A stretch of DNA of 61,152 bases from Clostridiaceae bacterium. GTDB taxonomy: Bacteria; Bacillota; Clostridia; Saccharofermentanales; Saccharofermentanaceae. The notes below the pieces were generated by a model that saw only the letters and a list, made by a program, of their open reading frames with translations, was not told the origin of the DNA and ran no database searches. Location of the stretch: positions 1 through 61,152 of the forward strand of contig JAAYBI010000065.1 in NCBI GenBank assembly GCA_012718915.1, in the 5' to 3' direction. Shown here piece after piece: positions 1 through 61,152 of the stretch (its first letter is position 1; the number at the start of each line of letters is the position of its first letter). The translations under genes and the position numbers were made by a program.

Positions 1-4
1 ACCA

Positions 5-122
5 TTCCGGCGGCTATGACAAAGAGGCCACACCTGTTCCCATCCCGAACACAGCCGTTAAGCTCTTTTGTGTCGACAATACTTGGCTGGCAACGGCCCG
101 GGAAGATAGATCGCTGCCGGAT
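5..122 (+). rRNA. rrf: 5S ribosomal RNA
   Basis: The sequence carries the conserved 5S core (CACACCTGTTCCCATCCCGA, then ACTTGGCTGG) and closes with a terminal helix in which TCCGGCGGC near base 6 pairs with GCTGCCGGA ending at 121. A tRNA gene follows within a few bases, so this is probably the end of an rRNA operon whose 16S and 23S genes lie upstream of the window. Exact ends are good to about 3 nt. Confidence 0.95.
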
Positions 123-127
123 TATAT

Positions 128-203
128 TCCTCAATAGCTCAGTTGGTAGAGCATGCGGCTGTTAACCGCAGGGTCGTAGGTTCGAGTCCTACTTGAGGAG
201 CCA
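128..203 (+). tRNA. tRNA-Asn (anticodon GTT)
   Basis: A full cloverleaf is visible. The acceptor stem is TCCTCAA with TTGAGGA. The D-arm contains AGCTCAGTTGGTAGAGC. The anticodon stem TGCGG/CCGCA encloses a CTGTTAA loop with GTT at 161-163, and the T-arm contains GGTTCGAGTCC. The discriminator base is G and the 3' CCA is encoded. It sits 5 nt after the 5S gene and is probably processed from the rRNA transcript. Confidence 0.97.
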
Positions 204-207
204 GATA

Positions 208-237
208 AGCCCATGAAGCATGCTTCATGGGCTTTTT
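208..237 (+). terminator. Rho-independent terminator of the rRNA/tRNA transcript
   Basis: A perfect stem AGCCCATGAAG/CTTCATGGGCT around a CATG loop is followed by five Ts. It directly follows the tRNA and faces rightward. The opposite strand has only a poor T-run. Confidence 0.9.
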
Positions 238-288
238 GATATAAAAATATAGGAATGCAGGATACGAATGTGATATGCGACCCAAATT

Positions 289-1479
289 CTACAGAATGTC
301 AACGGATGGGCATACGACCCATTTGCCGTTAGCGTCGGATGACTCGATGACATCATGAACGAATTGGACGCCTAATAATCCGTCGAACGCAGTTGGGAAT
401 GTCAACGACAAGTGATCCGGAGCCGTTCCGAATATTTTCGAAGCGATTACATCAGACGCATCCTTATAAATGTTTGCAAACGCTTCATGAAACCCTTCCG
501 GATGACCGGCGACGATTCGAGAAGCATTCTGCGCGAGGGGGTAAAGATTCGGTCCGGAAGGGGTCATGGTTTCTGCCGGCGAATGTAAGGGTTTTACGTC
601 AAGTCGCTGAGGTACTTCTTGCTGCCATTCGAGTGATCCTTTGGTACCACTGACTCTGATTTTCAGACTGTTTTCTACGCCTGCCGCTGCTTGAGTCACC
701 CAGAAACTAGCTCGGGCCCCGTTGCTGAGATGCAGGAGTGCGCCTGCATAATCATGCGTTTTACGACCGGGAACGATTGCACCAATCTCGGCAGATAACT
801 CATCGACTTCGAGAAAGGTAATATAGCGCATCAGATGATGTGCATGTGTACCGATATCACCCATAACAAGGGAGGGGCCACCTCTGACCGGGTCATATCG
901 CCAAGGTAAATCGCTACTGGGTGCGGGGTCGTTCTCATCTGCCTTGCCACCTTGGACATATTCGACCTGGACAAGTCGTATCGTCCCGAGATCACCGTGT
1001 TCGACCATGGCACGTGCTTGTCTGACCATCGGGTAACCTGAGTAATTGTGAGTCAAACAAAAAATCAGACCGGAAGAAGAAACTTTTTTGTAAAGCTCTT
1101 GTGCATCAGATAATGTATTAGTCATCGGCTTATCGCAAATAACATGCATTCCGGCGTCCAATGCCGCCATCGCATATTCAAAGTGGCTGTCATTTGGTGT
1201 CATAATCGCAACGACCTCGGCTCCATCCGGTCGAATTGCCTCTTCCCTTATAAGATCCATAGCGTCCGTATATATTCGATCCATCGGTAATCCGATTTGC
1301 TGCCCGTCTCGGATGGCTTTTTCGGGGCGGGAAGATAGTGCGGCAGCCACAATGTCGAAGCGGCCGTCGAGTGTTGCGGCTTGGCGGTGCATTGCGCCGA
1401 TAAACGATCCGGATCCTCCTCCGATGACACCGAGGCGTAATCGACGACCGAGTTTTTCGATAACGGTGTTTTGATTCAT
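289..1479 (-). CDS. Gfo/Idh/MocA family NAD(P)-dependent oxidoreductase
   Basis: 396-residue cytosolic dehydrogenase of the glucose-fructose oxidoreductase/inositol dehydrogenase family, which typically oxidises a sugar or cyclitol hydroxyl with NAD(P). The N-terminal Rossmann motif GVIGGGSGSFIG is at about residues 17-28. The family EKP signature appears as CDKP (115-118), supplying the catalytic lysine. A GDIGTHAHHL segment (207-216) matches the catalytic-histidine region. The length fits the family. The start is set by GGGAGG about 8 nt upstream. It faces the tRNA terminator and has no same-strand partner, so the substrate cannot be inferred from context; inositol-like or amino-sugar substrates are possible. 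Confidence 0.88.
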   Translation of the reverse strand: MNQNTVIEKLGRRLRLGVIGGGSGSFIGAMHRQAATLDGRFDIVAAALSSRPEKAIRDGQQIGLPMDRIYTDAMDLIREEAIRPDGAEVVAIMTPNDSHFEYAMAALDAGMHVICDKPMTNTLSDAQELYKKVSSSGLIFCLTHNYSGYPMVRQARAMVEHGDLGTIRLVQVEYVQGGKADENDPAPSSDLPWRYDPVRGGPSLVMGDIGTHAHHLMRYITFLEVDELSAEIGAIVPGRKTHDYAGALLHLSNGARASFWVTQAAAGVENSLKIRVSGTKGSLEWQQEVPQRLDVKPLHSPAETMTPSGPNLYPLAQNASRIVAGHPEGFHEAFANIYKDASDVIASKIFGTAPDHLSLTFPTAFDGLLGVQFVHDVIESSDANGKWVVCPSVDIL

Positions 1480-1524
1480 ATCACAATCCTCCCGTTTTTG
1501 TATTCATTATAGCAGTCTGATAAA

Positions 1525-1560
1525 TAAAAAAAGAACCGGGAGTGATTGTCTCTCGGTCTT
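1525..1560 (-). terminator. Terminator of the leftward ABC transporter operon
   Basis: Stem ACCGGGAG (1535-1542) pairs with CTCTCGGT (1550-1557), including one G-T pair. Read leftward, it is followed by a long T-run (the A-rich 1526-1534). It lies between the membrane gene ending at 1597 and the next gene's start region. Confidence 0.75.
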
Positions 1561-1596
1561 TTATGTGAATATTCTGCGGAATCGGGATTGAGAAGC

Positions 1597-3321
1597 TTAT
1601 CTCAGTCGGAACGTTTTTGCGGAAAATTTATTGATGCACAAGATACCGATGATGAAATAGATCAGTGTGGCGATAATGAGAACAGCCATGTAAATTGTCA
1701 TATTAACTTCTGACATTTGAAAATTCATCCAAGAGATGTAATATACTACACCCTGTACGATGTTGAATAATTTGCTTTTTACACCGAGTTCCGAGGTATA
1801 AGGCTGGATGATATAGTAAATGAACAGATCATGGAAGGAGAAAAAGATCCAGATCATGGTACAGGCGATGATATACGGAATCATCTCGATGTAATGAATG
1901 CTCTTAAGAGATGTATGGTGCTCGAAGAAATTTCCAAAGATATCGAAGCCTACGGAGATGACCAAGATACCCATGAACGTCGGCAAATTGTAATACAAGA
2001 TGGTCTTAAAGCGATGGTAAAAGCTACGAAGGACGGCCTTGCTCTCTCGATAAAAGGGATAGGTCAGCATGGCCGAATCACAACTTCGGAACATGGCTGC
2101 AGTCGCAGAGCGACCCAGAGAAAGAAAATAAAAAACACCAAAGCAAAGTGGCAGAATATGAAATGTGCGTTCTGAAACGCTGGTAATCGGACGATCAGAA
2201 AAGAATCGGAAAAAGGTCGTAATTCCAATATAACTCAGGCTGATGCCAGCTAATGCGCAGCCCCGAAACAACATGTGCTTGTTGAAGTATTTGCGATGTC
2301 TGCGAACAAAAATTCGATTGAAATAGGCATAGCCCGACAGATGAGAATATAACATTTGATCTTCGGCAGTGTTGGTATCTTGATCGATGGCATTCTTGAC
2401 CGTTGCAAAGTTTTTGTCTTTCGTGCTATTTTTACTTTTTTCTAAAGCGATGTTGAAGTTAACAACGGATGTCCAAGCAAGCTCACGATATTGTTGGAAA
2501 TTGAGGACGTATAAAGCGGAGAGTACCGAAGCGATGATCATTCCCAAAATAAATAACGGATGCAAGACAACAGAGCTTACGCTGAAAGTATTATTAGAGA
2601 TTATTAGAATGTACGGGGCGGGGAAAACGGCAATCGCGACAACGAGGATTAAGTAATTGAAAAATTTGCGATTTCTTTTTTTGGATAGGGAGAGGTGTTT
2701 GAAAAACAATAGGTATAAAGCCTCAAAAGTCATTTTGCTCATGGCCATCGTCATGAGAATCAACAGGCCGTCAAATATGCTGTAGTCCGGACTCGTTGAT
2801 AATAGGATCGCGTAAGGGATAGAGGCGAAAAAATCGATTATCTTTCGCTCGAAAATTCTTGCAGGTATATATATCGCGCTATCCACACGAAATTTATCAA
2901 TCAGCATAAGATCAAGCGACGCATCGAGATTCATCGCCTTGCCATAGGCTATGCCGGCTCCGATATAACTAAAGAAAAAGAAAAAGAGAAGGGCATAATT
3001 ATAGATGGTTGCTGAAAGCAATCCGCTTTCAGTCCGTCCGCCCATATCTAAGGCCCACGCGCAACTGGCGAGAAGGAAAGCAAGATATAGAGCTTTCATC
3101 ATAAGGCGTTTGAACAGTCGAACAATGTTTGCAAGGACGACGAGAGCGATTTTGCTCTCATACTCGCCATAAAGGCTTGTGGGGATGGATTTGCCAACGA
3201 TCGGTAGTCTCGTCAAAAAAAAGATGAATCGATTGAGTGTAACCGATAACGAGATTTTTCGAGACGTGAGCATCATGGCAAAATATGTGCGAGCCGGCGT
3301 CTTGGTTGTGGTGTGACTCAT
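1597..3321 (-). CDS. Multi-pass membrane protein, probable ABC transporter permease
   Basis: 574-residue very hydrophobic protein with many predicted membrane segments, for example residues 70-95, 100-125, 165-200, 225-270, then a cluster in the C-terminal half after a charged cytosolic stretch near 285-325. I recognise no specific domain signature. The permease call is an inference from its position 33 bp after a gene for a stand-alone ABC ATPase on the same strand, each with its own strong RBS (GGAGG before this start). Such ATPase plus large permease pairs resemble bacteriocin or lantibiotic-type and NatAB-type exporters. The substrate is unknown. Confidence 0.65.
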   Translation of the reverse strand: MSHTTTKTPARTYFAMMLTSRKISLSVTLNRFIFFLTRLPIVGKSIPTSLYGEYESKIALVVLANIVRLFKRLMMKALYLAFLLASCAWALDMGGRTESGLLSATIYNYALLFFFFFSYIGAGIAYGKAMNLDASLDLMLIDKFRVDSAIYIPARIFERKIIDFFASIPYAILLSTSPDYSIFDGLLILMTMAMSKMTFEALYLLFFKHLSLSKKRNRKFFNYLILVVAIAVFPAPYILIISNNTFSVSSVVLHPLFILGMIIASVLSALYVLNFQQYRELAWTSVVNFNIALEKSKNSTKDKNFATVKNAIDQDTNTAEDQMLYSHLSGYAYFNRIFVRRHRKYFNKHMLFRGCALAGISLSYIGITTFFRFFSDRPITSVSERTFHILPLCFGVFYFLSLGRSATAAMFRSCDSAMLTYPFYRESKAVLRSFYHRFKTILYYNLPTFMGILVISVGFDIFGNFFEHHTSLKSIHYIEMIPYIIACTMIWIFFSFHDLFIYYIIQPYTSELGVKSKLFNIVQGVVYYISWMNFQMSEVNMTIYMAVLIIATLIYFIIGILCINKFSAKTFRLR

Positions 3322-3354
3322 GATATTAATATCCTCCGGTAGTGAAGTATCTGG

Positions 3355-4119
3355 TTATGCTTGGGATTCAGGTTCTTGAAGCAATGCAATGACCTCTGCC
3401 TCGAATTCCGAAGAATGGATTTTTTCAGGTGGTATCGGACGCAATTGACCATCATGAAGGACGACAATCTCATCGCACAAATCTTGAGCCAGCTGGAGTA
3501 TGTGTGTTGAAAATATGATGATATGGTCCTTCTTGATATTCTTAATCATGTTTTTGACTTCGAGAGCGGCAACAACGTCGAAAGAAGTCAGCGGCTCGTC
3601 GAGTAAGATGACCGGCGGTTTCAGTATGTGCATGGATATAAGCATCTGAAGTTTATTCATCATGCCGTGCGAGTAGCCTTTAATCAGGCGATCCCCGTCG
3701 GCAGGGTTGAATGCAACCATTCGAAAATAATCATCGACTTCTTTCGGATTCTGAATTTTGCCTCCGTTTATCTCAATGAAAAATTTGATGAACTCTCGGC
3801 CGGTCATAAACTCGGGTAAGTGTGGTTGCGTGAATACAAATCCAATATCACTTTCTTTGTAGTTCCTTGATTGATTGGATGAAGCTGAGACGGACTCAAA
3901 GAAACCAGGCGCATCGGTTGCCTCGTCATTGTAGTCAATTGCAATCCGTCCGCTATTGAATTCAAGGTAACTTGCAAGGCAATTGAACAGAGTGGTCTTT
4001 CCGGCACCGTTGCGGCCCAACAAACCGTATATGCGCCCTCGTTCAAAAGTATAGGTTACCTTGTTGAGAACCGTATGAGAATCGAAACTGTGCTCCAGTT
4101 CGTGAATGTGAAGACGCAT
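3355..4119 (-). CDS. ABC transporter ATP-binding protein
   Basis: 254-residue nucleotide-binding subunit that energises the membrane protein encoded next. The Walker A motif GRNGAGKTT is at residues 35-43, the Walker B is VILLDEP, and the H-loop is IIIFSTHIL. The ABC signature is divergent: YSHGMMNK where LSGGQ is usual, close to the SxGM(R/x)xK style of NatA/BcrA-like exporters. A GCGGAGG site fixes the ATG. It is the first gene of a two-gene operon. Export rather than import is likely because no binding-protein gene is present. Confidence 0.88.
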   Translation of the reverse strand: MRLHIHELEHSFDSHTVLNKVTYTFERGRIYGLLGRNGAGKTTLFNCLASYLEFNSGRIAIDYNDEATDAPGFFESVSASSNQSRNYKESDIGFVFTQPHLPEFMTGREFIKFFIEINGGKIQNPKEVDDYFRMVAFNPADGDRLIKGYSHGMMNKLQMLISMHILKPPVILLDEPLTSFDVVAALEVKNMIKNIKKDHIIIFSTHILQLAQDLCDEIVVLHDGQLRPIPPEKIHSSEFEAEVIALLQEPESQA

Positions 4120-4149
4120 GAAAAAACCTCCGCTCGTAAACTAATGAAC

Positions 4150-4179
4150 ATTTTACACTATATTAATCGATTAATACAA
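4150..4179 (-). promoter_or_regulatory. Promoter with palindromic operator upstream of the ABC operon
   Basis: Read leftward, a -35-like TTGTAT (4174-4179) and a -10-like TAAAAT (4150-4155) are spaced by 18 bp. A perfect 16-bp palindrome TATTAATCGATTAATA (4161-4176) fills most of the spacer, a position where a bound dimer would block RNA polymerase. No regulator gene lies beside it. Confidence 0.5.
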
Positions 4180-4491
4180 GTGCCTCGAAGTCAGGGCTAG
4201 ACACCTAGTTCCGTGAAAGGCATGAATGTTATTGTGTGACAAGACACGGATACTGTCGTTAACGGATTTTGACGCTGGAAATGTTGCTCAAGTCTTTTAC
4301 CAGAGATACGCCACGGAAAATATTTCCGTGCCGGGCACGTTGAAGTCGTCAATATCCGAGGATATGGAGTGTTTTGAATGATTATGCCGGTACGGGATTT
4401 GCGCGAAAAAGCAAGTGAAATGCATATACCGACTAAGCGGAGAGTTTGGGTGATTTGGGCGGCAATAGCGGGCCGAGATGAATTATATATT
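4180..4491. other. Intergenic stretch without a recognisable gene
   Basis: No credible reading frame is seen on either strand. The only structure I note is the inverted repeat CACGGAAAATATTTCCGTG (4312-4330), with 8-bp perfect arms and no T-run, so it is not a terminator. Short AT-rich palindromes are also present. Confidence 0.6.
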
Positions 4492-4937
4492 ACATTCTAA
4501 CACATACGAAATGGTTGAGTTTGAGCTGTGTCGTATGTAATTGCCTCCAAAATCGGAATTTTTGCATCTTTTGGCGGTAATTACATATCTTCTCCGCTTC
4601 CCGATGCAATGATTATCTCAAGATCTACCGCAAAATTCTGATGTTTTGTAACTTTTGGCGGTAATCTGCAACTTTCTCAAGGAGATACGAAGTCATGAGG
4701 TGCTTTATTTACCGTTTCGTATGTATTGACTTTGATTATCAACTTAGCGTGAAACGTTTTGCTACATTCTAATACATACAAGACTGTTACAAGTATTCTG
4801 TTTCGTATGTATTTTTCTAATAATTCTGCCACATTTGCGTAGTCTAATACATACGAAATGGCTGGGTTTGTGCAGTTTCGTATGTATTTGTGCTTCTGAA
4901 CAGCTTCTTCTTCACACTCTAATACATACGAAATGGG
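4492..4937. repeat. Array of dyad repeats (TAATACATACGAAA ... TTTCGTATGTATT)
   Basis: Left arms related to CTAATACATACGAAATGG start at 4498, 4679 (degenerate), 4770, 4845 and 4920. Right arms related to CAGTTTCGTATGTATT start at 4529, 4715, 4801 and 4876. In three units the right arm lies exactly 31 bp after the left arm, making a hairpin-capable dyad of about 44 bp. The last three left arms and the last two right arms repeat at exactly 75 bp. The fifth unit has only its left arm. Loops and inter-unit spacers are not conserved. The array lacks the constant-repeat/variable-spacer design of CRISPR and the T-runs of terminators. Confidence 0.85.
4541..4664. repeat. Second dyad type (TTACCGCCAAAA ... 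TTTTGGCGGTAA), two copies
   Basis: Copy 1 has arms TTGCCTCCAAAA (4541-4552) and TTTTGGCGGTAA (4569-4580). Copy 2 has arms TACCGCAAAA (4626-4635) and TTTTGGCGGTAA (4653-4664). The right arms are identical and the left arms degenerate. These units sit between the first and second CATACGAAA-type dyads, and copy 1 abuts the first of them (shared bases 4541-4542). They have a similar overall size of about 40 bp. Confidence 0.7.
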
Positions 4938-4970
4938 AAATTTTGATGATTTTGTCTGTAATTCCCTGAA

Positions 4971-4984
4971 GCGAAACGTTTCGC
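4971..4984. promoter_or_regulatory. LacI-family-like palindrome
   Basis: A perfect 14-bp palindrome GCGAAACGTTTCGC with the central AACGTT common in LacI/PurR/CcpA-type operators. A weaker relative, GTGAAACGTTTTGC, lies at 4749-4762. The site is about 400 bp upstream of the nearest downstream gene, so its target is uncertain. Confidence 0.35.
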
Positions 4985-4989
4985 GAACA

Positions 4990-5080
4990 GCCCACACCAG
5001 CACACCACCAACGCCGAACGGCCCACACCAGCACACCACCAACGCCGTACAGCCCATTCCACCACCGCCACAGCCGTCGC
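4990..5080. repeat. 31-bp C-rich tandem direct repeat, about 2.9 copies
   Basis: Two near-identical 31-bp units (4990-5020 and 5021-5051) begin GCCCACACCAGCACACCACC and differ by two bases at the end. A third, diverged unit follows (5052-5080). The tract is strongly strand-asymmetric, with C and A on the + strand and almost no T. It encodes only low-complexity proline/threonine or glycine/valine strings, so it is unlikely to be coding. Confidence 0.85.
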
Positions 5081-5389
5081 TACCCTCGCTTACGAGTCAT
5101 TCTATTTCTAGTCGAATATTGTCCGGGACGGTGGTAAATGCACACTGTTCAACTTGCATCCCAATAACTCAGTTGTTCGCCCCGAAGCATTACTACACTA
5201 TTCTTGGGAATAGATAAAGAACCCGAGACAGCGTTTGTATTATTTCCGCTTGCGAGACAGCTCTGTCCTTATTGTAGAGTATTCTTGAAATATCTTATTT
5301 TTTTAGAGTATTAGCATCTTCTTGTCCATTTGTCTGATAAAATAGTTTTATCGATTACTGATTACATGAGCTGAAAGGATACTTCGACT
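5081..5389 (+). other. Intergenic region upstream of the HerA-like gene
   Basis: No gene is seen. Before the next start there is an inverted repeat GATAAAA/TTTTATC (5336-5352) that overlaps a -10-like TAAAAT, and an AAAGGA ribosome-binding site. A convincing -35 box at proper spacing was not found. Confidence 0.5.
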
Positions 5390-7864
5390 ATGGAAAGTTT
5401 TGAAAATCTCAATGCGTTTTATCTCGGCCGCGAGTATGACCCGAACCAAAGGCAGGATTTACCGAATTACTTGCTGTATGATTCGAAGGATCTTCTAACC
5501 CATGCAGTCTGCGTCGGTATGACCGGAAGCGGGAAGACCGGATTGTGTCTTTCACTACTTGAGGAGGCCGCGATTGATGGCATCCCGGCGATTGTTATTG
5601 ATCCCAAGGGCGATATGGCCAACTTGTTTTTGGCTTTTCCTGATCTGGCTCCGGAGGACTTTCGCCCATGGATTAACGAGACTGAGGCGGTTAATGCCGG
5701 ACAGACTCCGGATGAATTTGCTGCCGCTCAGGCAAAAGTATGGTCCGACGGGCTCAGAGATTGGGGTCAGGACGGCAAACGTATTGCCATGATGCGCGAA
5801 AAGACTGATTTTGCATTATATACGCCCGGCAGTACAGCGGCTGCTCCTATTTCAGTCTTACAACAGTTGACGCCGAAGTCTGTTTCTTTAGAAGAGGATC
5901 AGGAGGTGGTCCTGGAACAAATTTCTTCTACGGTTTCCGGGTTGTTGTCGCTGCTCGGTATTGATGCGGACCCGATTCAGAGTCGGGAACATATTCTATT
6001 GTCCAACCTGCTCATCAATGCCGCTCAATCTGGTGTGGGAATGGATATTGCCACTCTGATTGCGAGTATTCAGCAACCGTCGATTCAAAAAATCGGTGTA
6101 ATTGATATGGAAGATTTCTATCCGGCCAAGGACAGACTGGCGCTTGCGCTTAAGATTAATAACTTGCTCGCGTCTCCTAAATTTGCAACATGGATGCAAG
6201 GCGATCCGCTTGATATCGACCGCTTATTATATTCAGCTTCCGGGAAGCCGAAAATTTCCGTATTATCCATCTCGCATTTGAATGATGCAGAGCGTATGTT
6301 TTTCGTTACGATTCTCTTGAATCAAGTGCTTTCGTGGACACGCCAACAAAGCGGCACAGGCAGTTTGCGCGCGATTCTGTACATGGACGAGATATTTGGA
6401 TTTTTTCCGCCGGTTGCGACGCCACCGTCTAAAGCGCCTCTGCTTACATTATTGAAGCAAGCCAGAGCTTTCGGGTTAGGTGTAGTACTGACCACACAGA
6501 ATCCTGCAGATTTGGATTATAAGGGGCTGTCCAATACCGGCACTTGGTTTATCGGACGTTTACAGACCGAGCGCGATAAAGCTCGGGTTTTAGAGGGGCT
6601 GGAAGGTGCGGCGGCGAGCCAGGGAACGGGATTTGATCGTCAGCAGATGGATCAGCTTTTGTCCGGACTGGACAAGCGCGTCTTCTTAATGAATAACGTT
6701 CATGATCGTGCACCGACGCTATTACGTACGAGATGGTGTATGTCATATCTTCGTGGGCCGCTTACGCGCAATCTGATTCAGAAACTTTACAGCGAGAATC
6801 CGGCGATCAGAGAAGCTTCTTCCGGTTCGGCGATGATCCCGAACCCTTCTTCGAGCAGCGTTACGGCACAGCAAGAATCGATTATTCCGGTCATGGAATC
6901 GGCTCCGGCACCGGCGAACGTCGCAGTGGCTTCCCCTTCGCCAAATGAAGCACCGATACCCGGTGGAATGCTTCCTAATCTGCCTTCGGATATTCGGCAA
7001 TATGTACTGAGCAAGAGCGGAGCAACTGCTTACGTTCCGACTTTGTTGGGTATTGCTCAGATTGGGTACAAGGATGCTGGTTCAGGAATGCAAAGCAGTC
7101 AGGAACTCGCGCTCTATACCGCCCTAAAGGATGGTGTTTTCGTGGCGGACTGGGATGAAGCCGAAGAGCTTGAATACGCTTTAGATCAGTTAGATACGGC
7201 ATTGCCGGCCGGCGCATCGACCGCTGCTTTGCCGGAAGCGGCTCGGCTGAGCCGTAATTACACTGCTTGGAAGCGAGAGTTGACGGATTGGCTGTTTCGC
7301 AATAAGTCCGTGACGCTTCTAGAAAATCCAGACTTAAAAATGATGGCGCTCCCGGGTGAAAGTGAACGTGATTTTCAAATTCGTATTCAACAAAGAGTTC
7401 GAGAGGATCGAGATGCTGCAATAGAGGCGCTTCGCAAAAAATTCGCAGTAAAGATTCAGTCACTTGAGGAGAAAATTCGAAAGGCGGAACAGGCAGTCGA
7501 CCGTGAAAAAGAGCAGGCCAAAACTCAAGGTCTTCAGACGGCGATTTCGGTTGGTGCGACTTTTTTGAGTGCTTTCATGGGTAAGAAGCGTGTATCAGCA
7601 TCCAGTGTCGGCAAGGCGACTACGGCAGCGCGCGGTGCGAGCCGAACCATGAAGGAGCAAGGAGATATTAAGCGCACAAAGGACACGGTTGACGCTTATA
7701 AAGAGCAATTGAAAGCACTTGAGGAGCAGATTGAGACTGATACACAAGCACTTTCGGATAGCATGGATCAGGCTGCAACCAATATTTCAGAGAAGCGTAT
7801 TAGTCCGATGAAAAAGGATATCTTGATTCGATCAATGGTCATTCTTTGGGTAGCGGCAGACTAG
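5390..7864 (+). CDS. HerA/FtsK-like P-loop ATPase with C-terminal coiled coil
   Basis: 824-residue ATPase of the HerA-FtsK superfamily (DUF87-type central domain), hexameric motors that translocate DNA or protein. Walker A GMTGSGKT is at residues 43-50, followed by the family segment IVIDPKGDMANL. Walker B ILYMDEIFGF is near residue 330, and VVLTTQNPADLDYKG forms the sensor region. After a proline/serine-rich linker (about 475-525) comes a charged, coiled-coil-rich C-terminus (about 655-800) interrupted by a short hydrophobic stretch. No NurA nuclease, SIR2 or other usual defence partner is adjacent. The function is therefore open: DNA processing or conjugation-like pumping are both possible. 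AAAGGA precedes the ATG. Confidence 0.8.
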   Translation: MESFENLNAFYLGREYDPNQRQDLPNYLLYDSKDLLTHAVCVGMTGSGKTGLCLSLLEEAAIDGIPAIVIDPKGDMANLFLAFPDLAPEDFRPWINETEAVNAGQTPDEFAAAQAKVWSDGLRDWGQDGKRIAMMREKTDFALYTPGSTAAAPISVLQQLTPKSVSLEEDQEVVLEQISSTVSGLLSLLGIDADPIQSREHILLSNLLINAAQSGVGMDIATLIASIQQPSIQKIGVIDMEDFYPAKDRLALALKINNLLASPKFATWMQGDPLDIDRLLYSASGKPKISVLSISHLNDAERMFFVTILLNQVLSWTRQQSGTGSLRAILYMDEIFGFFPPVATPPSKAPLLTLLKQARAFGLGVVLTTQNPADLDYKGLSNTGTWFIGRLQTERDKARVLEGLEGAAASQGTGFDRQQMDQLLSGLDKRVFLMNNVHDRAPTLLRTRWCMSYLRGPLTRNLIQKLYSENPAIREASSGSAMIPNPSSSSVTAQQESIIPVMESAPAPANVAVASPSPNEAPIPGGMLPNLPSDIRQYVLSKSGATAYVPTLLGIAQIGYKDAGSGMQSSQELALYTALKDGVFVADWDEAEELEYALDQLDTALPAGASTAALPEAARLSRNYTAWKRELTDWLFRNKSVTLLENPDLKMMALPGESERDFQIRIQQRVREDRDAAIEALRKKFAVKIQSLEEKIRKAEQAVDREKEQAKTQGLQTAISVGATFLSAFMGKKRVSASSVGKATTAARGASRTMKEQGDIKRTKDTVDAYKEQLKALEEQIETDTQALSDSMDQAATNISEKRISPMKKDILIRSMVILWVAAD

Positions 7865-7888
7865 TGGGCTCGACATTTCATCATATTA

Positions 7889-7928
7889 AGCGTCGGAGAT
7901 TTTGCAGATCATCCGACGCTTTGCTTTT
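7889..7928 (+). terminator. Rho-independent terminator after the HerA-like gene
   Basis: Stem AGCGTCGGA (7889-7897) pairs with TCCGACGCT (7912-7920) and is followed by TTGCTTTT. It is 25 bp after the stop codon. Confidence 0.8.
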
Positions 7929-8185
7929 GTCCGACAATGCGATTTTGCTCGGTGACAAACTGAGAAATGATGTTAATCAGAGCATTTACGAGATCATTTT
8001 GCGCTATGTTGAAGAGGAGTCAAAACGTCAAAATAGAAATCGAATTCGACTTCCGATGAGCAAAAGCTCTGGCGGATCAGATAGGTGTGCAGCGTACGTC
8101 GCTTTCGAGGGAGCTACTTCGCATGAAATAAGATGGATTAATCGTATTTGATGCGCTTTATATGACCGACTCGCTCCTAAAGACT
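7929..8185 (+). pseudogene. Remnant of a Crp/Fnr-family transcriptional regulator
   Basis: One frame reads DNAILLGDKLRNDV then RYVEEESKRQNRNRIRLPMSK, matching the dimerisation helix and the start of the Crp/Fnr DNA-binding domain. At about 8061-8066, in a run of four As, the reading continues in the next frame as ALADQIGVQRTSLSRELLRMK, the helix-turn-helix. It then hits TAA at 8129-8131 where family members have K or R, and continues DGLIVFD. The N-terminal cyclic-nucleotide/effector domain is absent. So the gene has lost its 5' half and carries a frameshift and a nonsense codon. It lies between a terminator and an acyl-CoA synthetase gene. Confidence 0.8.
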
Positions 8186-8354
8186 AGAAATCATGGCATA
8201 ATGGATAGATAGCATTGATAAGAGTAGCTGAGTCAAGGGCAGACAATATCTCTTTTGCTTATATCTTTTTAATCAGTCTGTCGGATTTTTTATTTTGCTA
8301 AGCTATTCTTCATTTTAGTCGACTGCATTTCATCTATTAAGGGAGGTATTGTTC

Positions 8355-10247
8355 ATGCAAATCATGACATCCGAGACGTATTACAAAGTTCGGCCGTTTT
8401 CAAATCTGCGAGAAATGATTCAACAAAGCGTTGCGCTTTATGGTAATTTGCCTGCATTTCGTTTTCGTGATACACCGAACGGGGAGATTCTACATCGTAC
8501 CTATAGGGAACTCGGCGCAGATGTAGATGCTTTCGGAACTGCGTTGATGTCGCTCGGCTTGAAGGATCAGAAGATTGCCATAATCGGAGATAACAGCTAC
8601 AGATGGTGTATATCGCATTTGGCTGTGGTTAACGGTGTAGGTATTTCGGTTCCTCTGGATAAATTATTAAAAAAGGAGGAGATCGTTTCTCTTTTGGAAC
8701 GAGCGCAAGTGTCGGCGGCAATATTCGATCCCTCTTTTGCCGATATTATGAAGGAGGCTCAAGATGCTGTCCCTTCGCTGAAATTATTGATTCAGATGAA
8801 GCCTGGGTCGAAAGATGCGGACAAGGATGATCGTTCCGGAATTCAATACCTGGACACGTTGTTGGGCAAGGGACGGGTTCTTTTGGACGAGGGTGATGAT
8901 TCATTTTTAAAACGTGACATCGATCCCGAACAAATTGCTTCTCTGCTATTTACCTCCGGCACCACCAGCATGTCTAAGGGTGTATTGCTTCGCAACCGTA
9001 ATATCACCGAAGATATCCGTTCATTAGCCGGTGTTGTTCGCTTTCCGGTCGGCACGAGAATGCTTTCAATACTGCCGCTTCACCATACTTTCGAAAATAC
9101 TTGCGGATTATTTTATGGCATTTACATGGGTGCTTGTCTATGTATTTGCGATGGTCTTCGTTACATTCAGAAAAACATGGTGGAGTACAAAATCAATCTG
9201 TTAATCGGCGTGCCGGCTCTTTTCGAGAGTTTTTACAATAAGGTTTGGGATTCAATTCGGAAAAAGGGTAAAGAAGATACAATTAAGAAAGTTATTCGAC
9301 TGACAGGCAAGATTCGAAAAGTCAAGATTGACCTGAGAAGAGTGTTGTTTAAGTCGATTCATAAGGCATTTGGAGGACAGTTTCGTATTGGGATATGCGG
9401 AGCAGCGCCAATCGACCCGGAGATCATTCGTTTTTTCGATCAAATTGGTGTACGCATCATTCAAGGTTACGGACTTACGGAGACTGCACCGGTTGTTGCG
9501 GGATGTAATGACAAAGTATTTGTGCCCGGCACGGTCGGACGTCCGCTTTCCGGTATCACGATCGCAATTGATACCGATATAAATGGCGGAGAAGGCGAAA
9601 TTCTGGTTAAAGGACCGGTGGTCATGCAAGGTTATTATCAGGATGACGAGGCGACCAATGAGGTTATAGATACCGATGGATGGTTTCATACAGGAGATGT
9701 CGGGCGTGTCGATGAGCACGGATGTCTTGTTATTACCGGTCGACTGAAGTCGATGATTGTTCTCAAGAGCGGCAAGAAGGTTTTTCCGGAAGAAATAGAG
9801 CAACTCGTTACGAGATATTCCTTTATAAAAGAATCGCTGGTTTTTGGCGATGAAGTTGAAGAGGGCGATGTTGTTATCAACGCAAAATTTGTTTTGGACG
9901 CAGAATATATGAATAGAGAAGGCTTGTCTGAGGAAGAGATGGCATCTCGTTTGGATCAGGCAGTTCAGGAGATTAATCGCGAGATTCCGGGATACAAGGG
10001 TATCAGGAGTTATGTATACAGTTTTCAGGAATTGATAAAGACGACGACGCTTAAGATAAAGCGTCCGAATGAGATTAAGCGCATTCAAGAAACATTAGAT
10101 CGTACGAAGGTTCGTTTTAGGCAATTGACTGGAAAAAACATTGATCTTCTAGATTCGCTGTGTCCGATTGTTCCCCTGGAGTCGCTTGGCGAAAACGATA
10201 CTAAGGAGAGTGCCGAAGCCGATTTATCAGAGACTAAACAAGAATAA
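8355..10247 (+). CDS. Long-chain acyl-CoA synthetase-like AMP-forming ligase
   Basis: 630-residue member of the AMP-dependent synthetase/ligase family, which activates a carboxylic acid with ATP to an acyl-adenylate and transfers it to CoA. The P-loop LLFTSGTTSMSKG is near residues 196-208 and the A5 motif GYGLTETAPVV near 370. The hinge region includes TGDVG and ITGRLK, and the catalytic lysine sits in TTLKIKRPNE near 565. A C-terminal tail of about 40 acidic residues is extra. I prefer the ATG at 8355, which lies 8 nt after GGGAGG, over the in-frame TTG at 8349 that almost touches the SD. Fatty acid is the likely substrate by similarity to FadD. Confidence 0.88.
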   Translation: MQIMTSETYYKVRPFSNLREMIQQSVALYGNLPAFRFRDTPNGEILHRTYRELGADVDAFGTALMSLGLKDQKIAIIGDNSYRWCISHLAVVNGVGISVPLDKLLKKEEIVSLLERAQVSAAIFDPSFADIMKEAQDAVPSLKLLIQMKPGSKDADKDDRSGIQYLDTLLGKGRVLLDEGDDSFLKRDIDPEQIASLLFTSGTTSMSKGVLLRNRNITEDIRSLAGVVRFPVGTRMLSILPLHHTFENTCGLFYGIYMGACLCICDGLRYIQKNMVEYKINLLIGVPALFESFYNKVWDSIRKKGKEDTIKKVIRLTGKIRKVKIDLRRVLFKSIHKAFGGQFRIGICGAAPIDPEIIRFFDQIGVRIIQGYGLTETAPVVAGCNDKVFVPGTVGRPLSGITIAIDTDINGGEGEILVKGPVVMQGYYQDDEATNEVIDTDGWFHTGDVGRVDEHGCLVITGRLKSMIVLKSGKKVFPEEIEQLVTRYSFIKESLVFGDEVEEGDVVINAKFVLDAEYMNREGLSEEEMASRLDQAVQEINREIPGYKGIRSYVYSFQELIKTTTLKIKRPNEIKRIQETLDRTKVRFRQLTGKNIDLLDSLCPIVPLESLGENDTKESAEADLSETKQE

Positions 10248-10381
10248 TATACCTAAAGAAATGGGTGCGTAATGAATGCGATGAGTGTTGTCTGTCAGAG
10301 CATGAATTAGCGGATACGCTCAGATGATTTTCGGACGAGTAGTCTCTGAACCGTTTTATTATGAAGGTAAGGGCGTAGTTT

Positions 10382-10777
10382 ATGAATGTATATTTAGATC
10401 ATCTGGCGATTTATGTCGATCAACTCGAAGAAGTGAGAGATTTTTACGTCAAATATTTCGGCGCTTCGGTGAACGATCGTTATACCAATTCTCGCACCGG
10501 ACTACAGACCTATTTTTTGGCGTTTTCGGGAAGGACGCGTATTGAAATTATGTCCCGTCCGGATACGAAGGCCGCACAGAAAACGGACGGCTATCTGGGC
10601 TTGACGCATCTTGCTTTTTCTCTTGGTTCGAGAGAAGAGGTGGATCGACTGACTGCCCGTCTTGCAGCCGACGGCGTAATGGTCGTCGGAGCGCCGAGAG
10701 AGACGGGAGACCATTATTATGAGAGTATTGTGCTCGATCCCGAGGGTAACCGTGTCGAGTTAGTTGCGGCACCCTGA
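10382..10777 (+). CDS. VOC-superfamily (glyoxalase/dioxygenase fold) protein
   Basis: 131 residues with the paired beta-alpha-beta-beta-beta modules of the vicinal oxygen chelate fold. Likely metal ligands are the His in LDHLAIYV near the N-terminus, the His in LTHLAFSLGS near the start of the second module, and the Glu in NRVELVAAP at the end. VLDPEGNRVEL is the classic C-terminal motif. The family includes lactoylglutathione lyase, fosfomycin resistance enzymes and isomerases, and the substrate cannot be fixed here. It is followed after 78 bp by pirin on the same strand. Confidence 0.85.
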   Translation: MNVYLDHLAIYVDQLEEVRDFYVKYFGASVNDRYTNSRTGLQTYFLAFSGRTRIEIMSRPDTKAAQKTDGYLGLTHLAFSLGSREEVDRLTARLAADGVMVVGAPRETGDHYYESIVLDPEGNRVELVAAP

Positions 10778-10855
10778 AGTGTGGTAACATATTTTATGTA
10801 TGATAATATCTGTCTTTTTGCGTCTATATAGTGTGTGATGAAAGGAGATTAATTT

Positions 10856-11710
10856 ATGAAAAGAAAAGTTAGTAAGATCATTCGCGGTACGCCTTCAATC
10901 GACGGAGCAGGCGTTCATCTGGTTCGGGTTTTCGCCAAGGCAGAGACTTCAGAGTTTGATCCTTTTCTTATGCTGGACGCCTTTGATTCGATAAATCCAA
11001 GTGACTATATCAAGGGTTTTCCGTGGCATCCGCATCGAGGCATTGAGACCGTCACCTATTTAATCGAAGGAGATATTGAGCATAAAGACAGTTTGGGAAA
11101 TCGCGGGAGTATTTTGAGTGGGGATTGCCAGTGGATGACGGCCGGATCCGGAATTATTCATCAGGAGATGCCTCAAGCTTCACCGCGAATGCTCGGGGCA
11201 CAGTTGTGGCTCAATATTCCTGCAAAAGATAAAATGGTCGATCCGTCATATGGTGATATTACATCCGAAAATGTTCCGGTGGTAGAAGAAGAGGGTGTGA
11301 CCATTCGAGTCTTGTCAGGAATATATAAAGAGCAAAAGGGTGCTTTTGAGGGTAAATATGTTAAGGCAACCTATTTGGACATTGCGATTAATCCCGGTTC
11401 ATCAATATCGTTGGATTGTGATCCGGATCATACGATGTTTGCCTACTTGTTTTCGGGCTCGGTTCGATTGGATAATCAGGACCGTGACTATATACAAGAG
11501 AAACAAGCCGCACTTTTTACTATGGGCGATACGCTATTTTTTGAGGCAGGAGGAAGTGGTGCAAGGTTTATTCTATTATCCGCTCCGCCGCTTAAGGAGC
11601 CGATTGCATGGGGTGGGCCGATTGTCATGAATACTCGAGAGGAGCTCGCTCAGGCTTTTAAAGATTTGGACGATGGGGTATTTATTCAACATGAGCCGGA
11701 TTTATCCTGA
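10856..11710 (+). CDS. Pirin family protein
   Basis: 284-residue bicupin. The N-terminal cupin carries the metal ligands of pirin at His58, His60, His102 and Glu104 (motifs FPWHPHRGIETV and SGIIHQEMP). Bacterial pirins act as quercetinases or as regulators that bind metabolic enzymes; which applies here is unknown. AAAGGAG is about 8 nt before the ATG. The gene ends before a bidirectional terminator shared with the convergent sbcC. Confidence 0.92.
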   Translation: MKRKVSKIIRGTPSIDGAGVHLVRVFAKAETSEFDPFLMLDAFDSINPSDYIKGFPWHPHRGIETVTYLIEGDIEHKDSLGNRGSILSGDCQWMTAGSGIIHQEMPQASPRMLGAQLWLNIPAKDKMVDPSYGDITSENVPVVEEEGVTIRVLSGIYKEQKGAFEGKYVKATYLDIAINPGSSISLDCDPDHTMFAYLFSGSVRLDNQDRDYIQEKQAALFTMGDTLFFEAGGSGARFILLSAPPLKEPIAWGGPIVMNTREELAQAFKDLDDGVFIQHEPDLS

Positions 11711-11742
11711 GTGATATTCCGACGAATAACTTAATGATAAGT

Positions 11743-11778
11743 GAAAAAGCCATGGGTAGGGCATCCATGGTTTTTTCA
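11743..11778. terminator. Bidirectional terminator between pirin and sbcC
   Basis: CCATGG arms flank a short loop, with A-rich sequence on the left and TTTTTT on the right, so it can terminate both the rightward pirin transcript and the leftward sbcDC transcript. Confidence 0.8.
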
Positions 11779-11794
11779 CATCAGAGCATAGGCA

Positions 11795-14581
11795 TTAAGT
11801 TACGACGCGTGCCGTGCTTCCACCGGCACGGTTTTTTGTGATGATGATTTGCTTGTCAATGCGAGTCTTGAGTTCGCTGATGTGAGAGATAATGCCGACC
11901 AAGCGCTCGCCTTGAGAGAGCTCGTCCAATATCTTAATGGCTTGCTGCAAAGAGTCTTCATCCAGAGATCCGAATCCTTCGTCAACGAACATTGCATCCA
12001 GACGGATTCCGCCGGTCGAGGCTTGAATCTCGTCGGACAATCCGAGCGCAAGAGCAAGTGAAGCCTTGAATGATTCTCCGCCGGAGAGTGTTTTAACGCT
12101 TCGAGAGGAGCCGTTATAGTGGTCAATAACATCCAGTTCAAGACCGCTTTGGGATCGGTTGTTAGTCGCTTCGGTTTTTCTCGTCAGTTCATACTGGCCG
12201 CCGGTCATGGTCATTAGTCGTATGTTCGCCCGGCAAATAATTCGATCAAAGTAATGCATCTGAACATAGGTCTCGAGCATGATTTTTTCTTTGCCGCGCA
12301 GATTGCCGTTTGCTGTTTGCGTTAGTGTCGCAACGCGAGCGAGTTCCGTCTCGAGGGATTGCCTTGCATGGCTTTTTTCCTTGAGATTTTTATGGGCGGA
12401 TTCGTTGGTTCGCTTCTGAGAAGTAATATGGGTCAGGCGATTTTCATAAGCGGATTTGCGCTCAAGGAGGGTGCGCTCTTGCATTGAAAGTGCCTCGAGA
12501 TCATAAGTCGGTGCTTCAGAAATCTGAGAGAGAAGCAAATCAACTGTACCTTTATGCGTATCAAGTAAACTCTTAGTTCGTTCAAATTCTTGTCGTGCCT
12601 CTTGTAAAGAACGTTCGAGTGTCTTGAAGCGAGAATTAATCTGTTCAAGCTCTTTTCGGGCCGCCGATTCAGTCGGATGCGCCAAGGATTGATTCAGTTC
12701 TTCAATATGAGAACATTCGACCCGCAGCTCACCGGACTTTCGAGAAACGGCATCACTTTTGGTCTGGATTACTTGTTGGAGAGACTTGATATTCGTAGCG
12801 ATTGTATTCATCATCGCATCCAGTTCGTCCAATCGCTCGTGGCGTTTGCGGTCCTCGGTGATTCGGGTCGAGCAATCGTTCATCTCAAATGTGTACTTTT
12901 CGATAAGAACGGGTATGTCTTGCTGCATGATAACCGAATGGTCGGTCGCATCAGTTATACTCAAGCGAGAACGTATCATCAAAAGTTTTGCCTCGAAGTC
13001 CGCGAGAACTTCCTCTTCTCGTCCACATAGTATTCGTGCCTCAGCGCTCTTTTGCCTCGCCAGTTCGTTTAGCCTGGAGGCGTGTTTTTGCGCGCGGTCA
13101 ATTGTATCCTGAGTGGGAGCGTTATCTGCGAGTTTTGCGGGCTTGGGGTGCTCTGAAGCGCCACATACCGGACAGGGCTTCTGATCTTCGAGCGTCATTG
13201 CCAGAATACCGGCTTGTTCGGCAAGAAAAGTCTTCTGTAATTCTCGGTGACCGGCTTCGGCTTCATCGGCGGTATGCTGAGCGAGCAGATAGTCTGCTTG
13301 TGCTTTTTCACGATCGGATTGAATCTTGTGAAGTTGCTTGTAGCGAGCCTCGAGTTCCTCAATCGAAAGCAGATTCCTTTTGGCCTCGTTGAAAGAATGA
13401 CTGAGTTTCTCGATGTCCTCGACGATCAATCTGAGTTGGTCGGATTCGGATTTTAGTGTGGCAAGTTGTGCATGCAAAGATTGTTCTTGCTTGCGATCGA
13501 AATCGAGTTGTGCGATTTCTTTTTCGAGAGTATCTTTGGCAGTCGCATAGGCTCGACGTTTCTGCTCCCGAAGCTCGTATGTCTTCAATAGTTCAGTATT
13601 TATGGCGATCGATTGCTCGATCGATTTGAGTTCGGGTTCAAAATGCCGGGCCTTTTCGAGAGCAGTATTGGCAAGATTGTGGGCGGCTAAGGTATTATTA
13701 AATTCGACCTGCTCTCGAGCTAAGTCGTCTTTCAGCTTTTCAAATCCCTTAGCTTCGGCGTGTTTGACAGTGACCACGTCGAGATCTTTTTGAATCATAG
13801 AAACCATCAATTTTTTTTCGTCTATTTCATCTTGGGATTCCCGAATCAAAGATTCTGTCAAGAATATAATCTCGTCTAACTGTAATTCGTTTTGCCGAGC
13901 CTGTGTCGTGATCTCGAAAAACCGTGACTGTTGGTCGCAGTCAATAGACTTAATGTAGACAGATATCTCACTGTCGAGGATCTCTCTTTCGCGAGACAGT
14001 TCTGAGTACTTTCGCTTTAATAAATCCTGAAGACGATTGTATCGATCCGTTGCAAAAATCTGCCGAAATATACGCATGCGGTCTTCTGTATCCGCGACAA
14101 GTAATTTCATGAAATCACCCTGAGCAATCATGGCGATTTGAGCAAATTGATTGTGGTCAATTCCCAGGAGATCTTGGATTGCGTTATTGACATCCCGGTT
14201 CTTAGTGATTAATTGACCACCGGGCAAGGTAAGTTCTGCCTCAGCACGCTGGGTTGTGGTGCCGTCTCCTCTGAGACTTGGGCGTTCGTACTCCGGATTG
14301 CGTCGGATGTGATAAATAAGCCCCCTGTGTTCGAAGCATAACAAAACTTCAGTTGACGTAGAAGGAGCCGCATATTTTGAACGCATCATGGATGGCTCGC
14401 GATTCTGACCACTGGGCTGTCCGAAAAGTGCGAAAGAAATCGCGTCAAAAACGGTTGTCTTTCCGGCACCGGTATCTCCGGAAATCAGGAATAGACCGGA
14501 TCGGCCAAATGGCGAAAAATCGATAGCGGTTTCAGTAGCATAGGGTCCAAAAGCCCTTATGGTCAGCTTTAATGGTCTCAT
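11795..14581 (-). CDS. sbcC: Nuclease SbcCD subunit C (SMC-like ATPase)
   Basis: 928-residue Rad50/SbcC-type ATPase that with SbcD cleaves DNA ends and hairpins. Walker A GDTGAGKTT is at residues 35-43. Long coiled coils flank a zinc-hook CPVC near residue 470. The C-terminal half-ATPase has the signature TLSGGESFKASLALALGLS and Walker B MFVDEGFGSLDEDS. I set the start at 14581 rather than the upstream in-frame codon at 14596. GGGAGG lies 7 nt before 14581, the protein then begins MRPLKLTIRAFGPY as in homologues, and the ATG overlaps the sbcD stop as ATGA, implying translational coupling. Confidence 0.95.
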   Translation of the reverse strand: MRPLKLTIRAFGPYATETAIDFSPFGRSGLFLISGDTGAGKTTVFDAISFALFGQPSGQNREPSMMRSKYAAPSTSTEVLLCFEHRGLIYHIRRNPEYERPSLRGDGTTTQRAEAELTLPGGQLITKNRDVNNAIQDLLGIDHNQFAQIAMIAQGDFMKLLVADTEDRMRIFRQIFATDRYNRLQDLLKRKYSELSREREILDSEISVYIKSIDCDQQSRFFEITTQARQNELQLDEIIFLTESLIRESQDEIDEKKLMVSMIQKDLDVVTVKHAEAKGFEKLKDDLAREQVEFNNTLAAHNLANTALEKARHFEPELKSIEQSIAINTELLKTYELREQKRRAYATAKDTLEKEIAQLDFDRKQEQSLHAQLATLKSESDQLRLIVEDIEKLSHSFNEAKRNLLSIEELEARYKQLHKIQSDREKAQADYLLAQHTADEAEAGHRELQKTFLAEQAGILAMTLEDQKPCPVCGASEHPKPAKLADNAPTQDTIDRAQKHASRLNELARQKSAEARILCGREEEVLADFEAKLLMIRSRLSITDATDHSVIMQQDIPVLIEKYTFEMNDCSTRITEDRKRHERLDELDAMMNTIATNIKSLQQVIQTKSDAVSRKSGELRVECSHIEELNQSLAHPTESAARKELEQINSRFKTLERSLQEARQEFERTKSLLDTHKGTVDLLLSQISEAPTYDLEALSMQERTLLERKSAYENRLTHITSQKRTNESAHKNLKEKSHARQSLETELARVATLTQTANGNLRGKEKIMLETYVQMHYFDRIICRANIRLMTMTGGQYELTRKTEATNNRSQSGLELDVIDHYNGSSRSVKTLSGGESFKASLALALGLSDEIQASTGGIRLDAMFVDEGFGSLDEDSLQQAIKILDELSQGERLVGIISHISELKTRIDKQIIITKNRAGGSTARVVT

Positions 14582-15714
14582 TTCTGATCCTCCCAAATGG
14601 ATTCGATAAACGCTTCGATAATTTCGGACTGTCTATTGTCCATCGGTTGATTGTTTTGAATCTCGTAAAAGTGCGAAAAAAGTTCAATCGGCGAGCGCAT
14701 AGAAAAGTTCGAGTCAATCAGCACTTCGCGGTTTTCGCGGGTTCGGCTGTTATCGTAGTGCAGATGGACGATATTCGGGTAGATGACCCGGAGCTTGGCC
14801 ATGGCGTCGGGAACGTCATTTTCATCCGTCAGAGTGACGTGGATGAAATCCGAGGTATCGGTGCCTTCGTAAGTGCTTCTATCGGTGACAGACATATAGT
14901 TTCCCTTGATTTTTCTCAGATCTCTTAATGGATTCAAGGGCAACGTTCGTATTTCAAGGCTTCCTTTTTCTTCAAGCTCAATGACGGTCACGGACTTCTC
15001 TTGATTGCATTCGGACACAGAGTACTTAAGTGGAGAACCACAGTATCGCAAATGTTTGCCGCCGACATTCTGGGGGCTGTGAAGGTGGCCGAGAGCGACA
15101 TAGTCAAAGCCGTTGAAAACCTCCGCGTCGACATTATCGGTACCACCGACCGAAATATCCTCGGAGTCACTTTTGCTGGCACCCGTGACAAATTGATGTG
15201 TAATCAAGATGTTTCGTCGGGATGCCCGGCTTGGAAAACCTTTTAGGGCGATGGAAAGTGCTTCGCTATAATTGTTGATTTCTCTGTCCGGGAAAAAGCG
15301 TCGGACATGTGAGGGCTTGATGAAAGGAAGAAGATAAAAATCGACTTCGCCATGTGAATCGGACAGCGTGACCGGTTCGATCTCACCGCAATAAACCGGT
15401 GAGAGATAAACACCACTGCTACTGACAATTCGTGAACCAAATGCGATTCTTTCCGGTGAATCGTGATTTCCGGAAATGACGAAAACACGGATTCTGCTTC
15501 GGCAAAGATTGCTAAGAAAGTCATCAAACAAAATCACTGATTCTGCGGAAGGCGTAGATTTGTCATAAACATCCCCGGCGATTATTACCGCATCCGGATT
15601 TTCTTGCTGAGCCATAGTGAGTATCCTATCTAAAATAAAGCGCTGATCTTCGATCAGGCTAAATTCAAATAATCGCTTGCCGATATGTAGGTCGGACAGA
15701 TGAAATATCTTCAT
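14578..15714 (-). CDS. sbcD: Nuclease SbcCD subunit D (metallophosphoesterase)
   Basis: 378-residue Mre11/SbcD-type nuclease. The two-metal phosphoesterase motifs occur in order: DLHIGK near the N-terminus, AGDVYD, SGNHDSPER, ITHQF and GHLHSPQ. The capping domain follows. The start at 15714 (protein MKIFHLSDLHIG) has GAGG 6 nt upstream; the alternative GTG at 15726 overlaps that SD and is unlikely. It is the first gene of the sbcD-sbcC operon and its TGA overlaps the sbcC ATG. Confidence 0.95.
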   Translation of the reverse strand: MKIFHLSDLHIGKRLFEFSLIEDQRFILDRILTMAQQENPDAVIIAGDVYDKSTPSAESVILFDDFLSNLCRSRIRVFVISGNHDSPERIAFGSRIVSSSGVYLSPVYCGEIEPVTLSDSHGEVDFYLLPFIKPSHVRRFFPDREINNYSEALSIALKGFPSRASRRNILITHQFVTGASKSDSEDISVGGTDNVDAEVFNGFDYVALGHLHSPQNVGGKHLRYCGSPLKYSVSECNQEKSVTVIELEEKGSLEIRTLPLNPLRDLRKIKGNYMSVTDRSTYEGTDTSDFIHVTLTDENDVPDAMAKLRVIYPNIVHLHYDNSRTRENREVLIDSNFSMRSPIELFSHFYEIQNNQPMDNRQSEIIEAFIESIWEDQK

Positions 15715-15930
15715 AATAAGCCTCACTGTTCATAACCATAGTTCTTCCACTATTATGACAGATGTGAATGATAATTGACGGAGAAAATATCGGGAACAAC
15801 ATAAATTGACGTTTTGATAATAAAACAACAGAATAATCAGATCAGCATGTTATGTGATAATATGATAATGCTGTGACAATTCTGTAGCATATGCCTTTTT
15901 GATAATTAACTAATAAGGAGGAGAATCTGA

Positions 15931-16923
15931 ATGGAGTTAGGATATATTTTGCTCGGCGTTCTGATTTATTTGATTGTGCGCTACGTGGTTTTTGGATTTT
16001 TTATAGTGAATCAGAATGAGCGTGCGGTCAAGACCGTTTTTGGAAAGGCACAAAGAATTTCTGACAAAATGACGGCCGATGATACTATCTCGGATGGCAT
16101 GGATGAAAGCGAAAAGCAACGATACAACTATCCGATCGTCAAGGTCATTCAGCCCGGCGGCCCTTATTTTAAAATGCCTTGGGAAAAGGTGCACAAGGTT
16201 TCAATTGCGATTGAGACAGTCAATCTGGCATATGATCCGGAGAGCCCAAAAGCGAACCATAATAATACGATTTTGGATGCGGTGACGAAAGATCAACTCA
16301 ATATCGGGTTGACAGGACAAATACGTTATCGCATCTCGGACCGCAACCTGTATGCATACATATTCGCCGTGAAAAACCCGATTGCGTATGTCATGGGATA
16401 TTTTGTGTCTGTCCTTCGTGAAAGAATCGCAAACTTTGAGGGGAAACCTATGGCTATTGACCCGAATGCAGACGCGGATCTTTCGCCAATGGTTCAGGGC
16501 ATTTCAATCAATGATCTTCGTAAAAACCTTCGAGATCTTAACGAACATATGGACAGAGAATGTGCTGTTTCCGAAGCGCGCTATGGCATAGCATTGGAGG
16601 CTTCACTTATTACCGGGATTGATCCGCCGGCAGAGGTTGAATCTGCGCTGGCGGCCATTAACACGGCGCACAACCAGGTATCTTCGGATATCAGCCTGGC
16701 GCAGGCTTCTGCGGATCAGCGAATAGTCGAGTCCAGAAGGGCAGTTGAAATTGAAACACTTAAAGCACAGGGCGAGATTGAAAAGCTCCTCAAGCTTTCC
16801 GAGGAATTGACTAAGCTCAAGGCTGAAGGTGGCAAGGATGCACTTAATCTATATGTTCGGAACGCAAAATTAGCGATGCTCGACCAAACTACAAGGATCG
16901 TCGGGAGGAAAGACCATGTTTGA
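15931..16923 (+). CDS. SPFH/Band 7 domain membrane protein (first of a pair)
   Basis: 330 residues. One N-terminal membrane anchor (about 4-24) is followed by FFIVNQNERAVKTVFGKAQ, the usual entry to an SPFH (stomatin/prohibitin/flotillin/HflK-C) domain, then an Ala/Glu-rich helical segment (about 240-310) typical of SPFH oligomerisation. Such proteins build membrane-bound cages or microdomains that organise proteases and other partners. GGAGGAG precedes the ATG. Its end overlaps the next gene, also SPFH-like, by 8 bp, so the two products probably form a hetero-oligomer as HflK and HflC do. Confidence 0.85.
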   Translation: MELGYILLGVLIYLIVRYVVFGFFIVNQNERAVKTVFGKAQRISDKMTADDTISDGMDESEKQRYNYPIVKVIQPGGPYFKMPWEKVHKVSIAIETVNLAYDPESPKANHNNTILDAVTKDQLNIGLTGQIRYRISDRNLYAYIFAVKNPIAYVMGYFVSVLRERIANFEGKPMAIDPNADADLSPMVQGISINDLRKNLRDLNEHMDRECAVSEARYGIALEASLITGIDPPAEVESALAAINTAHNQVSSDISLAQASADQRIVESRRAVEIETLKAQGEIEKLLKLSEELTKLKAEGGKDALNLYVRNAKLAMLDQTTRIVGRKDHV

Positions 16924-17884
16924 TGAATTTTTCAGCTTTTTCGAGGCATTTGCCGACGGTATGTTTAGTGATTCGTTGCCATATCTCATTATCGGGTTCT
17001 TTCTGGCGCCATTTGTTATTTGGGCAATATTGACTGTGGCCAAAATTTTGGGGGCATATGTCGTAGTAGAAGAAAAACAAGCCGTGGTATACACTCTTTT
17101 CGGAAATGTAGTCGGTGTAATCTCCGAACCGGGTCTGCATTTGTTGTGGTTAAAGTTCGGGCCGCGTGCTTTGTTTCTTCATACAATCGGACGCCGTTAC
17201 AAGGTTGACTTGAGATTGGATCAGGAATACCTTCGCAGTCAGCCCGTCAATTCTGAAGAAGGGGCTCCGATGGGGGTCGGTGTTTGGTATGAGATGTACA
17301 TCAGTGATCCCGTGAACTATATCTTTCAGAACTCGGACCCGCGCGGATCACTAGCTGCAAACGTCGGCAGTTCGACCGTCCGAAGCCTTTCAAATCTTCC
17401 ATTGGAGAAAATGATGGATGACCGCCATGCAATGAGCCGAATGGTTCGCGAGGAAGTCTCGGGCAAATCTTCTGAATGGGGCTATCTATTGGGCTCCTGT
17501 TATATTCGCAAAGTGCATTTCAGAGATAATGAGATGATTCGTCAGATTGAGAGCAAGGTCGTTAATCGACTTCGTCAAGTCACTTCTGCTATTAAACAGG
17601 ATGGCGCCAATCAAGTTAGTGTCATTCGCAGTACGGCCGAAAAGAAAGCCGCAATCGATTTCGGTAAAGCGGCAGCTGTACGTCCTAAAATCGTCGGGGA
17701 GGCCTTGCGTAAGATTTCCGGCGATAGAGAAGTTGCAGATGCCACGTTTGACATCCTGGAGACAGAGCGAATTGTGGAACGTCGTATTTCCATGGAGTGG
17801 ATTCCGGAAAATGCTGATCTGATGGCACAATTTGCTGTCAGTAGCCGCGCCCGAGTCGTCGCACCGCAAGAGGACGTCAAATAA
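16916..17884 (+). CDS. SPFH/Band 7 domain membrane protein (second of a pair)
   Basis: 322 residues. The membrane anchor (about 21-45) is followed by YVVVEEKQAVVYTLFGNVVG and EPGLHLLWLKFGP, matching the start of a Band 7 domain, and a helical C-terminal part rich in Lys/Ala (about 215-270). It starts inside the end of the preceding SPFH gene in another frame (8-bp overlap), which implies coupled translation. It is only distantly similar to its neighbour. No protease gene such as ftsH lies beside the pair in this window. Confidence 0.82.
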   Translation: MFDEFFSFFEAFADGMFSDSLPYLIIGFFLAPFVIWAILTVAKILGAYVVVEEKQAVVYTLFGNVVGVISEPGLHLLWLKFGPRALFLHTIGRRYKVDLRLDQEYLRSQPVNSEEGAPMGVGVWYEMYISDPVNYIFQNSDPRGSLAANVGSSTVRSLSNLPLEKMMDDRHAMSRMVREEVSGKSSEWGYLLGSCYIRKVHFRDNEMIRQIESKVVNRLRQVTSAIKQDGANQVSVIRSTAEKKAAIDFGKAAAVRPKIVGEALRKISGDREVADATFDILETERIVERRISMEWIPENADLMAQFAVSSRARVVAPQEDVK

Positions 17885-17973
17885 ATGGTAATAGCTGAAG
17901 GTTTTGATGACTAGAACAAAGAGAAAAATTTCGCGAATAATGTCGATTAATAGACGCTGATGAATAGAAAATC

Positions 17974-18032
17974 GGACACCCATTTCCTAAGCCGAATAGA
18001 ATGCCGGCATAGTAATTGGGTGTCCTTTAAAT
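17974..18032 (+). terminator. Probable terminator after the SPFH pair
   Basis: GGACACCCA (17974-17982) pairs with TGGGTGTCC (18017-18025). The loop holds a smaller GCCG/CGGC hairpin. The following TTTAAATTA is a weak T-tract. Confidence 0.55.
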
Positions 18033-18108
18033 TAGAAAATGAAGCTGAGGTTTCGATTTTTTATTGCTAAAGACAATTTTGAAGAAGCGATTTGTGTAAA
18101 AAAATGCA

Positions 18109-18125
18109 TTGTAACACTGTTACAA
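18109..18125. promoter_or_regulatory. Palindromic operator-like site before the serine hydrolase gene
   Basis: TTGTAACACTGTTACAA has perfect 8-bp arms around one central base, 26 bp before the ATG of the next gene. The form suits a TetR- or GntR-type dimer. Its sequence differs from the operator found at 23934-23949, so a different regulator is implied. Confidence 0.45.
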
Positions 18126-18151
18126 ACGCCTGCTCTGCGAGGTTTTAGACT

Positions 18152-19288
18152 ATGGATTGGGAAAAATTGGATTTGTGTCTAAAAATGGCGCACGAGATTT
18201 ACCACGTGCCGGCGGGTGAGTGCCGTGTTATGCACAAGGGAAAAGTTCTGTATTATCAATGTTTTGGGTTTGCAGATTCCCAACAGCATCGGCCGGTCAG
18301 CCCTGAAGATATGTACTATGTGTTTTCTTTGAGCAAGATATTTACAAATTTTGCTGCAATGCAACTCGTGGAGAAAGGCTTACTTCAAGTCGATGATTTA
18401 GTTGAAGACTATCTCCCGTCGTGGAAGGACATCCAAGTGCGGGATTCAGGGTCCCTAAGATCGCCTAAGACGAGGCCCACTATAGAGAATTTGATGACGA
18501 TGACGGCTGGTTTGAACTATGAATTAACTACTCCGGAAATTCTCCAAGCGCTTCGTAGCAAGGGCGATCAATTTCATGTGCGTGATCTTGCGGATGCTTT
18601 GGCTATATCTGGATTGGATTTTGATCCGGGGGAGCATTTTTGCTATAGTTTATGCCATGATGTTTTGGGAGCTGTTCTGGAAAAGGTTTCCGGCAAAGAT
18701 TTGGAAACATTGATGAAAGACAATATATGGAGTCCTTGCGGGATGAAAGATATTACCTTTTTCCCCGGTAGTATGAGCGGTTTGCGGGCTTCTGACATGT
18801 ATGTTTATAACGAAGAAACCGGAATGGTCTTGCCGAATGCGTATTCGAATGAATATGTTCCGGCTCCGAATTTAGTATCCGGGGGTGCGGGGCTGTATTC
18901 GACGAGTCAAAACATATCTATAATCATGGATGTTCTGGCCAATGGTGGCATCTCAACCCAAGGCGTGCAGATTATTTCTGAAGATTCTATCAATGAAATG
19001 AGAACCAATCGATTAGCTCCACTTCAACTTTCCGAATTTCGAAACATGAAGCCTGACCCTTATGGATATGGTTACGGCGTTCGCACCCGATTGAGAAATA
19101 AAGACGGGGTTCCCGAGGGTGAGTTCGGTTGGGATGGCGCGGCTGGATCTTATGCTCTGGCTGACCCATCGACGGGATTATCTCTCGTATATATGCAACA
19201 CATTAGGGGTCATGGTCCCTGTTACGAAATAATTCATCCATGTTTGACCCAGGCCTTATATAGAGATTTCAGTCAATTCGATTATTAG
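18152..19288 (+). CDS. Beta-lactamase-fold serine hydrolase
   Basis: 378 residues of the class C beta-lactamase/penicillin-binding-protein-like family (esterases, DD-peptidases). The nucleophile motif S-x-x-K is SLSK at residues 59-62. The second-motif tyrosine is probably in YSLCHD near 165, where the usual third-position Asn is replaced by Leu. The KTG-like motif appears as GWDGAAG near 325. There is no signal peptide, so the enzyme is probably cytosolic and not a true beta-lactamase. GAGG lies about 10 nt before the ATG. Confidence 0.8.
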   Translation: MDWEKLDLCLKMAHEIYHVPAGECRVMHKGKVLYYQCFGFADSQQHRPVSPEDMYYVFSLSKIFTNFAAMQLVEKGLLQVDDLVEDYLPSWKDIQVRDSGSLRSPKTRPTIENLMTMTAGLNYELTTPEILQALRSKGDQFHVRDLADALAISGLDFDPGEHFCYSLCHDVLGAVLEKVSGKDLETLMKDNIWSPCGMKDITFFPGSMSGLRASDMYVYNEETGMVLPNAYSNEYVPAPNLVSGGAGLYSTSQNISIIMDVLANGGISTQGVQIISEDSINEMRTNRLAPLQLSEFRNMKPDPYGYGYGVRTRLRNKDGVPEGEFGWDGAAGSYALADPSTGLSLVYMQHIRGHGPCYEIIHPCLTQALYRDFSQFDY

Positions 19289-19300
19289 TAATATTTGTAA

Positions 19301-19345
19301 AAAGACTTGATGTAACGAATATCATTACATCAAGTCTTTGTTCTG
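19301..19345. terminator. Bidirectional terminator
   Basis: Perfect 15-bp arms AAAGACTTGATGTAA (19301-19315) and TTACATCAAGTCTTT (19325-19339) separate the rightward hydrolase gene from the leftward tetR gene. The T-run is good leftward and adequate rightward. Confidence 0.88.
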
Positions 19346-19367
19346 TTTGACAGTGAATAGAATAGTA

Positions 19368-20045
19368 TTATTGTAGTGCCCTGAGAATTAGGTTAATCGT
19401 TCTGTCTTTGAGTGCGGTAATTTCTGTTTGCAGAAGTTGTCTTGCTTCCGGATCTTCCGGCAACTGCGGCAAGCCCAGATTAAGCGCACCGTCAGAATTA
19501 CGACTCAACATAAATCGGGCCTCGTTTGAAAAGGCTGAAATCATCCCGACAAGGAGAAGCCGACTCTCATCAACACTAATCTCTTGGGAAATCAGACCTT
19601 CCGATCGTCCCATTTCATAAATAGCTTGGCTCATCCGGTGAATTCCGACTTCGACAGAGGCAAGCAGATCCGGACTTTGCGAGTTGATCCGCTCCATCTC
19701 GGCATAGTTTAGATTAAGAAACATGAGAAGCAAACTGGAAAAACGGTTCTGGAGCATATCGATGACATATTCGATACACCGCTTAATCATGCCCAGAAAA
19801 TCTTCTTGACCGTTTATAAATTCTGTAAACTCTTCAAATTCGTGGCATACGTGATAAGTGATGGCTGCGCTGATGATATCTTCTTTGCTCGAAAAGTATT
19901 CATAAGCAGTGCCTTTTCCCATGCCGGCTGCAGAGGCGATATCGGCGACCTTCAAGTCATGAAGACTCTGACCTTTTCGGAGCAAATCAACAACGCCTTC
20001 AAAAATCGCTATTTCTTTTGCAGAGTAATCACACTTCTCTTTCAT
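19368..20045 (-). CDS. TetR/AcrR family transcriptional regulator
   Basis: 225 residues. The N-terminal helix-turn-helix VADIASAAGMGKGTAYEYFSS is at about 33-53, and the variable ligand-binding domain follows. The gene lies 13 bp downstream of the RND exporter gene on the same strand and is probably co-transcribed with it. A TetR-type operator sits at the promoter of that operon, so the likely role is autoregulated, substrate-inducible repression of the pump. Confidence 0.9.
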   Translation of the reverse strand: MKEKCDYSAKEIAIFEGVVDLLRKGQSLHDLKVADIASAAGMGKGTAYEYFSSKEDIISAAITYHVCHEFEEFTEFINGQEDFLGMIKRCIEYVIDMLQNRFSSLLLMFLNLNYAEMERINSQSPDLLASVEVGIHRMSQAIYEMGRSEGLISQEISVDESRLLLVGMISAFSNEARFMLSRNSDGALNLGLPQLPEDPEARQLLQTEITALKDRTINLILRALQ

Positions 20046-20058
20046 GTGCTAATCCTTT

Positions 20059-23000
20059 TCATTCATCATCGTTTGAAACAAGAAAGTGTCTGGCATTTTG
20101 CCGACGGTGGAATAAGTCGTAAAGTATCGGAACAACAAAGAGCGTGAGGAGCGTCGCGTAGGTGAGGCCGCCAATTGTGACGATGCCCATTGGCTGCATA
20201 ATTTCTGATCCGGCGTTGAGTCCGAGGGCCATGGTGCTCATAGCTAAGATTGTTGTTAGAGCTGTCATAAGAATTGGTCGAATACGAGCTTCGCCTGCAG
20301 CAATCAGAGCATCTTTTTGCAGCATACCTTCCTCCTTGAGTTGATTGACATAACTAACGAACACGATGCCATTGTTAACAACTACACCAGCAAGAATCAG
20401 GAATCCGAGCAATGCGATAATAGACAATTCCATACCGGTAGCCCAAAGCAGCAATAGACCGCCGGTGAAGGCAAGCGGCAAGGTGAAAAGGACAATGAAA
20501 GGCGACAGGAGATCCTGGAACTGAGCCACCATAATGAGGTAGATGAACACGATGGCAAGAAGAATCATCAGCACCAGGTCTTTGAATGCGGATTGAATCA
20601 TTTCATTTTCGCCTTCGATAGTCACCTCGTATCCTGCTGGCGCTTTATAATTCTCGAATTTCTCATCAACATCACGACTGACCAGGCCGATGTTGTAACC
20701 TTCGGCTATTTCTGCACTGACGGTCATAAAGCGAGACTGTCCGGCGCGATTGATAGACTGTAAGCTTGGGGTATCAACAATTTCAGCGATATCAATCAAA
20801 AATACTTTGGAAGCCGTACCATCCATTTTCGTAACATCAAAACTGAAATACGGAAGCATGTCTTTCGAAATGAGCTTTTGCTGGTCTTTGATTAATACGA
20901 CGGGAAAATTATCGTCGTCCTGAGAGAGGATAGTCGCTTGAACATCTGTTTGCAGCGCGCCGGCGATCTCGCCGTATACTTGTGCTACGGTCAAACCTTC
21001 TCTCATTGCGGCGGACTTATCGATGATGATGCGCGTCTCGGTATCGGCATCCTCAAGGCCGGTCGTGACGTTATCGGTACCGGGGACCGTCCTCAATAAT
21101 TCAGCCACTTCGTTCGAAATAATTGCGAGTTGGTCGAGGTCGTAGCCCTTCACGTTTATCTGTATGCCGCTTCCGCCAAGAGCAGTCAGATCCATATTGT
21201 CGGATTGGATATCAAGTTCAACGTTGAGGTCGTTGAGATTTTCGTATATTGCTTTTTCGACTTCGGCGTTCGTCATACTTCTCTTGTCCTTTAGAAGAAT
21301 ATAGAACGTAGATTCGTTATCGGAGCCGCCGCCGCCGAGCATGGCTAAACCGGATTGACCACCGGTCATAACTCCGACGGTATCAACATCCTTGACATCG
21401 AGAATTCGATTCATCACCTCATCGTTGAGCGCATAAGCTTCCTGATTACTGAATCCTTCGGGTATCTTTAGGGATGCAGACAACTGTGGAGCGTTCATAG
21501 CCGGAATAAAAGCCGTACCCATGACAGTAGCGCCGAAAATACTGATGCCTAAGAGCACGATTGTAAGTATGAGTACGATAAACTTATAGCGCAGAGCTCC
21601 TACGAGCATACGCTTATAGACCTTAATAAATGTGTCGAAGATTCCGTGCTTTTTTTCATTTACATTTTTCAATACTGTGGCACCCATTGCTGGAACCAGG
21701 GTTAAGGCTACAATCAGACTCGCGGTTAAGCTATAGGCAATGGTTAATCCCATGTCAGTGAATAACTGACGTGAAATTCCTTCGGTAAATACGATTGGCA
21801 AGAATACACAAATCGTCGTCAACGTGGAGGCGAAAATTGCGCCCGCTACTTCTTTGGCGCCTTCGATTGCGGCTTTTGCAGAAGGCACGCCAAGATGCCG
21901 CATGCGGTACATGTTTTCGATGACGACAATACTGTTATCAACAAGCATTCCGACGCCGAGTGCCAGACCCGAGAGTGAAATAACGTTCAAAGTGACATTG
22001 GTAAAATACATTAGGGTGACAGCAAACAACAAACTGATAGGAATGCTGAAGGCGATGACAATAGTCGGACGAATGTCTCGAAGGAAAAGCAATAAGATGA
22101 GTATCGCCAATATTCCGCCGATGACTAAATTCTCGAGAACACTTCCGGTAACGATATCAATATAATCGCCCTGATCCATTAATTGCGTGACTCGAAGGCC
22201 CGGATATTGTTTTTGGAGAGAAGTGATTTCTTCCTGTATGAAATCTGAGACTTCCGCGGTTGAAGCGGTGCTCTGCTTTTGGAATACGAGGAGGATGCCG
22301 TCGTTTCCGTTGATTTTTGAATAGAGCTCATTCGAATTATCGGTAAATGATACATCAGCAATATCAGATATTAATATGTCGCCGATAGGTTCCATATTAA
22401 AGATGACCATGTCTTGGATTTCTTCAACAGTGGCAAAAGAATCGCCGACTTTTACCAGATTACGAATTTCGCCATCAACAAGGTAACCGGCAGGCATGCT
22501 GAAGTTTTGCGCGAACAAGATGTTCTTGAGCATATCTTCAGTGACGATTGCGTTCAGATCCAGTTTTGACAACGCTTCTGTTTTTGCCTTTTCGAATTCT
22601 GCGAGAGCTGTCTCTAACTCAGTCTGACCGTTCTGAATCTGAATCTGGGCCTTGGCCAACTCGATGGATGCCGTCATTTTTCCGGACTCAAGAGCGGAGT
22701 ATCCGGAATTAGCCTGGTCAAGAGCACTTTGAAGCTGAGGCTTCATGGCACTAAGTGCAGTCATACGCATATCGATGTTTTGGAGTTCCATATCCAATTC
22801 TGCAATACGCCCGGGAGCCTTTATGGCTTGATCCAGCAACAAAGAGAGTTGCTCCTCGCTCATATTTGCCAACTCGGGAGGAAGTGTACCGCTTTCTCCT
22901 GCTAATCGAGTAATAATTTCGGTAGCTGTTAAACCGGCGATACCTTCCGGAAAGAGAGTTCGCCACTGCTGTATCAGTTCTTGAATTTGATCTGCGGTCA

Positions 23001-23892
23001 GAGGTTCTGCGGGTGTTGGATTTGAGGGTAATAATCCTGAAAACATTTGAAGCATCTGTTCAAGACCGGCCTTTTCTGCTTGGGCAACAGCCTTGTTGCT
23101 CTCGAGTAATGTTTCTTCAGCCAGAATCGCATTCAGATTGGCAATCGCATTATTGAGCTGACTGCCGGCTTGTCCCAGCTTGGAGGTTTGCGATTTTGTC
23201 TCGTCAGTTAATGTCGCCTGACCGTTTTGCAACTCAGCCATTGCTTCGTCAAGTTGCTTCTGAGTCTCGTCAAACTTGGACTCTATCTCTTTCTGAATCG
23301 TATCATTTAAGGATTTAATGTTCATGGGATTGAGCTTAATTTCGATTCGTTTTTCAATCATGCCTTCCGGGCTGACTGAGGCAACACCATCAATGCGTTC
23401 AAATGTCGGAATGACAGTCTCGGAAGCAAAAGCAGAAAGCTCTTCGACACTCATGCCTTCATAATCGACACTTGCGACGACAATCGGCAACATTTCCGGG
23501 CTGATTTTCATCAACATCGGAGATCCGACCGCATCCTCGAAATTGGCAGATGCCATATCGACGGTTCCTGAAAGTTCTATCATGACACTGTCCATATTGG
23601 AGCTTTGGACGTATTCAAGAATGATGATACTCACGTTCTCGTTAGATACGGAGCTAAGATTGTCAAGTCCGCTCGAAGTGCCGAGCGCTGCTTCAAGAGG
23701 TCGAGTGACGGATTGTTCAACCTTTTCGGGGCTGGCGCCCGGATAGGATGTCACAACAACAACATAAGGCAAATCAAGCGTCGGCAACAGGTCTGTTTCC
23801 ATACCTCGAAAAGAAATTATGCCCAATACGATAATTAGAATGACCGCAACGAGTACAGTGTAGGGCTTTCGAACGCTCATTTTAGATAACAT
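20059..23892 (-). CDS. RND (AcrB/MMPL-like) efflux transporter with large helical insert
   Basis: 1277 residues, about 200 longer than the usual 1,030-1,070 of HAE1-type RND pumps. TM1 is at about 9-30. The main TM block begins near 587 (LVIGGILAILILLLFL, followed by the IRPTIVIAFSIPISLL region) and a second half repeats the plan to the C-terminus. The extra length is an insert at about 195-450 within the first extracytoplasmic porter domain. It is rich in Gln, Glu, Ala and Leu, with heptad-like stretches and a Pro-containing middle near 300. No adaptor (MFP) or outer-membrane factor gene is nearby, as expected for a Gram-positive host. Proton-driven export of lipophilic compounds is the family role. 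Confidence 0.92.
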   Translation of the reverse strand: MLSKMSVRKPYTVLVAVILIIVLGIISFRGMETDLLPTLDLPYVVVVTSYPGASPEKVEQSVTRPLEAALGTSSGLDNLSSVSNENVSIIILEYVQSSNMDSVMIELSGTVDMASANFEDAVGSPMLMKISPEMLPIVVASVDYEGMSVEELSAFASETVIPTFERIDGVASVSPEGMIEKRIEIKLNPMNIKSLNDTIQKEIESKFDETQKQLDEAMAELQNGQATLTDETKSQTSKLGQAGSQLNNAIANLNAILAEETLLESNKAVAQAEKAGLEQMLQMFSGLLPSNPTPAEPLTADQIQELIQQWRTLFPEGIAGLTATEIITRLAGESGTLPPELANMSEEQLSLLLDQAIKAPGRIAELDMELQNIDMRMTALSAMKPQLQSALDQANSGYSALESGKMTASIELAKAQIQIQNGQTELETALAEFEKAKTEALSKLDLNAIVTEDMLKNILFAQNFSMPAGYLVDGEIRNLVKVGDSFATVEEIQDMVIFNMEPIGDILISDIADVSFTDNSNELYSKINGNDGILLVFQKQSTASTAEVSDFIQEEITSLQKQYPGLRVTQLMDQGDYIDIVTGSVLENLVIGGILAILILLLFLRDIRPTIVIAFSIPISLLFAVTLMYFTNVTLNVISLSGLALGVGMLVDNSIVVIENMYRMRHLGVPSAKAAIEGAKEVAGAIFASTLTTICVFLPIVFTEGISRQLFTDMGLTIAYSLTASLIVALTLVPAMGATVLKNVNEKKHGIFDTFIKVYKRMLVGALRYKFIVLILTIVLLGISIFGATVMGTAFIPAMNAPQLSASLKIPEGFSNQEAYALNDEVMNRILDVKDVDTVGVMTGGQSGLAMLGGGGSDNESTFYILLKDKRSMTNAEVEKAIYENLNDLNVELDIQSDNMDLTALGGSGIQINVKGYDLDQLAIISNEVAELLRTVPGTDNVTTGLEDADTETRIIIDKSAAMREGLTVAQVYGEIAGALQTDVQATILSQDDDNFPVVLIKDQQKLISKDMLPYFSFDVTKMDGTASKVFLIDIAEIVDTPSLQSINRAGQSRFMTVSAEIAEGYNIGLVSRDVDEKFENYKAPAGYEVTIEGENEMIQSAFKDLVLMILLAIVFIYLIMVAQFQDLLSPFIVLFTLPLAFTGGLLLLWATGMELSIIALLGFLILAGVVVNNGIVFVSYVNQLKEEGMLQKDALIAAGEARIRPILMTALTTILAMSTMALGLNAGSEIMQPMGIVTIGGLTYATLLTLFVVPILYDLFHRRQNARHFLVSNDDE

Positions 23893-23933
23893 ATAATACG
23901 CTCCGTCTTTTTAATATGTCTGCAGATTTTTCC

Positions 23934-23983
23934 GACCGACTGGTCGGTCAATCAATTATCACACCGTAAAATATGTATGTCAA
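23934..23983 (-). promoter_or_regulatory. Near-consensus promoter and TetR-type operator of the RND operon
   Basis: Read leftward, TTGACA (23978-23983) and GATAAT (23955-23960) are separated by 17 bp. Directly downstream, at the expected transcription start, lies the dyad GACCGACTGGTCGGTC (23934-23949), 14 of 16 positions symmetric, a form common for TetR-family operators. Binding here would block initiation. The co-transcribed TetR gene is the obvious candidate repressor. Confidence 0.78.
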
Positions 23984-24091
23984 TGCAGAATTTTTGACTC
24001 ATGACAATTTTGATTAACTTGTATAAAATAGTGGAGACGACCGGACATAAGTTCGTGCAAACTACAAATCATAACGACGAGAGGGAATACA

Positions 24092-24649
24092 ATGGAAGAA
24101 GTATTAGGCAAAGAACAATCGAGTTTATTTCAAGCAATCGATATATTGACAAAAGTATTCTTGAGTTTTTTTATTTATAGTGTTGCAGGCTATATTTACG
24201 AAACGGTTCTGGAGGTTCTATGGTATCGGACGGGATTTACCAACCGAGGATTTATGTTCGGCCCATATCTTCCGATATATGGTACCGGGGCAATTATTAT
24301 ATTAGCCGTATTTTCGAAATGGCGTCGAAAAGTGAGCTTTCTGCGCATCGTCGGCAGTTTCGTTGGCATATTTCTCATGACGACCGTTGTTGAGTTGATT
24401 GGCAGTTATATTATGGAAGCAATAACCGGAGAATTTATATGGGACTACAGTCAGTATGCCTTTAATTTTCAAGGACGTATTGCGCCAAATCCGAGCATGC
24501 GATTTGCTATTGGCGGAACATTTCTGCTTTATGTGGTGCATCCGCCATTTGAGCGCTCTGCTGATAAACATCCAAAATTCTTTCGAATATTGGCTTTGAT
24601 GATTGCTGTAGTTATGATGATAGACCTAATCGTTTCGCTAATGAACTAA
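24092..24649 (+). CDS. Putative ABC-transporter type IV family membrane protein (PF06541-like)
   Basis: 185 residues with four or five membrane helices. It shows the hallmarks of the CmpB/PF06541 family: a GYIYE motif in the first helix, NRGFMFGPYLPIYGTG after it, and WDYSQYAFNFQGRI followed by FAIGG. The family is common in Clostridia and named as a putative ABC permease, but no ATPase gene lies next to this copy and the function is unproven. Confidence 0.8.
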   Translation: MEEVLGKEQSSLFQAIDILTKVFLSFFIYSVAGYIYETVLEVLWYRTGFTNRGFMFGPYLPIYGTGAIIILAVFSKWRRKVSFLRIVGSFVGIFLMTTVVELIGSYIMEAITGEFIWDYSQYAFNFQGRIAPNPSMRFAIGGTFLLYVVHPPFERSADKHPKFFRILALMIAVVMMIDLIVSLMN

Positions 24650-24721
24650 GGCGTTCATTGTTGTATAATTATTGGAAATTCGTCTTAACGAATACATTTT
24701 TACAGAGGAGAATGCTAACTT

Positions 24722-25951
24722 ATGAAAATAAAAACACTTTCAGGGATTCGCAGGATGCGTTCAATTGTGTCTGCTGCGACCATCGCAGGACGGAAGACTT
24801 TTGCTGTTTTGATTGCATTGATGATACTCATGGTATCGCTCGTTGCATGTGAAGAAAAATCAAAGCCATCCTCGTCGACAACATCCGCTACTACGAATGC
24901 GACGACTTCGGAAGAGGCTATCGAACCAACCCCGATACCGGAACCGACAGGCACACCGACGCCCAGTCCGACACCGGCTCCGGGCACTCCGCCTTTTGAG
25001 CCACTCTTAACGGATTTTTTCACTGCAGATCCGTCGGCGCATGTATTCGATGGTAAGATCTACATTTACGGTTCTCATGACCAAGACGAAGTTTTTCCGT
25101 CGGATAATGACGGCGGAGCGTACCGTATGATTGATTATCATGTCATTTCTATCGAAAGTTTTGATCAAGATGCCGTAGATCATGGCGTTGCTTTCTCAGT
25201 CGACGATGTTGCTTGGGCGGAGAAACAATTATGGGCTCCTGATTGCGCATATAAAGACGGTACATACTATTTCTATTTCCCGGCCAAAGATTATGAGGGC
25301 ATCTTTAGAATAGGTGTTGCGACTTCGGATAAGCCGGAAGGTCCTTTTGTGCCTGAGGAGAATTATATTGATGGCAGTTTCAGCATGGATCCGTCGGTGT
25401 TCACGGATGATGACGGTGTTGTATACATGGTGTATGGCGGTATATGGGGCGGGCAGCTCGAAAAGTGGCAGTCCGGAGAATATGCGAAGGATGGATCCAC
25501 GCCAAGTGGTGATCTTCCTGCACTCACGCCTGTAATGGCAGTTATGAGCGACGATATGCTTTCATTCAAGACGACGCCGGAATTTATTGAAATCCTCGAT
25601 GAGAATGGCGAACCGATTTCTGCAAAAGATGAGGATCGACGCTTTTTCGAAGGTGCATGGATTCATAAGTATAATGACAAGTATTATTTATCATACTCTA
25701 CGGGTACGACACATTATTTGGTCTATGCGACTTCAGATAATCCAATGGGTCCATACACCTATCAGGGGCGCATCCTTGAGCCCGTGTCCGGTTGGACTAC
25801 GCATCACTCCATCGTTGAGTTCGAAGGCCAATGGTATTTGTTTTATCACGACGCAAAGATCTCGGGTAGAGATTCCCAGCGAAATATACGATATGCGCCT
25901 CTGACTTATAATGAGGATGGCACCATTGCTCCGGTGATACTGCCTAAATAG
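24722..25951 (+). CDS. Lipoprotein glycoside hydrolase family 43
   Basis: 409 residues. A long basic N-region, hydrophobic core and lipobox MVSLVAC (Cys near residue 42) indicate a surface lipoprotein. A Ser/Thr/Pro-rich spacer with a TPTPSPTP stretch leads to a five-bladed propeller. The three GH43 acids are visible: the Asp in TADPSAHVF (base), the Asp in SMDPSVF (pKa modulator) and the Glu in FFEGAWIHK (acid). The family hydrolyses arabinan, arabinoxylan or xylo-oligosaccharides, and the exact linkage cannot be told. AGAGGAG lies 11 nt before the ATG, a somewhat long spacing. No sugar transporter is adjacent. Confidence 0.9.
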   Translation: MKIKTLSGIRRMRSIVSAATIAGRKTFAVLIALMILMVSLVACEEKSKPSSSTTSATTNATTSEEAIEPTPIPEPTGTPTPSPTPAPGTPPFEPLLTDFFTADPSAHVFDGKIYIYGSHDQDEVFPSDNDGGAYRMIDYHVISIESFDQDAVDHGVAFSVDDVAWAEKQLWAPDCAYKDGTYYFYFPAKDYEGIFRIGVATSDKPEGPFVPEENYIDGSFSMDPSVFTDDDGVVYMVYGGIWGGQLEKWQSGEYAKDGSTPSGDLPALTPVMAVMSDDMLSFKTTPEFIEILDENGEPISAKDEDRRFFEGAWIHKYNDKYYLSYSTGTTHYLVYATSDNPMGPYTYQGRILEPVSGWTTHHSIVEFEGQWYLFYHDAKISGRDSQRNIRYAPLTYNEDGTIAPVILPK

Positions 25952-25968
25952 CCACTTATCGCTAAGCA

Positions 25969-26005
25969 AAACGGCAAGTCGGAACGACGACTTGCCGTTT
26001 TTATT
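25969..26005 (+). terminator. Terminator after the GH43 gene
   Basis: Perfect 13-bp arms AAACGGCAAGTCG and CGACTTGCCGTTT flank a 6-base loop and are followed by Ts. The downstream gene starts only 10 bp later with its RBS overlapping the region, so that gene is either read through or has a promoter hidden here. Confidence 0.85.
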
Positions 26006-26014
26006 GGAGGTCTA

Positions 26015-26287
26015 ATGTCATACCGATTTTTTCAAAATAGGTCGTGTGAGTATTTTCCGTGTCATGCTATTTCTGAGAATGAGAGGGCTGAGTTCAATTG
26101 TCTCTTCTGCTATTGCCCGCTATATCCGTTTCCGGATTGCGGCGGACGATTTGAAATACTTTCCAATGGCATCAAGGATTGTTCTGCTTGTACGCTTCCA
26201 CATTACAACTATGACTCGGTTAACCGCAAATTAAAGGAAAAATATACCAATCTTCTTCTGTCGGGAGAGTGGTTATCGGATAGTTGA
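26015..26287 (+). CDS. Cysteine-rich small domain protein (PF04071-like metal-binding)
   Basis: 90 residues with eight cysteines (11, 16, 29, 32, 34, 42, 56, 59) in the pattern of the cysteine-rich small domain: SCEYFPCH, FNCLFCYCPLYP and CSACTLPH. The domain is found alone or fused to CobD-like proteins in anaerobes and probably binds a metal. GGAGG stands 4 nt before the ATG. No cobalamin genes are present in the window. Confidence 0.8.
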   Translation: MSYRFFQNRSCEYFPCHAISENERAEFNCLFCYCPLYPFPDCGGRFEILSNGIKDCSACTLPHYNYDSVNRKLKEKYTNLLLSGEWLSDS

Positions 26288-26310
26288 TAGTATGAGAATT
26301 AATTCATACT

Positions 26311-27453
26311 CTAATAAGTCTCGATAATAATGTGAATCTTATGGATAGCAGCAACAGAAGTGATGCAAGTATATACAAGGTCATATTCTTCAAATTGTGA
26401 AGAATGACTTGAAGGAGTGGCGTGGCCGAGATAATATCGGGACGTTTTGTGTACTTCACGAATCGTTACTGTACGTTGACGATGAGAGTCAACATTGGAC
26501 ATAATTATGGGGGACAACGTCACGGATGTGATGGAAGATACATCAAATACTGTGCGGTCGATTTTGATTTGGTCGCGTGCGAATCGAAATTCCTGAGGTA
26601 TATGTAATGCGATATTAAGAGCTCTGCAGATAGAATATATGATGAGTGATATTAATATGCAGTCCACTGCAATTAAAACGTTCAACGCCAGTGCCATATT
26701 GCTGTTGTCGCGGATATTTTCTGATAATTCGTACAAAGTATAAGATGTATAAGTGATGATCAGTGTTGGAAGCGACAGTAAGAGGACGGTCGTAGCGTAT
26801 TCTTTAGTAATTTTCCTAAGTAACCTCTTTTTAGGGAATTGGACAGCTGCAAATACGGCATCATCATTCGAAATGTTGGTATCTGATGGCGATGCGATGT
26901 CTTCCGGGCTGAAATCGGTCTCGCTTTCTGTATGATCATTTGGCGATATCGATTCACTAACCGTAATGGTCGGAGAATTGTCATCGTGCTCTGCCCCGGA
27001 AGTAAGTTCAAAGTTTTTTATGCTGGCGGGGATTATGATTGAAGCAAAATCGTCAAATTCGTCCTTAGAAAAGTGATATAGCGGGTAGTCTTTGCATTTG
27101 CCATCTTCAGAAATGCAACGCAAATATCTGCGCGCGAAAATTGGGAATCCGGCGATGCCAATCTTGTGAGTAAAGACTCGAATTGTTTTCTCGGCATACA
27201 AAATATCTATAAATTCTCCGGAACTGTATTTTAGGGTGATGCCGTTTGGTCTTGAAACAATTGCAAAGCGAGGTGATACAAAAAAGGAAACCAGGCACAG
27301 GAGAATGACAAAGATAACCAATAGTGTAGTTCTCACGGTATCCAACGATAACCGTAATGCAATTAATCTTACCAAAAATAATGACACCAAAAGATATGCG
27401 ATAGACTTTGAAGCAATAATTCCGACATTGGAACGATATGCATTGCTTTTCAT
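26311..27453 (-). CDS. Membrane protein of unknown function
   Basis: 380 residues, not recognised. Two hydrophobic hairpins are visible: about 15-62 near the N-terminus, and about 218-285. Each precedes a soluble beta-rich segment that could be a bacterial PH-like domain. A low-complexity acidic/serine stretch (about 155-200) joins the halves. The duplicated layout suggests an internal repeat of TM pair plus soluble domain. The RBS is weak. It converges with the cysteine-rich protein gene, and the ends are separated by a small hairpin (arms AGTATGA and TCATACT). Confidence 0.6.
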   Translation of the reverse strand: MKSNAYRSNVGIIASKSIAYLLVSLFLVRLIALRLSLDTVRTTLLVIFVILLCLVSFFVSPRFAIVSRPNGITLKYSSGEFIDILYAEKTIRVFTHKIGIAGFPIFARRYLRCISEDGKCKDYPLYHFSKDEFDDFASIIIPASIKNFELTSGAEHDDNSPTITVSESISPNDHTESETDFSPEDIASPSDTNISNDDAVFAAVQFPKKRLLRKITKEYATTVLLLSLPTLIITYTSYTLYELSENIRDNSNMALALNVLIAVDCILISLIIYSICRALNIALHIPQEFRFARDQIKIDRTVFDVSSITSVTLSPIIMSNVDSHRQRTVTIREVHKTSRYYLGHATPSSHSSQFEEYDLVYTCITSVAAIHKIHIIIETY

Positions 27454-27672
27454 AACGTCACTCTCTTGCTGGTTTTTCGTTATATCTGAAATTATATCAA
27501 ATCAAAAGGCGACTATGATATATCGATTATTTCGAATGTGAAAATCTACGGCGTATGATGATGAATGGACTGTGAATTATTAATCAAGTCATTGCCGGCA
27601 GATGTTTTGTGAATATCGAATGTGGTAAAATTATTGACACAGAAATTCTTTATACATTGAAAGGAGTCATAT

Positions 27673-27921
27673 ATGGATAAGTACCAAATCATGATGATCC
27701 GGATCAATCACAGAATTAACAGCGCAGAATCTCTTCAGAAGGTGCTTACACGTTACGGTTGCAACATCAAAACCCGACTGGGTCTACATGAAGCAGGTGA
27801 TGTTTGTGGCGTAGACGGATTGGTTATTCTGCAATTGGTGAAGACCGATATGAGCAATACAGATTTTGTCTCAGAATTGAATGCTCTGGAGGGTATAGAA
27901 GCTATGCTTTGCGAAGTCTGA
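27673..27921 (+). CDS. Small ACT-like domain protein (TM1266/iron-hydrogenase regulator-like)
   Basis: 82 residues. The order MIRINHRINSAESLQKVLTR, YGCNIKTRLGLHEAG, GLVILQLV and a final ALEGIEAMLCEV suggests a ferredoxin-like ACT/NikR-C fold like that of the TM1266 family, which occurs near iron-only hydrogenase maturation genes in anaerobes. No hydrogenase genes are in the window. AAAGGAG precedes the ATG. Family assignment is by overall pattern only. Confidence 0.6.
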   Translation: MDKYQIMMIRINHRINSAESLQKVLTRYGCNIKTRLGLHEAGDVCGVDGLVILQLVKTDMSNTDFVSELNALEGIEAMLCEV

Positions 27922-27943
27922 GAATTCGTTTTTTTCTCAATAA

Positions 27944-27987
27944 AATGGCTCTCATTGATTTTGATCTTTGAGAGCCATTATCTTTGT
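27944..27987. terminator. Bidirectional terminator
   Basis: AATGGCTCTCA (27944-27954) pairs with TGAGAGCCATT (27969-27979). T-rich stretches follow on both strands. It separates the convergent ACT-like and DUF898-like genes. Confidence 0.82.
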
Positions 27988-28010
27988 TATAAGAAGGGGA
28001 CGTAGGATAA

Positions 28011-28328
28011 TCAAGCAAAATGTGTGTGTTTTGCGCGCCATTCTTTCAACTTGATATTAAGCCAGAATGAATAGATGCCTAAAGTGATGATTGATAACAG
28101 AAACCATTTGATCCAATTTCCGAAGAGCTGTGTCGCGGTGCCGTCAAAATACAACCTGCGATCTTCGATAACGGTATGCTTGGTCTCCCAGGAATAAATC
28201 ATACATATTGCCCAAGGCGCACAGATACCTAAAGTGACAGATGTGATCAAGCTCCCGAGGATATACCAACCAACAAGCTGATGGAGCTTTCCGTCAAAAT
28301 ATGATTGTTGTGATAAATTCTCTGCCAT
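28011..28328 (-). CDS. DUF898-like small membrane protein
   Basis: 105 residues with two similar halves, each starting with a YFDG motif (YFDGKLHQLVGWYI and YFDGTATQLFGNWIKW) and continuing with a membrane helix. The end LGIYSFWLNIKLKEWRAKHTHF is the classic DUF898 signature. The function is unknown. Strong GGAGG before the ATG. Confidence 0.8.
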   Translation of the reverse strand: MAENLSQQSYFDGKLHQLVGWYILGSLITSVTLGICAPWAICMIYSWETKHTVIEDRRLYFDGTATQLFGNWIKWFLLSIITLGIYSFWLNIKLKEWRAKHTHFA

Positions 28329-28489
28329 AACAAGCCTCCATAGTGATTGATTTTTATTATCATAAGTTTATCATTTTTGAAACTTCAATGATATATTCTA
28401 CTTATGCCGAAATAGGATGATTAAGTATTTGGCGGTCTGATGAAGTCATTTTCCACAATTGATTTTAGCAACGAAAAGGCGATAAGGGA

Positions 28490-28518
28490 TTGATTTTTTT
28501 GGGTGCTTCCCATATAGT
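28490..28518 (+). promoter_or_regulatory. Probable promoter of queT
   Basis: TTGATT (28490-28495) and TATAGT (28513-28518) are separated by 17 bp. A start near 28525 would give a leader of about 150 nt, long for a simple gene and in keeping with RNA-based control. The 28329-28489 stretch before it holds nothing I recognise. Confidence 0.5.
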
Positions 28519-28600
28519 CTATCATGTTTGGCGGATTCCTTTTGACGCTTCAATTCGGGCCGCTCAATCCATATCGGTTTGAATGACCTATATGAAATAC

Positions 28601-28670
28601 CGCTGGGACTCTGCGATGCCGCATGGGTCTCAAGCTTGAGCTCCGGTCGACATTTTTCGATCGGGAGGGG
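28601..28670 (+). promoter_or_regulatory. Structured leader of queT that sequesters the Shine-Dalgarno sequence
   Basis: Stem 1: GACTCTGCG (28607-28615) pairs with CGCA-GGGTC (28620-28629, one bulge) around an ATGC loop. Stem 2: CTCC (28641-28644) and GGTCGA (28645-28650) pair with TCGATC (28657-28662) and GGAG (28664-28667), so the SD of queT is buried in the helix. CTCAAGCTTGAG (28630-28641) between the stems is self-complementary and would compete for the CTCC strand. This suits a translational switch. QueT genes are often preceded by preQ1 riboswitches, but I could not match the known preQ1-I, -II or -III consensus by eye. Confidence 0.5.
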
Positions 28671-28675
28671 GAATT

Positions 28676-29221
28676 ATGAATAAGTCCAATTTACCTCGTC
28701 ATGGTAGGGCGCTCTATTTAACGACCGCCGCAACAATCGCAGCACTATATGTGGTACTGACTCTGCCGTTCGCACAGTTTGCCTTCGGGCCGATTCAATT
28801 CCGACTGGCGGAATGCTTGGTAATACTGCCGATTTTATTGCCGGCGGCCATTCCGGGAATTACCATCGGTTGCTTTCTTGCAAATCTTCTTAATCCAGGG
28901 AACCTCGGACCGATTGATATTGTATTCGGATCGCTTGCGACACTTGTAGCGGCGCTATTAACCTATAGGTTGGCGAAGATGGCGCCATTTAAGAAATTGA
29001 TTATTAACGATATCGTCGCTCTGGTTCCGCCGATTATAGTAAATGCGATAATTGTTGGAACATACTTGACGTTTCTGCTGACGGAAGGGGCAATTCGGGT
29101 TACAATGATTATCGTTAATGTTGTTTATGTCGGACTGAGCGAGATGGCGGTTGTATACTTCATAGGGCTTCCGCTTCTGGTTGTCTTGCGAAAAGCAGGA
29201 TTGCGCTCGACAAAGGAGTAG
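28676..29221 (+). CDS. queT: QueT-type ECF transporter substrate-binding (S) component
   Basis: 181-residue membrane protein of the QueT family (PF06177), predicted S-component that captures a queuosine precursor and docks with the shared ECF energising module. Family motifs are ATIAALYVVLTL, FGPIQFRLAECLVILP and PGITIGCFLANLLNP, followed by DIVFGSLATLVAALLTY. About six membrane helices. The ECF ATPases and T-component are not in the window, as is usual for group II S-components. The SD is unusually strong (GGGAGGGGG) but lies in a leader hairpin. Confidence 0.9.
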   Translation: MNKSNLPRHGRALYLTTAATIAALYVVLTLPFAQFAFGPIQFRLAECLVILPILLPAAIPGITIGCFLANLLNPGNLGPIDIVFGSLATLVAALLTYRLAKMAPFKKLIINDIVALVPPIIVNAIIVGTYLTFLLTEGAIRVTMIIVNVVYVGLSEMAVVYFIGLPLLVVLRKAGLRSTKE

Positions 29222-29225
29222 ATCA

Positions 29226-29903
29226 ATGCGCCAATCTAAGTCAAAAGAAGAGCTAACCCAAGCGCATTATTTTTCGGAGCAGCCTTCTACGCCGTCTAAG
29301 CGCAAAGAAATAGAGTTCCGAATTCATGGCCAGGATTATTTATTCTTTACAGATACGGAAGTATTTTCAAAAAATGCCGTTGACTTTGGCACGGAACTGA
29401 TGTTGAAGACGGTTATATCTGATTTGCTCAATAATAAAATAAAGACCGGTGAACTATTGGATCTCGGATGCGGATATGGTGTCGTCGGGGTGGTCATGAA
29501 GCGCGTTTTTCCGGCTATGTCCGTGAAAATGCTCGATATTAATTCGCGAGCGGTGTCGCTTGCACAAGAAAATGCAAGACATAATTTTGTCGGATCTGTT
29601 CAGGTATTCTCATCTGATGGATTTTCCGGGCTTCCTGAAGATTCACGTGATTTTACGGTGGTGTTGACGAATCCTCCGGTTCGAGCAGGAAAATCGACTG
29701 TTTTTTCGTTCTACGATGGAGCATTCGAGAGATTAAGAGATGGCGGATGGTTGTATGTTGTACTTCAGAAAAAGCAAGGAGCACCATCAAGTATGATTTA
29801 TCTGGAGCGTCTGTTTGGACGATGCGAGGTCATAGAAAAAGATAAGGGCTACTGGATTATGAAGGCAACAAAGTCAAAGAAGGATGGAGTGCTTTCGCTA
29901 TGA
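29226..29903 (+). CDS. RsmC-like class I SAM-dependent methyltransferase
   Basis: 225 residues. HYFSEQPS and the segment DYLFFTDTEVFSKNAVDFGTELM match the small MTS/RsmC-like family that methylates 16S rRNA guanine (or an unknown target). SAM motif I is LLDLGCGYGVVG, and the catalytic motif is TNPPVRAGKS. I place the start at 29226, with AAAGGAG 7-10 nt upstream, instead of an in-frame ATG inside queT. It begins 4 bp after the queT stop, so the two are co-transcribed. Confidence 0.88.
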   Translation: MRQSKSKEELTQAHYFSEQPSTPSKRKEIEFRIHGQDYLFFTDTEVFSKNAVDFGTELMLKTVISDLLNNKIKTGELLDLGCGYGVVGVVMKRVFPAMSVKMLDINSRAVSLAQENARHNFVGSVQVFSSDGFSGLPEDSRDFTVVLTNPPVRAGKSTVFSFYDGAFERLRDGGWLYVVLQKKQGAPSSMIYLERLFGRCEVIEKDKGYWIMKATKSKKDGVLSL

Positions 29904-30421
29904 GACGTATCGCTTGCTCGCGGAATGTGATTGTTTTGCTCTTGCTGGGAGCTTGTCTGACAATGATTTCTTGTTCTCGCGGCAACGCGAATCAAGGCGT
30001 CGATGACTATCTTGGTGACTACAGTTATGATTCACCCATAATCGCTATGGTTTATGAAGATCTTGACGGCGAGGGGATGGGCATTTTGTACCGCTCGGTG
30101 ACAGACTTCGATAAGTTTATTAATAACACAGATAAGCCGATACTTTTATACATGTATACTTCAATGCATGCTGATGATGCCGGCACCACTGCTTCGGTCG
30201 AACAAATCGCTGAGGATTATCATAAAGAAGTTGTGGTGATATCTATTGATCTATTTCGGGCTTCCGAAGTCGCAAATCGTTACGAAGTTGTCGCTGTTCC
30301 GGAATTCATTATCATTCATTCCGGCGAAGAAGTTGGTCGTTTTGACAGTGCCGATAAGCAGACATGGTATCCGGAGGAGGTTTCGGATTGGATGATTTCG
30401 GTTATTAATACGATAGAATAG
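29900..30421 (+). CDS. Lipoprotein with thioredoxin-like fold lacking the CXXC pair
   Basis: 173 residues. The signal peptide ends in lipobox LTMISC, with the acylated Cys near residue 25. The segment PILLYMYTSMHADDAG corresponds to the thioredoxin active-site helix, but no Cys pair is present. VVVISIDLFRASEVANRYEVVAVPEFIII supplies the next strands and the cis-Pro motif VPEF. It is probably not a disulfide oxidoreductase. Start ATG overlaps the methyltransferase stop by 4 bp (ATGA). Confidence 0.7.
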   Translation: MRRIACSRNVIVLLLLGACLTMISCSRGNANQGVDDYLGDYSYDSPIIAMVYEDLDGEGMGILYRSVTDFDKFINNTDKPILLYMYTSMHADDAGTTASVEQIAEDYHKEVVVISIDLFRASEVANRYEVVAVPEFIIIHSGEEVGRFDSADKQTWYPEEVSDWMISVINTIE

Positions 30422-30496
30422 ATTGTGTATCGCAGTGACGAACCTTGAGTTTCTCGATAAATTTGCAGTCGTATATGAGGCCGGAGGAGAGAAGAA

Positions 30497-31000
30497 ATGA
30501 ATTACACTTACTATCAGGCGATTGGTCAGGACAGTCATCGCTTTATCAATATCAATGACTCTGCTGCGTCAACAAGCCCTCTTATATTAGGGGGGATAGT
30601 CATTCCGTCGGCTGTAGGGATAGAAGCGAACAGTGACGGAGATGTGCTTTTTCATGCATTAACTAATGCAATTTCCGGAGTGACCGGGGTAAATATCCTA
30701 GGTAAGATTGCGGACCAAATGTGCCTGGTCGATGGAGTTAAGGACAGCCGTGTTTATTTGGAACGGGCTATGCAAGATCTAAAAGACATTGAACTGATTC
30801 ACGTTTCTTTTTCTATTGAATGTCTTGTTCCAAAGCTTGCGCCTCATATTCAGGACATCAAGACGTCTGTAGCAAGCGCACTAAATATCGCCCCGTCCGC
30901 AGTTGGTATTACAGCCACTACCGGTGAGGGGCTGAACGGTTGCGGCCGAGGCGAAGGTATTGCAGTCCTGTGTGTATTAAGTGTGCGTCGTCCGAATTAA
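30497..31000 (+). CDS. ispF: Divergent 2-C-methyl-D-erythritol 2,4-cyclodiphosphate synthase
   Basis: 167 residues of the IspF fold, which cyclises CDP-ME 2-phosphate in the MEP isoprenoid pathway. Conserved: metal ligands Asp12 and His14 (GQDSHRF), His53 (VLFHAL), SDGD at 46-49, and the C-terminal TATTGEGLNGCGRGEG. Missing: the usual His before SDGD is Asn45, and the conserved DIGxxFPDTD loop reads NILGKIADQM. It may therefore be slow, altered in function, or a paralogue. GGAGGAG precedes the ATG. Its 3' end overlaps convergent ispD by 4 bp, which supports a pathway link. Confidence 0.75.
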   Translation: MNYTYYQAIGQDSHRFININDSAASTSPLILGGIVIPSAVGIEANSDGDVLFHALTNAISGVTGVNILGKIADQMCLVDGVKDSRVYLERAMQDLKDIELIHVSFSIECLVPKLAPHIQDIKTSVASALNIAPSAVGITATTGEGLNGCGRGEGIAVLCVLSVRRPN

Positions 31001-31782
31001 GACTTCGATTCCTGTTTCGCCTGGATTAGGCTTTCTGCAAAATGCAAATCTTCGGGAGTAGTAATCTTGATGTTGGAATATGCTCCCTCGATAAGATGGA
31101 CACGGTGTCCCATTGCTTCTGCTAAAGAAGTATCGTCTGTTGCGGTTCTGCCGCGACGCATTGCTGAGGTGTATGCCTCCACAAGAATGTTGTATTTGAA
31201 TACTTGTGGCGTTTGAATTTCTTGGAGTGTGGCGCGATCGGGGGTTGAAGCGACTTGATCGCTATCCGGTCCGTCAGTTTGCTTAATCGTACCCTTAACC
31301 GGCACGGCAGGTGCACACACGTCAAAATTGGTGGCGGCTTTAAGACATCGATCAAGAACATCCTGATCGATCATGCATCTGGCGCCGTCGTGTATAAACA
31401 CGACATCATCATCATTAGGGGGGAAAGGGAGAGAAGACATAGCAACGATGCCGTTCCAAACAGATTCTTGCCGTGTTTCTCCTCCGGGAACAATATTCTT
31501 GACGAATTGGAATTTATTCTTCTCGCAAAGGCCCTTGACCTTAAATATTTGCTCTTCATGAGCAACGATTATTGTCTGCAGCGAAAATGTTCCGCGAAGA
31601 TTCATGCGATTCGAAAATTCGTCGAATGCCTTAAGAGTTCGCTCGATAACGGATACTCCGGCAATCTGAAGGAACTGCTTGCTCTCGGGAGAACTCATGC
31701 GGCTGCCGATGCCTGCCGCAGGAATAATTACGAAAACACGCTTGATGTCAGTAGGTGTGGATTTAAAGGCGGATGTTCTCAT
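30997..31782 (-). CDS. ispD: 2-C-methyl-D-erythritol 4-phosphate cytidylyltransferase
   Basis: 261-residue cytidylyltransferase joining CTP and MEP, two steps before IspF. The nucleotide-binding loop PAAGIGSRMSSPESKQF is near the N-terminus, followed by VPGGETRQESVWNG, FIHDGARCMI, PAVPVKGTIK, TLQEIQTPQVF, TDDTSLAEAMG and NIKITTPEDL, all family signatures. It starts inside the end of radA (4-bp ATGA overlap), so expression is coupled to radA. Confidence 0.95.
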   Translation of the reverse strand: MRTSAFKSTPTDIKRVFVIIPAAGIGSRMSSPESKQFLQIAGVSVIERTLKAFDEFSNRMNLRGTFSLQTIIVAHEEQIFKVKGLCEKNKFQFVKNIVPGGETRQESVWNGIVAMSSLPFPPNDDDVVFIHDGARCMIDQDVLDRCLKAATNFDVCAPAVPVKGTIKQTDGPDSDQVASTPDRATLQEIQTPQVFKYNILVEAYTSAMRRGRTATDDTSLAEAMGHRVHLIEGAYSNIKITTPEDLHFAESLIQAKQESKS

Positions 31783-33236
31783 GTTACACCTCTCTTCAAC
31801 TGTGTTTTGGGGTTCTCGGAAAAGATTATATCAAAGGCCTCAGCCACTGAATCCGTGTAGATTATTTCCGGCAGGGATATTATAGCATGTTCGCCAGTAT
31901 TAGCGTAAGGAATTAATGAGGTTTTCTTAGATAATTTATCAATAGCGACTTGATTTGCACCCGGCAATACACATGTAGTAAAGCCGAGCTTTAATGATTC
32001 TGAGATTCTACGATCAATATCGCTGACGGGTCTGACTTCTCCGGTTAAACCGATTTCGCCGAAAATTAGGCTGTTTTGAAGCACGGGGATGTCTTTGATC
32101 GCCGAAAAAACTGCGGCAATTATCGCAAGATCACAAGCTCTTTCGCTAATTTTCAGTCCGCCGACGACATTGATATATGCATCAAATCGGCTGAGTCCAA
32201 GGTTGAATTTTTTTTCTAATATGGCAAGCAACATTCCCACACGCGTTCGATCGATGCCTTGTGTGATTCTTTGTGGCGCGGCATAAGCCGTGGGTGTTAA
32301 GAGGGCTTGGATTTCAACGTATACGGCCTTGGTGCCCTCCATGACCGCGGTAACAACGGAACCGGGAGATTGGCGCGGTCGAGCGGACAAGAGAAGGGAA
32401 GAGGCGTACTCGACCTGCTCAAGGCCACGATCACTCATTTCGAAAAAAGCAATTTCGCCGGAAGCGCCAAAACGATTCTTAATCGCACGAACCATGCGAT
32501 AAGCACCGGAAAAATCCCCCTCAAAATACAAAACAGTGTCCACCATGTGCTCGAGAACACGCGGGCCTGCAATCGAGCCGTCTTTCGTTACATGACCGAC
32601 TAATACGATTGTGATGTTGAGCCTTTTAGCGAGTCTCAACAATCCGGCGGTGACTTCTCGGGCCTGGCTGACGCTTCCCGGAGCTGAAGAAATTGATTCT
32701 GTATACATGGTCTGTATCGAGTCAATGACGCAAAAAGTAGGCGTAACCTTCTCAAGCGTATCTTGGATGAATTCGAAAGAAGTTTGGGAACAAAGCGTAA
32801 TATCACTGCTCTCAATACCGAGACGCGTTGCTCGCATTCGAATTTGTGTCTTAGATTCTTCTCCCGAAACATATAATACTTTGCCGGATTTATGAAGTTC
32901 GTGACATACCTGCAACAGTAGCGTTGACTTGCCGATGCCGGGGTCGCCTCCGACGAGCACCAGGGATCCGGGAACAAACCCGCCGCCCAATACGCGATTC
33001 AGCTCAGAGTAACCGGATGAATACCGAAAAATATCATCATCAGAGACATCCGCAAGCGAAGTAACTCCGGTATCGCCGGTCCAGTGAGACGCAAGCGGCG
33101 AATTTTTGGTCAGCGTGCTGCGAATGTTCTCTTCGACAAGAGTATTCCAAGCCTGGCAAGACGGGCACCGTCCCATCCAACCGGAGGTTTCGTAACCACA
33201 AGCACTACATACATATTGTGTCTTTGTCTTGGCCAA
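31779..33236 (-). CDS. radA: DNA repair protein RadA (Sms)
   Basis: 485-residue DnaB-like/RecA-like helicase that drives branch migration during recombination. The N-terminal zinc finger has Cys10, Cys13, Cys24 and Cys27. Walker A GGDPGIGKST is near 94-103. The RadA-specific KNRFG motif is near residue 256, and the C-terminal Lon-protease-like domain follows. The start is TTG (33236), with a GGGGGG ribosome site 9 nt upstream, giving the expected MAKTKTQYVC beginning. It is the first gene of radA-ispD. Confidence 0.95.
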   Translation of the reverse strand: MAKTKTQYVCSACGYETSGWMGRCPSCQAWNTLVEENIRSTLTKNSPLASHWTGDTGVTSLADVSDDDIFRYSSGYSELNRVLGGGFVPGSLVLVGGDPGIGKSTLLLQVCHELHKSGKVLYVSGEESKTQIRMRATRLGIESSDITLCSQTSFEFIQDTLEKVTPTFCVIDSIQTMYTESISSAPGSVSQAREVTAGLLRLAKRLNITIVLVGHVTKDGSIAGPRVLEHMVDTVLYFEGDFSGAYRMVRAIKNRFGASGEIAFFEMSDRGLEQVEYASSLLLSARPRQSPGSVVTAVMEGTKAVYVEIQALLTPTAYAAPQRITQGIDRTRVGMLLAILEKKFNLGLSRFDAYINVVGGLKISERACDLAIIAAVFSAIKDIPVLQNSLIFGEIGLTGEVRPVSDIDRRISESLKLGFTTCVLPGANQVAIDKLSKKTSLIPYANTGEHAIISLPEIIYTDSVAEAFDIIFSENPKTQLKRGVT

Positions 33237-33321
33237 ACAAATATTCCCCCCAGTTTCAATCGAGCAACAATATCAGTATAACACTGAAAAAATACTTGTC
33301 ATTTGTCGATATGCGCAAATG

Positions 33322-34152
33322 TTAAAAATCTTTCAATATTTTCGCCGAGTTATCAAATAATATTTTATGCAGGTCCTTATCGGATAACCCAAGATTAATA
33401 ATGAAATTCAGTTCTTTTTCAAGCGACCACATCGGATAATCCGTTCCGAATAATACGTGATCCGGTCCGAAAGCCCCAATAAGCTCCAACGCCTTTTCTC
33501 TGCTAAGAAATGTAAAAGAACTGGAGGTGTCGACATAAACATTTGGAAGACCTGATAAATATTCCGGAGCCTTGTACCATTCGCTCCAACCGCCAAAATG
33601 CGCAGCAATGATTGTAAGATTCGGGTAATTCCGAGCCAGACGAGCAATCTGTTCGGGGTGAGAAAATGAATAACGATAGTCCCCTGCGTGAATCAAAATC
33701 GGGAGATTACCTTGCAGAACGGATGCGATGGATTGGATGGCGGAATCATCCGCAGCTATATGCTGAAAGTCGGGATGCAATTTGATGCCTTTTAGTCCCC
33801 ACTCGGTAATAACCGAAAGCTCTTCCGTGATCTCATCAACGGTCATCTCGGGATGTAGTGTCCCGAATCCAATCAAAGCTTCCGGAGCTGCCGACACGGT
33901 GTCGCGAATGAATTCATGGATGGATCTCACTTGGGACTTTGTTGTGGCTGTGCTGAATACGACGGTCTTCGAAACATTATAGGCTTTAGCTTCTTCGATA
34001 AGATCATTTATTTGACCGGTTCTCGCCATCGGTAAATCGTAGAAAGAGTGGATGGATTCGACGGCCTTTGCATATATTTTTTCCGGAAAAATATGGGCGT
34101 GGATATTGATAATCGGACATTTATAAGAAAAAGGTTCAACTTCAGGCGGCAT
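33322..34152 (-). CDS. Amidohydrolase family protein (PF04909-like)
   Basis: 276-residue TIM-barrel metal-dependent hydrolase or decarboxylase. Ligands: INIHAHIFPEK near the N-terminus, Lys/His in GIKLHPDFQ, His in ILIHAGDY, His in IIAAHFGGW, and the Asp in LFGTDYPMWS. The family includes ACMS decarboxylase-like and amidohydrolase-2 enzymes, and the substrate is unknown. AGGAG before the ATG. It lies 20 bp downstream of the ABC exporter operon on the same strand and could be its last cistron. Confidence 0.85.
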   Translation of the reverse strand: MPPEVEPFSYKCPIINIHAHIFPEKIYAKAVESIHSFYDLPMARTGQINDLIEEAKAYNVSKTVVFSTATTKSQVRSIHEFIRDTVSAAPEALIGFGTLHPEMTVDEITEELSVITEWGLKGIKLHPDFQHIAADDSAIQSIASVLQGNLPILIHAGDYRYSFSHPEQIARLARNYPNLTIIAAHFGGWSEWYKAPEYLSGLPNVYVDTSSSFTFLSREKALELIGAFGPDHVLFGTDYPMWSLEKELNFIINLGLSDKDLHKILFDNSAKILKDF

Positions 34153-34171
34153 GGCTATTCTCCTAATATGA

Positions 34172-36445
34172 CTATTTTGCGCTCATTATCATGCGCTTTT
34201 TTTTTGATTTTTTCCAGTAAATCAATAAAATCAAAATAGAAATGACAGAGACGACCGTGACGGCCAATCCGCCTTCCGGTCCAAAAGCCCCTCCGGTCCA
34301 AATATCCATGGCAGAAGGACTGTATTGGGTATCCAATACGGATGCTGAACCAACTCCTCCGCTGACACTCATTCCCAAGATATTGCCTTGCGCGAAATTC
34401 CAAGCCGTATGGGCAGCGCAGACTGTGTAAATTTCGCCGGTTTTCAATGAAAAGAGTGCAAAAAATGCCGCGATGAGCATTAGATTAACGAATGCGAGAA
34501 ATGAGAATCCGGTGTTTGCAAAATGAAGGAGAGAGAAGAACATCGACGACAGAAAAACGGCGGCGGGAACTCCAAAACGCGCGGATGTCCGAGGCATCAT
34601 GTAACCACGCATCATCACCTCTTCTGCGGCGCCTTGAGGAATCCACATCATGATATAAGCAAAAAACAAACCCAGTTCTTGTTTTTGCATCTGAATACCG
34701 ATAGGGCGAACCTGCCCGGAAGACAGTAACAGAAGATAAACAGATACAATCATAGAAAAGCCCAGAAGCAGTCCTCGGCCGTAAGATTGCAGAGCTTTTT
34801 TCAAAGAAAATGACGGTGATGAACCAGAGTGTGGAAAGCCGAGAGTGGATAGTTTGTTTTTTTCGATTTTCGAGACTATAAAGATGTAGGTGCCGATAAT
34901 CAGATAATAACTGATGGCCATCGATAATAAAAACGTAGGCTCTGACATGAATTTAGCCATTACTTCGGTAATTGAAGAGGCAATCTGGTCGGAAGAAGTA
35001 TTTCGTAGCGATTCTGTTGCGTTGATAATGAATTCGTAAGAATCGGCGCGTTTTATGAAATTTAAGAGTGGCCCAATTAAGGATAGGGTTTGGAAAAAGG
35101 ATAGAATGGCAAGCGGCATCCAGAAATGAAGACTGATCGTCTTTGTTGCTCGTCGAAAGCGTTTCGGTCGATAACCAAAAACGATGTTTTTTTCGGGTAT
35201 TGAGGTAGCGCGCTGAGTCTCTTTGAGGCGCTTTTTTTCTGCTGCTTCAACTTGTTTGCTTTCGCTGTCGTAGACGACGGTAAATGCTTCGTATCGAAGC
35301 ATTCGAATGGTAATTAATGTCACAATTAGGGACAGAAGGACGCTGGATACAGTCAGAATAAGAAGATCGAGAGCTTGAGTATTACCCATCAGTGCGTCCG
35401 TTATTGCATGATAGTGTCCAAAAAACGGAAGCTGTTTGTAAGAAGAAAAGATAGAGCCGCGGCGTTGCATTGACATGACACAGATGACTAAAATCATTAA
35501 GAAAACGGGAAGAAATGCTGTTTGGGCAGACAAGATATTTCGGCCCAACACCGAAAACAAAAGTGTAATAGTGGACATAATCATTGCAAAGAGAACACAA
35601 ACATAAATCACGATGAATAAATCGGATGCGCTGAGTTGAAGACGCATCAGCATGAGCAGTGGAATAAAAAATATAGCGGGCAATATTGTGCGGCCAAAAA
35701 CTCCGAGCAAATGCCCCAGAACCAAATCGCGATGAGTAATCGGCGCTAACATGAGTCCGTAGAAAGTTCCTTTCTCTTTCTCGCCCGCTATTGCGCTGAC
35801 GCCGGATGATAATGCAGCATAAGAGATAATGACGATTAGCAAGAGCGGTATAACCATGCGAGCCATAATTGATTTTGGCGTATCCCTTTCAATATCTTCG
35901 GCTCGTAAAGTGGAGGCATTATATGTGTATTGAAAGGGCTGGTCCCGAAGTTGGATGCCCTTTTGCGAAGCAAGAAATGATGAATAGCGTCGCAGGACGA
36001 ATTTGCACAAATCCTCCGGCTCGACGCTGTTGACGGTATCCGGGCTAATATATATCAGAACGTCCGGAACAGAAGATCTATTAGGCTCTTGTAATTGAAG
36101 ATTAAAATTTGCCGGGAATGCAATTGATGCAATCGCAGATTGTTCGCGCATGGTCCGGTTGATATAAAGAAAATCGTAGATCATCGGTGTTTCGAGGCTG
36201 ATAAAAGAAGGAAGCTCGTTTTCTGCCAAAGAATCAAAAAATGTAGAAGGAGCATTAATAACTAAAATTTTCGAGTCCTCATTCTCTGAGTCATAACCAA
36301 GATTAAGCATATACGATACAGAAATTAGAAATAATGATGCCAAAAACAATAACACCGCTATTAAAGTAATCGGTGATATTTTTGATTTGAAGCCGACTCC
36401 GGCTGAAAAAGTTTTTTTGGCTAATGATAAAATCACTGGTATCAT
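34172..36445 (-). CDS. ABC-2 permease fused to a CPBP (CAAX-type) intramembrane protease domain
   Basis: 757 residues. The N-terminal part has one TM, an extracytoplasmic domain and a cluster of TMs with the ABC-2/NatB sequence IAGEKEKGTFYGLMLAPITHRDLVLG. The C-terminal part (about 440-757) carries the CPBP motifs EEVMMRG (near 606), FSLLHF (near 640) and HTAWNFAQG (near 677), which form the glutamyl protease-type active site. It begins 2 bp after the ATPase stop. The fusion suggests that exported or membrane substrates are cleaved, or that an immunity role is coupled to transport. Confidence 0.87.
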   Translation of the reverse strand: MIPVILSLAKKTFSAGVGFKSKISPITLIAVLLFLASLFLISVSYMLNLGYDSENEDSKILVINAPSTFFDSLAENELPSFISLETPMIYDFLYINRTMREQSAIASIAFPANFNLQLQEPNRSSVPDVLIYISPDTVNSVEPEDLCKFVLRRYSSFLASQKGIQLRDQPFQYTYNASTLRAEDIERDTPKSIMARMVIPLLLIVIISYAALSSGVSAIAGEKEKGTFYGLMLAPITHRDLVLGHLLGVFGRTILPAIFFIPLLMLMRLQLSASDLFIVIYVCVLFAMIMSTITLLFSVLGRNILSAQTAFLPVFLMILVICVMSMQRRGSIFSSYKQLPFFGHYHAITDALMGNTQALDLLILTVSSVLLSLIVTLITIRMLRYEAFTVVYDSESKQVEAAEKKRLKETQRATSIPEKNIVFGYRPKRFRRATKTISLHFWMPLAILSFFQTLSLIGPLLNFIKRADSYEFIINATESLRNTSSDQIASSITEVMAKFMSEPTFLLSMAISYYLIIGTYIFIVSKIEKNKLSTLGFPHSGSSPSFSLKKALQSYGRGLLLGFSMIVSVYLLLLSSGQVRPIGIQMQKQELGLFFAYIMMWIPQGAAEEVMMRGYMMPRTSARFGVPAAVFLSSMFFSLLHFANTGFSFLAFVNLMLIAAFFALFSLKTGEIYTVCAAHTAWNFAQGNILGMSVSGGVGSASVLDTQYSPSAMDIWTGGAFGPEGGLAVTVVSVISILILLIYWKKSKKKRMIMSAK

Positions 36446-36447
36446 GG

Positions 36448-37197
36448 CTATTCCTTTGCCGGAGCGGCTTCGTGATGGTGCATTGAATATAATTTCAAAA
36501 ACGCGTCTTCGAAACTAGAGGTGTCTGTCATCCGGATTAATTCATCAGTTCGACCGGTTGCGACAATCTTGCCATCTATTATTATGGCGATCCGATCACA
36601 TAGGGACTCCGCGACAGAAAAAATGTGAGTTGACAGCAAAACGGTGTGGTCGGTGTCGCGAAGAAATTTGAGATAGCTTTGAACCTGGTGAGAGGACAAA
36701 ATATCAAGGCCATTCGTCGGCTCGTCAAAAATAACGACTTCGGGATTGTGAATTAAGCTGATTGAAATAGATATTTTTTGTCGCATACCCGTTGAAAGCT
36801 GGCTGATTTTTTTGTCTGCAAATGGCAGAATTCCAAATCGCTCGAAACTTTCGGTTTTTCTCATTGCAGCGGTCTTTTTATCTATTTGATAGAGTCGGCT
36901 GAAATAGTCGAACAGTCGATTCGGTGTAGAGTCCGGATCAAGTTTGACCTCGGTCGTTAAAAATCCCATATGCTTTTTAATTTCGAGGTCGTCTGTTGCG
37001 GTATCCAAACCGGAAATTAAGATTCGGCCCGAACTGGGCTTTAAGAGCGTTGAAACCATTTGCATCAAAGTTGTTTTTCCTGCGCCGTTTGGACCGAGAA
37101 GTCCGAGCATTTCACCCGGACTGACCGTGAAAGAAACATCATTGACAACATTTATGTTAGATTTGTATGCCTTGGTTACATTAATAACGTCAATCAT
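36448..37197 (-). CDS. ABC transporter ATP-binding protein (NatA-like)
   Basis: 249 residues. Walker A LLGPNGAGKTT is near 34-44, Q-loop region GFLTTE, signature LSTGMRQK, Walker B VVIFDEPTNGLD, and H-loop LLSTHIF. The LSTGMRQK signature is typical of NatA/BcrA-type ABC-2 exporters. Its ATG overlaps the stop of the upstream permease gene by one base (TAATG), and the fused permease follows after 2 bp, so the three genes form one unit with two permeases and one ATPase. Confidence 0.92.
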   Translation of the reverse strand: MIDVINVTKAYKSNINVVNDVSFTVSPGEMLGLLGPNGAGKTTLMQMVSTLLKPSSGRILISGLDTATDDLEIKKHMGFLTTEVKLDPDSTPNRLFDYFSRLYQIDKKTAAMRKTESFERFGILPFADKKISQLSTGMRQKISISISLIHNPEVVIFDEPTNGLDILSSHQVQSYLKFLRDTDHTVLLSTHIFSVAESLCDRIAIIIDGKIVATGRTDELIRMTDTSSFEDAFLKLYSMHHHEAAPAKE

Positions 37198-38504
37198 TAT
37201 TTTGTCTCCTCAATTTCATTATAGGAATACGAAGATTTGAAATACTTACGACAGGCAAATAACAACAATAAAGCAACCGCAGTATGTATCGCGATGACCG
37301 TAATCATTTGAGTCCAACGTGCGTTGTTCAACAAGACTTCTCGCACCATGGTCAATGCACCATGAATGGGAATAATAAATTCGAAAGGATGAGGCGCGGT
37401 GGAACGGTAAATATTGACGAAGAAGTAGACGAGAAAAATGAGCAATGGGATTTGGAGATTGAGGAGTACATCGCGAGGCCGATTGCATGAAAAAATGACA
37501 ATGAAACAAAATAGAGTAAGAACAAAAGATGCACAAGTAATTAACGCAAGTATTGATGCAATTTGCGAGGGAAAAGGGGTGAATCCGAAAGGAATAAGTG
37601 AATAGGGATTATTGCGAATATTGGTCCAGGATGCAATCAGAAAAACAGCGATAACGGAAACGCAGTTGAGAAAACCGATGAGAGTGATAGCTGCTGCTTT
37701 TCCGAGGATAATATCTGTCTTACGGACCGGAGCAAGTGATACTTTTGCCAAAAACCCACGTTCGCGTTCTGCTCCGATGGCATCAAACGAGACGGTATAA
37801 ACACAATAATATAGCAAAAGGAATACGGCGGCAGGAAGCACACGAGAAGCCGAGGCATTTGCAACGCTTCGGTGAAGAATTAATTCGGCTATGGGATTGA
37901 AGTCATTTATCGAAAATTGATGGCCTCTGCCATCGGTTAAGTATGTATTGCCGACGTTATAGTCAAGATAGTCCTTGTAGTCGGGCAAAAGTGCTTCTTC
38001 AAAAATCGCTGCCGTCATCGAAGATTTTATGTTATCAGGATCTACCAATATCGAAATGAATGCCAGAGAACCAACCGAATCGTCCAACGAAGTATTTGAA
38101 TAATACCTTTTGAGTTCCGATTCGAATGTCGTGGTGGATTCTTCAGAGTTTTCGTATCGGGGGAAAGATGAAAATACAACAAACGCCGAACCTTTTTCTG
38201 CTAGGGTCTTGGCCGTGCCGTCTAAAATGTCAGCGGCAAAATCCGACTCTTCCAAGTAAGCAGTCTTATAAGATAAATTATCGGGATTACTATTCATAAA
38301 CTCAGTAAATGTGGTCGGTGAATTAACGAAATAGAGAGTCGGTCTGCCGAGACTTCCGGTTGCCATGAAATCCATTAAGAGAGGGAAGAGGTATAACACG
38401 AGTAGCAATACAAATGAAGGAATGACAAAAATCGTCACCGCTTGACGCCAATTAGTCAAAACGCGACGGATTTCCCAGCAAAAAATAGTCCACGCAGAAT
38501 TCAT
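37197..38504 (-). CDS. ABC-2 type permease (NatB-like)
   Basis: 435 residues. One N-terminal TM (about 18-45) is followed by an extracytoplasmic domain to about 210, and then five or six TMs. The motif IGAERERGFLAKVSLAPVRKTDIILGK matches NatB-type permeases and resembles the equivalent loop of the fused permease two genes downstream. AGGAG precedes the ATG. First gene of the exporter operon, likely forming a heterodimer with the fused permease. Confidence 0.88.
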   Translation of the reverse strand: MNSAWTIFCWEIRRVLTNWRQAVTIFVIPSFVLLLVLYLFPLLMDFMATGSLGRPTLYFVNSPTTFTEFMNSNPDNLSYKTAYLEESDFAADILDGTAKTLAEKGSAFVVFSSFPRYENSEESTTTFESELKRYYSNTSLDDSVGSLAFISILVDPDNIKSSMTAAIFEEALLPDYKDYLDYNVGNTYLTDGRGHQFSINDFNPIAELILHRSVANASASRVLPAAVFLLLYYCVYTVSFDAIGAERERGFLAKVSLAPVRKTDIILGKAAAITLIGFLNCVSVIAVFLIASWTNIRNNPYSLIPFGFTPFPSQIASILALITCASFVLTLFCFIVIFSCNRPRDVLLNLQIPLLIFLVYFFVNIYRSTAPHPFEFIIPIHGALTMVREVLLNNARWTQMITVIAIHTAVALLLLFACRKYFKSSYSYNEIEETK

Positions 38505-38652
38505 TTCATCTCCTATCAGGAATTGCTGTTTTTATTATAACAACTATAAATGACTGAAAATGAACAAAATCAAAATAATGACAAATGATCATAAATGTGC
38601 AAAAATGTGAGGGATAAAAAATAATTGTAGTATATATCGGAGGGAAATATCA

Positions 38653-40539
38653 ATGACAAAAGAATATGCACTTATAAAGGCAAAGAGATTAACTGCCATT
38701 TTGCTGGTGCTTGTCATAGCACTTGCCGCCGGATGTCAATCCGGTTTGAAATTATTATCCGAGAGTGATAAAGACAATAGAACCGAAAAGACCACAACAG
38801 AAGTGACTGAATCGTCGGAGACAGATGTCGTTGAGACTATTCCGACAACGCAACCCATCGTTGTGAGCGAAGAAGATCAATTAGAAGCGATGGCTCAAAT
38901 GGACGCGATTGACATTAAGTTGGTCGAGAATGCTCTCGGTGGGGACTATCTTAGCATGTATTTTCGCATGAGTCGCCCCGACGAACTTGGCATAGAGTAT
39001 CCGGCTCCGACTTTAGGAATAGAAAGCTATGAAGATTACTTAGCTGACTTGGCTGTGTATGAAGAGTGTCTCGTTGCGTTGCAAGAAGTCAATCGAGATG
39101 CGTTGAATCGCGAGTATCAGATTATGTACGATGTGCTTGCTTTAGATCTGAGTCAAATACAAAATGAAGATCCGACGGACTTCTATCTGTCCAGTCCTTT
39201 TAATTCGATTACAGGCGTACAATCTTCGCTGCCGCTGACGCTTTCGCAAGTTAAGTTTGCGTCTGTGGAGGATGCAAATAATTACATTGAACTTATCAAT
39301 GATATCCCCAGATACTATGAAGAATTTATCTCAATTGAAAACGAACGGGCAGAAATGGGCTTGATGGTTGAGGATAAGTATCTGGATTTATTAATCGAGA
39401 GTTGTGACGCAATGCTCGCTGATCAAGATACACACTTCATGATTACTACGTTTGACGATCGAGTCGCTGCGATTGAGGGGATTACGGATGCTGATAAGAC
39501 CGATTTGATTGCAAGACATAAGGCAGCCGTAACGGACAGTTTTTTTCCTGCCTATGAGACACTTAAGTCAGCGTTTGAAGCACTTAAAGGCAAAAGCGTT
39601 CGCGTTCGCGGTCTTGAAGAAGTGGATGGCGGCAAAGAATATTATGCGCGATATTTTTCAATTCGCACCGGTATGAATATTACGCCGGAGGAAGGCATCG
39701 CTTTGTTGGACAGCGAGTTTGAAGCATTGCAAACAGAGTTGTACTCGTTGGCGGTCAAGGAAGGCGTATTCGATGCGTATATGAACATGGATGTCACGAT
39801 GGGAGATACAGCGGCAAATGTTGATTTTTGCAAAATGGTCATTAGTGACGATTTTCCGGAATTACCGGAGCATGACCTGATTCTCGAAAATGTTCCGACT
39901 CAGGTTGAAGAATTCTTTAGCCCGGCGGCATATTTTATGTGTCCTATTGATGATCCGAGTGTCAATATCATTGTCGTAAATAATTCTCAACTTTCAGAAA
40001 CGCCTAACCTCCTGACTACGATTGGGCACGAGGGCTATCCCGGCCATCTTTTCGAAAACGTGTATCATGCATATCATATGACGACGAACTACCAGAAATT
40101 GTCCGCTTCGACAGCCTATGCTGAGGGTTGGGCTGAATATGCCGGTGAATATGTCATGACAAAGGCCGACGTCAATCAGGATGCTGCGCGTTTAGCGGCT
40201 ATTGATTCGATGTACAGCAAAATACTTGTATCCAGGATTGACATTGGTGTTAATTACGAAGGTTGGACATATGATGACACAAAGGCTTATCTTGCAGGAG
40301 TGGGTCTGGCGGACAAGGAAACAGTTGACCAAATCTGGGATATCGTGGTTGAAATTCCATGCTACTACACACCTTACTGTTTCGGTCATCTTGAAACAAT
40401 TCGAATTCTTGAATCCGCTATCAAAGCAACCGAAGGCAAGAAGACGCTCTTAGAAGTTCATGAAGCCTACTTAGACATTGGCCCGGCTCCTTATCCGATT
40501 CTGGAGCAGTACATGAGTGAATTTGTAAACAATGCTTAA
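38653..40539 (+). CDS. DUF885 metallopeptidase-like lipoprotein
   Basis: 628 residues. The signal peptide ends in lipobox LAAGC (Cys near 28), followed by a Thr/Glu-rich linker. The DUF885 domain contains the zinc-peptidase-like HEGYPGH near 459 and EGWAEY near 491, the His/Glu ligands expected of a gluzincin-type site. It is probably a surface peptidase or carboxypeptidase-like enzyme; the substrate is unknown. CGGAGGG before the ATG. It reads divergently from the ABC exporter operon. Confidence 0.88.
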   Translation: MTKEYALIKAKRLTAILLVLVIALAAGCQSGLKLLSESDKDNRTEKTTTEVTESSETDVVETIPTTQPIVVSEEDQLEAMAQMDAIDIKLVENALGGDYLSMYFRMSRPDELGIEYPAPTLGIESYEDYLADLAVYEECLVALQEVNRDALNREYQIMYDVLALDLSQIQNEDPTDFYLSSPFNSITGVQSSLPLTLSQVKFASVEDANNYIELINDIPRYYEEFISIENERAEMGLMVEDKYLDLLIESCDAMLADQDTHFMITTFDDRVAAIEGITDADKTDLIARHKAAVTDSFFPAYETLKSAFEALKGKSVRVRGLEEVDGGKEYYARYFSIRTGMNITPEEGIALLDSEFEALQTELYSLAVKEGVFDAYMNMDVTMGDTAANVDFCKMVISDDFPELPEHDLILENVPTQVEEFFSPAAYFMCPIDDPSVNIIVVNNSQLSETPNLLTTIGHEGYPGHLFENVYHAYHMTTNYQKLSASTAYAEGWAEYAGEYVMTKADVNQDAARLAAIDSMYSKILVSRIDIGVNYEGWTYDDTKAYLAGVGLADKETVDQIWDIVVEIPCYYTPYCFGHLETIRILESAIKATEGKKTLLEVHEAYLDIGPAPYPILEQYMSEFVNNA

Positions 40540-40676
40540 CCGGATGGTATTTTTTCGTTGACATCATTGCCGTTAATTGCGGTATGATATAATAACAATG
40601 ATATAATTCGAATAATTGTCTGATACTGTGCGTTTGCACAAGATAGTGCATAAGGTATTTCTGGGAGGCTTAACTC

Positions 40677-43175
40677 ATGGCAAAGATGACTCGTCTGGCG
40701 ACAACGATAACAGCGAGATACTACCCGACTTCGGACATGACGGATGCTTTTTTTGCTGATGGCCGTTTGGCCGGCAAGCGAGAGAATCGTGCTGCGGATA
40801 TTACGATGGATAAGGAAGATGGCGGGTTCTTAATGGCAGTCTTTTCTCATACGCCTGAATTCTCAGGGGATGCTTCGGACGCGCCGGCTTATGAACCTAT
40901 TCTCAAGCGCCTTCACAATGACATTAAGTCCGGGAAGAGACAGCTGGATGACCAGATCGGAGATTTTGTTAATACCGCGGTTATGGTCAGTGGTCGAATG
41001 AAAATTCAGGCCGAGAGTAACAGGTCACCCTATTTTGCCGGCTTCATTGTTAAGGATACGGAAGCCTTTGCGATTACAATGGGCAAGGGATTAGCGTTCT
41101 TGTATCGTGATGATACGCTCTTCCCTTTGACGGCGACGGATATTCCGATCGAGCCCATTAACACTCAGCGTCAAAAGGTAGATCATTTCTACAATTACTG
41201 TGCCTCAAAGACGGCGACGGCTCTCTGCTCAAATATTGCACAACTAAAAGTGGACGATTGTTTGATCATTTGCAATCGCGAGGTATATGATGCTCTCGGT
41301 CAGAAAGAGATGCTTCGAATATTATATGATGCCGAAGATCAGTGTGAAGCAGCCGGCAATGTAATCACAGAGGCTGCTGCGAAGTCGCCGAATGTACCGT
41401 TGCAGTTTTTGATTTCTTTTGTAGAGAATGTGACCGTGCAGGAGCGCGGTGGATTTTTTGGACTGGGTCGCAAGAAGAAAAAGCACGACGAGGGTGGCTC
41501 GCATGATCGTGAAGACTCATCTTCAACATCTTCAGGTGCGATTGAGTCCGGAGCCACAATGGCTTTTAGTCCGGTGAGTCCGACTATTCCGGTTGCTCCG
41601 GTCGTTCCGGTTGTGCCGGAACAACCTGTTGCACCGGTATTCGAGCCATTACTGTTTGATACCGATTCCGATTCAAAGCCAGCGAATCAACCCGAGCAAG
41701 CAGCAGTTTCTTTTGTAACTGATGCTCAGGCGTCGAGCGTTCCCGAGCAGGCGCCCTCCGGACAGGGTATCAATACCGGGTCACAACCGGAAGCCAAGAA
41801 GGAAGATACGCTTTTGGATGTTTTCGTGGACAAAGAGCCAGCCTCGGTAACTTCTAAGGATACGCAGACAGATGACGCCGGTTTTTTCAAAGTAGTTGAG
41901 TCAGATCAGAATTCTTCCGTTGAACTTTCGGGATCACAGTCTCCTTCAGTCGCTGTAGAGAATCAAGATAGTAAATTATATGAAGCAGAAAGGGTTGATG
42001 AGGCTCGCGCTTCAGTTCAGCCGACCATGTCCGCTACAGCCGGTTCGGTTGCGGAAGAAACGGAGAGTATTATGAATCGTTATGATCATGATGAAGACGA
42101 AGCCCCGAAATTTCTGCAAGAAGACGATGATACCAATGATGCGCCATTGTTTTTCGGTGATGCGCCGGAAGAGCCGGTTGTGCCTGATACTAATGATGAC
42201 AGTTATGTTGATTTCTCTTCCGCTGAGCCGGAAGAAGACACCAGCGATAATCAGAACTTCTATTATGATGAAGAAGCTTCTGTGACGCAGAGACCGCAAA
42301 ACATTGCTCAAGATGGCGGTTATTATATTCCATTCGAGGACACCGAGATGCCGATTCCGGTCGTCGGGCAGTCTCAGGATATTCCGGAAATGCCGACTTA
42401 TGCCGCTCCATCTTATTCTCCCCCCAGTTTTGATCATTCTGAGACGGCGACATCTCCGATGGATGATTCGGGTGTATATGCCAGGGGGTCTTTTGTTACC
42501 GACGAAGAAAATATTGCACCGTCAACATCATATTCGGATTTTTCAGCAAATCCACCGGCATTTAACTACGATACATTTGAACGTTCTGCTTCGAGACCAA
42601 GACCTCAGGGAACTCAAACTGGTCGTCCGAGTCAACGTCCGACTTCAGGTCGGCCGCGTTCGGGAGACCCGTTTGATCAAGATAAGGGCTTTGACTATGG
42701 TCGGCCGGACTCGACTTATCTACGAAATAACAGATTGATGTTTATTCTTGCCGGCGTGTGTTTCTTGCTGATAATCATAATCATTGTTTCTGCGGTGAAG
42801 GCATGCAACGACGATAAGCCTGCAAAAGCAACAACGGCAAGTACTTCTTCATCTGCTGTCGTGGATACTTCTGCGGATGTGACTGAGTCATCGGTTGACT
42901 CAAGTGCTACGTCTGATCCGAATGTTTCGGTCGATCCGAATGCGACAACCGTGCCTCCAGTAGTGTCCGGAGATTCTCAAGGTGTATTCGTATTTTCTGA
43001 AAATACAGGATATAGGACGTGGTGGGATCTTTTCCATACGGTATATAATATCAACATCACAGAGGAGACCGACCCTCGTATAGCAACGATCAAGACCTAT
43101 AACAATAAGCCCGCCGAGTACGTACCTCAACCTGGAGACAGTATCAATCTACCGCCTTCTTCAATGTTTCAGTAA
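40677..43175 (+). CDS. Membrane protein with PP2C-like cytosolic and LysM-like external domain
   Basis: 832 residues, not matched to a known family as a whole. The N-terminal part (about 1-270) has the feel of a degenerate PP2C-type phosphatase fold (TDAFFADGRLAGKRENRAAD, later DCLIICNREVYDAL), but the usual Asp-Gly metal motifs are not clear. Residues about 280-680 are a low-complexity Pro/Glu/Ser/Asp linker. A basic stretch precedes one TM (about 687-708), then a Ser/Thr-rich spacer and a C-terminal domain (about 770-832) resembling a LysM (TWWDLFHTVYNIN, ending in PGDSINLPP). The layout suggests envelope sensing. GGGAGG before the ATG. Confidence 0.6.
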   Translation: MAKMTRLATTITARYYPTSDMTDAFFADGRLAGKRENRAADITMDKEDGGFLMAVFSHTPEFSGDASDAPAYEPILKRLHNDIKSGKRQLDDQIGDFVNTAVMVSGRMKIQAESNRSPYFAGFIVKDTEAFAITMGKGLAFLYRDDTLFPLTATDIPIEPINTQRQKVDHFYNYCASKTATALCSNIAQLKVDDCLIICNREVYDALGQKEMLRILYDAEDQCEAAGNVITEAAAKSPNVPLQFLISFVENVTVQERGGFFGLGRKKKKHDEGGSHDREDSSSTSSGAIESGATMAFSPVSPTIPVAPVVPVVPEQPVAPVFEPLLFDTDSDSKPANQPEQAAVSFVTDAQASSVPEQAPSGQGINTGSQPEAKKEDTLLDVFVDKEPASVTSKDTQTDDAGFFKVVESDQNSSVELSGSQSPSVAVENQDSKLYEAERVDEARASVQPTMSATAGSVAEETESIMNRYDHDEDEAPKFLQEDDDTNDAPLFFGDAPEEPVVPDTNDDSYVDFSSAEPEEDTSDNQNFYYDEEASVTQRPQNIAQDGGYYIPFEDTEMPIPVVGQSQDIPEMPTYAAPSYSPPSFDHSETATSPMDDSGVYARGSFVTDEENIAPSTSYSDFSANPPAFNYDTFERSASRPRPQGTQTGRPSQRPTSGRPRSGDPFDQDKGFDYGRPDSTYLRNNRLMFILAGVCFLLIIIIIVSAVKACNDDKPAKATTASTSSSAVVDTSADVTESSVDSSATSDPNVSVDPNATTVPPVVSGDSQGVFVFSENTGYRTWWDLFHTVYNINITEETDPRIATIKTYNNKPAEYVPQPGDSINLPPSSMFQ

Positions 43176-43204
43176 ATTCGATCTTAATACTATTGATGAA
43201 AAAC

Positions 43205-43247
43205 AGCACCGTTCTTTGGGCAATAGCCTTTAGATCGGTGCTTTCAT
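43205..43247 (+). terminator. Terminator after the PP2C-like gene
   Basis: AGCACCG (43205-43211) pairs with CGGTGCT (43236-43242). The loop holds a GGC/GCC mini-hairpin and TTTCATT follows. The T-run is modest. Confidence 0.65.
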
Positions 43248-43363
43248 TATGTATCCCTTGTTATTATGTAGAAAAAATTGAAGTATCTCTTTTTTCTCTG
43301 GTCAAAATTGCGTCGTACGTATAAAATCATAGGGGTATTCTTTTAATTCGAGGAGGAATTGAC

Positions 43364-44440
43364 ATGTATAAGAAACTATTCATTCCGGGCCCGGTTGATG
43401 TATGCCCGGACGTCTTGAAGCAATTGAGTCGGCCGATCATAGGTCATCGCACAAAAGATATATCTGCGCTTCAAGAGAGTATTTCATCAAAGCTTCAAAA
43501 AATTATGTTTACTGACAATACCATTATCCTTTCGACCTCCTCCGGAAGCGGATTAATGGAAGGCGCAGTGAGATCATTTACGGCTAAGAGAGCTGCCGTT
43601 TTTTCAATCGGGGCTTTCGGTGAACGTTGGTACAAGATGTGTACAGCAAACGGCATTCCCGCTGATATTATCCGTTCAGAGCTTGGGCAGCCGACGACTC
43701 CGGAAATGGTTCGGAACGTATTGTCCGGCGGTCAGTACGATTTGATTACAGTGACTCATAATGAAACCGCAACCGGCATTGAGAATCCGGTCGGTGAAAT
43801 TTCAAAGGTCCTGAAGGATTTTCCGGATGTCATTTTTTGTGTTGACGCCGTCAGTTCTCTGGGTGGGGCATATATTCCCGTAGATGAGTGGAAGATTGAT
43901 GTTTGCATTACCTCGACCCAGAAATGCTTGGCATTGCCGCCCGGGATGGCTATCGCATCAGTGACAGATCGCGCGATAGAAAAGGCAAAAACGATTCCGA
44001 ATCGCGGGCTTTACTTTGACTTTGTTGAACTTTATAAATTTGTCCATGATAAGGCATATCAGTATCCTTCAACGCCGTCCGTATCTCATATGTATGCGTT
44101 AGATTTTCAGTTAGATCGCATACTCAGCGAAGGAATGATAGCAAGATCCGAGAGACACTTGGAAATGGCTCAAAGAGTCAGGTCATGGGCGAGTAAAAAT
44201 GCAGCACTCTACTCGAATCCGGAATATCTTTCTGTGACAGTATCGTGTATCACCAATACTCTGAATATTCCTTTTTCGGAACTGAATGCAGCTATGGGAA
44301 AGCGCGGGTACCTTATGTCCAACGGTTACGGCGCGCTGAAAGATGTAACGTTCCGAATTGCACACATGGGAGACAATACGGTCGAAGACATCAATGCGAT
44401 GCTCGCCGATTTAGATGAGGTTATTGCATCATTTAGGTGA
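43364..44440 (+). CDS. Class V PLP aminotransferase (phosphoserine/serine-glyoxylate type)
   Basis: 358-residue fold-type I aminotransferase. It opens with FIPGPVDVCPDVL as alanine-glyoxylate/serine-pyruvate aminotransferases do. The PLP pocket includes SSGSGLMEGA, and the Schiff-base lysine lies in TSTQKCLALPPG. Because serA follows after 46 bp, the physiological role is probably the SerC step, 3-phosphohydroxypyruvate to phosphoserine, as documented for class V enzymes in several anaerobes. GGAGGA before the ATG. No canonical serC is present in the window. Confidence 0.85.
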   Translation: MYKKLFIPGPVDVCPDVLKQLSRPIIGHRTKDISALQESISSKLQKIMFTDNTIILSTSSGSGLMEGAVRSFTAKRAAVFSIGAFGERWYKMCTANGIPADIIRSELGQPTTPEMVRNVLSGGQYDLITVTHNETATGIENPVGEISKVLKDFPDVIFCVDAVSSLGGAYIPVDEWKIDVCITSTQKCLALPPGMAIASVTDRAIEKAKTIPNRGLYFDFVELYKFVHDKAYQYPSTPSVSHMYALDFQLDRILSEGMIARSERHLEMAQRVRSWASKNAALYSNPEYLSVTVSCITNTLNIPFSELNAAMGKRGYLMSNGYGALKDVTFRIAHMGDNTVEDINAMLADLDEVIASFR

Positions 44441-44486
44441 TTCTCGATGATGCCGATAAGAATACAGATGAACTTAGGAGGACGCC

Positions 44487-46094
44487 ATGAAAATTCTTAT
44501 TACTGAGAAAATAGCACAGGATTCGGTAGAATATCTCGTAGACAGAGGCTTTGAGGTAGATCAGAAACTCGGTCTGTCGCAAGACGAGATCAAGTCTATT
44601 ATTGCACCTTACGATGCATTGATTGTGAGAAGCGTGACCCAAGTAAACGCAGATCTAGTTGGCGCCGCAACCTCATTGAAGGTGGTTGGTCGTGCCGGTA
44701 ACGGTATCGACAATATCGATGTTAAGGCATGTACAGCGAAAGGCATTATTGCTGTCAACACTCCTGAGGCCAATATCATGGCTGCCGGTGAACTGGCTGT
44801 TGCTCTGTCTTTTGCCACATTTAGAAATATTTGCATTGCTAACGAAGCGGCAAGAAGAGATGATTTTAGACGCGGTCAAATGATCGGAAACGAGCTTGAG
44901 GGAAAAACCGCAGGAATAATTGGGCTCGGACGTATCGGTTCAATTGTAGCTCGCAAGTTAAAGGGCATCGGTATGAACGTTATCGCTTACGATCCTTACA
45001 TATCCGGTGAATCGTTTGATCGTGTCGGTGCAAAGCGCTGTGCGACGCTTGACGAATTGATTGAAGTGTCCGACTTGATCACATTTCATACACCGAAGAC
45101 CAAAGAAACATACAATATGCTTGACGCTGAAAAAATTGCAAAGTGCAAGAAAGGCGTCAGGATTGTTAACGCTGCTCGAGGTGGTCTCGTCAATGAGCAA
45201 GCTTTATATGATGCTTTGGTATCCGGGCAAGTTGCAGCAGCAGGAATCGATGTATTTGATAAGGAGCCATCCTACGACAAGGCGCCGGGCGAGCAGAATT
45301 ATCAGAATAAACTATTGGAGCTTCCTAACTGTGTCGTGACTCCTCACCTTGGAGCGTCTTCGCACGAGGCGAATCATAATGTCGGAACGGCAGTTACTGA
45401 GCTTGTCGCAAAAGCCTTAGAGGGCGAATTGGTGGCGGCTATTAACATGCCCAGTAGTTCCGGCAATATGGCTTTTCTTCGACCGTTTGCGTCGCTGGCA
45501 GAGAAACTTGGCAAGATTTATTATCAAGCTGAAAAGACTCCGGTGCGTAAAATCGAGGTTTGTTATCGCGGCGAATTGGCCAAGCAAGAGACGGGAATCC
45601 TTACCTTATCTGTTCTCAAGGGTTTTTTGTCCGCATTGACGACAGAGCGCGTCAGTTTTGTAAATGTTCGTCAATCGGTTGAAGAACGCGGGGTTGAAGT
45701 TGTAGAGAGTAAGACGACGCAAGTTAAGCGTTATAATAATTTAATTCATGTCAAATTCTTCACTGAGGATGGCCGGGAATTAAGTGTTAATGGTACGGTT
45801 TTTGGTGTGGACACCGAGGTATTGGTAACATTCTTTGGATACCAGATGAACTTTGAGTTAGCGCCGATGGTTATTGCAATGCAAAACGAAGATGTCCCGG
45901 GTATCATTGGCAAGGTCGCGACAAAGCTCGGAGAGAACAACATTAATATCGGAAGCATGCATTGGGGGCGTAAACCGGGTTCCGGAAAGGCGCAGTCCTT
46001 TATTGCCATTGACGAGATGGTTTCCGACTCGGTAATTTCAGAACTCGAGTCAATGCCGGGAGTGCTTAGAGTTACGCAATTGGATTTCTCCTGA
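44487..46094 (+). CDS. serA: D-3-phosphoglycerate dehydrogenase
   Basis: 535 residues, the long three-domain form. The N-terminal catalytic and NAD-binding domains contain GRAGNGIDNIDVKA, the Rossmann motif GIIGLGRIGS, NAARGGLVNE and the catalytic His in TPHLGASSHEA. An allosteric ASB-type domain follows (about 320-450), then a C-terminal ACT domain ending NINIGSMHWGRKPG, which usually senses serine. Catalyses the first step of serine synthesis. GGAGG before the ATG; co-transcribed with the aminotransferase. No serB-type phosphatase is in the window. Confidence 0.95.
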   Translation: MKILITEKIAQDSVEYLVDRGFEVDQKLGLSQDEIKSIIAPYDALIVRSVTQVNADLVGAATSLKVVGRAGNGIDNIDVKACTAKGIIAVNTPEANIMAAGELAVALSFATFRNICIANEAARRDDFRRGQMIGNELEGKTAGIIGLGRIGSIVARKLKGIGMNVIAYDPYISGESFDRVGAKRCATLDELIEVSDLITFHTPKTKETYNMLDAEKIAKCKKGVRIVNAARGGLVNEQALYDALVSGQVAAAGIDVFDKEPSYDKAPGEQNYQNKLLELPNCVVTPHLGASSHEANHNVGTAVTELVAKALEGELVAAINMPSSSGNMAFLRPFASLAEKLGKIYYQAEKTPVRKIEVCYRGELAKQETGILTLSVLKGFLSALTTERVSFVNVRQSVEERGVEVVESKTTQVKRYNNLIHVKFFTEDGRELSVNGTVFGVDTEVLVTFFGYQMNFELAPMVIAMQNEDVPGIIGKVATKLGENNINIGSMHWGRKPGSGKAQSFIAIDEMVSDSVISELESMPGVLRVTQLDFS

Positions 46095-46120
46095 CGATTT
46101 GATTTTCGGTAGGCGTATTG

Positions 46121-46163
46121 AATGGCTGTATCACAACGCTTTTTGTGATACAGCCATTATTTA
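46121..46163 (+). terminator. Strong terminator after serA
   Basis: Perfect 16-bp arms AATGGCTGTATCACAA (46121-46136) and TTGTGATACAGCCATT (46143-46158) are followed by ATTTAT. It lies between convergent serA and the YYY membrane-protein gene. Confidence 0.85.
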
Positions 46164-46192
46164 TGAGCGGCAATACCCATGGGATGAAGTCA

Positions 46193-48838
46193 TTACTGGA
46201 TTTCTACGATGTAAAGATCTTCTGTTTCAAAGACAATAACGCCTTGTTTTTTAAGCAAATCATCTTGGATCATCGGAAACGCATTGCGTTCCAACAGACC
46301 GACAATGATGAATTTGACTTGATATTGTTTGAGATAGGACTGAATGATTTCGACGTCGGATGACGTATATATTTGTTCGATTGCGAGTCTTCGAGGATTG
46401 ATGATTTCCTGCCAGAGGTCGGGCTTGCTCGTGTCTTGAATAAGTTCGTTGTCTTGAAGTACGCCTTGGAAGCGCCATAGCCATTCGTGTGTGTACCAGC
46501 CGAATATGGTCGGAAGACCGGTATAAGAAGACACGATACAATTATCGGTGTAACTATAACCGTAGCCTTCGACGATGTTGGCTATTCCCGTAACGTTTTC
46601 GTTGAGATATTCAATGGCTTTGTAGTAGGAGAGGAGGCTTCCTTCGCCTGTATTGAGTTGCGGGCTGTTGCGAGTCTTGATTGCAACCGTGCCGTCAATG
46701 CCTTTGTAATTGGTTTTATCTAGTTTCCCGGATCTCTGCGATGTTGTCACAAGAGGATAGTGCATCGTGACGGCAAGTGATAATGTCAATACAACTGCGA
46801 TTACCCTTGCAAAAATGAAAGACGTCTTGCTTCTACCGGATTCATGTCGATGCGAAAAGAATCTCATTGAAATATATCCGGTAATAATGGATAAAATGAT
46901 GAAGCCCTGAAACGTGAATTTGAACATTGTATTGGCACGCTTATAGTCACCACCATAAATATCAACGACATAAAAAAGTTCGGGGAGAAGAAGCATGATG
47001 AAACCAACGACGGCAAGGCCGCATACGAATAAATCAGAAGAGTTCATGGACAAGAAAAAACGAGTTGCAAAGTTTGGTGCCGTGGGATTATTCTTTTGAG
47101 AAGAAGCAGCACGCTTCATTTTATGATAAGACAATAAAACAGCAAACACGATAAACGATATCGCAAAAGCAATATGGACGCCCCAGACCATCAAAAACTG
47201 ATATAGACCGGTTCGTGATTCGACAGGTAATAAAGCACTTGAAATCATATCGAAATTGACGTGAAACGGCATGGACAGAGCAAATGACAGAGTAAAAATG
47301 TAAGACAAGACCAGAGAGGTTCGACTCATTGCGCATGGAAAAGCAGAAGAGAGCACGATTGAGAAGAACAGCACACACACTTGAAATATGAGATGTATTA
47401 ATGGCTGTCCGGAAAAATTCATGTAAATGAATAAAATTGAGAACATTTCTATCAAAAATATAGCAACCCCCGGCCGTGTCGAAAAGCGTTTTGAAAAGAG
47501 TGTTTTTGAAATCAATACGGCCATAGCGGAAGCGATGAAGTATATGAGGAAATCCCAGTAATTGCACATAGTACAAATGGCGAGAAGTGCGGCGATAGCA
47601 ACATAATAATACGATAATAATGAAGATAGCTCGGATCGTACCTGCAGAGTGAGATTCTTTAGCGAAAGGCCACAGAAAACTCGAGCGGACGAGTCATTGG
47701 ATCGGTTGTAATCGGACGATACGACAAGGAGCAATAAGGCTAAGATTAACAATACAACCATAGAACCCACAAAATGGGCGTGCAAATCTCCGATCAAAAA
47801 TGAATAGTAGGGGAATTCATGAATAGTATAATCACCGTTTTTGATTAGTTCTCCGGCAGCATTTACGACACGCGAATCCGGATTATGGCCGATGAACCGA
47901 GTGGAGTTAGGATAAAAAAAGTTTCCGGTACTTCCTGTCTTTACGCCTATTCGGGATAAGAACAACAGAAATTTGTTGCCGACGCTGTTTTCATCATAAA
48001 AAAACGAATGAGCATTGCCAAAGATACAAACGGAAAAAGCGCTGATTAATCCGGCGATGACACGAAAAGCGGAAGGCGCTCGGGTGCCTTTCTGGATAGC
48101 GAATTCAAATAGCATACTTCCCAAACCGAATGACATAATGAATGCAACCGCAAGCGTGGTGCATATCGAAATCATATAGGTCACGGATGTCGAAAGACCA
48201 CTGAGGCGAGTAATAAAGGCATAGATGTATTGTCCGTAATAATAATAGTTTATGCTTCTGCCGGCTAACCAAGGATCAGGTGCGGGCAAGGTGTTCGTGC
48301 GTACCAAAGAATTCAAGAATGCAAAATCCATGAATTTCTCTTCGCCGTTAATTTCCGGGAAAAAGCCTTTGATATAAGTTAAGATGAGCAACGCTACCAG
48401 AAACATGAGCTCGATAATAATGATCTCATCGCGATGTTTGGTTGTTTTAATTGCCTCGAGAGCATGGTTGCGCGTTTTTTCATAGCCCCAGGATACTGCG
48501 CCAAGCAAAATCACTGATAAGGAAATGCTGACAATATTCAGAGGTAAAATTTTCAGGTATACAAGCGTCCAGATGATAAACGAAGGGAGCAGTACTCCAA
48601 CCGCTTTACTGAATGCGTAACCCTTACCTCGGAAACGCGAAAACATACTTGCGGTAAGCGGATAAGCTGCAAGTCCGAGGACTAAGATAGTTAGCCACCA
48701 ACGAAGAACAGGGATTGTGTCCCATCCGACTCGATCCATAAAAAACAAAGCGATCAGTCCGAGTGAGATCATAATAATTATCGAAAGAATACCTTGAGAC
48801 TCATTACTTTCGAGTGGGTTTCCGGAACGACGAGTCAT
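46193..48838 (-). CDS. YYY-type (Chlor_Arch_YYY/DUF2298) multi-pass membrane protein
   Basis: 881 residues with about 20 hydrophobic segments. The defining segment reads EKFMDFAFLNSLVRT, DPWLAGRSINYYYYGQYI and LSGLSTSVTY. The C-terminal soluble part holds EGYGYSYTDNCIVSSYTGLPTIFGWYTHEW, also typical of the family. Members occur in Chloroflexi, archaea and some Clostridia, and are thought to resemble oligosaccharyl- or glycosyl-transferases of the GT-C type, but the activity is unproven. GGAGG before the ATG. Downstream of the FAD oxidoreductase gene on the same strand. Confidence 0.85.
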   Translation of the reverse strand: MTRRSGNPLESNESQGILSIIIMISLGLIALFFMDRVGWDTIPVLRWWLTILVLGLAAYPLTASMFSRFRGKGYAFSKAVGVLLPSFIIWTLVYLKILPLNIVSISLSVILLGAVSWGYEKTRNHALEAIKTTKHRDEIIIIELMFLVALLILTYIKGFFPEINGEEKFMDFAFLNSLVRTNTLPAPDPWLAGRSINYYYYGQYIYAFITRLSGLSTSVTYMISICTTLAVAFIMSFGLGSMLFEFAIQKGTRAPSAFRVIAGLISAFSVCIFGNAHSFFYDENSVGNKFLLFLSRIGVKTGSTGNFFYPNSTRFIGHNPDSRVVNAAGELIKNGDYTIHEFPYYSFLIGDLHAHFVGSMVVLLILALLLLVVSSDYNRSNDSSARVFCGLSLKNLTLQVRSELSSLLSYYYVAIAALLAICTMCNYWDFLIYFIASAMAVLISKTLFSKRFSTRPGVAIFLIEMFSILFIYMNFSGQPLIHLIFQVCVLFFSIVLSSAFPCAMSRTSLVLSYIFTLSFALSMPFHVNFDMISSALLPVESRTGLYQFLMVWGVHIAFAISFIVFAVLLSYHKMKRAASSQKNNPTAPNFATRFFLSMNSSDLFVCGLAVVGFIMLLLPELFYVVDIYGGDYKRANTMFKFTFQGFIILSIITGYISMRFFSHRHESGRSKTSFIFARVIAVVLTLSLAVTMHYPLVTTSQRSGKLDKTNYKGIDGTVAIKTRNSPQLNTGEGSLLSYYKAIEYLNENVTGIANIVEGYGYSYTDNCIVSSYTGLPTIFGWYTHEWLWRFQGVLQDNELIQDTSKPDLWQEIINPRRLAIEQIYTSSDVEIIQSYLKQYQVKFIIVGLLERNAFPMIQDDLLKKQGVIVFETEDLYIVEIQ

Positions 48839-48915
48839 ATTTCCTCCATGAGCAATTTCAATTGCTAACGAGTATTATTGATATCTTATCAAATATAAAT
48901 CTGTCGACGGCAATC

Positions 48916-50004
48916 TTATGAGCAGATGTAATCAATATTAGCCACACTTGACAACGGTCGTACGGGAAATCGATTGCTTCGAATTTGGTCTGCAATATCA
49001 TTTGCCATAGATACACAGGAATCCATCCGATATTCGGCCGCAGAAGCAGAATCGCTGATCATAGCCAAACTACAGATGTAGAGGCCGGGAAGAGGCGTTG
49101 AGATCGATGTCTCCGGGGACGAGATGGGTAAAGCATATCTTGTTCGAGTGAGACGCCATGTCTTTATATCGGAACGAAGGATTGTAGGATTAATCTTTTG
49201 AAGAGATTTGAAATAAGCTTTGAACACTTCAGAATCGGACTGTGTCCACATGGGATGGGTCGTTTGAAAAGAACCGGACAAATATAGTATGTGCCCGCCG
49301 TATTTGCGCTCGCCAACGAGATTTGAATGTTGAATCAGGCGCTGAAATGGATAATGGTCTTCATCAAACGGCCTCGAAAAACATCCCGTAAACGGTGACT
49401 TTGTAACCAAAAGTAAGGTCATATTCGCTCGATAGGTCACATCCATCAGTGAATCGCGATAATCGGTAGGCAAATCGAGACTGTGAGTGATATGCGCCAA
49501 GTTACGACAGGAACCGGTAAACAGCACATCATCGCAATCAATAAGTACCGATGTGCAATCGGCAAGGACGCAGGTAATCTGATAAGTATCCTTATCTTCA
49601 TTGCATACTAAAGAAATATCAAGCGCGGTATAACCATAGTAAATTATTCCGCCTCCATCAGTAATCTCTTGGGTTAATGCAGATATCAGAGTGTGAAAAC
49701 CGCGCTCCGGATACCCTAGCTTCTTGCGTCCCGCCCGACCATACCAATAGGAATCAAACCATGATATGTCGTCGAATAAACCCAATTCCTTAAACAAAGA
49801 AATCATATTGCGATCGTTCTTACGAAGGTGATGAGGAATAAGTTCCAAGTATTCGTGACCAATGCGCATCGAGGACAGTGTGCCGCCTGCCGTTGAATGT
49901 TGCTCGACTACTAAAACTCGAAAACCGTTTCGCGCGAGTTTTCGAGCAGCTACGAGTCCGGTTAAGCCGGCGCCGATGACACATATTGAAGGACGTTGCG
50001 GCAT
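48916..50004 (-). CDS. FAD-dependent oxidoreductase (amine oxidase/protoporphyrinogen oxidase-like)
   Basis: 362 residues. The N-terminal dinucleotide-binding motif VIGAGLTGLVAARKLARNG ends with the acidic residue of VVEQHSTAGGTL. A C-terminal segment GLYICSLAMISDSASAAEYRM is the second FAD-binding piece seen in phytoene desaturase and UDP-galactopyranose mutase-like enzymes. The substrate is unknown. The RBS AGGAG overlaps the stop of the DUF1015 gene, and 77 bp separate it from the YYY gene. It may supply or remodel a lipid or sugar for that membrane enzyme (inference). Confidence 0.78.
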   Translation of the reverse strand: MPQRPSICVIGAGLTGLVAARKLARNGFRVLVVEQHSTAGGTLSSMRIGHEYLELIPHHLRKNDRNMISLFKELGLFDDISWFDSYWYGRAGRKKLGYPERGFHTLISALTQEITDGGGIIYYGYTALDISLVCNEDKDTYQITCVLADCTSVLIDCDDVLFTGSCRNLAHITHSLDLPTDYRDSLMDVTYRANMTLLLVTKSPFTGCFSRPFDEDHYPFQRLIQHSNLVGERKYGGHILYLSGSFQTTHPMWTQSDSEVFKAYFKSLQKINPTILRSDIKTWRLTRTRYALPISSPETSISTPLPGLYICSLAMISDSASAAEYRMDSCVSMANDIADQIRSNRFPVRPLSSVANIDYICS

Positions 50005-50016
50005 TGAGTCATCTCC

Positions 50017-51333
50017 TTATACGATTGATTTCGATTCCATGTAGTATCGCTTTTCGATGGCTTCACCCATCGAAAATGTTTTTCGCGGGAAAATTCCTAT
50101 TGAAGATAGTGTCGGAAAGAAATCAGACTTATGGACCGGTGGCAAAATGAAGCCAAGCCCGTCTTTTTCGGAAAGAGCTTCTACGACATCCGCGCCGTGA
50201 ATGTAATCAACACGGAATGCGCCGTTCTGGGCAGTCAAATCGTCAAGGAAAATCTGGAGCGTGCCGACTGCCAGCGGGTGAACCGGTTTCAGGATTTCGA
50301 CTCGATAAATAATTCTGCCGATTGTTGCGAAAAAGACTTGACCGTCGGTTTCGGAAAACACATCCTCTATAGCTTGTTCAACCTTTGAAATGGCGACATT
50401 ATCTGAACCAAAATAAGCTTTGATTGCTGCTTCAAAAGTCAGATAATCCAGTCCGAAGACCATGCGGTGGATAGGCTCAAAGTCTAAACCGGCATCATGG
50501 ATATTGACAACTTCGACGAGCGCGAACCGTGCGGGATGATTTTGGTATTCTTCCGGACTCAATGAGGTTTTGATCGAATCCCAATGTGCCTTGGCAGTGG
50601 CCAAAGAATGGTTGCCATCTCCGACCGCAAAAAGAAAACCGTCATCAGAGGCGTCCAAAAGATGAGATAGGCCTTCAATGATGACATTAAATGCAGGTGA
50701 ATCTGTTGGCGCGTAATAGCCACGTATGTGCCCACCGTTCATCATCAAGTCGGTGTCGTATAAGACCGAATCCTTTTGGTCCTTAAGGAGTGTATAAGCA
50801 GCTTCAATTACGGTCTCTTCGGGATTATCAATTAAGAGCATGATATGAGGAATCTCGACGGCGGCGTCCTTGCGAATTCGAACTCTGGGCGGAATGCGTG
50901 AAAGAACAGTGCCTTCGGTTGCGCGAATTCTGCTTTTAGTTCCGGGGGTAAAATCATATTGATCCAAGTCAACGCTGAGAACGATGCCTTTGCGAGAGGG
51001 GTGAAGCGGTGTCGCCCGATCAACCAATATAATCCCGGGAGCTTTCTTTTCGAGAATGTCATCGCGAAGATAATTACTAATATTATAGTTAATAAGTCCG
51101 ATCATTACGGAAATGTGCTTCTCATCCAGTGATTCCAGGAATACTTCAGGTAATACCATTTTAAGAGTCGATGGTGAATCACCAACGTTCTCGGCAACGC
51201 TCTTCCAGTAATCCGGTTCAGAGGTGAATTGATCGCATGCAATGACTGCCCAACGCGAAAGGTCAACGGAAGATTTCGGAAGAAGAATCTCAGGAGCAGC
51301 GACTGCTAATTTCTTGTAAAATATCGAATTCAT
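50017..51333 (-). CDS. DUF1015 family protein
   Basis: 438 residues of the DUF1015 family. Recognisable pieces are RWAVIACDQFTSEPDYWK near the N-terminus, LHPSRKGIVLSVDLDQYDFTPG, and FAVGDGNHSLATAKAHW, the family's most conserved motif. The start is the ATG at 51333, which follows AGAGG by 5 nt; the upstream in-frame GTG overlaps that SD. From memory, DUF1015 genes recur beside serA and serC in Bacteroides and Clostridia, and here serA lies 4 kb away on the other strand. First gene of a probable DUF1015-FAD-YYY operon. Confidence 0.85.
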   Translation of the reverse strand: MNSIFYKKLAVAAPEILLPKSSVDLSRWAVIACDQFTSEPDYWKSVAENVGDSPSTLKMVLPEVFLESLDEKHISVMIGLINYNISNYLRDDILEKKAPGIILVDRATPLHPSRKGIVLSVDLDQYDFTPGTKSRIRATEGTVLSRIPPRVRIRKDAAVEIPHIMLLIDNPEETVIEAAYTLLKDQKDSVLYDTDLMMNGGHIRGYYAPTDSPAFNVIIEGLSHLLDASDDGFLFAVGDGNHSLATAKAHWDSIKTSLSPEEYQNHPARFALVEVVNIHDAGLDFEPIHRMVFGLDYLTFEAAIKAYFGSDNVAISKVEQAIEDVFSETDGQVFFATIGRIIYRVEILKPVHPLAVGTLQIFLDDLTAQNGAFRVDYIHGADVVEALSEKDGLGFILPPVHKSDFFPTLSSIGIFPRKTFSMGEAIEKRYYMESKSIV

Positions 51334-51498
51334 GTAAACCTCTTTTTGCACTTTGTAAACGGTATTGTATCACAGAATGAGGGGTGGCTGAACCCCAAAT
51401 ATCTCTCAAATCAGCAATTTATAATGTGCAAAAGTATTGAAGACCTAAAAGAGCTGTGTTGAATCTGTGATAAGATCACTTGGTGATTTCATAGCCAC

Positions 51499-52800
51499 TT
51501 AGGCTCGGATGCGAGATAGTTTTTGAGCAAATACAGCAAAAAGCAACAAAAATGCCAGTGCAAATAATGGGATTATGTGAAGCGTAATTGCATCTGCAAC
51601 TAAAGCGACCAGAATGGGGAGCAGCGTGTATCCGATGTTAGCAAACCCCATCTGATACCCTGTAGCAATAATTGCGAAGGATCCAAAGCGAAGCGGTGTA
51701 TCTTGCATCACGCAAGGATATAGCGGCGCAAAACCAAAGCCAATTAAAGCAATCCCAATCGGACAGAAAATATAAGGATATATCGGAGTAATTAATACTG
51801 CAAAGCCGAGTATGCTGATTGCTACTCCGATTTTTATAGCCCGGGTTGCTCCGATCTTTTCTACGAAAAATCCGATAAAAATTCGTCCGACCGTAATCAT
51901 TGCATAATATAAAGAAACCCATAAGCCGGCACTCTTGACGGTGACATGTCGAACCTCTCGAAAATAAGTTGCGCTCCATAATCCCAGAACGGCTTCTGCA
52001 CCGACATAGAAGAAGAAAGTAGCTATTGCATAGAACAGTCCTTTTCGCGAAAAAACCTCGGATGCCGCCAGTCGGAGTTTTGCCCCAAGTTTACTATTAA
52101 TAGTAGGAACAGGGTCGGTTATAGTATCGCGTTCTGCCCGGATCTCATGAGGTGATATTACCTTTTTCGCATTCGGTTGCGCGGGATTATTTGATTCATT
52201 ATTCGTGCCTGAGGTAGAAGATAAGACAGTTTGCGTGGGCGGGTGTGAATCACGAATTGTCCAAACTCTGAGTGACAAGAAGAAAATAACGGCTAATACG
52301 AGCTGTATGATTCCGATGATATGGTAACCGTTGCGCCACGAACCGAGAGATGTAATGGCAAATGTCATTAATAAGGGACCCGCAAAAGCCCCCATGCCCC
52401 AGAAGGCGTGAAGCCAATTCATGTGTTTGGAAGTGAAGTGTCGCGCGACATAATGATTCATCGCCGCATCGACGGCGCCGGCTCCGAAGCCCATCGGTAT
52501 AGTCAACATGACAAGAAACCAAAAATTGCCGGCAAAACCATAAAGAAAAATCGACACACCGGTCAACAGACAGCTCAAGAGAACTAATGGACCAGTTTTA
52601 ATACGTCTGAGGATATGACCGCTCGAAAAAGAAGCTATAGTCGATCCAATCGTGCCGATAATGGTCAGAAAACCCGCACCGGCCAGCGGTAAATTGAAAG
52701 TGATGCGCATCTCCGGCCAGGCAACGCCGGTCAGCCCATCGGGTAAACCCAAACTTAAATATGCCAAATAGATGACAATGAGTAAAAAAATTGTAGCCAT
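51499..52800 (-). CDS. Major facilitator superfamily transporter
   Basis: 433 residues, about 12 membrane helices with a charged central loop (about 185-245). The N-half shows GVAWPEMRITFNLPLAGAG and FSSGHILRRIKTGP, the MFS loop 2-3 basic motif; VDAAMNHYVARHF and WLHAFWGMGAFAGP are typical of the fucose permease-like (FHS) branch. The substrate is unknown, perhaps a sugar or drug. AAGGA before the ATG. Divergent from the gntR gene. Confidence 0.85.
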   Translation of the reverse strand: MATIFLLIVIYLAYLSLGLPDGLTGVAWPEMRITFNLPLAGAGFLTIIGTIGSTIASFSSGHILRRIKTGPLVLLSCLLTGVSIFLYGFAGNFWFLVMLTIPMGFGAGAVDAAMNHYVARHFTSKHMNWLHAFWGMGAFAGPLLMTFAITSLGSWRNGYHIIGIIQLVLAVIFFLSLRVWTIRDSHPPTQTVLSSTSGTNNESNNPAQPNAKKVISPHEIRAERDTITDPVPTINSKLGAKLRLAASEVFSRKGLFYAIATFFFYVGAEAVLGLWSATYFREVRHVTVKSAGLWVSLYYAMITVGRIFIGFFVEKIGATRAIKIGVAISILGFAVLITPIYPYIFCPIGIALIGFGFAPLYPCVMQDTPLRFGSFAIIATGYQMGFANIGYTLLPILVALVADAITLHIIPLFALAFLLLFAVFAQKLSRIRA

Positions 52801-52972
52801 AAGCGTCCTTCGTGTCAGATTTAATATTATTATATTCGAAGATAGGAGTTTCTTTTACACGTAAGTATGTTTGCCGATATCGTTTTTTGCGAAAATCGCA
52901 ATGATATTTACAAAGCTTGTCTTATATGTTATACATGATATAGAACAAATAAATAGACGAGGAGGCAGAAAA

Positions 52973-53347
52973 TTGATTATAGAAGTCGATTTTTCGGGAG
53001 ATATTCCAATTTATTCCCAGGTTAGAGATCAAATTGTCATTGGCATTGCTTCGGGTCAGTTGCGTCCGGGGGATGCACTGCCGTCCGTTCGTCGATTGGC
53101 AGCCGATATTGGTATTAACGTTCATACGGTCAACAAAGCATATGCCATTCTTCGGGATGAAGGTTTTATTATTATGGATCGAAGATCCGGAGCCGAAATT
53201 GCTGCAATGAAGAAAGAAGACGGACCTTTTATAGAGCAACTTAAGGGGAGACTGTGTCCATATGTTGCGGAGGCGATGTGCAGACAAATGAGTTTGGAAG
53301 AATTTCAAGAATCAGTAGCTTCAATATATCATAGCTTGAAAATGTAG
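52973..53347 (+). CDS. GntR family regulator, YtrA subfamily
   Basis: 124 residues starting at TTG (52973), chosen because GAGGAGG lies 7 nt upstream; an upstream ATG at 52871 would add an unlikely leader. The winged helix contains PIYSQVRDQIVIGIASGQL, LPSVRRLAADIGINVHTVNKAY and the wing FIIMDRRSGAE. The short C-terminal helical tail (no large effector domain) defines the YtrA type. A promoter TTGTCT/TATAGA spaced about 16 bp precedes it. It ends 13 bp before a DUF1648 membrane protein, its probable target operon. Confidence 0.9.
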   Translation: MIIEVDFSGDIPIYSQVRDQIVIGIASGQLRPGDALPSVRRLAADIGINVHTVNKAYAILRDEGFIIMDRRSGAEIAAMKKEDGPFIEQLKGRLCPYVAEAMCRQMSLEEFQESVASIYHSLKM

Positions 53348-53360
53348 GAGGTGGGGAGAT

Positions 53361-54536
53361 ATGAATGAAGCCATTGATTTTTTGTTTATCGTTAATATTT
53401 TCGTTGTCGTAATCACCGGAGCGACACTTGCTATAATGCCTTTCATTACGATGAAGTCTCTACTGTTCGGAGTTCGTATTCCGGCTGAGCAAGTTAAGCA
53501 CCCGCAGGTGGTTGCGCTCAAAAGACGCTTTAGCTTTGTAGTATCAATCGCATCATTGCTCGTGATAGGTCTGGTCATCGCACAGTATATTTTTTATCCC
53601 CAAATGACGATTTTGACCGCAATCTATGCTCCTCTTATGATCGTATTTCTTCAGTTCGTTGTATACATTCCCTCGTGGAAGAAGGCTCTTATAATCAAAT
53701 CAGAGCATCAGTGGACTCTTGCAGAAAAGGGAAGCGCCGACATCAAGCTGACGATGTCTCGACAGACTTTTTCGAATCTGCCTTGGTCGTGGTATGTTGT
53801 GAGTGTATTGCTTGCAATTGGCGCGGTTATTGTCGGCCTCTATGTCTATCCGACGCTACCGGATACTGTTGTGACGCATTGGAATGCATCGATGGAGGCG
53901 GATAGTTGGTCCGAAAAAAGTTTGATGACCGTATTATCCATACCTCTTGTTGCGTTGGGAATGACTGTTTTTATGGCTATTAGCAACATGATGGTTTGGC
54001 GAATGAAATTGCAAATCAATCAAGAAGACCCGGCGCGGTCGTTCGCTCAACATAGACTATATCGCCTATATTTAAGCCATGTTCTGGGGGCAATAACCAT
54101 CCTGATGACACTGATGTTTTTGTTCATTTACGGCCTTGCAATACAATTGTGGGAGCCAACTAAGACAATCATGTACATTGCGATGGGAGTACCCTCACTG
54201 TTGATGATTATTTTGCCGGTTGGCCTGACGCTGAAAGTGGGTCAGGCAGGGAATAAGATTAATCCCGTAATATCTGAGGCGGATCGATTCGTTGCAGGTA
54301 TAATGCCTCAGACTTCTTCGCATCGTAACATCACGAGCCGTCAGGACGATCGATATTGGAAACTGGGTATGTTTTATTATAATAAAGAGGATCCGACGTT
54401 ATTTGTCGAAGATCGTTTTGGGACGAACAGCGGCTTCAATTACGCAAGACCCTTGGCGTGGTTGTTTGCGGCAATGATTATAATATTAACCGTCGGTACT
54501 ATTGTGCTGACAACGTACCTATACATTTATCAGTAA
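53361..54536 (+). CDS. DUF1648/DUF5808 membrane protein (SdpI-like)
   Basis: 391 residues. Several N-terminal membrane helices are followed by the DUF1648 signature YPTLPDTVVTHWNASMEADSWSEKS (about 165-190), further helices, a DUF5808-type soluble segment DDRYWKLGMFYYNKEDPTLFV (about 328-348), and a last TM. Such proteins are regularly paired with small GntR regulators in Bacillota and are related to SdpI-type immunity/signal proteins. GGAGG before the ATG. Confidence 0.87.
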   Translation: MNEAIDFLFIVNIFVVVITGATLAIMPFITMKSLLFGVRIPAEQVKHPQVVALKRRFSFVVSIASLLVIGLVIAQYIFYPQMTILTAIYAPLMIVFLQFVVYIPSWKKALIIKSEHQWTLAEKGSADIKLTMSRQTFSNLPWSWYVVSVLLAIGAVIVGLYVYPTLPDTVVTHWNASMEADSWSEKSLMTVLSIPLVALGMTVFMAISNMMVWRMKLQINQEDPARSFAQHRLYRLYLSHVLGAITILMTLMFLFIYGLAIQLWEPTKTIMYIAMGVPSLLMIILPVGLTLKVGQAGNKINPVISEADRFVAGIMPQTSSHRNITSRQDDRYWKLGMFYYNKEDPTLFVEDRFGTNSGFNYARPLAWLFAAMIIILTVGTIVLTTYLYIYQ

Positions 54537-54567
54537 CATTTATTGCAGTATGCATCGACCATTGGAA

Positions 54568-54597
54568 GGAAGTTCGATTAACGGACTTCCTTTTTTT
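54568..54597 (+). terminator. Terminator of the gntR operon
   Basis: GGAAGTTCG (54568-54576) pairs with CGGACTTCC (54582-54590), followed by seven Ts. Confidence 0.92.
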
Positions 54598-54832
54598 GCG
54601 GAATCGTTTTTGAGAGGAATCAAAAAACGCATTGCGATATAATCATCATTAAACAGATCAAATGTGAACGAAAAATTCCGATTTGATGTATTTATTTATA
54701 AAACTTTCACTACAAAGTCCCATGCTTAGTACATTAGAAATGATAAAATCAAATCAGTACAAGTAATTGATAGTAATTAATGGAGAATTTCAAATTTCTT
54801 GTAGACTGCATTAATTCATTTCGGAGGTGGTC

Positions 54833-55819
54833 ATGGCAGGGGTTGAGAATTCCAGAGCGAAACTGATCTATGTTCTTCAGATTCTATACAGAAAATCTGA
54901 CAGTGAGCGTGGCGTGACGCTTAAAGCGATTCAGGAGTATTTGAATGTAAGAGGAATATACGCTGAGCGCAAGTCAATATATCGAGACATTCGGATTCTG
55001 AACGACTGCGGTTATAGCATTTTCAAGAATAATGTTAAGCCGGTTGAATACTGCATAAGTGATCGTCAATTTGATATTGCGGAACTTCGGTTGTTGGTTG
55101 ACGCAGTTCAGTCTGCTCGGTTCATTTCCGAGTCTACGACGAATACCCTTACAAAAAAGATTGAGAGTTTGACCAGCGAGAGACTGGCAAAGATGATGCG
55201 TCGTCAGATTTTGTTTCATGGTCGCCCGAAGACTTTGAATGATGATGTATCCGAGATTACGGCCACGATTCAAAGTGCTATGGATGAGGGCGTGCGAATT
55301 CAATTTAAGTATCACGATTACCTTACCTCAAAATCCACTCAAGCCCGTAGAGATGGTTCGATTTATAGATTAAGCCCGTATGCACTGGTCTGGAATGATG
55401 ACTATTATTATGTTCTTGGCTATTATGAACGGCGCGAAAAGATCAGTTTTTTTCGAATTGACCGAATGCGCAAAGTAGAGAAGACCGAACATCAATCTAT
55501 TCCGAAGCCAAAAGGTTTAAATATTTCGGCCATGGTTGAGGAAAGCTTCGGTGTGTATTCGGGCAATAAAGAAAGTATGGATATTGAATTCTCGCGAGAA
55601 CTTATTAATCCGGTCATTGATCGATTCGGCGAAAAAACTCGAATAATATCAAGCAATGAGACTCATTTTGTCGCTCATGTGTCGGCGGCTATAAGTCCGG
55701 TGTTTTTCTCGTGGTTATTTCAATTCGGAGATAAGGTTCGCATCATCAGGCCACTTAGTGTTGTCAATCAATATAAAGAGATGCTGGATAGCGTTGCAAA
55801 AAAGATTTCGGATGAATAG
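54833..55819 (+). CDS. WYL-domain transcriptional regulator
   Basis: 328 residues. The N-terminal winged helix contains KLIYVLQILYRKSD, TLKAIQEYLNVRGIYAERKSIYRDIRIL, as in the YafY/DeoR-like WYL regulators. The WYL domain (about 138-225) includes IQFKYHDYL, YRLSPYALVWNDDYYYVLGY and FFRIDRMRKVE. WYL domains are thought to sense nucleic acids or nucleotides. The start at 54833 follows GGAGG by 5 nt; the GTG 6 nt upstream is less suitable. It stands alone before alaS. Confidence 0.9.
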   Translation: MAGVENSRAKLIYVLQILYRKSDSERGVTLKAIQEYLNVRGIYAERKSIYRDIRILNDCGYSIFKNNVKPVEYCISDRQFDIAELRLLVDAVQSARFISESTTNTLTKKIESLTSERLAKMMRRQILFHGRPKTLNDDVSEITATIQSAMDEGVRIQFKYHDYLTSKSTQARRDGSIYRLSPYALVWNDDYYYVLGYYERREKISFFRIDRMRKVEKTEHQSIPKPKGLNISAMVEESFGVYSGNKESMDIEFSRELINPVIDRFGEKTRIISSNETHFVAHVSAAISPVFFSWLFQFGDKVRIIRPLSVVNQYKEMLDSVAKKISDE

Positions 55820-55868
55820 TAATCTTCGAAATGAGCCGTCTATAATCGTCGAGGGTATTGGCTTGTCG

Positions 55869-55897
55869 TTGCTCTTGCTCTGTGATTAATGTAAAAT
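55869..55897 (+). promoter_or_regulatory. Probable alaS promoter
   Basis: TTGCTC (55869-55874) and TAAAAT (55892-55897) are separated by 17 bp, about 75 bp before the alaS ATG. The short leader has no room for a T-box and shows no T-box sequence, so tRNA-responsive attenuation is unlikely. Confidence 0.6.
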
Positions 55898-55972
55898 GAT
55901 TCATTGTGGATGGTTTTTTCGAAAGCCGTTATCGCAAGAGTTATTTATTGAATCGCAGAATGGAGCACATTT

Positions 55973-58648
55973 ATGGAACCGTTGAGTCTTAATGAAATCC
56001 GTGAAAGATACTTGAATTTTTTCGAGAAGAAGGCTCATTTGAGGTTGCCGTCGTTTCCGTTGGTGCCGCAAAATGACCCCTCAATATTGTTGATTAATGC
56101 AGGAATGACACCACTCAAGCCATTTTTTACGGGGGTGCAAACGCCACCGAGTCTTCGAGTCACGACGTGTCAGAAGTGTATCCGCACACCCGATATTGAA
56201 AATGTCGGACAAACTGCGCGTCACGGAACCTATTTTGAGATGCTCGGTAATTTTTCTTTCGGTGATTATTTTAAAAAGGAAGCGATCCCGTGGGCTTGGG
56301 AATTCTGCACTCAGGTTCTTGAAATGCCCGCAGATCGCCTTTATCCTTCCGTATATGAAGAAGATGATGAGGCTTATGCCATTTGGCGTGATGATGTTGG
56401 TGTTCCGGAGAATCGGATTTCCAGACTGGGGAAAGCAGATAATTTTTGGGAGCATGGCACCGGTCCTTGCGGACCTTGTTCTGAGATCTATTTTGATCGC
56501 GGTGTTAAGTACGGTTGCGGTTCACCGGACTGCAAAGTCGGTTGCGAGTGTGATCGATTTGTCGAATTTTGGAATCTCGTATTTACGCAGTATAATCGCG
56601 AAGAAGATGGCACATATACGCCGCTTCAAAAGAAAAACATCGATACCGGCGGTGGATTGGAGCGCTTTGCATGCATTATGCAGGGCGTCGATAATCTTTT
56701 CGAAGTCGACACCATCCGAAGTATTTTGGACAAGGTCTGCGAGTTATCAGGTGTGGTTTATGGGAAGAGCCATAAGGATGATGTTGCGATTCGTGTAATT
56801 ACGGATCATGCGCGCTCTTCGACTATGATGATTTCTGACGGTGTATTGCCTTCTAATGAGGGCAGGGGTTACGTTCTTCGCCGTTTGATGCGCCGCGCGG
56901 CTCGATTTGGTCGCTTGCTCGGCATAAAGGATTTATTCTTGACTCAGATTGCGGACCAAGTCATTGAACAGAATAAAGAGGCTTATCCGTCCCTTATCGA
57001 GAAACGTAGTTATATCATGACAGTTATTCGAAAGGAAGAAGAGGCATTTGCCAGAACAGTGGAGCAGGGATCGTCCATTCTGCAGAACATGATTGAATCA
57101 GCTCAAGCGCAAGGTCTCTTCGCACTATCCGGGGAAGATGTGTTTCGATTGCACGATACCTATGGTTTTCCGCTTGACTTGACCCGAGAGATTGCCAAAG
57201 ATGCCGGGTTGGCAGTGGATGAAGCCGGATTTGCCTCGCAGATGAAGAAGCAAAAAGATGCTGCGAGAGCGGCGACCAAAGCCAAAACAGACACTGCATG
57301 GGGCGGAAAAGAATTGCCGCAGGAGCTGCTATCGGATCGCGACGCGACGGAATTCGTCGGTTATGATCAACTAGTTTCCGAAGGTACCGTTCGATACATC
57401 ATTAAAGAAGATGAAGAGGATGCTCTGCAGATCGTGCCTGAGGCATTTTCAGGGGATACGGTGGTCGTAATTTTTGACAAGACTCCGTTTTATGCAACAT
57501 CCGGTGGACAGACACATGATATCGGTTCAATTTCGGCAGACGGATTTACCGGTGAAGTCATTAGTGTCGACAAAGATGCTTCCGGCAAATTTTTGAGCAC
57601 GATCAGAATCTGTGATGGTGCGATTCGTCAGGGTCAGACGCTTATTCAGAAGGTGGATGCCGATCGCAGACTATCTACGGCACGCCATCATACCACAACG
57701 CACATTCTCCAAAAGGCATTGAGAGATGTCCTTGGCGACCATGTTGAGCAGGCCGGCTCTTTAGTTTCTGACGAGCGTCTTCGTTTCGACTTCACACATT
57801 TTCAAGCGATAACGCCGGATGAACTGGAGTCGATTGAGAATCAAGTGAATGAAGTCATTCTTCGGGACGAACCGGTAGTGACGCGAGTCATGACCCCGGA
57901 TCAAGCTCGCGCAATGGGGGCTATGGCACTTTTCGGTGAGAAATACGGGGATACCGTTCGCGTCATCACAGTCGGAACTCAAGAAGCTCCATATTCAATG
58001 GAGCTTTGCGGAGGTACACATTTGACTCATGCCGGGCAGGCCGGCATGTTTCGGATCCTGTCGGAAAGCGGTATCGCGTCGGGCGTTCGTCGTATTGAGG
58101 CGGTAACCGGACGATCAGCAATTGCCGTAGCAAAATCAGAACATGACATCATCAAAGAAATGGGCGCCATACTTAAGGCGACACCGGATCAAATAGCAAA
58201 GAAGGTTCTCGGTATGGCTGCCGAGATCAGGTCGCTCGAAAAGCTGCTCGACCAGGTTCGAGAAGCTCAGAGCGGAAATGAAGCACAGGATCTGGTGCAG
58301 AAATCGGAGTCAATTTCCGGAGTGGATGTTGTTATCGCTGAAATCAAAGCCGAAAGTGCGGATGCGTTGAGAGATACCGCTGATAAGGTCAGAGATCATA
58401 TGGATAATGGTGTTGTCGTTTTGGCTGCGGTTCAGTCCGACAAGATTATGTTTGTCGTTATGGCCAGTCCAAAGGCAGTTTCTGCGGGCATTCACGCCGG
58501 CACCATAGTTAAATCTGCCGCAATGGCTTCAGGTGGTGGCGGTGGCGGACGCCCTGATATGGCGCAAGCCGGAGGTAAGAACGTCGACGCGCTTCCTCAA
58601 GCATTGGCGGCGGCAAGATCAGAGATCTGTCGTCAATTGGGTGCTTGA
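55973..58648 (+). CDS. alaS: Alanine--tRNA ligase
   Basis: 891 residues, normal for bacterial AlaRS. The N-terminal catalytic domain begins with LNEIRERYLNFFEKKAHLRLPS and has NAGMTPLKPFF, CQKCIRTPDIENVG and FEMLGNFSFGDYFK. The editing domain has the zinc motif HHTTTHIL and CGGTHLTHAG, and the C-terminal domain ends with a Gly-rich segment (GGGGGGRPDMAQAGG). Charges tRNA-Ala and clears mischarged Ser/Gly. GGAG lies before the ATG. Followed by a HIT protein gene. Confidence 0.97.
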   Translation: MEPLSLNEIRERYLNFFEKKAHLRLPSFPLVPQNDPSILLINAGMTPLKPFFTGVQTPPSLRVTTCQKCIRTPDIENVGQTARHGTYFEMLGNFSFGDYFKKEAIPWAWEFCTQVLEMPADRLYPSVYEEDDEAYAIWRDDVGVPENRISRLGKADNFWEHGTGPCGPCSEIYFDRGVKYGCGSPDCKVGCECDRFVEFWNLVFTQYNREEDGTYTPLQKKNIDTGGGLERFACIMQGVDNLFEVDTIRSILDKVCELSGVVYGKSHKDDVAIRVITDHARSSTMMISDGVLPSNEGRGYVLRRLMRRAARFGRLLGIKDLFLTQIADQVIEQNKEAYPSLIEKRSYIMTVIRKEEEAFARTVEQGSSILQNMIESAQAQGLFALSGEDVFRLHDTYGFPLDLTREIAKDAGLAVDEAGFASQMKKQKDAARAATKAKTDTAWGGKELPQELLSDRDATEFVGYDQLVSEGTVRYIIKEDEEDALQIVPEAFSGDTVVVIFDKTPFYATSGGQTHDIGSISADGFTGEVISVDKDASGKFLSTIRICDGAIRQGQTLIQKVDADRRLSTARHHTTTHILQKALRDVLGDHVEQAGSLVSDERLRFDFTHFQAITPDELESIENQVNEVILRDEPVVTRVMTPDQARAMGAMALFGEKYGDTVRVITVGTQEAPYSMELCGGTHLTHAGQAGMFRILSESGIASGVRRIEAVTGRSAIAVAKSEHDIIKEMGAILKATPDQIAKKVLGMAAEIRSLEKLLDQVREAQSGNEAQDLVQKSESISGVDVVIAEIKAESADALRDTADKVRDHMDNGVVVLAAVQSDKIMFVVMASPKAVSAGIHAGTIVKSAAMASGGGGGGRPDMAQAGGKNVDALPQALAAARSEICRQLGA

Positions 58649-58722
58649 TTTAGGAGATAATAATTTCGTCAAAATGTTAAGGTTAAGTTGAACCCGGTAT
58701 GTATCGGGAAATGGAGGCTCGT

Positions 58723-59064
58723 ATGTGTATTTTTTGCATGATAGCGAACAAAGAGATTCCTTCAACCATCGTTTACGAAAATGATGATGTCATTTGCTTT
58801 GATGATATCCATCCTGCAGCTCCTGTGCATGTATTAATTGTGCCGAAGCGTCATTTCGATAATATCGTCGACTTAAGTCAAGCTGTAGACGGCTTAGTTT
58901 CATATAAAGCCGTATTAGATGCCATTCCGGTTATCGCTGACATCAAAGGGACGCGACAGGGCTTTAGGTTAATCAACAACTGTGGTGAGGATGGCGGGCA
59001 AACCGTAATGCACGTTCATTTTCATCTTCTCGGAGGAAGAAAACTCGACGAGAAAATATTATAG
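58723..59064 (+). CDS. HIT-family nucleotide-binding hydrolase (Hint-like)
   Basis: 113 residues. CIFCMIANKEIPS and the DDVICFDDIHPAAPVHVLIVPKRH segment open the domain. The histidine triad is VMHVHFHLLGG at the C-terminus. Hint enzymes hydrolyse adenosine phosphoramidates. The start at 58723 has GGAGG 5 nt upstream; an in-frame ATG at 58699 lies before this SD and is rejected. It follows alaS by 74 bp and precedes the zinc-ribbon gene by 8 bp. Confidence 0.93.
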   Translation: MCIFCMIANKEIPSTIVYENDDVICFDDIHPAAPVHVLIVPKRHFDNIVDLSQAVDGLVSYKAVLDAIPVIADIKGTRQGFRLINNCGEDGGQTVMHVHFHLLGGRKLDEKIL

Positions 59065-59072
59065 GAGTAACT

Positions 59073-60662
59073 ATGCCATTTTCGTACAAATGTCCGAACT
59101 GTTCAGCGAATCTATTATTTGATCCGGATGCGCAGAAAATGCAATGCGCATTTTGTGATTCTAAAATTTCTCCGAATGATATCGTTTCCAAAGATGGATT
59201 GGAAGGCTTTATGCCCGGCGAAGCATGGGATGAAGAAACAGATGCATATGTTTGTGAGAATTGTGGCGCACAAGTGTTGGCCGGTGATGATACGATGGCG
59301 ACTTTTTGTGTGTACTGCAGTTCATCGTCTATCATCCGCCGCTCCATCGCAGGTGGTGTTAAGCCGAGCAAAATCATTCCGTTTGCTTTTGGCGAGGCTG
59401 AAGCACGGCGTTTGTTTTTGGATACGTGCAAGAAAAAGTATCTATTGCCTCGCAATTTTGCCGATGAAAAGAGCATCGAAAAGCTTAAGCCAATCTACAT
59501 TCCTGTGTGGCTATATGATTATGCCGTAGATGTGGATATCGAATTCGACAAGCAAGAAGGTTCATCCGGCAGAATAAATTGTGATGTTGTAAGAGATCCC
59601 GATAAAGTGACCGAGCACGCGATCCTTAAGCTACTTCGCGTTTTGAGTTTCGGGTCAAGAGAATATAAAGAAAATCTGGTAACGTATCGCAGGCGATCGG
59701 GAAATATGCTTTGGGCAAGGGTTCCGGTCGAGGCGTCCGGATACTTAGATGAATCATTGTTTTCGCGCATTGAGCCATATAATTATGAACGTCTGCACCA
59801 ATTTGAATCGCAGTATTTATCCGGTTTTTTCGCGGAAAAGACGGGTGTTTCAAGAGAAGAATACGACCGCGTGGCCAGGAAGAAAGTATCAAAATATGCG
59901 CTTCAGTTGTCAGTTGAGACGGAAGAGATTCTCAGCGGATCGTTTTGCTATTCAGATCATTCTGAATATTATCCGCCGATAGCGGAGTATGGGATATTGC
60001 CGGTATGGTTTTTTAACTACAATTATTTAGGTAAAAAGTACAGCTTTGCAATCAACGGTCAGACAGGAAGAGCGGCAGGCGTATTCCCGGTAAGTGTTTT
60101 CAAAGCATTATTCTTGGCTTTGGGAGCAGCGATGATTTTCTTGGGTTTGGGATTTCTGATCTCTTCGCTGTTTTTAGGTACCGAGGGCTCGTTTTTTGAT
60201 CCTCTGTTACATTGGCTGGATTATGCATTATTAGTGGATCCCAGGGTGTATTTTGTCGGTGTTCTTGCGAGATATGTTGTGCCGCCGATCTTGCTTGTGT
60301 CCACATTGATTCAGATTTTTCGAAAGCATAAGGGCGTTTCTGTCGTGGATGCCCGTACGTATGCGGATAATGAATCTTTGTCACAATTTTGGAAACATAC
60401 TGCGGGGATTTCTTTAGAAGACCGGATGATGATGGAGGCTGAAAAGGCGATTCGAGATAGGGACCGCAAGATGTCGCAGGGAGAAGAGACGATGGTTTCT
60501 ACTTCGACTTCTTTGGACAAACCCATTGAGTCCGGATTAATATCTGACGAGACTTCGAGGTCCTCCGAAGTGGCGGATTCGATAGCGCCGGCTGAGTTTG
60601 ACCCCCTTGAAGATTTGCCGGAATTTGATCCGGGTGGTCCAAATCCTTTCGCAAAAAAATAG
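59073..60662 (+). CDS. Zinc-ribbon membrane protein
   Basis: 529 residues. Two zinc-binding knuckle pairs open the protein: CPNC/CAFC at about 7-30, and CENC/CVYC near 65-90. A soluble domain of about 250 residues follows, then two membrane helices near 345-372 and 397-420, and an acidic C-terminal tail ending in Pro/Asp-rich sequence. This is the architecture of the TFIIB-type zinc-ribbon proteins often encoded with TPM-domain proteins in Bacillota. The function is unknown; a scaffold role at the membrane is possible. Confidence 0.75.
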   Translation: MPFSYKCPNCSANLLFDPDAQKMQCAFCDSKISPNDIVSKDGLEGFMPGEAWDEETDAYVCENCGAQVLAGDDTMATFCVYCSSSSIIRRSIAGGVKPSKIIPFAFGEAEARRLFLDTCKKKYLLPRNFADEKSIEKLKPIYIPVWLYDYAVDVDIEFDKQEGSSGRINCDVVRDPDKVTEHAILKLLRVLSFGSREYKENLVTYRRRSGNMLWARVPVEASGYLDESLFSRIEPYNYERLHQFESQYLSGFFAEKTGVSREEYDRVARKKVSKYALQLSVETEEILSGSFCYSDHSEYYPPIAEYGILPVWFFNYNYLGKKYSFAINGQTGRAAGVFPVSVFKALFLALGAAMIFLGLGFLISSLFLGTEGSFFDPLLHWLDYALLVDPRVYFVGVLARYVVPPILLVSTLIQIFRKHKGVSVVDARTYADNESLSQFWKHTAGISLEDRMMMEAEKAIRDRDRKMSQGEETMVSTSTSLDKPIESGLISDETSRSSEVADSIAPAEFDPLEDLPEFDPGGPNPFAKK

Positions 60663-60721
60663 ATTACCGAAGATCGCTACGTTCAATTATTGATTGAAGA
60701 GAATCGAAAAAATGCGGAATG

Positions 60722-60758
60722 AAATTGCTGCCGAACAGAGGCAGCAATTTTTTGTCTT
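60722..60758 (+). terminator. Terminator after the zinc-ribbon gene
   Basis: AAATTGCTGCC (60722-60732) pairs with GGCAGCAATTT (60740-60750), followed by TTTG. Confidence 0.9.
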
Positions 60759-60991
60759 TTGAATCTTTGAACAGCAAATAGAGCGAAACGTTTAAGGTTG
60801 TCAATCATTTTGGTTATTTGCGTTTCGATATAACTTATTTGTCCAAAAATCCGAAAAGTCCTGGTGTGGATTGATTTGTCAATTGATTCTCTTTACAATA
60901 CTTACCGAGTGTGCATATATTTTTTTCGCTATTTTGCACATACGGATACCAGGGGATGACATTTTTGCTTTTGTACAGAGGGGAGTCAATT
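60759..60991 (+). promoter_or_regulatory. Intergenic region with inverted CGAAACG/CGTTTCG motifs and a promoter
   Basis: CGAAACG (60784-60790) and CGTTTCG (60821-60827) form a wide inverted pair, and GCGAAACGTTT here repeats the core of the palindrome at 4971-4984. A -35/-10 candidate TTTACA (60892-60897) and TATATT (60916-60921) is spaced by 18 bp. TGTGCA and TGCACA flank the T-rich stretch after it. No gene is seen. Confidence 0.4.
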
Positions 60992-61152
60992 ATGCTTGTA
61001 TTCAAGGACACTCGTTACAGAAAACCATTGGCTTGGCTAGTAGTCCTAGCTGTTGTGTTTTCGCTGCTTATGCCCATAGCAATCCTATCGGGCACGGGCT
61101 CAGACCCCAGCACGGACTTGGTATTTTCTTTGTCCGATGAGATTGATCGCCG
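60992..61152 (+). CDS. Start of a secreted or membrane-anchored protein (cut by window edge)
   Basis: The first 53 codons are present; the gene runs off the window. After a basic start (KDTRYRKP) comes a hydrophobic segment LAWLVVLAVVFSLLMPIAIL and then a polar stretch SGTGSDPSTD, which suggests a signal peptide or single anchor. AGAGGGGAG lies 6 nt before the ATG at 60992. Zinc-ribbon proteins like its neighbour often precede TPM-domain proteins, but the visible part cannot confirm this. Confidence 0.65.
   Translation, partial: MLVFKDTRYRKPLAWLVVLAVVFSLLMPIAILSGTGSDPSTDLVFSLSDEIDR

What the first reader, a model, noticed from the sequence alone, without database searches (positions are those of the whole stretch)
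4492..4937. Dyad-repeat array with exact 75-bp spacing in a gene-poor island
Hairpin-capable units with arms CTAATACATACGAAA and TTTCGTATGTATT recur at 4498, 4679, 4770, 4845 and 4920. The last three left arms are exactly 75 bp apart and the arm-to-arm offset is exactly 31 bp in three units, while loops and spacers differ. Constant geometry with variable filler suggests selection on the arms or recent unit amplification. It is unlike CRISPR, terminators or integron attC sites. It may be a binding array, a nucleoid/segregation site or a mobile palindromic element.
Basis: seen in the sequence. Interest (0 to 1): 0.6.

Follow-up and report, generated by a model that had tools for sequence, protein, structure and literature searches.

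The report
Mobile DNA element packed with dyads
The repeat array is the middle of a roughly 1-kb non-coding mobile DNA element that is scattered through this genome, carries the same ends as an ISL3-type jumping gene, and is filled with rows of mirror-image sites whose sequence and spacing are kept while the DNA between them changes freely.

Summary
The array is real but is only the middle of a larger element. Window 4195-5223 is a composite, non-coding mobile element. Its terminal inverted repeats (consensus GGCTCTTCACCTATTTCCGTGAAA) match the end of an ISL3-family insertion sequence in the same genome. Several copies have 8-bp target-site duplications, and the sister species lacks the element at the same gene junction. 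About 25 arrays in this genome hold the 43-bp dyad A (60 units with arm offset exactly 30; periods 86 or 75). The same element also carries dyad B (TTACCGCC-N24-GGCGGTAA, 40 bp, period 84) and a CACC-rich tail. In 83 B units the arms are nearly invariant (1.88 bits), the loops vary (0.72 bits), and no compensatory change was seen. Another genus of the family carries dyad B with identical arms and 39-40 bp length but loops no more alike than shuffled ones, in elements without ISL3 ends. That fits half-sites for a DNA-binding protein better than RNA hairpins; the protein is unknown. Closest known kind: pneumococcal BOX elements. This is a new, unusually large ISL3-type variant.

The parts
4195..5223 (+). 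whole composite non-autonomous element, 1029 bp
   Evidence: homologous DNA in other copies starts and stops near these ends; left TIR at 4195, right TIR ending at 5223; window 4188-5297 is replaced by about 60 bp in sister species G001 between the same two genes
4195..4218 (+). left terminal inverted repeat GGCTAGACACCTAGTTCCGTGAAA (4 mismatches to consensus)
5200..5223 (-). right terminal inverted repeat GGTTCTTTATCTATTCCCAAGAAT (eroded, 7 mismatches to the left-end consensus)
4219..4495 (+). 5' module (leader), about 70% identical to other copies
4426..4466 (+). eroded dyad of type C (ATACCGAC ... GGCGGCAAT, 41 nt) inside the leader
   Evidence: read; intact forms in L058 and L065 and in G005 loci L069-L071
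4499..4541 (+). dyad A unit 1, arms 13 nt, loop 17
4541..4580 (+). dyad B unit 1 (TTGCCTCC ... GGCGGTAA), 40 nt, starts 42 bp after dyad A as in 12 of 13 intact A-B junctions
4625..4664 (+). dyad B unit 2, 84 bp after unit 1
4709..4727 (+).
4771..4813 (+). dyad A unit (75-bp type), left arm diverged (AATACATACAAGA)
4846..4888 (+). dyad A unit with perfect 13-nt arms
4921..4962 (+). hybrid unit: A-left arm with B/C-type right end (TCTGTAAT), 42 bp; hybrids recur in 9 other places
4971..4985 (+). palindrome GCGAAACGTTTCGCG closing the array
4986..5090 (+). CACC-rich tail
5091..5199 (+). 3' module
3355..4119 (-). flanking gene (ABC-type ATPase by its sequence motifs; not tested by profile), conserved at the same place in G001
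5390..7864 (+). flanking gene (824-aa protein, 88% identical in G001)

Best explanation
The array is the interior of a composite, non-autonomous ISL3-type transposable element (a MITE-like element; complete copies of 0.4-1.3 kb). Shown here: matching terminal inverted repeats, an ISL3 transposase gene behind the same repeats, 8-bp target duplications in several copies, and a filled/empty difference between sister species at this site. Inferred: a transposase acting in trans mobilised the copies, and the interior dyads grew and shrank by in-register recombination between units (75/86-bp periods, hybrid A/B units). Also inferred, less certainly (about 0.5): the dyad arms are half-sites of a sequence-specific DNA-binding protein that needs a fixed half-site spacing (29-30 bp from arm start to arm start); arm sequence and spacing are kept while loop sequence is free. 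The confidence below is for the identity as an ISL3-type mobile element, not for the binding step.
For: Copies: 118 arm matches and about 25 arrays in G000. Ends: TIRs in G000, G001 and G005 copies; complete TIR pairs around elements of 419-1262 bp. Target duplications: L070 8/8, L010 7/8, L012 7/8, L068 6/8 matching at the exact boundary, where 2/8 is expected. Transposase: the ISL3-family gene at G000:C4 (NF033550, 234 bits, cut-off 180; PF01610 with HTH and Zn ribbon) starts about 60 bp inside the same TIR. G009 ISL3 left ends share the TIR and following bases with the G005 non-autonomous elements. Empty site: G001 has the same gene pair with the element absent. ISPpu12a, an ISL3-family element, is listed with 24-bp repeats and an 8-bp duplication (PMC4133298). 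Dyads: A, n=60, arms 1.79 versus loop 1.16 bits; B, n=83, arms 1.88 versus loop 0.72 bits, no pair with a change on both sides. G010 (other genus) has the same arms and length 40 (32 units) or 39 (11); central loop identity to G000 0.33 versus 0.32 shuffled.
Against: The window copy's own target duplication is weak (5/8) and its right end is eroded. Six of 13 end pairs match at only 2 of 8 positions or fewer (L028, L062, L044, L051, L065, L069), perhaps through age or recombination. The only ISL3 gene found in G000 is cut off at a contig end. No transposition was observed. The binder is unidentified, and shared descent without selection could explain part of the within-genus arm conservation, though not easily the contrast with loops or the G010 case. 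In G010 the dyads lie in repeats without ISL3 ends, so the dyads are not part of ISL3 biology as such.
Confidence: 0.88

Rival explanations
1. The dyads act as RNA: they are stem-loops in transcripts that attenuate, stabilise or are cleaved, as proposed for other MITEs.
For: The + strand of 4492-4975 folds better than all 100 shuffles (z -4.55), as palindrome-rich DNA would in any case. BOX elements can be transcribed and MITE transcripts are proposed to be structured regulators (PMC3049150, PMC10969869). Different dyad types (B: TTACCGCC, C: TTACCGACTAAA) keep symmetry with different arms.
Against: Within types no pair changes on both sides (B) and changes break pairs rather than compensate (A: outer pairs A-A in 21 and C-A in 16 of 60). 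Hybrid A/B units that cannot pair recur. Loop length hardly varies although loop sequence does. No Rfam family matches.
Confidence: 0.25
2. Neutral satellite: the dyads are simply tandem duplications inside the element with no function, and arm conservation reflects recent descent or gene conversion.
For: Unit number varies and neighbouring units within one array are near-identical (L022, L024). Recombination between units is evident.
Against: Arms and loops of the same units have very different conservation. The same arms and length occur in another genus with unrelated loops.
Confidence: 0.2
3. REP/BIME-type repeats moved by a RAYT tyrosine transposase.
For: Interspersed intergenic palindromes in mosaics.
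Against: No Y1_Tnp (PF01797) match in the genome; TIRs and 8-bp duplications point to a DDE transposase.
Confidence: 0.03
4. A chromosome-organisation or segregation site.
For: Protein-site-like dyads; spacing classes 42, 63, 72-73, 75, 84, 86 lie near whole turns of 10.5 bp (R = 0.83 on six classes).
Against: Copies sit in mobile elements, are dispersed, and the site is empty in the sister species; most genomes of the family lack the dyads.
Confidence: 0.04

Closest known systems
BOX elements of Streptococcus pneumoniae / S. suis (PMC3049150)
   Same: composite non-coding element with TIRs and target duplications, end module, variable array of internal modules, end module, ends resembling a resident IS; in S. 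suis the same boxB modules occur between different end modules
   Different: BOX ends resemble ISSpn2 and elements are 67-637 bp; here the ends are ISL3-type, complete copies reach about 1.0-1.26 kb, and there are at least three dyad types with fixed spacing
ISL3-family insertion sequences (e.g. ISPpu12a, PMC4133298)
   Same: terminal repeats of about 24 bp (GGCTCTT... in the local ISL3 copies), 8-bp target duplication
   Different: the element carries no transposase gene; its interior is dyad arrays and a CACC-rich tail
BIME/REP palindromic repeats (PMC3733652)
   Same: interspersed intergenic mosaics of palindromic units
   Different: no RAYT gene found; TIR-bounded element; GTAG/CGTC tags were not tested
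Correia elements with IHF sites (described in PMC10969869)
   Same: a MITE that carries a binding site for a host DNA-binding protein
   Different: Correia elements are far shorter; here the sites form arrays and the binder is unknown

Membership tests
ISL3-derived non-autonomous element (MITE) | terminal inverted repeats shared with a resident ISL3 element | tested here: met
   TIR of the transposase-bearing copy differs from consensus at 3 of 24 positions; G009 ISL3 left ends match exactly
ISL3-derived non-autonomous element (MITE) | 8-bp target-site duplication | tested here: met
   8/8 L070, 7/8 L010 and L012, 6/8 L068; window copy only 5/8 and several copies none
ISL3-derived non-autonomous element (MITE) | no transposase gene of its own | tested here: met
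   only a 126-aa and a 94-aa open frame overlap the window element; periods of 75 and 86 do not keep one frame across copies
ISL3-derived non-autonomous element (MITE) | multicopy and polymorphic insertion | tested here: met
   about 25 arrays; empty site in G001
ISL3-derived non-autonomous element (MITE) | mobilised in trans by the transposase | not testable with these tools
   needs a transposition assay
BOX element | sequence homology to boxA/boxB/boxC | not tested
   BOX sequences were not compared; resemblance is of architecture only
REP/BIME with RAYT | Y1 (RAYT) transposase in the genome | tested here: not met
CRISPR array | short exact direct repeats with unique spacers of constant length | tested here: not met
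   spacers between dyads recur among loci and periods are 75/86/84
Rfam RNA family | match over gathering score | tested here: not met

The most novel reading that the evidence does not exclude
Dyad B (TTACCGCC-N24-GGCGGTAA) and its relatives are a spacing-locked binding module for an unidentified DNA-binding protein, carried by unrelated mobile elements in several genera of one bacterial family. The elements gain from it, for example through silencing, tethering or transposition control, so selection keeps arms and geometry while everything between them turns over.
Probability: 0.4. Interest if true: 0.65.

Novelty: new variant of a known kind. Interest (0 to 1): 0.45.

Why it matters
Bacterial MITEs are usually short and their interiors are treated as filler. 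Here the interior dyads are among the best conserved parts in sequence and spacing, and the same dyad recurs in another genus inside repeats with other ends. If a host or element protein binds it, that would be a testable case of mobile DNA carrying arrays of protein sites between elements and genera. The arrays also help explain why this genome assembly breaks where it does.

Tried and rejected
RAYT/REP (no Y1 transposase). Rfam RNA at gathering and permissive thresholds. Phage origin: the dyad A pattern is in no viral contig and dyad B in 7 of 2.9 million, not inspected. A genome-collection scan for dyad A gave one Burkholderiales contig, not followed and probably chance. Dyad B outside the family: 1 of 397 other genomes of the phylum, chance level. 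Covariation as support for RNA: none within types. Coding function of the array: periods of 75 and 86 do not keep one frame. Literature searches for ISL3-type MITEs in the open library gave 1 and 8 papers; only PMC4133298 was read for ISL3, so absence of earlier descriptions is not established.

Full report
What was reported and what is there. They are there and are far above chance (9 matches in the window against 0.6 expected, none of 100 shuffles reaching this). The 75-bp spacing of the last three left arms is exact. Two of the five listed units are not dyads. At 4679 there is no left arm: the right arm at 4715-4727 is fused to the left arm of a second kind of dyad (TTACCG at 4709). At 4920 the A-left arm is followed by a different right end. 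For 13-nt arms the offset is 30.

The arms are common in this genome. With at most 2 mismatches there are 118 matches, against 10 for the reversed control. They form about 25 arrays on many contigs, several of which end inside an array. In 66 dyads found by script the arm offset is 30 in 60 and 29 in 6. Unit starts are 86 bp apart in 26 cases and 75 bp in 10; the rest are single values. The 86-bp unit holds a palindrome GCGAAACGGTTTGC in its spacer; the 75-bp unit does not.

The array belongs to a longer element. Comparing copies shows homologous DNA from about 4192 to 5223 of the window: a 5' module of about 300 bp, one or more dyads A, dyads B (TTACCGCCAAA-N18-TTTGGCGGTAA, 40 bp, period 84 or 83), a palindrome GCGAAACGTTTCGCG, a CACC-rich tail and a 3' module. 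Relatives occur in the only other genome of the genus searched (G001, 26 matches) and in one of another genus (G005, 3 matches), and in none of the other 36 relatives. In the G001 copies that were read, dyad A is single rather than arrayed, so its amplification appears specific to the window's species.

It is a mobile element with ISL3-type ends. The 5' and 3' ends are inverted repeats (consensus GGCTCTTCACCTATTTCCGTGAAA). An ISL3-family transposase gene was found in the genome (contig C4, cut by the contig end; NF033550 and PF01610 with HTH and zinc-ribbon domains), and the same repeat lies just outside its start. In G009, of the same genus as G005, an ISL3 gene 74% identical over the piece present starts behind exactly this repeat, and its first bases continue into sequence shared with the non-autonomous elements of G005. 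An element in G001 (L051) carries the end of the window species' ISL3 copy (TTTGTTCATCTAGACGGAGGGTGA) and three dyads B. Flanking 8-mers match 8/8 (L070), 7/8 (L010, L012) and 6/8 (L068) at the exact boundary, where 2/8 is expected; the window copy scores 5/8, and six of 13 pairs score 2 or less, in line with age or recombination. ISL3-family ISPpu12a is listed with 24-bp repeats and an 8-bp duplication (PMC4133298). At this very junction G001 has the same two genes with window 4188-5297 missing.

What the dyads may do. Among 83 dyads B of 40 bp the arms hold 1.88 bits per position and the loop 0.72; no pair shows a change on both sides. For 60 dyads A the figures are 1.79 and 1.16, and variation in the outer pairs breaks pairing (A-A in 21, C-A in 16 of 60). 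Hybrids with an A-left arm and a B/C-type right end were found in ten places, seven of them 42 bp long. These facts speak for recognition of arm sequence at a fixed distance, not for RNA helices kept by pairing, although the region does fold well as RNA (z -4.55). The strongest evidence is G010, from another genus: its arrays carry TTACCGCC/GGCGGTAA dyads of 40 bp (32) or 39 bp (11), with periods of 63 and 72-73, no ISL3 ends, and central loops no more similar to those of G000 than shuffled ones (0.33 against 0.32). Six spacing classes (42, 63, 72.5, 75, 84, 86) lie near multiples of 10.5 bp (R = 0.83); this is suggestive only, since the classes are few and were chosen after the fact. The dyads are confined to few genomes: 6 of 115 in the family, two of those with a single chance-like match, and 1 of 397 others in the phylum.

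Mechanism, with status. Shown: ends, duplications in several copies, transposase with the same ends, empty site, multicopy state, arm-versus-loop contrast. Inferred: mobilisation in trans by an ISL3 transposase; growth and shuffling of arrays by recombination between units; binding of the arms by a protein with two half-sites at a fixed distance. Unknown: the protein, whether it is encoded by host or element, and the benefit.

Comparison with the known. The architecture (end module, variable array, end module, IS-like ends, target duplications) is that of the pneumococcal BOX element, which ranges from 67 to 637 bp, and whose S. suis relatives carry the same boxB modules between different ends (PMC3049150), much as dyad B does here. 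No sequence comparison with BOX was made. REP/BIME with RAYT is rejected; CRISPR and known RNA families are not met. A review notes MITEs with host-protein sites, such as an IHF site in a Correia element (PMC10969869). I therefore call this a new variant of a known kind, with one unusual property: interiors conserved as spaced sites across elements and genera.

Limits. The genome is a draft of 113 contigs and copy numbers are minima. Dyads were collected by searching for their arms (up to 1-4 mismatches allowed per arm), which biases arm conservation upwards; the near-absence of the allowed mismatches and the constancy of loop length are less affected, and for dyad B every loop length from 14 to 40 was open to the search. 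Genes flanking the element were not assigned by profile search.

Noticed in passing
L105-L115 (genome G010, another genus of the family): A separate interspersed repeat of usually three 40-bp dyads (ATTACCGCC...GGCGGTAAT, periods 72-73 and 63). At some loci (L105, L107, L109) it lies between inverted copies of a CTGTCTCAAA..GTGATT-type end; at others no such ends were seen.
   Followed up: partly
L067-L074 (genome G005) and L065 (G000): Non-autonomous elements of 419-670 bp with the same ISL3-type ends but other interior dyads (TTACCGACTAAA..TTTAGTCGGTAA, 40 bp; CGGACGAAAC..GTTTCGTCCG).
   Followed up: partly
L014 and L018 3' flanks; L050, L051, L076: Another insertion sequence or its end (GTCCGTATAATGGTGTAAATTC..., with a frame starting MAQVNLTLTHEEVLQVL) sits in or next to the dyads or ISL3 ends, as if it inserts into them; looks IS256-like from memory, not tested.
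   Followed up: no
L047 2100-2387 element orientation, and L044/L045 (genome G001): A further repeat type with arms like AATACAGCC...GGGCTGTATT next to dyads B.
   Followed up: no
window, L012, L019, L028, L029: Five of about ten copies with both flanks readable lie between divergently oriented open frames, i.e. between promoters.
   Followed up: no
window 4986-5090 and the tails of L013, L022-L024, L027, L031, L043: CACC/CCGCC-rich tail of differing length, G-rich on the other strand; could form G-quadruplex-like structure.
   Followed up: no
window 1-203: The contig begins with a 5S rRNA gene (6-122) and tRNA-Asn (128-203), so it probably breaks at an rRNA operon.
   Followed up: no
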